The notes beneath the pieces are model-generated. The model was not told the origin of the DNA and searched no databases. It was given only the letters and a program-made list of their open reading frames with translations. The translations under genes and the position numbers were made by a program. From the NCBI GenBank assembly GCA_026388375.1, contig JAPLJX010000354.1, forward strand, positions 1-32,846: 32,846 bases of DNA. The letters are read 5' to 3'. The DNA is from Deltaproteobacteria bacterium (GTDB lineage Bacteria; Desulfobacterota; Syntrophia; Syntrophales; UBA5619). Within the stretch, counting starts at the first letter, position 1; each line of letters starts with the position of its first letter. Shown piece after piece: positions 1 to 32,846 of the stretch.

Positions 1-1802
1 CCCACCTCCTGCCGGCCCATGGGCCGCTCCTGATCGAAGCCCACCCAGACTCCGGCGACCAGCGATGGTGTGAACCCCATGAACCAGGCGTCCCGCGTAT
101 CGTCCGTCGTCCCGGTCTTGCCGGCGACCGGCCGTCCGAGTTTCTTCACCCGCTGCCCTGTCCCGCTTTCGACGACGTCCTGCATGACGTAACTCGTCAT
201 GAAGGCGATCCGTGGATCGATCACCTGCTCCGCCTTGGGCTGCGTCTCCTCAAAGACATGACCCGTCCGGTCGACGATTTTCTTGATGAAGAATGGCTGT
301 ACCCGCTTCCCCTCGTTCGCAAGTACGCCGTAGGCCCGGACCAGCTCCTGGAGGGTGACCCCGGAGGTGCCAAGGGCCATCGAGAGGTTCCGGGAGAGGG
401 GTGAGGAGATCCCCATGTTGGTCGCGTAGGAGGCGGCGTAATCCACGCCGATCTCCTCAAGAACCTTGATCGTGATGATGTTCCGGGAGTGGATCAGCGC
501 ATTGTGCAGCGTCGTCGGACCGAGGAACTTCAGGTCGAAATTCTGCGGTTTCCAGACCCCGTCCGGTTGCTGGGGATCCGGATAGACGATGGGGGAGTCC
601 ACGATCACCGTTGCGGGGGTCATTCCCTTGTCGAAGGCCGCCGTGTAGATCATCGGTTTGAAGGCCGAGCCGGGCTGGCGTCGGGACTGGGTCGCACGGT
701 TGAATTCGCTCCGCTGGAAATTGCGCCCCCCGACCATCGCCCGGATGGCGCCGGTCTTCGCGTCCATCGCGAAGAGGGCCCCCTGCACCTGTCCTTTCTC
801 ATATTTCTCCCGCTCCTCCATCTCCTTGAGGCCTTGTTCCACCGCATCCCTCGCCGCCTTCTGCATCTGGATGTTCAGGGTTGTGTAGACCTCGAGGCCC
901 TCCTTGTAGAGGACGTCGTTGCCGTATTTCTCCTGGATATAGCGGCGGATATTTTCAATGAAGTAAGGGGCGATCTTGTCCTTCGGCTTGATCGAGCGGA
1001 GTTTGACGACCGTGGAGAGCGCCCGGTCCCTCTCGCGCTGGGTGAGGTAGCCGTCTTCCAGCATCCGGTTGAGGACATAGGCCTGCCGCTGGTAGGCCCG
1101 CTCCGGGTGGAGGTAGGGGGAGTAGCTGCTGGGGGCCTTGGGAAGTCCCGCCAGCATGGCCGCTTCCGGAACCGTCAGATTCCGGGCGCTTTTCCCGAAA
1201 TACCCTTGGGCGGCGGCCTCGACGCCGTAGGTCCCGTGGCCGAGGTAGATGTGGTTCAGGTAGAGGGTGATGATCTCTTCCTTGGTCAGATAGCGGTCGA
1301 TCTTGTAGGCGAGGAGCGCCTCCTTGATCTTCCGCATGTAGCTCTTCTCCGGGGAAAGGTAGAGGGCTTTGGCGACCTGCTGGGTGATCGTGCTTCCCCC
1401 CTGGACGATCTTGCCCGCCTCGAGATTCTTGAAAAAGGCCCGGGACATGCTCTGCATGTCGAACCCGCTGTGCTGGAAGAAGCGGGCGTCTTCTGCGGCG
1501 ACAAAGGCCTGGATCACGATCTTCGGGATCTCTTCATACTTGATCACCTTCCGGTCCTCGAGGAAGAACTCGTCGATCAGCTCGTTGTTGTCCGCATAGA
1601 CCCGCGTCGTAATGCTGGGCCGATAATCTTTCAGGACGGCGATGCTGGGGAGCTCCTTCAGCAGCACGTAATAGACCAGGCTGCTCCCCGCCAATGCGAC
1701 GGTGACGAAAAGCAAGAGGATCACGACGATGATGATTCCCAGCAGGGAGCGTCGGGAGGACGATCTCTTCCTTCGCGGGGCAAAACGCTTGACGGGGGTC
1801 AT
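1..1802 (-). CDS. Penicillin-binding protein 1A (transglycosylase/transpeptidase), C-terminal end cut by window edge
   Basis: Reverse-strand translation from CAT at 1800-1802 gives MTPVKRFAPRRKR..., TM segment, EDARFFQHSGFD, GGSTITQQVAK, RQPGSAFKP (SxxK) and GKTGTTDD (KTG). Not in the ORF track because it runs off the edge. Start overlaps tatC stop (ATGA). Confidence 0.93.
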   Translation of the reverse strand, partial: MTPVKRFAPRRKRSSSRRSLLGIIIVVILLLFVTVALAGSSLVYYVLLKELPSIAVLKDYRPSITTRVYADNNELIDEFFLEDRKVIKYEEIPKIVIQAFVAAEDARFFQHSGFDMQSMSRAFFKNLEAGKIVQGGSTITQQVAKALYLSPEKSYMRKIKEALLAYKIDRYLTKEEIITLYLNHIYLGHGTYGVEAAAQGYFGKSARNLTVPEAAMLAGLPKAPSSYSPYLHPERAYQRQAYVLNRMLEDGYLTQRERDRALSTVVKLRSIKPKDKIAPYFIENIRRYIQEKYGNDVLYKEGLEVYTTLNIQMQKAARDAVEQGLKEMEEREKYEKGQVQGALFAMDAKTGAIRAMVGGRNFQRSEFNRATQSRRQPGSAFKPMIYTAAFDKGMTPATVIVDSPIVYPDPQQPDGVWKPQNFDLKFLGPTTLHNALIHSRNIITIKVLEEIGVDYAASYATNMGISSPLSRNLSMALGTSGVTLQELVRAYGVLANEGKRVQPFFIKKIVDRTGHVFEETQPKAEQVIDPRIAFMTSYVMQDVVESGTGQRVKKLGRPVAGKTGTTDDTRDAWFMGFTPSLVAGVWVGFDQERPMGRQEV

Positions 1803-2590
1803 GGGTTCTTATCTTCCATCTCTGCGGCGGTTTCTTCCACTTCTTCCGGTGCGGATTTGTTTTTGCGGGCGAATTTTGCCACAAAAATGCTCACCTCGTA
1901 AAGCACCATCAGCGGGATCGCCATCAGGATCTGGCTGAGGGCGTCGGGAGAGGGGGTCAGCACGGCGGCGACGATGAAGATGATCAGGATCGCGTAACGC
2001 CTCTGTTTTGATAGCATTTTCGCGTTGACGATGCCGAGTTTGGCCAGGAAGAACATGAAGACCGGCATCTCGAAACAGAGGCCGAAGGCGAGCAGGAATT
2101 TGAGAGTCAGGTCGAGATACTCCCGGAAGGAGATCATCGGTTTCAGGAAATCCGTCGAAAAACTGACGAAGAAACTGAAGGCCGGCGGCAGGGCGACGAA
2201 ATAGCCGAACAGGACGCCGCCGATGAAAAGAATCGTGGAGAAGAATATGAACGGAAAGACGAAGCGCTTTTCGTTTTTGTAGAGCCCCGGGGAGACGAAG
2301 CGCCAAATCTCGAAGAGGGTGTACGGCGCGGTCAGAAACAACGAGGCGAAGAAGGCGATCTTCATGTGGATGAAAAAGGCCTCCGGAAGCCCGGTGAAGA
2401 TCATCGAACTCTGGGCCGGCATCGCGTCGACGAGGGGCTTGGTGATCACCCGGAAGGACCAATCCTTAAACAGGTAGCAGACGCCGAAACCTGCGCCAAC
2501 GACGACGAGAATGCGGATCAGCCGCATCTTCAGTTCTTCGAGATGCGACGTCAACGGCATTCTTTCTTCTTCGGGCTTTTCGTTTTCCAT
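1799..2590 (-). CDS. tatC: Sec-independent protein translocase TatC
   Basis: 263 aa, MPLTSHLEELKMRLI..., multiple TM helices, typical TatC motifs. Confidence 0.96.
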   Translation of the reverse strand: MENEKPEEERMPLTSHLEELKMRLIRILVVVGAGFGVCYLFKDWSFRVITKPLVDAMPAQSSMIFTGLPEAFFIHMKIAFFASLFLTAPYTLFEIWRFVSPGLYKNEKRFVFPFIFFSTILFIGGVLFGYFVALPPAFSFFVSFSTDFLKPMISFREYLDLTLKFLLAFGLCFEMPVFMFFLAKLGIVNAKMLSKQRRYAILIIFIVAAVLTPSPDALSQILMAIPLMVLYEVSIFVAKFARKNKSAPEEVEETAAEMEDKNP

Positions 2591-2611
2591 AGACGAGGGG
2601 ATTAAAGCGGC

Positions 2612-2965
2612 TCAGGACTGGGGTTTGGGGTCGGCGGTTTTCGGGGCGTCACTTCCGGACCCAACGGACCCAACGGGCACGACGGGCACGACGGGCACGA
2701 CGGGAGGAGCGACGGGAGGCGCAGGGGCTCCCTTCTCTTCCCCCGTGCCGTGGAGCAGGGAATCCTTGAACCCGTTCATGTCCTTCTTCAACTCGTCCGT
2801 CTTCAGCGTCTCCTTGATCGTTTCTGTGGCGCTGTCCGTCGCCTTGCGGAATTCGGAGAGACCCTTTCCCAGCGCCTTTGCGATGTCGGGCAGTTTCTTG
2901 GGGCCCACCACGAGCAGGGCGACGACCGCGATGACCAGCAACTCCGGCATACCGATACCAAACAT
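2612..2965 (-). CDS. TatA/TatB-family twin-arginine translocase subunit with Pro/Val-rich tail
   Basis: MFGIGMPELLVIAVVALLVVGPKKLPDIAKALGKGLSEFRKA; ORF track starts 15 codons upstream but the canonical Met is at 2965. Confidence 0.9.
   Translation of the reverse strand: MFGIGMPELLVIAVVALLVVGPKKLPDIAKALGKGLSEFRKATDSATETIKETLKTDELKKDMNGFKDSLLHGTGEEKGAPAPPVAPPVVPVVPVVPVGSVGSGSDAPKTADPKPQS
2658..2722. repeat. Short tandem repeat (about 9-bp unit acgggcacg) in tatA/B 3' end
   Basis: caacgggcacgacgggcacgacgggcacgacgggaggagcgacggg; encodes PVVPVVPV on the minus strand. Confidence 0.75.
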
Positions 2966-3188
2966 GATCTCACCTTTTCTTTCTTCCGGATCGTCGGAAA
3001 ATCCCGGCAAAACAAGCGGATTTTCCCTGCAGCCATTCCGGACTGAAGTTTATAACCGCAGTCGGAAATGTTTGTCAATGTTTTTTCCGGCAGCGGAGCG
3101 ACCGCAAAATCTTTTGCCATATCAGGGTTTTTGTGTTAGCTATCCGACTGTCCGAGGCGATGCGTTCATCCGCAGGGGAAGGTGGCCG

Positions 3189-4238
3189 ATGTCAAAGAAC
3201 ACGGGGGTTGTTGAGGACTTGCGGTATATCCGGCACGGCACCGGATATACCCATCCCGAAACGCCCGAACGACTCATCGCGATCTACGAGATGCTCGACA
3301 ATCCCGACATGGCCTGGAAAATTACCGGGATCGATGCGAGGCACGCCACGCGCGAGGAGTTGGAGCGGGTCCACAGGCCTTCCTTCCTCGATTTCATCGC
3401 CCAAACGGCGGGAAAAGCGATGACGATGCTTGATCCCGATACGGTGGCCACCGCCGAGACGTATGATACGGCAAGGTTGGCGGCCGGCGGGTTCATGAAC
3501 GCCATCGACAGCGTGGTGTCCGGGGAGACGGACAACGCTTTTGCGCTGGTCCGGCCGCCGGGACACCACGCCCAGGCGGCCACCGCCGCGGGGTTCTGCA
3601 TCTTTAACAACATCGCAGTCGGCGCCCGTCATGCGCTGGCCCGCTGGGGACTGGAACGGATCCTGATTGCGGACTGGGACCTCCATCACGGCAACGGCAC
3701 CCAGGAGGCCTTTTACGAGGAGAGTCAGGTCCTCTACTTTTCGGCGCACCAGTCTCCCGGTTACCCCGGGACGGGCGGCTTGGAGGAGATGGGAAAGGGG
3801 CCGGGTCTCGGCTACACGATTAATGTTCCCCTGCGGCCCGGGGCAAACGATGCCTTGTACGTCCGCGTGTTCCGGGAGCTCCTCTGTCCGGTTGCCCGGA
3901 GCTTCCGGCCGGAGCTCATCTTAGTATCTGCCGGATTCGATCCCTATGTCGGCGATCCGCTGGGGGAGATGAAGGTGACGCCGGAAGGCTTCGCCTGCCT
4001 GACCCGCGTCCTCCTCGACCTGGCGGATGAATGGTGCGGCGGCCGTCTGGTGATGGTCCTCGAAGGGGGATATAATGTTCAGGGGTTGACGAAATGCGTC
4101 CGGGCGGTTCTGCTGGAAATGATCGGGGAGACCCATGTGACGGAGGGGACACTGAGCCGGATGACCGGCGAAACGGGTGAACAGGCGGACCGGGTGATCG
4201 GGCGGGTGCGGGAGCAGTTGGCGCCCTACTGGAAATAG
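3189..4238 (+). CDS. Histone deacetylase / acetylpolyamine amidohydrolase family protein
   Basis: MSKNTGVVEDLRYIRHGTGYTHPETPERL; RPPGHHA, DWDLHHGNGTQ, SAGFDPYVGDPLG, LEGGYN motifs. Translation start taken as ATG 3189 inside the longer track ORF 2511..4238. Confidence 0.92.
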   Translation: MSKNTGVVEDLRYIRHGTGYTHPETPERLIAIYEMLDNPDMAWKITGIDARHATREELERVHRPSFLDFIAQTAGKAMTMLDPDTVATAETYDTARLAAGGFMNAIDSVVSGETDNAFALVRPPGHHAQAATAAGFCIFNNIAVGARHALARWGLERILIADWDLHHGNGTQEAFYEESQVLYFSAHQSPGYPGTGGLEEMGKGPGLGYTINVPLRPGANDALYVRVFRELLCPVARSFRPELILVSAGFDPYVGDPLGEMKVTPEGFACLTRVLLDLADEWCGGRLVMVLEGGYNVQGLTKCVRAVLLEMIGETHVTEGTLSRMTGETGEQADRVIGRVREQLAPYWK

Positions 4239-4247
4239 GAGGATTCA

Positions 4248-4544
4248 TTGGAAAAGATCAAGATCAGCCAGGATGAAGTCACGCACGTTGCCCACCTGGC
4301 GAGGCTGGAGTTTGGCGAGGAAGAGAAGGAGAAGTTTACCTCCCAGTTGAACGATATTCTTCGGTATATGGACAAGCTGGGCGAGGTCGACACGACCGGC
4401 GTCGAACCGATGACCCACGCGATCGTCCAGAAGAACGCCTTCCGCATGGACGTGGTCGGCGAATCCCTCCCTCCGGATCTCTCCCTGGCCAATGCGCCGG
4501 AGTCTCGCGGGGGCTGTTTTCAGGTCCCGAAGGTGATCGAGTAA
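4248..4544 (+). CDS. gatC: Asp-tRNA(Asn)/Glu-tRNA(Gln) amidotransferase subunit C
   Basis: 98 aa, TTG start, [53 protein letters not shown]. Confidence 0.95.
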
Positions 4545-4563
4545 AAGGGGAAGGTATCCGACT

Positions 4564-6021
4564 ATGGAATTGTATTCGTTGACCATTCACGAACTCTTGG
4601 ACAAACTCCGGACGGGGGAAACCTCCTCCGTGGAGATCACCGCCTCCGTCTTTGGTCGGATCGACGCGGTAGAAAAGGATGTCCGCGCCTACATCACCCT
4701 GATGCGGGAGACGGCCCTTGCCGAGGCGGCGCGCGCCGATCTGGCGATCCGAAAAGACGGGATCGGGGCGCTTACAGGCATTCCCATCGCGCTGAAGGAC
4801 ATCTGCTGCACGAACGGCGTCCGGACGACCTGCGGCTCGCGGATCCTCCAAAATTTCATCCCGCCGTACGACGCCACCGTCGTGGAGAGGCTCCGGGCGG
4901 CCGGCGCCGTCTTCACCGGCAAGACGAACATGGATGAATTCGCTATGGGCTCCTCGACGGAGACCTCCTTCTTCGGCGCGACCCGGAATCCGTGGGATCT
5001 CACGAGGATCCCAGGCGGCTCCAGCGGCGGCTCCGCGGCGGCGGTGGCCGCCGGCGAGTGCATCGCCGCGCTGGGCTCCGACACGGGCGGCTCCATCCGC
5101 CAGCCGGCGGCCCTCTGCGGCGTCGTCGGGATGAAGCCGACGTACGGCCGGGTCTCCCGCTTCGGCCTTGTCGCCTTCGCCTCATCGCTGGACCAGATCG
5201 GCCCTTTCACGAAGGATGTGGAGGACTGCGCCATCCTGATGAACGTCATCGCCGGCTACGACCCCAGGGAGTCGACCTCGGTGCCGGAGGAGGTCCCCGA
5301 TTACCGGCGGTTCCTGGCCCGCGGAATCGAAGGCTGGACCGTCGGGATCCCGAAGGAGTACTTTATCGCCGGGATCGATCCGGAGGTCGAGGCGGCCGTC
5401 CGTCAGACGATCCGGGTCGTCGAGGGGGCGGGGGCGAAGTGCATCGAGGTGTCGCTTCCCCACACCGAGTACTGTCTCGCGGTTTACTACATCGTTGCGC
5501 CGGCGGAGGCGTGTTCCAACCTCGCCCGCTACGACGGCGTCAAGTACGGCTTCCGCTCCGAAGAGGGCCGTGACCTGATGGAGATGTACAAGAAGACCCG
5601 CGCCGCGGGTTTCGGCGCCGAGGTGAAACGGCGAATCATGATCGGCACCTACGCCCTCTCCTCGGGCTACTACGACGCCTACTACAAGAAGGCATCCCAG
5701 GTCCGGGCGCTGATCAAACGGGATTTCGACCTGGCGTTCGCGAAGTGCGACGTGATCCTGACCCCGACGACGCCCACGCCCGCCTTCCGGATCGGCGAGA
5801 AGACGGACGATCCGATGCAGATGTACCTGTCCGACATCTTCACGATTTCGACAAACCTGGCGGGAATTCCGGGGATCTCCGTCCCCTGCGGCTTCACCGC
5901 TGCCGGGCTCCCCGTCGGGGTGCAGTTCCTGGCGGGACACTTCCAGGAGGGGCGGTTGATCCAGTTCGCCTCGGCCTATGAAAAACAGGCCCATATTGAG
6001 AAAAGGAGACCCACGCTGTAA
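4564..6021 (+). CDS. gatA: Asp-tRNA(Asn)/Glu-tRNA(Gln) amidotransferase subunit A
   Basis: 485 aa amidase signature: [42 protein letters not shown]. Confidence 0.97.
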
Positions 6022-7472
6022 TGGAATTTGAACCGGTCATCGGGCTGGAGATCCACGCCCAGCTCCTCACGGATGCGAAGATCTTCTGCGGTTGCTCCTC
6101 GAAGTTCGGGGCGGCGCCCAACACCCACACCTGCCCCGTCTGCCTCGGGATGCCCGGGGTGCTCCCGGTACTCAACCGGAAGGTCGTGGAGTTCATGATG
6201 AAGATGGCCCTCGCGACGCACTGTGTCATCAATCGGGAGTGCAACTTCGCCCGCAAGAACTACTTCTACCCGGATCTTCCCAAAGGGTACCAGATCTCCC
6301 AGTACGCCCATCCGCCCGCCGAGCACGGCTGGGTGGAGGTGGAACTCGACGGCGGGAAGAAGAGAATCGGGATCACGCGGATCCACATGGAGGAGGACGC
6401 GGGGAAGCTGATGCACGACGAGCACAACCCCGCAAGCTACGTCGATCTGAACCGGACGGGCGTGCCGCTGATCGAGATCGTCAGCGAGCCGGACATTCGG
6501 AGCGCGGAAGAGGCGGCGGCCTACCTCCGGTGTCTGCACGAGATCCTGGTCTATCTTGAGATCTGCGACGGGAACATGGAGGAGGGGAGCTTCCGCTGCG
6601 ATGCGAACGTCTCCCTCCGCCAGCGGGGGACCGAGCCCTTCGGGATCCGGGCGGAGCTCAAGAACATGAACTCCTTCCGGAACGTCCAGCGCGCCCTCGA
6701 ATATGAGATCAAACGCCAGCAATACGTCCTCGAAGGGGGCGGCCAGGTGGTCCAGGAGACCCGCCTCTGGGACGACACGGCGGGCGTGACCCACTCCATG
6801 CGGAGTAAGGAGGAGGCGCACGACTACCGCTACTTCCCCGATCCGGATCTGGTCCCCGTCGTGATCGACAACGCCTGGATCGAAGAGATCCGGAAGGAGC
6901 AGCCCGAGCTGCCGCTGGAGAAACGGGAGCGGTTCATGCGGGAATACCAGATTCCCGCCTACGATGCGGGCGTCCTCACCGCGACACCGGCTACAGCTTC
7001 CTTTTATGAGGCTACAGTTGCTTCTTTCCCCACAATAAATCCAAAAGCAGCAAAGGCAGCAAGCAATTGGATCACGGGTGATCTTATGAAAATGCTTAAC
7101 GAGGATAAAAAAGATTTTACGGCTTCGCCCATTCCACCACGTGCCATTGCGGAACTGATACAGATCATTGATGACGGGACGATCAGCGGGAAGATGGCCA
7201 AGGACGTGGTCGAAGAGATGTACAAAAGCGGAAAGCCGCCGGGGGAGATCGTCAAGGAGAAGGGCCTCGTCCAGATCACGGACGAGGGCGCCCTCACGAA
7301 GACGGTCGCCGGGATCCTGGAGAAGAACCCCGAACAGGTTGCGCAGTACCGCGCCGGAAAGGAGAAAGTGTTCGGCTTCTTCATCGGCCAGGTGATGAAG
7401 GCGACCGGAGGGAAGGCGAACCCCCAACTGATTAACGACCTCCTGAAGAAGATGCTGGCGGGCGATAGGTAA
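6021..7472 (+). CDS. gatB: Asp-tRNA(Asn)/Glu-tRNA(Gln) amidotransferase subunit B
   Basis: 483 aa, [44 protein letters not shown]; start overlaps gatA stop; intact frame across an AT-rich patch near 6985-7170. Confidence 0.97.
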
Positions 7473-8701
7473 TGGGAAAAGAGATCCGCACCGTTTTCTG
7501 GAAAGACGGCGCCGTCGTGATGATTGATCAGCGGGCGCTGCCGCTTTTGGAGCGGCATGTCACGTGCACCGATTATCCTGAGGTCATCGCCGCGATCAAG
7601 GATCTGACCATCCGCGGCGCCCCGGCGATCGGCGTCGCCGCGGCGATGGGAATCGCCCTCGGCGTTCGGCGCCTTCCCCACGCCTCCCCCGCGGCGATAC
7701 GGGACGCCTTCAACGAAATCTGCAAGCAATTCGCAGCCGCGCGTCCGACGGCCCGGAACCTCTTCTGGGCGATCGAGCGCATGAAACGGTGTTTCGACGA
7801 AAACCTGGCCCACCTCCCGGGACCGGATGAGAAATCCTGCCTTCCGGCGGCGGCCTCTTCCCCCCTTTCGGAACGATCCGCCTCCGGCCCACAGAGCCGC
7901 GCCGAAAAGACGCTATCCCTTTTTCCAGGAGGCGATCGCCGTGGCTTGGGGGATGAGGTTCCGGTCAGGCAGGAAACGGCAGGAACCTTGCGGCTGATCC
8001 GGGAGGCGCTGGTCGCCGAGGCGATCCGGATCGGCGAGGAGGATATCGCGATCAACCGCCGTCTCGGCCGAAATGGATGCGCATTGATCCCGGACGGCGC
8101 CCGGATTCTCACCCACTGCAACGCCGGGGCGCTGGCCACCGCCGGTTATGGGACCGCCTTGGGCGTCATCCGCACGGCCCGGGAGGAGGGCAAAAAACTC
8201 CATGTTTACGTGGATGAAACCCGTCCCGTCCTGCAGGGGGCGAGGCTGACCGCGTGGGAGCTGATGCGCGAAGCCATTCCCTGTACGCTGATTGCGGACA
8301 ACATGGCGGGCTTCCTGATGCAGCGGGGAGAGGTCGATCTGGTCATCGTCGGCGCGGACCGGATCGCCGCCAACGGGGATACGGCAAACAAGATCGGGAC
8401 GTACGCCATCGCCGTTCTCGCCCGGGCGCACGGGATACCCCTCTACATTGCAGCGCCCCTCTCGACGATCGATCCGGCGCTCGCCGACGGTGGGCTGATC
8501 CCGATCGAGGAGCGAGACCCCGCCGAGCTGACCCATTGCGGTGGCGTCCAGACCGCCCCGGAGGGGGTTTCCGTCTGGAATCCCGCCTTCGATGTGACGC
8601 CCCACGATCTGATTACGGCCATCGTTACCGAGGCGGGTGTGATCCGTCCGCCGTTTGCGGAGGGGATCCGGAAGGTCTGGTCAGCCCGCTTTTCTGATTG
8701 A
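7472..8701 (+). CDS. mtnA: S-methyl-5-thioribose-1-phosphate isomerase with an internal insertion
   Basis: [24 protein letters not shown]..., [50 protein letters not shown]. Confidence 0.93.
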
Positions 8702-8757
8702 CATAAAAAAGTCCTTAAATCATAATCATATAAAATCGGGATTTAGAAGACTTCATC

Positions 8758-8916
8758 ATGCAAAGAACGGAAGCCATTCAGGGAGAAAACTTTCTCGACG
8801 TGATCAAGAAGATCGAGGGCACGACCTCTTCCCAGCAGCGGTTCATTCAGGAAATGCTGTCGCAACGCAAACAGGCGCGCACTTTTCCCAAAAAACGAAT
8901 TCTGAAAAAGAGCTGA
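8758..8916 (+). CDS. Short ORF (52 aa), possible antitoxin-like remnant upstream of the PIN-domain fragment
   Basis: MQRTEAIQGENFLDVIKKIEGTTSSQQRFIQEMLSQRKQARTFPKKRILKKS; below ORF-track cutoff; position upstream of a PIN tail suggests a degraded TA pair. Confidence 0.35.
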   Translation: MQRTEAIQGENFLDVIKKIEGTTSSQQRFIQEMLSQRKQARTFPKKRILKKS

Positions 8917-9056
8917 GGAAATTCCTCAAGAGCCATGCCTTGAGCATCGGCGATGCCGTGATCGCAGCTACCGCCAAAGAGATGGGCCTGAGACTTGTCA
9001 CCCGGAATATCAAGCATTATCCGATGAAGGACGTTGAGATCGTCAAGCCCTATTGA
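8914..9056 (+). pseudogene. VapC/PIN-domain toxin C-terminal fragment
   Basis: ELRKFLKSHALSIGDAVIAATAKEMGLRLVTRNIKHYPMKDVEIVKPY matches the C-terminal PIN pattern (SIGDAxIAATA...LxTRNxKHF). No N-terminal PIN region upstream in any frame. Confidence 0.7.
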
Positions 9057-9195
9057 GCCCCGAAAATCAGCGAACTGGATAAAGAGATGTTCCCATAACT
9101 TACGTTGAAAATGGCGCTTGTGTAGCAAATTTCAACTCGTACTGCGCAGGAGCGATGGTAAAAAAGCGTAATTTCCGTGTTATTGTCGCCACCTA

Positions 9196-9582
9196 ATGCC
9201 CAAGGTTTATGGGTTCGACACGGGCTTTGTCGGTTTCTGCCGGGGATGGGAGCCGCTGAGACCGGATGATTACGGGATCCTCTGGGAACACCTCGTCCTG
9301 GAATATCTGCAGGCGCATCTTCCCGACCGGACCATTCAGTATTGGCGAGACGCCGACGGCCGGGAGATCGATTTCATTTTGGTACGGAAACGCGATGAAG
9401 TCGACGCCATCGAATGCAAATGGAGCCCGGATCATTTCAATGCCGATGCCCTGAAAATATTCCGGGGCTTCTACGGCCGAGGTGTAAACTATCTCGTCTG
9501 CCCCGTTCCGGCGCCCGGTTACCGGAAACGGATTTCAGGGATGGAGATCCGGGTCTGCAATCCGGATGGGTTGTTGGGCTGA
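9196..9582 (+). pseudogene. DUF4143-type C-terminal fragment of an AAA ATPase
   Basis: PKVYGFDTGFV...GILWEHLVLEYLQAHLPDRTIQYWRDADGREIDFILVRKRDEVDAIECKWS; ATPase domain absent upstream. Confidence 0.72.
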
Positions 9583-9589
9583 AGGCAAA

Positions 9590-9979
9590 ATGATATCATT
9601 CGGTTCATGGAAAGATCGCGTCAAGGCCCTGAAGCGGGAGACTTTCACCCTCTACCTGGCCTGCCGCCACCCCCTCGTCCCCTGGTACGCGAAACTCCTC
9701 GCATTGATCGTCGTCGCCTACGCATTGAGTCCGATCGATTTGATCCCGGACTTCATCCCCGTGCTTGGATACCTGGACGACCTGATTCTGATCCCGCTCG
9801 GGCTCATGCTCGTGATCCGTCTCATCCCTGCGGATGTCCTCGCGGAATGCCGTCAGAAATCGGAGGAAATCGTCGGAAGAGCGACCCGTGCGGGGAAGAT
9901 CGCGGCCGTCGTGATCGTTGCGATCTGGCTCCTCACCGCGGCACTCGTCGTTTGGCTGATCCTCCGGACGGCGGATTGA
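9590..9979 (+). CDS. DUF1232 / YkvA-family small membrane protein
   Basis: [71 protein letters not shown]. Confidence 0.88.
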
Positions 9980-10148
9980 TGCGGCTCGTCACCTCTACGA
10001 AGCATTCGGTTTTCACCTTGTCTCCCAAGGGGAGGGCGAGCAAAGGGTCATTCCTCTTTGATCAGATCGTACAGCAGACGGTCCATGGGGTCGATGAGGC
10101 GCTTGAAATGTCCCCCATGACTCATCGCCGATGCGAAGAGCTCATGCC

Positions 10149-11285
10149 TCAGACGACTGATCTCCAAAAGGGGATGAGCTGCCCCCGGATCTCTTTCAGC
10201 TCCTCTTCCCAGCGCGATGGATCAATCTCCTCAGGAATGGCCGGCAGGCCGTCGGGACCGGAAGCGCCGGGGTTGTTGAGAAGGCTTTTAATCTCCCCGA
10301 TCATTGCAGCCAGCGTGGAGTACTCCAGACCCCGGACGCCCCGTCGCCATTGGAGAAGCAGGGGATTCCGCCAATACCACAGGAAGTTTCTCTCGCCCGT
10401 TGCGATCAGCTCGGTGATGGCCGCGTGGATTTCTTCGATCGATTCAAGAATGTTCTTCGGAACACCCTTGAAGGACCGCCCCGGCTCATACTTCACCTCC
10501 ATCGGAGGATCGGAAGGACGGCATGAAGCCAAATGGCTCCAGAGATTTCGCAGAACGGCGGCGCCGTTCCGGTCTCCAAGCGTATCGAAATGGACCAGCG
10601 ACAGGATCACCCTCCCGCGGCCGAACCGTCCCTCCAGAACCCCGGGCTCACCTCGCAAACGCGACGGGTCCAAAAGAATCCCGTAGCGCTGCTCCAGCTC
10701 GGACCAGCCGATGGTCCTTCCGTCCACCACATTGATGTCCGCGCTGAAAGCGTCCGCTTGCGCCTCTTCATACCTCGCCAGTACTTTGATATTCGGATCC
10801 TCGACCTGGAACTGGGAAGGCCACCAGACGAAGAATACGGGGGTATCGATCTCTTGCCACATCGCGTGCTCGGCACAGGAGAAACGGATAGGACCGCTGA
10901 AGCTGGGGACCCTTTCTCTCGGAGGCTTCCTTTTGATCGGCAGGAGACCAAGCCCGTTTTCCGTGGCCATTCCCGCACCACCGCAGATCCCCAGGTAATT
11001 GCCTCCTCCTGCTACAAAACGCCGGATCTCCTCCATCCCCTGATCTCCAAGGGCGTTGATCTTGTTCGACGCCCAACCGCCCGGGACAAAGACCATCCGG
11101 TAACGGGAGAGCGCTCCCCTCTGAACATCCTCCGACCGGAGAAGATCGAAAGGCAGCCCCGCCTCTCTGAGTGCCCGCCAGGCCATCACTCCCCAGAGGA
11201 ACGATTCATCCCAGAACAAGGCGCAGGGTCTTTTGGGAAGGGTTTCCATATTGCAAGAGGTACGATCCGTGGTCACCGATGCCAT
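10149..11285 (-). CDS. BPL_N / class I glutamine amidotransferase-like domain protein
   Basis: CALFWDESFLWGVMAWRALREAGLPFDLLRSEDVQRGALSRYRMVFVPGGWASNKINALGDQGMEEIRRFVAGGGNYLGICGGAG; alternative start METLPKRP at 11249. Confidence 0.75.
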   Translation of the reverse strand: MASVTTDRTSCNMETLPKRPCALFWDESFLWGVMAWRALREAGLPFDLLRSEDVQRGALSRYRMVFVPGGWASNKINALGDQGMEEIRRFVAGGGNYLGICGGAGMATENGLGLLPIKRKPPRERVPSFSGPIRFSCAEHAMWQEIDTPVFFVWWPSQFQVEDPNIKVLARYEEAQADAFSADINVVDGRTIGWSELEQRYGILLDPSRLRGEPGVLEGRFGRGRVILSLVHFDTLGDRNGAAVLRNLWSHLASCRPSDPPMEVKYEPGRSFKGVPKNILESIEEIHAAITELIATGERNFLWYWRNPLLLQWRRGVRGLEYSTLAAMIGEIKSLLNNPGASGPDGLPAIPEEIDPSRWEEELKEIRGQLIPFWRSVV

Positions 11286-11466
11286 ATTTCCTTTGCCTCG
11301 CGCTGATGGGATAAGGAGGAAAAAACACAGGATGTCCTATATCTTTTTTGGCGTCATATTCCAAATAAAAATCGTTGCTCCGCCGGTGGTTGCTCTGGCA
11401 ACAACATATGGGGAACCGTCAGCGATCGGCGGGCGAACCGCGATCACCAAAGCAACATGAAATATC

Positions 11467-11496
11467 TTGACAAGACCCCTTAGATATATTTATACA
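11467..11496 (+). promoter_or_regulatory. Candidate sigma70-like promoter of the GntR-family gene
   Basis: TTGACA (11467-11472), 17-18 bp spacer, TTATAC/TATACA; inside a sharp AT-rich intergenic stretch upstream of the 11561 start. Confidence 0.45.
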
Positions 11497-11560
11497 TAGT
11501 AAACATACATTACCTCAGCCGCGGGCTGATATTCGAAATTTTTGTTCAAGGACGCACACA

Positions 11561-12322
11561 ATGGATCAATTGGACGCTATTTACCTCACAAAACACCGTC
11601 AGATTATTGAAGCCTTAACAACGGAGATGCAAGAGTGCCGCTTGAAGCCTTACGATCGCCTCCCCTCGGAAAAAGAGTTGTGCGAACAGTGGCAGGCCAG
11701 TCGGAGCACGGTGCGCAAGGCCATGGATCAGCTTGCTGACCGTGGAAACATCTTTCGTGTGCCCGGGAAAGGCAGCTTCGTATCGTTCCCGAAGATATCG
11801 CATAACGTGTCTCAGGTTCTGAGCTTTTTGGAAAAAATGAAGGCGCAGGGCCTGGATGTTGTGACAAAGCTCATCCAGAAGCAGATCATCGAACCGAACG
11901 AGGAGATCAGGGCGGCCTTGAAACTTGACAATGGGGCACGTGTTTTGAAGATCCAGCGGTTGCGGATTGTGAAAGGCGAACCCCTGGTCCTGCAAACCGC
12001 TTTCATGCCATCGAATATCTGCGGGGAACTCATGAAAGCAGACCTCGAATTAGAGTCTTTGAACTATTTACTTCGGGAGCAATGTAACATCAAGTTGTCG
12101 CGAAGCGACATCTTGATCGAAGCTCCGATTCTTTCCACAAAGGAAAGGCAACTGCTGGGGAATCCCCGTGTCCCTATTTTTTTGGCCGTCGTCGGTTTGA
12201 CATTCGATCAGAATGACAAACCGATCCGATTCAGTCGCGGCATTTTTCGCGGGGATCGGGTACGATTGAAGATCAGCGACTCGAGCGTCTTTGAGTTGAA
12301 CTATTCAGATCTCCTGGGGTAA
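11561..12322 (+). CDS. GntR-family (HutC/UTRA) transcriptional regulator
   Basis: RLPSEKELCEQWQASRSTVRKAMDQLADRGNIFRVPGKGSFVSF followed by a UTRA-like domain. Confidence 0.92.
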   Translation: MDQLDAIYLTKHRQIIEALTTEMQECRLKPYDRLPSEKELCEQWQASRSTVRKAMDQLADRGNIFRVPGKGSFVSFPKISHNVSQVLSFLEKMKAQGLDVVTKLIQKQIIEPNEEIRAALKLDNGARVLKIQRLRIVKGEPLVLQTAFMPSNICGELMKADLELESLNYLLREQCNIKLSRSDILIEAPILSTKERQLLGNPRVPIFLAVVGLTFDQNDKPIRFSRGIFRGDRVRLKISDSSVFELNYSDLLG

Positions 12323-12370
12323 TCATCTGTAGGCCGAACCTTTACCCGCATAGGAAAACAGGCGGATGGT

Positions 12371-12389
12371 ATCGCAGAATGACTGCGAT
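12371..12389. promoter_or_regulatory. Small inverted repeat between the GntR and lyase genes
   Basis: ATCGCAG-aatga-CTGCGAT, 7-bp perfect arms; candidate operator or RNA hairpin. Confidence 0.3.
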
Positions 12390-12439
12390 TAGGCGATGAA
12401 TATCTCCATGACAGAGAAATGATAAGAAAAGGGTCAGGT

Positions 12440-13351
12440 ATGGCTAAACGTTTTGAAGGCATTTATCCCCCGGTCATCACGAGTTTTACGGAAAGCGGCG
12501 ATATCTACGAAAAAGGGATTCGCCAGGTGATCGGCTATCTGATGAGCGAAGGCGTTCATGGCTTTTTCATCAACGGCTCTTACGGCAGCGCAGTTCTGAT
12601 GACCGTCGAGGAGAGAAAGAAAGTTGCCGAAATCATCCATGGTGAGGTGAACGGCCGTCTTCCCATCATAACCCATGTCGGCGAGGCATCCACGCGGGCG
12701 ACGATCGAACTGGCCAAACACGCCGAGGGCCTTGGTTCGGCAGCGGTGGCGGCCGTTGTGCCTTACTACTATTCCGGAGCGAACGCCTACGATGAGGGCC
12801 AGATTATCCGTCATTACGCCGATATTGCGGCATCGGTCGATGTGCCGACGTTCATCTATAACAACCCCCGGACAAGCTGCTACAACCTGACTCCCGAATT
12901 ATTAGCCGGGCTGGTGAAGGTCGGAGTCCTCGGGATGAAGGATTCCAGCGGCAGCTTCACGCTGCTGGGAGAGTTCAATCAGGCGGCGACCCAGGTGAAT
13001 CCGGATTTTACCTGCATGTCCGGTTCGGTAGGACTGCTGCAGCCGGCATTCAACATCGGCCTCAAAGGGTGTATCGCAGGAACTGCAAACGCCTTTCCCG
13101 AGCTGGTCGTTTCCCTGTACAAGGCACTGGAAGCCCACGACTGGGAGAAGTCCAGGGAACTGCAAACCATCGTCATTGCCCAGCGCAAGATTCAAGCTGC
13201 AAGCGGGTTTCGTCCGGCGGGATGCTACACCTTCCTCAAATTGAAAGGGATCGATTGTGGTACGGTCCGCCGACCCTGGCGTGAACCGAATGAGCAGGAA
13301 ACCCGATACATGAAGCAGGAAGCCATAAAACTCGGCCTGCTCAGAGGATAA
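12440..13351 (+). CDS. Dihydrodipicolinate synthase / N-acetylneuraminate lyase family protein
   Basis: MAKRFEGIYPPVITSFTESGDIYEKG, GSYGSAVLMTVEERKKV, PTFIYNNPRTS, GMKDSSG (Schiff-base Lys). Confidence 0.88.
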   Translation: MAKRFEGIYPPVITSFTESGDIYEKGIRQVIGYLMSEGVHGFFINGSYGSAVLMTVEERKKVAEIIHGEVNGRLPIITHVGEASTRATIELAKHAEGLGSAAVAAVVPYYYSGANAYDEGQIIRHYADIAASVDVPTFIYNNPRTSCYNLTPELLAGLVKVGVLGMKDSSGSFTLLGEFNQAATQVNPDFTCMSGSVGLLQPAFNIGLKGCIAGTANAFPELVVSLYKALEAHDWEKSRELQTIVIAQRKIQAASGFRPAGCYTFLKLKGIDCGTVRRPWREPNEQETRYMKQEAIKLGLLRG

Positions 13352-13473
13352 GAACTGCTGCGTAAAAACAATTCATGACATCGTGTCATCATGGGCTTGT
13401 TTATCCACGGGTCTCCAATAGGCGAACCACCATCCACACCCTATCCTCGACATCATCGAGCACCAACATTTAT

Positions 13474-13523
13474 GCCGGACCTGTCGAAAGCCTTTGGACC
13501 TTCGACAGGTTCCGGCACATTTT
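13474..13523. terminator. Intergenic hairpin terminator between convergent genes
   Basis: GCCGGACCTGTCGAAagcctttggacctTCGACAGGTTCCGGC followed by acatttttt; near-perfect stem. Confidence 0.7.
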
Positions 13524-13546
13524 TTACGGTCACCTCCCTATGCCGC

Positions 13547-15085
13547 TCAGAATGTCGGCACCGGGAAGAGGATCCCACCAAAGATCAGGTAGGACAGAAT
13601 CAGCGTCCAGATGATGTTGACCCCCTGAGCTGTCAGAAACACCAAGGCCGGTTTTCCGCCGCCCATCTGGATGAGTTCCTTGAACTTGGTCTCAAGACCG
13701 ATGCAGAGGAAGGCGAGCGTGAACCACCAGCCCCGAAGCCCCGCGGTGACGCCCGCTACGGATTTTGCCTGAGCTTCCGTAATGAAGAAGGAGAAGACGA
13801 TGGAAGCGACGATGAACCCGAGGACGAACTTGGGGAAACGCGTCCAGATCTCCATGAGGCTCGGTTTCTCCCCCCCGGCTGACTGCCCCTTGAAGGCGAA
13901 CCAGATGGCAAGGAGGAAAGCCGCCACTCCGATCAGGACATTCTGCGCCATCTTGACAACGACGGCAACCGCCATTGCCTCCGGCCCGGCGATCGCACCC
14001 GCGGCCACGACGGCCCCGGTCGTATCGATGGTGCCGCCGATCCAGGCCCCGGTAACGCCCGGCAGCATGCCGACAGCCTTGGCAATGATGGGTTCGAGGA
14101 TCAGCATGGGAATGGCGCAAAGCAGAACGAGGGAGATGGTGTGGCTCACCTTTTTGGAGTCGCCCTTGACGGCGCCGCCGGCGGCGATGGCGGCGGAGAC
14201 GCCGCAGATGGACACGGCCGAGCCGAGAATGGCGGCAAATTCATCGTCGAGTCCCACTTTGCGGGCGAACCAGATAGTGAAGTAGAAGATGCCCCCAATG
14301 ACCAGAATGGACTGGACCATTCCATAGGCGCCCACCTTGGCGATGGTGCCGAAGAGAACCTCGGCGCCCAGGAGGACGAGACCGATCTTGATGAAGTACT
14401 CCGTCTTGAGGGCAGTCTTCAACCAATCGGGCACGCCCACTGTGTTGCTGATCAGAAGGCCAAAGATCAGTGACCAGAAGACGACCTCCAGACCGTAGTA
14501 TTTAACGATATCGTTTTCGGAAACGAAATAGGCAAGGGCCGAGAGGATGAAAATGATGGGAAACCCGGCCATGAACTTGCCTACCGGCATGCCCATGAAG
14601 GCCATGCCGATGACGCAGAGGATCGCAAACCCGATAAACAGGTAGAGCGCCTTCATGAGGTTGTCACCGGAGAAGACTTTTGCCACGGTCGCCCCGGCGT
14701 CGCCCTTGATATCCGAGGCCACCTTTGCGGACTTCTTTTGAAAATCCTTGTCTTTGACCTCCTTGGCGGCCGCTTCCATCTTGCCGGCGGCTGCACCAAT
14801 GGCCTTTCGGTCCTTGGCGTCGAGCGCTGCCTTGAGCGCCGTCGCCTGGTCTTTCAGGGCGGTTTCACCTTTTGCTTCCGCGTCCTTGGCTACGGAATCC
14901 ACTTTTTTTGCATACCCTGCAATCTTGTCCTGGAAGGACCCATCCCCGACCCATTTCCATCCGGGCAGCGACATGGTCATCCCCGCCAGGAAGAAGATGA
15001 GGATGAAAAACCCGATCCAGACGGACATCCAATCATCGCTTTTCCACAGAACAGACCAGTTGATACCCTTGCTATTTTCTCCCAT
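13547..15085 (-). CDS. YeiH-type (UPF0324) putative sulfate exporter with extended N-terminal region
   Basis: MGENSKGINWSVLWKSDDWMSVWIGFFILIFFLAGMTM..., FGLLISNTVGVPDWLKTALKTEYFIKIGLVLLGAEVLFG, GVSAAIAAGGAVKGDSKKVSH. Confidence 0.82.
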   Translation of the reverse strand: MGENSKGINWSVLWKSDDWMSVWIGFFILIFFLAGMTMSLPGWKWVGDGSFQDKIAGYAKKVDSVAKDAEAKGETALKDQATALKAALDAKDRKAIGAAAGKMEAAAKEVKDKDFQKKSAKVASDIKGDAGATVAKVFSGDNLMKALYLFIGFAILCVIGMAFMGMPVGKFMAGFPIIFILSALAYFVSENDIVKYYGLEVVFWSLIFGLLISNTVGVPDWLKTALKTEYFIKIGLVLLGAEVLFGTIAKVGAYGMVQSILVIGGIFYFTIWFARKVGLDDEFAAILGSAVSICGVSAAIAAGGAVKGDSKKVSHTISLVLLCAIPMLILEPIIAKAVGMLPGVTGAWIGGTIDTTGAVVAAGAIAGPEAMAVAVVVKMAQNVLIGVAAFLLAIWFAFKGQSAGGEKPSLMEIWTRFPKFVLGFIVASIVFSFFITEAQAKSVAGVTAGLRGWWFTLAFLCIGLETKFKELIQMGGGKPALVFLTAQGVNIIWTLILSYLIFGGILFPVPTF

Positions 15086-15615
15086 GCATTTATACCTCCC
15101 TTTCAAAAAAATTTTCAGCTCGTCGTGATCATGGCAAACTGAAGACACCCAATGAACCTTCAGGTAGGAGGGTGTTCTTTCCGGACACCTTCATACCCTC
15201 ACCGAAAACGCCAAAAGAGCAGCCGACCTGCTGCGGAATATCATCATTGGATAGGGATATGGTTATGGTTAACAGGGAAGGGATGATCTTTCTGTGGGCA
15301 AGGCACATGTCATCACCAATTGAATGTTAAATCTAATAAAAATAAGGTGATTCGAGTTATATAAAATTGCGTTACGGATGCAAGCTTCTCAAACTCTCTT
15401 CAGTTGAAATCGATTATTACCCTCCTCTCTCAGGATTAATGAAAACGTGGACACGTGTATAGCAGAAGAATGGTTTTGTTGCAATAAAAATTAATAAATA
15501 TTGATAGCATTGTTAGGAGGCTTCTGCCCGGGATGTGATGTTTAACCTTCCCAAAAACCGTTAGAGATTTTGACAAACCTGAGCTAAGATACGCCTGCCA
15601 TAGGAGAAAAATGCC

Positions 15616-16476
15616 GTGATTACTCCTGCAGAGGAAGCCTATACCCGGGCACAGGCCTATGTTCCCGAGCACATTGTGAGCCTTATGACCCTGATTTCGC
15701 ACGGGGATCCTTTTCTTATCGAGGACTACCTGGGGCTTGTAAAGGACAACTGGCTCATCTTTGTGGGATATCCGCTCGCAAGCAATTTTCTCAGGGAAAG
15801 ATGTGGGGGGATTGTGCAACGGGCGGTGGAAACATTCCGGCCTGAATACCTTTGGTTTATCGGACCCGAAATCCCTCCTTCCCTTTTGGATGCCTGTAAA
15901 GAGAGGCAAACGGATCAATACTACAACATTGACATCGAGCAGACAAAGCTGAAGCCTTCTCTCCAAAAGGCGGCCGATAAAGCCGCTGAGGAATTAATCG
16001 TGGAAAGGGGTCACTCTATTTCCAAGGAGCATGAGGCGCTTATCTCAGAACTCCTGAAGAGGGAGAAGTTGCCGGCGCGTGTGAGAGAACTTTACCGTGC
16101 CATGCCCGATTACGTCGGTCACTCATCAAGCGCCTGGATACTAAATGCGCTTGATAAAACGGGAAAACTTTGCGCCTTCACGGTTGTCGAGTTGGGGGCA
16201 AAGAATTTTTCCACCTACGTCCTTGGTTCGCATTCAAAAAAGCATTATGTGCCTCATGCCTCTGACCTTCTTTTCCTCGAAATGATCAAGCTGACACGCG
16301 AACACGGAAAAAACACCATCAATTTAGGACTGGGAGTAAATGAGGGCATCCGGAGATTCAAGGAAAAGTGGGGCGGCAAACCATTTCTCAGGTACGAATT
16401 CTGTGAGTGCCGATACGCGGCGGCAAGGAAAGTCTCGCTGATTGATGCACTCATGAGAAAATATAACCATCCATAA
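15616..16476 (+). CDS. GNAT/FemAB-like putative acyltransferase, paralog 1
   Basis: GTG start; MITPAEEAYTRAQAYVPEHIVSLMTLIS... KLCAFTVVELGAKNFSTYVLGSHSKKHYVPHASDLLFLEMIKL...INLGLGVNEGIRRFKEKWGGKPFLRYEFCEC. Clear paralog of 17315..18154. Confidence 0.6.
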   Translation: MITPAEEAYTRAQAYVPEHIVSLMTLISHGDPFLIEDYLGLVKDNWLIFVGYPLASNFLRERCGGIVQRAVETFRPEYLWFIGPEIPPSLLDACKERQTDQYYNIDIEQTKLKPSLQKAADKAAEELIVERGHSISKEHEALISELLKREKLPARVRELYRAMPDYVGHSSSAWILNALDKTGKLCAFTVVELGAKNFSTYVLGSHSKKHYVPHASDLLFLEMIKLTREHGKNTINLGLGVNEGIRRFKEKWGGKPFLRYEFCECRYAAARKVSLIDALMRKYNHP

Positions 16477-16493
16477 ACCTTCGTGAGATATCA

Positions 16494-17318
16494 ATGAACT
16501 TATTCCCCTGGAAGGAAAAACGTTTGAGGACGGTTTGGAGGGTGGAAAAAAACGGCACGGGATCTTTCCTCGTGGGAACGGCCCATTTTTCGCCTTACAG
16601 CTTCCGGAAAGCCCTGACCGGGCTGGTCCAAGGATCCGAAACCGTTCTCTTCGAAGGCCCTCTCGATCAGGAGAGCATGGCCGGGGTTGCCCTATACGGC
16701 TCCCGCGGAGAGGATACTCCCTCCGTTTACGATTCTCTTGACCCCGCCGTCATCCGGGAGATCAACCGGCAGTTGGCCAACCGATCGGGACCGATTACCA
16801 CGGCAGGTTCCTTTCTGGATCTCATCAATGTGAAGACTTCCGGTTTTCTTGAAGAACACGCACGGGGTGTCCGCCCCTGGATGGCTTTTTTCACGACATG
16901 GTCCGCCTTTTTGAACTGGAAACATTCAATGGACGTGGAAGCCTTCCATATCGCCCGGAAGCTTGGGAAAGAAGTCGGATACCTGGAAACCATTGAAGAC
17001 CAACTAGCAGCCCTGGACGGGATCCCTTTTGATAGAATTGTGAATTATTTCCATCGGTTTCAGCATTGGAACGTCCACAAGGAATTGTTCGCCAAGGTTT
17101 TCATCGAAGGGAATCCGCAGAACTACCTGTCCATAACAGGAGAATTCCCGACCCGTTGCGAATCCATCATCGGGAAGCGTGATCCCATATTCTTCAGGGG
17201 AATAAAGGCCTCCTTCGAGAAAAGGCAAACGACCGCCTTCGTTGGGGTCGGCCATATCCCCGGAATCCGGAAAATGTTTCTCGACGAAGAATACCGGGTC
17301 ACTCAGGAATGGCCATGA
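16494..17318 (+). CDS. TraB/PrgY/TIKI-like (GumN-related) domain protein
   Basis: TVWRVEKNGTGSFLVGTAHFSPYSF, YLETIEDQLAALDGIPFDRIVNYFHRF, TAFVGVGHIPGIRKMF; GxxH-type motif pair at N and C ends. Confidence 0.65.
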   Translation: MNLFPWKEKRLRTVWRVEKNGTGSFLVGTAHFSPYSFRKALTGLVQGSETVLFEGPLDQESMAGVALYGSRGEDTPSVYDSLDPAVIREINRQLANRSGPITTAGSFLDLINVKTSGFLEEHARGVRPWMAFFTTWSAFLNWKHSMDVEAFHIARKLGKEVGYLETIEDQLAALDGIPFDRIVNYFHRFQHWNVHKELFAKVFIEGNPQNYLSITGEFPTRCESIIGKRDPIFFRGIKASFEKRQTTAFVGVGHIPGIRKMFLDEEYRVTQEWP

Positions 17319-18154
17319 TCACCGCCGCACAGGAAGAGTATATCGAACGTCAGGCATACCTACCGGAACACGTTCCCGAGTATGTGACTGCCATTTCCCA
17401 GACGGAGGCGTTTCTCTTCGGAGACTTTCTTGCCTATGCTAAAAAAGGCCATTTAATTCTCGTCGGATATCCTTTAGAGGAGCCCTTTGAGGAGAAACGA
17501 ATGGAAAGGGCGCTTGAAGATGCGGTAAAACGCTTCAACCCGGGAAGTGTCTCCCTGATGGCCCCTTCCATGCCCGCCTCCTTTGAAAACGGAGACCATC
17601 CTCCCACCGACCATTACTATCGCCTGGACCTTTCATCCGTTAATATTTCTCAAAAATTGAGAAATATGGTAAAGCGGGCGGGCAGAGAACTCTCAGTGGG
17701 GGAAAACACCCATTTTGATGAGGGCCATAAGGAGATGATTGAAGCATTCCTGAAGACCCATGCCGTGGATGAAGCAACCCGGTTCATCTTTCAGAGAATC
17801 GATCAATATCTCTCCTCATCAAAGACTGCAACGATCTTCGATGCGAGAACCAGCGGGGGTAAGCTTGTTGCCTTCACCATTGTTGAGTTTAAACCAAGGG
17901 ACTATGCCCTGTATATGTTTAATTTCAGCTCGGACGCCCGATACGTTCCCGGGGCATCGGATATTCTTCTTTCCCGGGTGATACAACAGGCCAAAACAGA
18001 GGAGCAAAGATATATCAACCTGGGTCTGGGGATCAACCCCGGTGTCTCGTTCTTTAAAGAGAAGTGGGGGGGCGTCGCATTTCTCCCCCATGCCTTCTGC
18101 CTATACCATCCATCACGAAAGGGGCTTCTGGAGATGATTCTCCAGTGGTTGTGA
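17315..18154 (+). CDS. GNAT/FemAB-like putative acyltransferase, paralog 2
   Basis: ATGA overlap with upstream stop; MITAAQEEYIERQAYLPEHVPEYVTAIS... KLVAFTIVEFKPRDYALYMFNFSSDARYVPGASDILLSRVIQ...INLGLGINPGVSFFKEKWGGVAFLPHAFCLY. Confidence 0.6.
   Translation: MITAAQEEYIERQAYLPEHVPEYVTAISQTEAFLFGDFLAYAKKGHLILVGYPLEEPFEEKRMERALEDAVKRFNPGSVSLMAPSMPASFENGDHPPTDHYYRLDLSSVNISQKLRNMVKRAGRELSVGENTHFDEGHKEMIEAFLKTHAVDEATRFIFQRIDQYLSSSKTATIFDARTSGGKLVAFTIVEFKPRDYALYMFNFSSDARYVPGASDILLSRVIQQAKTEEQRYINLGLGINPGVSFFKEKWGGVAFLPHAFCLYHPSRKGLLEMILQWL
17643..17667. repeat. Perfect intragenic palindrome (11-bp arms, 3-nt loop)
   Basis: ATATTTCTCAA-AAA-TTGAGAAATAT inside acyltransferase paralog 2. Confidence 0.8.
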
Positions 18155-18158
18155 GGCG

Positions 18159-19262
18159 ATGATTGAAAAGATTTTTGGTAAGTTTCAGCGAAGAAAAAAA
18201 AGGCGACCCTTTTCAACGTGGCAGATCGAATTGACCACACGCTGTCCTCTCCTGTGCAAGATGTGCATCCGCTCAGAAAGTACGGAATGGCAATACCAGG
18301 ATATGCCTCTTGAGGATTTCAAAAACATCCTTCCCTACCTGAAGGATGTTGAAACCGTTGTTCTCGAAGGGTGGGGGGAATCCCTGCTTCATAAGGATCT
18401 TACTGAATGCATCAGGCTGGTTAAGAACGAGGGGACACAGGTTGGGTTCGTCACCAGCGGGATGGGATTAACAGAGAATCGCGTGTCTGAACTCATCGAA
18501 GCGGGTATTGATTTTGTGGGTTTCTCGATCGCGGGAACAACTACGGAAACACACGATGCCATCCGGGTCAACTCCCACCTCCCAGAGGTTCTTGACGCCA
18601 TTCGTCTATTTCAGGAAGAGAAAAAACGCCGGGGGCTTCTTAGACCGAAAATGCACCTCATCTTTCTCATGGTCAAAGACAATATCCATGAGGTTCCCTC
18701 GGTTCCCTCTTTTACGAAGGAAGCAGGACTTGAAGAGGTTATTCTCACCAACATCTGTCATACGATTAATCTCTGGCAGGAAACACAGAGGGTATTTATA
18801 TGGGAAAACGCGGTGAACCAATATGACGAGATTCTTAAACAGGTGGAAATCAATGCACGAAAGTTGCATATTCGCCTCAAGAAACCATCCCTGTCCGTCA
18901 TCGATGTGCCTGTGTGTGCAGAGAACCCGTTCGGCAGCCTTTACATCTCCGCAGAGGGCGAGGTTTCGCCCTGCGTCTATCTCTACCCTCCTCTGCCATC
19001 ACCGTTTAAACGAATCTTCTGTGAGAAGGAATACCTGACTGAGAAGGTAACTTTCGGCAACGTCTTTAGCGATTCTTTCTCCGCGATATGGAGTTGCAGC
19101 AATTATGAAGCGTTTAGAAACCGTTTTCATGAGAGAAAAAAAGCATATCGGGATCTATACTTTTCGCTCTGGGATAGTCCGCGGTTGAAAAACGCTCAGG
19201 AGAACGTCCTTCCGGAGCCCCCGGAGCCGTGTAAAACCTGCCATAAAATCCTTGGAATCTGA
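18159..19262 (+). CDS. Radical SAM / SPASM-domain protein
   Basis: WQIELTTRCPLLCKMCIRS (CX3CX2C), VVLEGWGESLLHKDL, C-terminal SPASM-like GSLYISAEGEVSPCVY...FGNVFSDSFSAIWSCSNYEAFRNRF...CKTC. Confidence 0.88.
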   Translation: MIEKIFGKFQRRKKRRPFSTWQIELTTRCPLLCKMCIRSESTEWQYQDMPLEDFKNILPYLKDVETVVLEGWGESLLHKDLTECIRLVKNEGTQVGFVTSGMGLTENRVSELIEAGIDFVGFSIAGTTTETHDAIRVNSHLPEVLDAIRLFQEEKKRRGLLRPKMHLIFLMVKDNIHEVPSVPSFTKEAGLEEVILTNICHTINLWQETQRVFIWENAVNQYDEILKQVEINARKLHIRLKKPSLSVIDVPVCAENPFGSLYISAEGEVSPCVYLYPPLPSPFKRIFCEKEYLTEKVTFGNVFSDSFSAIWSCSNYEAFRNRFHERKKAYRDLYFSLWDSPRLKNAQENVLPEPPEPCKTCHKILGI

Positions 19263-19460
19263 CACGAGGGGGAAAAAATACATACCGTACCCTGGACAGA
19301 ACGATCTTACGCGGCTATAAAAATTTTTTATTTTCTATTGCAATAAGATTATTCCTCTGCTATACGCGTCTACACGTTTTGTAATATTAAGAGATAAGGC
19401 TGGTAAGCGGCCTTTAAACAAGCATATATGAGCGAATCATAAGAGAGAGGAGGAAAAGTA

Positions 19461-20651
19461 ATGGCGGAATCAAAAACACCCCTTCTAGATCAACTGGAAG
19501 GAGGAAAATGGCCCAGCTTCGTTAAGGATATTAAGCAGGCAGCAGAGAAGAAGCCTATGGCGGAAGATCTTCTCCAGCAGTTGGAACTTTCCTATAAGGA
19601 TAGGATCGGTCACTGGAAACACGGGGGCATCGTCGGTGTCAAAGGCTACGGTTCCGGGGTGATCGGGCGATACTCGGACCGCCCCGATCTGTTCCCCAAT
19701 GTTCAGGCCTTTCATACCATGAGGGTCAATCATCCCACGGGGTGGTTCTACAAGACGGATGCGCTTCGCCACCTCTGCGATGTCTGGGACAAACACGGCA
19801 GCGGTCTGATGAACATGCACGGCTCCACCGGGGATGCTATCCTCCTGGGGACAACGACGGATCATATACAGCCCTGTTTCGACGATCTTACGGAAGCCGG
19901 ATTTGACCTCGGTGGCTCCGGCTCCGCCCTCCGGACCCCAAGCGCCTGTGTGGGACCGGGACGTTGTGAATGGGCCTGTATCGACTCTCTCGATATCTGT
20001 TACAACGTTACCATGAGTTTCCAGGACAAGATCCATCGCCCAATGTTTCCCTACAAGTTCAAGATCAAGGTTTCGGCCTGCCCGAATGACTGTGTCGCCT
20101 CCATCGCCCGCGCGGATTTTTCCGTAATCGGCACCTGGAAAGGGGATATCCGTATCGACCAGGGAGAGGTTGAAGCATACGCCGCTTCCGGACTCGATAT
20201 CCAGAAGGAGGTCTGTGATCTTTGCCCCACGAAGTGCATGGAGTTGGATGGGAAAAAAATAAAAATCTACAACAAGGACTGTACCCGGTGCATGCACTGC
20301 ATCAATCTGATGCCGAAGGCACTGAGGCAGGGTGAGGAGAAGGGCGCCACCATCCTCGTCGGTGGTAAAGCACCGATTTTGCAGGGGGCTCTCCTTTCCT
20401 GGGTCATTGTACCGTTCATGAAACTGGAGCCGCCCTACGAGGAGCTGAAGGATCTCGTGCTCCGGATTCAGGACTGGTGGGACGAATACGGCAAATCGCG
20501 GGAGAGGCTCGGTGAGCTGATCAAGCGCCTGGGGATGAGGGTTTTCCTGCGCGCGGTGGGACTGCCCGCGGTACCGCAGATGGTAAAGGCCCCGAGGACA
20601 AACCCCTATGTCTTCTTCTGGCCCGAAGATATCAAAAAGGAGGTGAAGTAA
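19461..20651 (+). CDS. dsrA: Dissimilatory sulfite reductase subunit alpha
   Basis: [83 protein letters not shown]. Confidence 0.97.
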
Positions 20652-20652
20652 A

Positions 20653-21714
20653 ATGGCAAAGACGGATATCGGCCCCCCTGATTACAAGACCATGCTGCCC
20701 CCCGTGATTGCTCGCAACTACGGGAAATGGCGCTATCATGAAATTCCCCAGCCGGGGTTACTTGTGCATACGGCGGAGTCGGGAGAGAAGCTTTACTCGG
20801 TCCGGGCCGGATCGCCGCGCCTCGTATCGACGGATCACATCCGGGAGATCTGCGCGATCGCCGAGAAATACTGCGACGGCTACCTGCGCTTTACGAGCCG
20901 CCACAACATCGAGTTTCTCCTCTCCGACAAGGACAAGGTGACCCCCCTTCTGGCGGAACTCGAAAGCAAGGGCTACCCCGTCGGCGGCACGGGACACGCC
21001 ATCTCGAATATCGTCCACACCCAGGGATGGGTGCACTGCCACACGCCGGCGACGGATGCTTCAGGTCCGGTCAAAGCCCTGATGGACGAGATCTATGACT
21101 ATTTCGTTACGATGAAACTTCCCAACCATGTGCGGATCGCCTTGGCCTGCTGCCTGAATATGTGCGGCGCCGTCCACTGCTCCGATATCGCCATCCTCGG
21201 CATCCATCGGACGGTTCCCAAGCCGGACAACACGCGTGTTCCAAATGTCTGCGAAATACCAAGCACGGTGGCCTCCTGCCCCACGGGCGCAATCCGCGGG
21301 GATATGAAAAACAAGACCATCACGGTAAATGACGAAAAGTGCATGTACTGCGGAAACTGCTACACGGTCTGTCCGGCCATGCCCATCGCCGATCCCGACA
21401 ACGACGGCATTTCCATCTGGGTGGGGGGGAAGGTTTCCAACGCCCGCAGCGCACCCTCGTTTTCCAAGCTGGCGATCCCCTTCCTCCCGAACAACCCGCC
21501 GCGGTGGCCGGAGGTTGTTGATGCCGTAAAGAACATCATCGAGGTCTACGCCAGCCATGCAAGGAAACATGAACGGGTCGGGGAATGGATCGAGCGGGTC
21601 GGGTGGGAGCGGTTCTTCACCCTGACCGGAATTCCGTTCACTGACAAGCACATCGATGATTTCGATATGGCCACGGAAACCTTCCATTCATCGACGCTGT
21701 TCAAATGGGAGTGA
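20653..21714 (+). CDS. dsrB: Dissimilatory sulfite reductase subunit beta
   Basis: [81 protein letters not shown]. Confidence 0.97.
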
Positions 21715-21716
21715 TT

Positions 21717-21959
21717 ATGAGTGAGGGTTTAAAGGCAAGCGTGGTGGAGATGTTCCGGGGAAAATCCTGCGGGGATAAGAAGATGTTCTATGTGCGTGAC
21801 ATCACCCGATGGTTCCCCGGGGAGGACCGGCATGCCATCCAGAACATCCTGAAGGAACTGATCGACGAGGAGGTGCTCCGGTACTGGTCGAGTGGCAGTA
21901 CGACGTTCATCATGCTTGCGGAATTCTTTCCGAAGGAAGAAGGGCCGTGCTCCCCGTAG
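21717..21959 (+). CDS. dsrD: DsrD (dissimilatory sulfite reductase-associated winged-helix protein)
   Basis: MSEGLKASVVEMFRGKSCGDKKMFYVRDITRWFPGEDRHAIQNILKELIDEEVLRYWSSGSTTFIML, directly after dsrB. Confidence 0.93.
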   Translation: MSEGLKASVVEMFRGKSCGDKKMFYVRDITRWFPGEDRHAIQNILKELIDEEVLRYWSSGSTTFIMLAEFFPKEEGPCSP

Positions 21960-21969
21960 GTGACGGCTG

Positions 21970-23394
21970 ATGAACCGACCGATCCCCCGCCTTGTCCTGG
22001 CCGCCCTCCGGGGCGGCGCAGGGAAGACCACGATTTCCGTGGCCCTGGCCGTGGCCATGCAAAGGCGGGGAATCGGGGTCGTTCCCTTCAAGAAGGGGCC
22101 TGACTACATCGACGCCGCCTGGCTATCCCTGGCGGCGACGGGGCCCTGTTATAACCTCGATACCTTCCTGATCGGTCGGGAGCAGGTTATCCGCTCTTTC
22201 TCACGTCATGCACCGGAGGGTTCCGTGTCGCTGATTGAAGGTAATCGGGGGCTCTACGACGGAATGAATCCGGAGGGCGAGCACAGCACCGCCGAGCTGG
22301 CAAAACTGCTTCGTGCCCCGGTGGTTCTGGTGGTTGACTGCGATAAGGTCACCCGCACTATAGCGGCCATGGTTCTCGGGTGTCAGGGACTCGATCCGGA
22401 AGTGGATATCCGGGGCGTGATCCTCAACCGGATCGGAGGGAGCCGCCATGCGGCCATTGCACGAAGATCCGTTGAGGATTACTGTCACGTCCCTGTCCTC
22501 GGTGTCGTTCCGAGGCTGGGGGATGTGGACTTTCCGTTTCCGGAGAGGCATCTCGGACTGATTCCGCCGCAGGAGCATGACCGGGCCCGGGGGGCATTGA
22601 GCAGGGCGGGCGACATCGCCGAAGAATGTCTGGATGTCGAACGTCTGATCCATCTGGCACAAGGCGCCCCCCCTTGGAACGTGGATGCGATTCAGCATGG
22701 CGCTACCGAGGAGGGGATCGCGTGCGAGCCGGTCACGATCGGCGTGATCCGGGATGCGGCCTTTCAGTTTTATTATCACGAAAACATCGAGGCATTGGTA
22801 GACAGTGACACCCGGATTGTGGAAATCAGCGCCATCGAGGGGGAAAGCATGCCCGCCGTGGATGCGTTATACATCGGCGGCGGCTTTCCCGAAACGCAGG
22901 CAGGGCTGCTCGCCGAAAATGAGGGTTTCCGCCGTTCCCTCCGCGATGCCGCAGAAAACGGTCTGCCGATCTATGCCGAATGCGGAGGATTCATCTATCT
23001 GGGCGAATCCCTGACGATCGGCGATGCCCACTACCCGATGGTCGGCGCCCTGCCCATTTCGTTTGGGATGGAAAAGCGCCCCCAGGGACACGGGTATACG
23101 GTTCTGGAAGTGGAGCGGGAAAACCCTTTTTTCCCGATCGGAATGCAGTTAAAAGGCCACGAATTCCATTACTGCCGGATCCTCTCCTGTGAGGTAGGCG
23201 AGTACCATCTGGCCTTTCGGGTCACGCGGGGAACAGGTATGGACGGCAAGCGGGACGGCATGACCAGGAAAAACATCCTGGCCGGCTTCACCCATCTTCA
23301 CGCCTTGGGAACGCCGCAATGGGCTCCCGCTCTGATCGGTGCAGCCAGAAGGTACCGTGCCGAAAGGCACAATAACGCACAATCAACCATTTAA
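21970..23394 (+). CDS. dsrN: Cobyrinate a,c-diamide synthase-like / siroheme amidase DsrN
   Basis: CbiA-type: VLAALRGGAGKTTISVALA, FKKGPDYIDAAWLSLAATGPCYNLDTF, GLYDGMN, ALYIGGGFPE, YAECGGFIYLG; located in dsrABDN order. Confidence 0.9.
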   Translation: MNRPIPRLVLAALRGGAGKTTISVALAVAMQRRGIGVVPFKKGPDYIDAAWLSLAATGPCYNLDTFLIGREQVIRSFSRHAPEGSVSLIEGNRGLYDGMNPEGEHSTAELAKLLRAPVVLVVDCDKVTRTIAAMVLGCQGLDPEVDIRGVILNRIGGSRHAAIARRSVEDYCHVPVLGVVPRLGDVDFPFPERHLGLIPPQEHDRARGALSRAGDIAEECLDVERLIHLAQGAPPWNVDAIQHGATEEGIACEPVTIGVIRDAAFQFYYHENIEALVDSDTRIVEISAIEGESMPAVDALYIGGGFPETQAGLLAENEGFRRSLRDAAENGLPIYAECGGFIYLGESLTIGDAHYPMVGALPISFGMEKRPQGHGYTVLEVERENPFFPIGMQLKGHEFHYCRILSCEVGEYHLAFRVTRGTGMDGKRDGMTRKNILAGFTHLHALGTPQWAPALIGAARRYRAERHNNAQSTI

Positions 23395-23418
23395 CCCTTT
23401 CCCCCTCACGGGAAAGGG
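23395..23418. repeat. Perfect inverted repeat at the dsrN/dsrC junction
   Basis: CCCTTTCCC-cctcac-GGGAAAGGG, 1 nt after the dsrN stop and abutting the truncated dsrC reading frame. Confidence 0.75.
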
Positions 23419-23420
23419 AG

Positions 23421-23702
23421 GATGAAGACGGATTCCTTCAGGAACTCGACAAGTGGAGCGAAGAGTTCGCCCAGGCCTATGCTTACGCGGAGGATATCGA
23501 AGGACCATTGACGGAAGAGCACTGGAAACTGATCAACTATCTGCGCAATTATTATCAGCAGTTCGGTATCGCACCCATGATCCGCAAGATCTGCAAGGAT
23601 TGCGGCGTCGATATGAAAAAACTCTATGAACTCTTTCCCACGGGGCCGGCCAAGGGGGCATGCAAGCTCGCAGGCCTTGCGAAACCGACGGGATGCGTCT
23701 GA
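23421..23702 (+). pseudogene. dsrC: DsrC-like gene lacking its 5' end
   Basis: Frame reads DEDGFLQELDKWSEEFAQAYAYAEDIEGPLTEEHWKLINYLRNYYQQFGIAPMIRKICKDCGVDMKKLYELFPTGPAKGACKLAGLAKPTGCV; both C-terminal DsrC cysteines present; no ATG/GTG/TTG in frame before the conserved core except an internal TTG at 23508. Confidence 0.8.
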
Positions 23703-23727
23703 CGACGTTATGAACGCAACCGACATG

Positions 23728-23773
23728 ACCGTGCGGAAGCCCCGCTCCAGCGAGAGTGGGGCTTCCGCACGGT
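23728..23773. terminator. Strong hairpin terminator after dsrC
   Basis: GACCGTGCGGAAGCCCCGCTC-cagcga-GAGTGGGGCTTCCGCACGGTC, about 21-bp stem followed by acctttat. Confidence 0.75.
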
Positions 23774-23909
23774 CACCTTTATAAGCCGGCAGTTACAGTA
23801 CCCAGGGAACTGGAGACTTAAGGAAACATCCTATCCCTTTTCCAGCACCTCCCGGGTTACATTTTATTTGAGGTAATGCGATTCATTGATGCAAAAAGGG
23901 AGTTTGGTT

Positions 23910-24443
23910 ATGCTGAATGAATTAAGGGTGAATGAGAAGATAATCCGCTTGATGGTTGGATTTATCACCGACATAAGAAATATGGATGGGATCGTATATT
24001 ACGCCCGGCCGGATTTAACGCTGGGAGCCGGATTCGGCACGGCGATTTCCACCCAGGGGGGGCCAAAAGTGCAGGAGGAGTTGAAGAAGGTCGGTGGCGC
24101 CAACATTACCGATGTCGTCGTCACCGGCGGGGGAAACCTTCAAGCCCGGTACATCCTGCACGCTGTTGGCCCCCGGTTCCAGGAAGAGGATAGCGAGGAA
24201 AAACTGAGGACGACCACGCTGAATACTCTACGGAAGGCGGAAGAGTATAAACTTCAAAAAATCGCCTTTCCAGCCATGGGAGCGGGATTCTATGGGATTC
24301 CGCTGGAGGTCTGCGCCCGCGTGACCCTGGGAGTGGTTAGGGAGTTTTTGGAAAAAGCTGCCGAACCAAAGGAAGTTGTTTTCTGTCTTCGGGACTCCCG
24401 GGAGTTGAAGGTTTTCCAAGAACATCTGCAAAGGATGAAATGA
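23910..24443 (+). CDS. Macro-domain (ADP-ribose binding/hydrolase-like) protein
   Basis: NITDVVVTGGGNLQARYILHAVGPRF...LQKIAFPAMGAGFYGIPLEVCARV; ATG alternatives at 23889 and 23910. Confidence 0.8.
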   Translation: MLNELRVNEKIIRLMVGFITDIRNMDGIVYYARPDLTLGAGFGTAISTQGGPKVQEELKKVGGANITDVVVTGGGNLQARYILHAVGPRFQEEDSEEKLRTTTLNTLRKAEEYKLQKIAFPAMGAGFYGIPLEVCARVTLGVVREFLEKAAEPKEVVFCLRDSRELKVFQEHLQRMK

Positions 24444-24549
24444 AAAAATCTTGAAGTCAAAGGGGAATTTTTCGTTTCCCCCGCGAACAAGGTATTTCCC
24501 TTCTAGAGTTTTTTGCTCCAGAGCAGGAAAGCAGGTTCAGGAGGATAGG

Positions 24550-25260
24550 ATGAGCGAATCCCTTCGTTTTGTTTCCGATTATTTGCAGTTGATGGCCATG
24601 AGCTTTATGGCTGTGGTCTATATTTTCCGTATCCGTTGGCTTTTAAAATTCAAAGCATCCCGGGAACGGCAAGCGCCTTCCGAGAACGTGGATGCCTCTT
24701 CGTTCAAAGGGATTGTCTATTCCTGGGCGAATATCGCCATGCCCTGGTCCATGGAGAGCACCCGGCACATGTCTTTTTTCTACATTCAGTTCGTGGTCTT
24801 CCATCTGGCTGTGGCGGCTAATATCGGTATGTCTCTTGTCATTCCTTACGCACCCGGTCTGATGAAACCCATGATCGTTGTCCGCCTTCTTCAGATCCTG
24901 TTTGCAGCGGCCTGCGCTATCGGTTGCTACCGAATGTTCCGCCGTCTCAGTAATCCGGCGATGCGCCTGATCAGCACCCCGGATGACCTTTTTTCGCTGG
25001 TCCTGCTGACCGTCTGGTTGTTCGCGTCCGTCTTTGCGGCCCCGAACCGCCCGGATCTGGGAGAAGGTCCGTTAATGGTCTATTTCATCATGACCGCCTT
25101 CTTTTTGGTCTATGTACCCTTCAGTAAAATCTCCCACTATCTCTATTATCCGTTTACCCGCTTCTATTTCGGGAGAACCATGGGCTACCGCGGCGTATAT
25201 CCGATTAAGCGGGTTACGCAGCCGAAACCGACCAATAATAAAGGAATAAAATCGATTTAG
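24550..25260 (+). CDS. NarI-like integral membrane electron-transfer subunit (DsrM/TmcC/HmcE-like)
   Basis: Multiple TM helices, ESTRHMSFFYIQFVVFHLAVAANIG, PFSKISHYLYYPFTRFYFG, followed by an HdrD-like CCG gene. Confidence 0.65.
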   Translation: MSESLRFVSDYLQLMAMSFMAVVYIFRIRWLLKFKASRERQAPSENVDASSFKGIVYSWANIAMPWSMESTRHMSFFYIQFVVFHLAVAANIGMSLVIPYAPGLMKPMIVVRLLQILFAAACAIGCYRMFRRLSNPAMRLISTPDDLFSLVLLTVWLFASVFAAPNRPDLGEGPLMVYFIMTAFFLVYVPFSKISHYLYYPFTRFYFGRTMGYRGVYPIKRVTQPKPTNNKGIKSI

Positions 25261-25269
25261 GAGTAACGA

Positions 25270-26988
25270 ATGGCCCAAAACGCGAGATCCCATAAAGCCA
25301 GTAAGGTTGTTGAGAGAATGGGCAAGAAACTGACCCGCCAGATGGTTGGTTCTTTGGTTGGCTGCGTTCATTGTGGCATGTGCACGGATTCCTGTCATTA
25401 CGTCCTTGCCAACCCGGACGATCCTACCTATGCACCGGCTTATAAGGCGGATCAGATTCGTAAGATTTTCAAACGCAACTTTGACTGGACGGGAAAGATT
25501 TTCCCCTGGTGGGTTCATGCCCAGGACGTTCGCACCGATGAGGATTTAGAAAAACTCAAGGACATCGTATTTGGGAAATGCACAAACTGTCGAAGATGCT
25601 CACTAAATTGCCCAATGGGGGTAGATTTTGCCACGCTCAACCGGATGGCCCGGGGGTTGCTTGTTTCCGTGGGGGTCATGCCGGAGGGCGTCGCCGTCGT
25701 CAGCAAAGACCAATGGGAGGTGGGAAACCAGATGGGGGTTCTGCCACAGGACTACCTGGAGACCCTCGAATGGCTGTCCGACGAATTGGAAGCTGAGTTC
25801 AAAGATCCCGCGGCCCGGATTCCCATCGATAGGATGGATGCCGATATCGTTTATGCTATCAATCCCAGGGAGGTGAAACCGCATTTTCTATCTTGCGGGA
25901 GAGAATTGGACCATGCCCAGCGAAGGATGGGACATGACCAATTTTGGTCTCTTCTCAGGGGACGATGAACTGGGCGGGGCGGTAGCTCAGCGAGTCTACG
26001 AGAAAGTGATCGAACTGCGGGGTAAGAAGTTGGTATTATCCGAATGCGGGCATGGATACCGCTCGACCCGGTGTGAAGGGCCGAACTGGTCGGGAAACGG
26101 GGTGCCCTTTGTAATAGAAAGTTCGGTTCTGACCATGCTCCGCTACATCAAGGAAGATCGGATTCGGGTAGATAAAGAAAAAAATAGACATATGGTTACT
26201 TTCCACGATTCCTGCAACAATGCCCGAAGCTGTGGATTCTACGAGGAACCGCGGGAGCTCTTGAACCTTCTGGTTACCGATTTTCGGGAGATGTATCCGA
26301 ATCGTGCGGAGAATTTTTGCTGCACGGGCGGGGGAGGGGCGATGTCCATGTCGGAATATACCCCCCAACGCCTGAAATCGGCTATAATTAAGGCTGACCA
26401 ATTGAAGGCCACAGGCGCGAAAACCGTGGTTACTTCCTGCCACAATTGCGTGGACGGTTTAACCGACGTGATCCGGCATTATAAATTGGGCATGAAGGTG
26501 ACGCAATTGGTCAACCTGACGGCAAACGCCCTGGTGATCCCGGCGAGGGTCGTTGTACCGGTTGAAGTACAGATCCCGTTTGTAACCATGCCGCTGCAGG
26601 GATTCAAGATTCTGGTCGTAGATGATGAGCCGGATATCCTGACCTTCCTCGCTGCGGTTTTGGAGGATCAGGGAGCTACAGTGATTCAGGCGGCCGATGG
26701 CGAGCATGCGGTGGCGTTGACGATCCAGGAGAAACCTGATCTGGTTACACTCGACCTGTCCATGCCGGGGAAAATGGCGGATACGTATTTGAGGAGATCC
26801 GAAATAATCCGGAGATTGCCTCCACAAAAGTCTGTATCATTACCGGAAAGCCTGAGTTGCGGCGGCTCATTTACGAGCGTCCCGTCGCCCCACCGGAGGG
26901 GTACTTGGATAAACCGGTCAACGAAGATACCCTGTTGACCAGTATTCGGATGATTCTTGAGCTGAAACATCCTCATGGGCACGCGTAA
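25270..26988 (+). pseudogene. HdrD-like 4Fe-4S/CCG-domain protein fused to a response-regulator receiver domain, interrupted by two frame shifts
   Basis: CVHCGMCTDSCHY and CTNCRRCSLNCPMG, HDSCNNARSCGFYEEP, NFCCTGGGGAMSMSEYT, then ILVVDDEPDILTFLAAVLEDQGATVIQAADGEHAVALTIQEKPDLVTLDLSMPGK; frame changes near 25885-25900 and at 26771-26774. Confidence 0.82.
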
Positions 26989-27011
26989 GGACACAGGGAA
27001 AAAGGTGTTTG

Positions 27012-28348
27012 ATGATCGATAATCCCTATAAGAACTACTTCGAAATGATGCCGGCCTACCTGACGATCCTGGATCGGGATCTTCGGATCGTTGAGGCGAA
27101 TAGGCGCTTTCGCCGGGACTTTGGAGCTTTCGAGGGGCGGTACTGCTTTCAGATCAATCAGCACCGGTCGGAGCGCTGTGAACATTGTCCGGCGGAGCGC
27201 ACCTTCCGGGATGGGTTACGTCACGGGATCGAAGAGAAATTCCTCAACCACTTGGGGAATGAAATCTTCCTGCTCATATACACCACCGGGAACGATACCG
27301 CCAACTTTTTGAAGAGGTGCCCTGTTACATTTCGATTCAGGATTCCGATCTGCGGATCGTGGAGGCGAATCGGCGGCTCCGGGAAGATTTCGGGGCTTCT
27401 CCGGGGGAAAAATGCCATCAAACTTACATGCACCGGACAGAGGCGTGCGTTCCCTGCATCGTGAAACAAACGTTTGGAGACGGCCTGGTCCACCAGTCGG
27501 AGGAAGTGATGACGTCCCAAAAAGGGGACCAGGTTAATGTTCTGGTGTATACGGCCCCCGTGCGCAATGCGGAAGGGCAGATCAAGAATGTAATCGAGAT
27601 GAGCACCAACATTACCCAGATTCGCCAGCTCCAGTCCCAGCTGACTTCCCTCGGGTTGGTGATCGGTTCGATCTCCCATGGAATCAAGGGGCTCCTGACG
27701 AGTCTCGACGGCGGAGTTTACCTGGTCAATACGGGACTTGCCAAAAACGATCGGGCGCGTTTCGAACAGGGCTGGAAGATGGTGGAGCGGAATATCACCC
27801 GGATTCGGAGGATGGTGCTGGACCTGCTCTATTATGCCAAGGACCGGGCGCCAGACTTGGAAAGGATTCCGGCTCTTGCGATAGCGGAAGAGGTCTGTGA
27901 AGTGATGCGGGGAAAAGCAGCGGAAATGGGTATCGACTTCCGTTGGGAAATTGACCGAAATCCTGGGGATTTCGAGGCCGATTCCAAAGCGATCCGTTCT
28001 TTGCTGATCAACCTCGTGGAGAACGCCATCGATGCCTGCCGGGTAGACAAGAAGAAAAACGCCCATCAGGTGCGCATTGGATTGAAGGGTTACCCGGATT
28101 ATATCGAATTTGACGTGGAAGACAATGGCATCGGCATGGATCAGGAAATCCGGGAACGGGCCTTCAGCCTCTTTTTTTCTTCCAAAAGAGGAAGTGGAAC
28201 AGGCCTAGGGCTTTTTATCTCCAACAAAATCGCCCAGGCCCATGGCGGGGAGATAAAAATAGAGTCGGAGCTGAATAGAGGAACCCGCATGATCGTAAAA
28301 CTTCCGCGGAAGGTTCCAGCCTCAGGGACCGCAGCGACCAAAGCGTGA
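27012..28348 (+). pseudogene. Histidine kinase with two Cys-containing PAS-like repeats, frame-disrupted between them
   Basis: Repeat 1 CFQINQHRSERCEHCPAERTFRDGL, repeat 2 CHQTYMHRTEACVPCIVKQTFGDGL; then SHGIKGLLTSLDGG, NLVENAIDAC, DNGIGM, GTGLGLFISNKIAQAHGG. PAS2+kinase is open from GTG 27317. Confidence 0.82.
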
Positions 28349-28362
28349 TCAAGGAGGGTGTT

Positions 28363-28755
28363 ATGGCCGGCCCGAAACGGATTTTGATTGTGGATGACGA
28401 GCAGGATATTCGGACCTACCTTTCCGCTTTGCTTGGGGATCAAGGCTACGAAACCGTTCAGGCAAAGGATGGAGAGGAGGCGATGCAAAAGGTACAGGCA
28501 GGACCTCTGGATCTGATTACCCTGGATATTTCCATGCCGGAGAAGTCAGGGATCAAATTTTTTCGCGAGATGAAAACGGACGACCGGTGGAAAAATATCC
28601 CGATCATCGTTGTCACCGGGGTCTCCGAGGACTTTAAAAAATTCATCTCGTCCCGTCATCAGGTACCGGCCCCGGAGGGGTTCGTTTCGAAGCCTATCAA
28701 CCAGGAAGAAATTCTTGATCTTGTCCAAATACTCACCCAGCAAGGAAACAGTTAA
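28363..28755 (+). CDS. Single-domain response regulator (REC)
   Basis: KRILIVDDEQDIRTYLSALLGDQGYETVQAKDGEEAMQKVQAGPLDLITLDISMPEKSG...VVTG...VSKPINQEE. Confidence 0.92.
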   Translation: MAGPKRILIVDDEQDIRTYLSALLGDQGYETVQAKDGEEAMQKVQAGPLDLITLDISMPEKSGIKFFREMKTDDRWKNIPIIVVTGVSEDFKKFISSRHQVPAPEGFVSKPINQEEILDLVQILTQQGNS

Positions 28756-29699
28756 TGGGATTCTATGCTTTGTCGTATTTATGCGTTGCCGTGTTCGTCA
28801 TCGCGACCGGATGGCTGGTTTACAGGCAAATGACCCTTCCCGTCCATGTCCGCTGGGAGATCTACCCCGTCCAGCATGAGACAACCGCCAAGGTGGCCTA
28901 TGGCGGCTCCTACATGGAAGACTTGAACTGGTGGGAAAAGAAACGTGAAAGCTCCCTGCTGAATGAACTGAAATATATGGCGCCGGAGATTTTATTCCTC
29001 CGGGGATTGTGGAAAGAAAACAGAAGCCTGTGGCGGGTCTCCTTCCCCTTTCATTTCGGGTTGTATCTGATGATCGCCACCTTCGGCCTGCTGGTGCTCC
29101 ATGCCCTTCTCGTCCTGTGGGGGGAAGACGGCTTGCCGGCGGGCGGCGCCGCAAGAAGCCTCTTGGACGGCCTCATCGTTCTTGCAGGCTGGACTGGCCT
29201 GATCTTGGGAAATATCGGCAGCTTGGGGGTTCTCTACAGGCGGCTGGCCGATCCGGAACTGAGGCGCTATTCGTCTTTTGTCGACTATTTCAATATCCTG
29301 TTCATCTTCCTTTTCTTCCTGTCTGCCTTCATCACCTGTCTGCTGAGCGATCCGTTTCTGCAAGGCGCAAAGGCCTATACGTTTGGCCTGCTGACAGGGG
29401 GACATTCTCTGAATTCATATGTTCCGGGTCAAAGCGTCTCCGGGGGATTGGCCATCGTGTTGGCATCGCTTCTGGTCGCTTATATCCCCTTAACGCACAT
29501 GTCCCATATGTATATGAAGTATTTCTTCTATCACAATGTCAAATGGGATGATGCCCCGAACCGGCAGGGCGGATCGATCGAAGCCGCCATCCTGAAGAAT
29601 CTTGAACTCAAACCGACCTGGAAGGCAAAACATGTTGAAGCGGACGGACGGAAATCCTGGCGCGATATTGCATCTTCCGCACCCAAGGAGATGAAATGA
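28755..29699 (+). CDS. NarI-like membrane subunit (DsrM/TmcC-like)
   Basis: PVHVRWEIYPVQHE, multiple TMs, LTHMSHMYMKYFFYHNVKWDD; directly coupled to the HdrD-like gene. Confidence 0.75.
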   Translation: MGFYALSYLCVAVFVIATGWLVYRQMTLPVHVRWEIYPVQHETTAKVAYGGSYMEDLNWWEKKRESSLLNELKYMAPEILFLRGLWKENRSLWRVSFPFHFGLYLMIATFGLLVLHALLVLWGEDGLPAGGAARSLLDGLIVLAGWTGLILGNIGSLGVLYRRLADPELRRYSSFVDYFNILFIFLFFLSAFITCLLSDPFLQGAKAYTFGLLTGGHSLNSYVPGQSVSGGLAIVLASLLVAYIPLTHMSHMYMKYFFYHNVKWDDAPNRQGGSIEAAILKNLELKPTWKAKHVEADGRKSWRDIASSAPKEMK

Positions 29700-31309
29700 A
29701 CAAACGCCTGAAACCCTCCGCCATGGCCGAGCCGTCCGACTGCTTATGTCACATTGAACCGGGTGAGCTTTCACCGCTGCCTCCTCCCTATGAGGATTTC
29801 AATCAGGCGACGATTCCCCCTCTGAAACCGGAAAAGGTCAAGAACATTGAGACATCCCTGGACGACACGGTGGCCATCGGCATCCCCAAGCCCGCAAGCA
29901 AGGAGGAAGAGGAGGAGCTGGTTCGTCAGTTTCTCTCGGGTCTGAAAAAACTCTTTGAGAAGGAAAATAACTGGACCTTTCTGCAGCCTCTGATGCTTTC
30001 CATGGAACACTGTGCCAAATGCCAGACCTGTTCCAATGCCTGTCCCGTATATGAAATGAGCGGCCGGAAGGAGATCTATCGGCCCATTTTTCGTGCCGAA
30101 GTCCTGCGTCGGATTTACAAAAAGTATCTCAAGCCGGGTGGAAAAATCACTGCCAAGCTGACCGGCGACATCGATCTGAACTGGACGACAATCGCGCGTC
30201 TTGCCGAACTGTCCTATCGCTGCACTCTGTGCCGGCGATGCGCCATGGTCTGCCCCATTGGTGTGGACAACGGGCTCATCAATCACGAAATACGCAAACT
30301 CTTCTCACAGGAAATGGGCATCGCCCCCAAGGAACTCCACGAAAAAGGCACTGTTCAGCATCTTCGCGTCGGCTCTTCCACCGGCATGAACACGCTTGCC
30401 GCAAAGGACAGCATCGAGTTTATCCAGGAAGAGATGGAAGAGATCACGGGCTATAAGGTCGAGATCCCCTGGGATGTGGAGGGTGCGGATATCCTGCTTC
30501 TGCACAACGCGGGGGAGATGCTCGCCTGGCCGGAAAACGTCGGGGCCTTTGCCATCATTTTTCAGGCGGCCGGCCTTTCCTGGACCTTGTCTTCGGAGGC
30601 CGTCGGTTACGATGCGGTCAACTACGGTTTATGGTATGACGATGTGCAATTTTCACGCGTCGCCGTCAGGCATGCCGACATTGCCCGGAGGCTGAAGGTC
30701 AAAAAGATTGTCATCGGCGAATGCGGGCATGCGCATAAAGCGCTGACCGTTATCGCCGACCGTCTGTTGACGGGAGATCTCAATGTTCCGCGTGAATCGG
30801 CCTTGGTTACGCTGGAGGACATCGTCCTGAGCGGAAAATTGCAGTTCGATCCCCGCAGGAACGATTTCCCCGTCACCCTGCACGATCCCTGCAATGTGGT
30901 ACGGGCCATGGGTATTGTTGAGCCCCAGCGGCGTATCCTCAGAAAGATCGCCCTGCGATTCCGGGAAATGACGCCCCATGGGGTGGAGAATTACTGCTGC
31001 GGCGGCGGTTCCGGCTTTGCCATCATGTCGGGATATAATTTTGTGCACTGGAGAAACCTTGTCAGCTCCCGCAAGAAGTTCCTGCAGATCCTCAATGCGT
31101 TCCAAGGCGAACCCCGGGAGGTACCGAAGTATGTCTGCGCCCCCTGCTCGAACTGCAAAGGGGCAATCCGGGACATCATCTCCTACTATCATGCGGAGGA
31201 GCGCAGCCGTCTGTATTATGGCGGTCTGGTCGAGTTGATCGTCAATGCTATGGCAGGTATGAAGAAACCTATTATTCGATTCGGAGACGAACCATCTTGG
31301 CGATCATGA
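29696..31309 (+). CDS. HdrD-like iron-sulfur CCG-domain protein (DsrK/TmcB-like)
   Basis: CAKCQTCSNACPVYE, CTLCRRCAMVCPIG, HDPCNVVRAMGIVEPQRRILR, NYCCGGGSGFAIMSG, CAPCSNCKGAIRD. Confidence 0.85.
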   Translation: MNKRLKPSAMAEPSDCLCHIEPGELSPLPPPYEDFNQATIPPLKPEKVKNIETSLDDTVAIGIPKPASKEEEEELVRQFLSGLKKLFEKENNWTFLQPLMLSMEHCAKCQTCSNACPVYEMSGRKEIYRPIFRAEVLRRIYKKYLKPGGKITAKLTGDIDLNWTTIARLAELSYRCTLCRRCAMVCPIGVDNGLINHEIRKLFSQEMGIAPKELHEKGTVQHLRVGSSTGMNTLAAKDSIEFIQEEMEEITGYKVEIPWDVEGADILLLHNAGEMLAWPENVGAFAIIFQAAGLSWTLSSEAVGYDAVNYGLWYDDVQFSRVAVRHADIARRLKVKKIVIGECGHAHKALTVIADRLLTGDLNVPRESALVTLEDIVLSGKLQFDPRRNDFPVTLHDPCNVVRAMGIVEPQRRILRKIALRFREMTPHGVENYCCGGGSGFAIMSGYNFVHWRNLVSSRKKFLQILNAFQGEPREVPKYVCAPCSNCKGAIRDIISYYHAEERSRLYYGGLVELIVNAMAGMKKPIIRFGDEPSWRS

Positions 31310-31365
31310 ACGATGCCATGATCCCATATTTCGCACCTTTAACGCACCGTCGGTGACATTTTCGC

Positions 31366-31854
31366 CGATGTACTCGTCAACGGGAAGATCCTGAAGATCG
31401 CTGCCTCACCTGCCGCCATCCGGCGGGGCAGGAGAAGACCGAGAAGGCAAAATCGCATACGTCGCACGCAGGCAAGATGAGCTGCGCGAGTTGCCACGCG
31501 TCGGGCGAGTACCGGAACTGCTACGATTATCATCTGAGGAAAGGGGCCGTGTCGAAACCTACCTTTATCATCGACCGCAGCCTTCGCGACAAAAAAACGA
31601 TCACCACCCTGTGGGTTACTCCGACCGTAAGGGATACCTTTAAGGCGGCAGGGATCGCGATGGAGCAGTTCGACCTCCTACCAAATTATTGGGACACGGT
31701 CCCGCACACAATCAAGAAACGGACCGACCGGACCCGCTCCTGCGATGCCTGCCATGCGGACAGAGATGGGTTCCTGACAAAGGAAGCGCTGATCAAAAAC
31801 GGCTCCAAGGCGGACGAAGGACTGATCTATACGCCGAAGCCGATCGAAAAGTAG
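31366..31854 (+). pseudogene. Multiheme cytochrome c C-terminal remnant
   Basis: CXXCH motifs CASCH and CDACH; degenerate CLTCRH and CYDYH; no intact N-terminus or start between 31309 and the haem region; ORF-track start 31477 is internal. Confidence 0.65.
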
Positions 31855-31862
31855 GAGGTTGT

Positions 31863-32774
31863 ATGAAAGGAAGAAGTTTCAAAATGGTGTACATTGTGCT
31901 GATGTTTGTGTTCGCAATGCCGTTGTTCGCAGCGGCGAGAGATATCGCGCCCGTCGTTTCGGTTGACTGGCTGGAGAAGAACCTCAACGACCCCAATCTT
32001 GTCATCGTCGACATCCGCAAGGTGGAAGAGTACAAAGAGGGGAATATTCCGAACTCCGTAAATGTGTTCTATGGGACGTGGGCCGTTAAGAAAAATGGTC
32101 TCGACAATGAGCTTCCCGATGACGACGACCTCTTCGATGCGATCGCATCTGCGGGGATTACGGCCGGCTCCCGCGTGGTCCTTGTCGGCTTCACCGAGTC
32201 GGTGACTGATCTGGTAAACCTGACGCGCGTTGCCTGGACGCTCATCTATGCAGGCATTAAAAACGTCGCCATCCTGGACGGCGGGTACAACAAGTGGGAA
32301 GAGGCCAAGAAGCCGATCTCCACCACGACTGTCAAGACCAAAACGAAAACCTATCAGGGAAAGGTCAATAAAGCCATATTTGCGCCGAAGGCGTACGTCC
32401 TGAATAAAATCGGCAAAGCCACCTTCGTCGATGCGCGAGTGCCCGATTTTTTCTTCGGCGTTTCAAAGTCCAGTCTTGTGGCAAGGGAAGGTCATATCAA
32501 GGGTGCGGCATCCTTGCCTGCGGCGTGGATCTTCACGAAGGAGGGGACATTCAAAAGCAAGGAAGAACTCGAGGAGATGGCCGCGGGCATCGTCGGCAAG
32601 GACCTCTCGAAGGAGATCATCGCCTACTGCGACACGGGAAGGCTCTGCACCGGGTGGTGGTTTGTCCTGCGCGAGATCCTCGGGTACAAGGATGTGAGGT
32701 CCTATGACGGCTCTTCGCAGGAATATGCCAAGGACCCGAACGCGCCGATGATCAAGTATAGGTGGTGTGATTAA
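31863..32774 (+). CDS. Exported rhodanese-like sulfurtransferase (two rhodanese domains)
   Basis: Signal peptide MKGRSFKMVYIVLMFVFAMPLFAAA; LVIVDIRKVEEYKEGNIPNSVNV; DARVPDFFFG...EGHIKGAASLP; active-loop AYCDTGRLCTGWW. Confidence 0.9.
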   Translation: MKGRSFKMVYIVLMFVFAMPLFAAARDIAPVVSVDWLEKNLNDPNLVIVDIRKVEEYKEGNIPNSVNVFYGTWAVKKNGLDNELPDDDDLFDAIASAGITAGSRVVLVGFTESVTDLVNLTRVAWTLIYAGIKNVAILDGGYNKWEEAKKPISTTTVKTKTKTYQGKVNKAIFAPKAYVLNKIGKATFVDARVPDFFFGVSKSSLVAREGHIKGAASLPAAWIFTKEGTFKSKEELEEMAAGIVGKDLSKEIIAYCDTGRLCTGWWFVLREILGYKDVRSYDGSSQEYAKDPNAPMIKYRWCD

Positions 32775-32824
32775 TTCGCAACCGGGTTCGGCGAAAAAAT
32801 AAATTTAAAGGAGAACCATAACGT

Positions 32825-32846
32825 ATGTCGGAAAAACAGTTAGTGT
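32825..32846 (+). CDS. Start of a downstream CDS, cut by window edge
   Basis: aaaggagaaccataacgtATGTCGGAAAAACAGTTAGTG; good RBS, MSEKQLV. Confidence 0.4.

Follow-up and report, generated by a model that had tools for sequence, protein, structure and literature searches.

Positions 15616 to 19262 of the window, which is the entire 32,846-nucleotide stretch of DNA analyzed here, carry a four-gene cassette that represents a real and ancient module common to bacteria of many phyla and, in part, to archaea. We propose that the four genes form one functional module, built from the half-modules GNAT1 plus TraB and GNAT2 plus a radical SAM/SPASM (rSAM) enzyme, that serves dissimilatory sulfite metabolism based on DsrAB by means of the cycle outlined below. 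Our estimate for this reading falls somewhat short of even odds (about 0.45). Among anaerobic respirations, dissimilatory sulfite reduction ranks with the most ancient and the most important, and the genes behind it are generally considered known. The near confinement of the module to carriers of dsrAB, in several bacterial phyla and part of the archaea, hints at an unrecognized biochemical step or product.

Organization and conservation of the cassette

The first gene, ORF1 (15616..16476, + strand), begins with a GTG codon just preceded by AGGAG and codes for a predicted 286-amino acid transferase of the FemX/MprF-like, tandem-GNAT type (GNAT1). ORF2 (16494..17318, +) codes for a 274-amino acid protein with a TraB/PrgY/GumN domain, which is a putative hydrolase or protease. 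ORF3 (17315..18154, +) codes for a second predicted FemX/MprF-like transferase (GNAT2), and its start is more likely the ATG at 17315 than position 17309, where the mechanically called ORF begins. ORF4 (18159..19262, +) codes for a 367-amino acid radical SAM/SPASM enzyme. Thus, all four ORFs listed in the initial annotation are present at these positions and on this strand. The genes are separated by 17 bp (ORF1/ORF2), a 4-bp ATGA overlap at 17315-17318 (ORF2/ORF3) and 4 bp (ORF3/ORF4), which supports the earlier view of a packed unit that is very likely co-transcribed. The preceding intergenic region is AT-rich as described (41% GC versus 55.6% for the whole window), and its reported length of 530 bp holds if yeiH starts with the ATG at 15085. 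Two genes that we take from their sequences to be dsrA (19461-20651) and dsrB (20653-21714; both +, together 19461..21714) adjoin the cassette and are no part of it, with the dsrA start located 198 bp downstream.

The four genes recur across phyla in the same or a permuted order, which answers the co-occurrence test that the initial annotation had set beforehand, and gene order is identical in four genomes (G030, G016, G015 and G009). The full set of two GNATs, TraB and rSAM is present at 37 of the 77 cassette loci. Many others stop at contig edges, and some lack TraB or rSAM, partly at contig ends. Among 139 adjacent same-strand junctions between cassette genes, 103 overlap or are no more than 60 bp apart, and 31 are exact 4-bp overlaps. 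The distribution is patchy, with the module found in 9 of 155 genomes of the class.

The two GNATs are paralogs (35% identity over 272 amino acids) that belong to separate clades. A tree of GNAT domains is split, with support of 100, into a TraB-linked clade (63 domains) that includes ORF1 and an rSAM-linked clade (60 domains) that includes ORF3, and the partner of each paralog is constant across Desulfobacterota, Nitrospirota, Nitrospinota and Chloroflexota. In Desulfovibrionaceae, GNAT1-TraB and GNAT2-rSAM fusions join each paralog to its usual partner, and two loci (L071 and L077) carry the divergent pairs A2-A1 and A1-A3, corresponding to TraB-GNAT and GNAT-rSAM. GNAT1 therefore belongs with TraB and GNAT2 with rSAM, and the split between them is ancient. 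The original description of two flanking GNAT/FemAB-like paralogs is right about their paralogy and, judging from the ORF3 model with its FemX- and MprF-like fold, about their FemAB-likeness, but the flanks are not interchangeable. A chance neighborhood of four unrelated genes, which has only the absence of a known pathway in its favor, is already refuted by order, overlaps and fusions that are conserved in several phyla and by the parallel phylogenies of the paralogs.

An NCBIfam scan of the four proteins reached no known equivalog at its curated cut-off, and none could be assigned to a characterized pathway, in agreement with the earlier designation of an uncharacterized cassette. To our knowledge, FemX-like GNATs, TraB proteins and radical SAM enzymes are enzyme types without known joint action. 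We found no description of the gene combination, of NF038143, or of YeiH with Dsr in the open-licence literature.

Protein families and predicted folds

ORF1 alone has no relevant Pfam match, and neither GNAT reaches the curated cut-off of LPG_synthase_C or Acetyltransf_6. The matches of ORF3 to these families are both sub-threshold (22.1 bits against 27.5 and 17.3 bits against 22, respectively), whereas a fusion at the related locus L090 exceeds the Acetyltransf_6 cut-off with 24.5 bits. Of 54 GNAT2 members, 35 match LPG_synthase_C, their most common Pfam family, at scores below cut-off; this family occurs in only 1 of 51 GNAT1 members, 19 of which match Acetyltransf_6. Searches of PDB sequences gave no match with the GNAT2 profile and a single, chance-like one (MYB) with that of GNAT1; the profiles reached neither FemX nor MprF there. 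The closest PDB folds to the AlphaFold model of ORF3 (pLDDT 93.5) are FemX (E=2.5e-12, TM 0.66), L-PGS (2.9e-11) and Sbb17 (2.6e-10), with A-PGS and MprF likewise among the best. Thus, FemX, MprF/LPG synthase and peptide synthases that depend on aminoacyl-tRNA are the nearest structural neighbors of the predicted GNAT2 fold, and the model has the tandem-GNAT fold of FemABX/MprF transferases. ORF1 probably adopts the same fold, given its identity to this modeled paralog. The cassette GNATs also carry a C-terminal FKxKWGG-type motif that we presume to be like those of FemAB and MprF. Profile conservation indicates that catalytic residues are invariant in the cassette families, GNATs included.

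The assignment of ORF2 as a TraB/TIKI-type protein is confirmed by a match to PF01963 (E=1e-23, 84.8 bits versus a cut-off of 26.8) that covers residues 14-270. Residues E54, W129, D147, E165, R229, G251 and H254 are invariant among 52 relatives, and H31 is almost so. A profile search of the PDB with TraB gave no match, and the ORF2 model (pLDDT 90) found only weak similarity there to a Tetrahymena complex IV subunit, which is uninformative on function.

ORF4 ends the unit with the radical SAM/SPASM protein that was expected, because both PF04055 (Radical_SAM, 66.5 bits) and PF13186 (SPASM, 49 bits) score above their cut-offs. The CX3CX2C motif (C29, C33 and C36) and the SPASM residues C253 and C272 are invariant over 37 relatives, and the usual C-terminal CxxC is formed by C358 and C361. 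The best NCBIfam matches are sub-threshold: 155.7 of 400 bits for TIGR04311 and 151.4 of 380 bits for TIGR04317 (tungsten-oxidoreductase rSAM maturase), with 159.8 bits the best TIGR04317 score among the other proteins scanned. Solved relatives, which include PqqE of PQQ synthesis, SkfB and BtrN, are mostly peptide and small-molecule enzymes.

These folds bring to mind an envelope lipid modification system, in which the GNATs would be lipid aminoacylases like MprF or LPG synthase, TraB would strip the amino acid and the rSAM enzyme would alter the lipid, with membrane resistance to sulfite or sulfide as the effect. The prevalence of LPG_synthase_C among the GNAT2 matches (below cut-off) and the presence of L-PGS, A-PGS and MprF among the best folds fit this scheme. 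However, FemX ranks above the LPG synthases, the GNATs have no accompanying membrane domain of the flippase type, GNAT1 almost never matches LPG_synthase_C, and the solved relatives of ORF4 point mostly to peptides and small molecules. We consider lipid modification distinctly unlikely.

Association with dsrAB and YeiH

The initial annotation noted the position of the cassette next to dsrA. This adjacency stands, but the link is wider: across many phyla, the module and dsrB occur together at the level of whole genomes. Within a 395-genome phylum sample, dsrB is present in 28 of 30 module carriers versus 191 of 395 background genomes (p=1e-7). Across phyla, 43 of 50 module genomes carry dsrB and the other 7 gave no match; among Chloroflexota, 6 of 6 carriers have it versus 7 of 150 in the background. 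Four of four other dsrB-bearing Chloroflexota gave no GNAT match, in a search run without a positive control. Co-occurrence with dsrAB thus exceeds background, as is characteristic of a Dsr accessory module. Anoxic habitat could confound part of this signal. Because dsr-like ORFs occur at just 7 of the 77 loci, the association is genome-wide rather than local, and we rejected the idea that the module is as a rule physically linked to dsr. The module is missing from most dsrB genomes. DsrAB itself therefore cannot depend on it in general, and we likewise rejected a general requirement for Dsr. Among the carriers tested, which include the window's genome, most lack a recognizable aprA, and thus many seem to reduce sulfite instead of sulfate. 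The module also provides a way into the many dsr-positive, apparently apr-negative lineages (Syntrophales, Anaerolineae and some archaea) and the question of which electron acceptor they truly use. Given its confinement almost only to DsrAB carriers, the module probably makes or installs an amino-acid or peptide modification that functions in sulfur respiration.

The rSAM families TIGR04311 and TIGR04317 are proposed metalloenzyme maturases. As the best named relatives of ORF4, they suggest that the rSAM enzyme and its GNAT might act on a particular Dsr-pathway enzyme, or on some other enzyme that contains Fe-S, Mo or W, with TraB as a processing protease. Strong dsrB co-occurrence agrees with such protein maturation. 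However, ORF4 scores far below both family cut-offs, most dsrB genomes do without the module, and a simple maturase would not call for two different aminoacyl-type transferases, which makes this explanation unlikely.

The main genomic partner of the cassette is the divergent neighbor yeiH (13547..15085, −), coding for a YeiH-family (PF03601) transporter. A gene of this family is present at 23 of the 77 loci, and close homologs (74% or more) within the class are restricted to 8 genomes, all of which carry the cassette. A second YeiH paralog of the same genome adjoins a DsrB-like ORF. YeiH is needed for sulfite resistance in Salmonella (PMC12880088). Further upstream are genes for a GntR/UTRA (PhnF/HutC-like) regulator (11561..12322, +) and for an aldolase or lyase of the DHDPS/NanA family (12419..13351, +), the latter a neighbor conserved in close relatives only. 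Recurrent neighbor clusters 3 and 8 were disregarded because they look like antisense ORFs.

A promoter/operator-like element occurs twice in the window (0.00 expected), and no third copy was found in the genome. Copy 1 (15443..15484, −) lies between yeiH and the cassette, faces yeiH and reads TTGCAA-N17-TATACA followed by CGTGTCCACGTTT. Copy 2 (19338..19380, +) is upstream of dsrA, which it faces, and reads TTGCAA-N17-TATACG followed by CGTCTACACGTTTT. Both contain an operator-like GT-N-TA-N-AC core, and the GntR/UTRA regulator is a candidate reader that may bind them. Since the layout TTGCAA-N17-TATACR is that of a promoter and the element is also found in relatives ahead of a gene for a split-Soret cytochrome, a gntR gene and genes linked to dsr, we provisionally set aside the end of a mobile element as its origin. 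The initial annotation mentioned neither this element, shared with the region upstream of dsrA, nor the YeiH partner nor the genome-wide co-occurrence with dsrB.

Enzymes of the rSAM/SPASM type and aminoacyl-tRNA-dependent ligases are typical of specialized-metabolite clusters (RiPP-like or antimicrobial), and the patchy distribution would suit one that is found in the same habitats as dsr genes and is horizontally transferred along with them, but has no role in sulfur metabolism. However, the dsrB association persists where the module and the dsr genes lie far apart, YeiH is the recurrent partner, and recurrent neighbors include no clear exporter or immunity gene. When all short ORFs up to 1.5 kb away from the 77 cassettes were compared, every one that recurred was the antisense or frame shadow of a larger gene. 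No conserved precursor or scaffold peptide of the RiPP or pearlin type is therefore present within this distance, although a scaffold may be encoded elsewhere. Overall, we regard a specialized-metabolite cluster as very unlikely.

Proposed cycle and comparison with known systems

In the module that we favor, the FemX/MprF-like transferases would use aminoacyl-tRNA to place amino acids onto an acceptor (protein, peptide or small amine), the radical SAM/SPASM enzyme would carry out a radical modification of the aminoacyl conjugate, and the TraB-family hydrolase would trim or release the product. The choice of donor is suggested by fold similarity (TM about 0.6, 13-16% identity). The output might be a small cofactor or a modified residue that sulfite respiration uses or is protected by, and YeiH could transport sulfite or a related anion. 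We infer this order of reactions and the role in sulfite metabolism; our searches found no acceptor, scaffold peptide, substrate or product, and the modified peptide/protein or lipid envisaged in the initial annotation is not established. In a bolder version, which we regard as doubtful, the genes belong to an ancient pathway that has not been described before, depends on tRNA and radical SAM chemistry, and occurs in bacteria and to some extent in archaea. Its product would be a novel cofactor derived from an amino acid or peptide, or a novel protein modification, and would serve DsrAB-based sulfite respiration specifically.

The cassette GNATs share the overall two-lobed GNAT fold with FemX/FemABX, MprF (LPG synthase) and the streptothricin enzymes Sbb17/Sba18. 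They differ from these systems in being only 13-16% identical to them, in scoring below the Pfam cut-offs, in having no membrane part and in being two diverged paralogs fixed to TraB and rSAM partners. ORF2 has the full-length match and invariant acidic and histidine residues of the TraB/PrgY/GumN-TIKI family, but is linked or fused to a FemX-like GNAT, and no relative with known function was identified. ORF4 shares CX3CX2C and the SPASM Cys pattern GX4C with the TIGR04317 maturase, TIGR04311, PqqE and other rSAM/SPASM enzymes, whereas it attains less than half of the curated TIGR04311 and TIGR04317 cut-off scores and its neighbors are GNATs, TraB and YeiH.

The 3-thiaglutamate (TglA/PEARL) pathway differs in its enzyme types, none of which we recognized in the cassette (FemX-like GNATs take the place of a PEARL), and in its scaffold peptide, for which no counterpart was found. 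The likeness is in the proposed logic only. Aminoacyl addition, radical modification and hydrolytic release would together make a write-modify-release cycle, for which the tRNA-dependent scaffold cycle of 3-thiaglutamate, with aminoacyl-tRNA-dependent addition, on-scaffold modification and proteolytic release, provides a precedent (PMC9016710).

Gene organization and conservation of the cassette

The four genes of the cassette all lie on the forward strand, bounded by a divergent YeiH-family gene (13547-15085, reverse strand) on the upstream side and by dsrA (19461) on the other. ORF1 (15616-16476) codes for the acyltransferase GNAT1, which by itself has no relevant Pfam match, and ORF2 (16494-17318) codes for a full-length TraB/PrgY/GumN protein scoring above the Pfam cut-off. 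ORF3 (17315-18154, with a mechanical start at 17309) codes for GNAT2, a paralog of GNAT1 (35% identity) whose matches to LPG_synthase_C and Acetyltransf_6 both fall below cut-off. ORF4 (18159-19262) codes for a radical SAM/SPASM protein above the Pfam cut-offs. These coordinates agree with the initial annotation, which described an ATGA overlap (17315-17318) and gaps of 17 and 4 bp. None of the four proteins reaches an NCBIfam equivalog cut-off, and the models closest to the ORF4 product, TIGR04311 and TIGR04317, each score well under half of theirs.

Relatives of the same class keep the order of the four genes and their neighbors (YeiH, GntR, a DHDPS-type aldolase, and a BPL_N protein), and the cassette is present in just 9 of the 155 genomes of this class. 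When species genomes of bacteria and archaea were scanned, 76 loci emerged, from Desulfobacterota, Nitrospirota, Nitrospinota, Chloroflexota, and Tectomicrobia as well as one betaproteobacterial bin, one Firmicutes genome, one Aminicenantes genome, and archaea. Profile searches find two GNAT genes, TraB, and the radical SAM gene jointly in 37 of 77 loci (window counted), and many of the loci short of this set stop at a contig edge. Exact 4-bp overlaps occur at 31 of 139 junctions. The archaeal, Firmicutes, and Aminicenantes loci carry GNAT only, with or without the radical SAM gene, and thus the complete module is demonstrated in bacteria only. Many records are metagenome bins, and therefore the host of any single record may be wrong. 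The four genes almost certainly constitute a real conserved module.

In a tree, 123 GNAT domains fall into two groups, and the split between them has a support of 100. One holds 63 domains located 5' of TraB or fused to it, and the other holds 60 that mostly adjoin or are fused to the radical SAM gene, the archaeal copies among them. At two loci (L071 and L077) the two gene pairs lie on opposite strands, in the arrangement TraB-GNAT | GNAT-radical SAM. Gene fusions are standard evidence of joint function. GNAT1 and TraB form a single protein in Desulfovibrionaceae and some other Desulfobacterota, and GNAT2 and the radical SAM enzyme do so at four loci (L090, L093, L096, and L098).

Several loci show additional features. 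Two Nitrospirota cassettes (L048 and L056) have two TraB copies in the order GNAT1-TraB-GNAT2-TraB-radical SAM, and L048 also has two YeiH genes. At L039 (G003:C183, 6043-7371), GNAT1 and TraB form a single 442-aa frame from which part of each is absent, owing either to fusion by deletion or to faulty assembly. Desulfobacterota modules at L037, L062, L063, L065-L068, and L082 are accompanied by 'HYxxLL' proteins (NF038143, a family without known function), which are about 200 aa long and often in tandem, and some of these loci include an MBL-fold or alpha/beta hydrolase.

Association with dsrB and YeiH

Among 395 sampled genomes of the phylum, the cassette TraB (called at E <= 1e-20, with 2 of the 30 matches weak or partial) is found in 30 and dsrB in 191. 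The overlap of 28, tallied by hand from the two lists, gives a Fisher p=1e-7, uncorrected for phylogeny or habitat. One sampled genome (G382, 100% complete) is an exception in that it has the cassette TraB and no dsrB match, and the other sampled members of its family and genus are dsrB-positive. Across phyla, dsrB is present in 43 of 50 chosen module-bearing genomes, and it is present in all six Chloroflexota carriers tested (L043, L052, L057, L059, L060, and L080). Only 7 of 150 genomes in the class of L057 have dsrB, and three of the seven are carriers; the enrichment has a Fisher p=1e-8 provided that the six carriers are all members of this class (certain for three), again uncorrected. The relation is one-way: the module is absent from the majority of dsrB genomes, and no GNAT match appeared in four other dsrB-bearing Chloroflexota, which were searched with no positive control.

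Among the carriers, which were the genomes counted, aprA exceeds its cut-off in 20 of 58, and many of them therefore appear to reduce sulfite rather than sulfate. No aprA match above cut-off was found in the window genome (95% complete), G015, or G030. All three have dsrB, are estimated to be 92-100% complete, and are probably sulfite rather than sulfate reducers. Locus L181 (G019:C59, 75-10487) has a gene run between the cassette radical SAM gene (78% identical) and the dsr-side element. Its AprA-like protein is divergent and, at 398.6 bits, falls short of the TIGR02061 cut-off; by eye, the run also encodes Hdr-like subunits, a ferredoxin-like protein, a substrate-binding protein, and an SLC13-like transporter. 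Similar AprA-like matches below cut-off occur in G540, G554, G570, G573, G580, and G583.

YeiH-family genes are found at 23 of 77 cassette loci. Within the class of the window, close homologs (>=74% identity) are confined to the eight GNAT-bearing genomes with a locus larger than a small fragment, and a 66% homolog occurs in one genome without the cassette. More distant homologs lie no more than a few kb from dsrB in several Syntrophales-type genomes (G033, G097, G104, G061, G052, G035, and G102). A second YeiH paralog in the window genome (50% identical) adjoins a DsrB-like ORF (23% identical) at L178 (G000:C155, 3-2793), where cystathionine-synthase-like genes were also seen by eye. In Salmonella, yeiH is sulfite-induced and is the chief determinant of sulfite resistance, with resistance rather than sulfite transport having been demonstrated (PMC12880088). 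It is likely that the module functions in connection with Dsr or sulfite metabolism. A CobB/CbiA-like (DsrN-type) gene noted by eye after dsrAB (21970-23394) may encode a siroheme amidase, an activity that would suit a siroheme-dependent Dsr.

A shared promoter/operator-like element

The dsrA-upstream and yeiH-cassette regions share about 75 bp of similar sequence (local alignment score of 96 versus <=45 in 1000 shuffles). The element reads TTGCAA-N17-TATACR followed by GT-N-T-N2-AC, with GTCTAYAC in most copies, and the window contains 2 matches to the core versus 0.00 expected. The two copies, near-identical as TTGCAA-N17-TATACR plus CGTSTMCACGTTT, lie upstream of dsrA and facing it (19338-19380, forward strand), and in the yeiH-cassette intergenic region oriented towards yeiH (15484-15443, reverse strand). 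In nine related genomes, nearly all copies of the element are at the cassette locus or precede dsr-linked genes, gntR, or a split-Soret cytochrome gene, with one additional copy near the aldolase gene of G015. By its sequence, the element resembles a sigma-70 promoter plus a GntR operator, with GT-N-T-N2-AC resembling the HutC/PhnF-type consensus reportedly given by Rigali et al. 2002. The neighboring GntR/UTRA protein is a candidate binder.

Enzyme predictions and a possible cycle

Judged by their conserved residues, the cassette enzymes look intact. TraB residues E54, W129, D147, E165, R229, G251, and H254 are invariant across 52 relatives and H31 is nearly so, the radical SAM CX3CX2C cysteines, C253, and C272 are invariant across 37 relatives, and the signature NLGLG...FKxKWGG is largely invariant in each of the two GNAT clades. 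The predicted ORF3 structure (pLDDT 93.5) has FemX as its best fold match (E=2.5e-12), and is also near L-PGS/A-PGS/MprF and the aminoacyl-tRNA-dependent peptide synthases Sbb17 and Sba18. Matches ranked after these, at weaker E-values, are tandem acyl-CoA GNATs and N-myristoyltransferases, and therefore aminoacyl-tRNA is rated only as the probable donor. Lipid aminoacylation is a live alternative for the role of the cassette. A fold search with the predicted TraB model (pLDDT 90) gave no informative match. Solved relatives of the radical SAM profile, including BtrN, PqqE, and SkfB, fit work on peptides or small molecules without settling the matter; enzyme maturation is likewise a live alternative.

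In the cycle that we propose, the GNATs would transfer tRNA-borne amino acids onto an acceptor, the radical SAM enzyme would alter the aminoacyl-acceptor conjugate, and TraB would hydrolyze the modified conjugate. Our confidence in this particular mechanism is low to moderate, and we give the overall statement a probability of roughly 0.45. A search near the cassettes found no scaffold peptide; such a peptide may have its gene at another site, or a protein or small molecule may serve as the acceptor.

The individual domains are already known, and neither the library models nor the papers located describe the GNAT-TraB-radical SAM combination. Among the known kinds of system compared, none takes in this cassette as a member, and we do not claim the chemistry itself as new. 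The 3-thiaglutamate pathway, which is scaffold-based (PMC9016710), provides a precedent in logic for the proposed cycle, although its enzymes differ.
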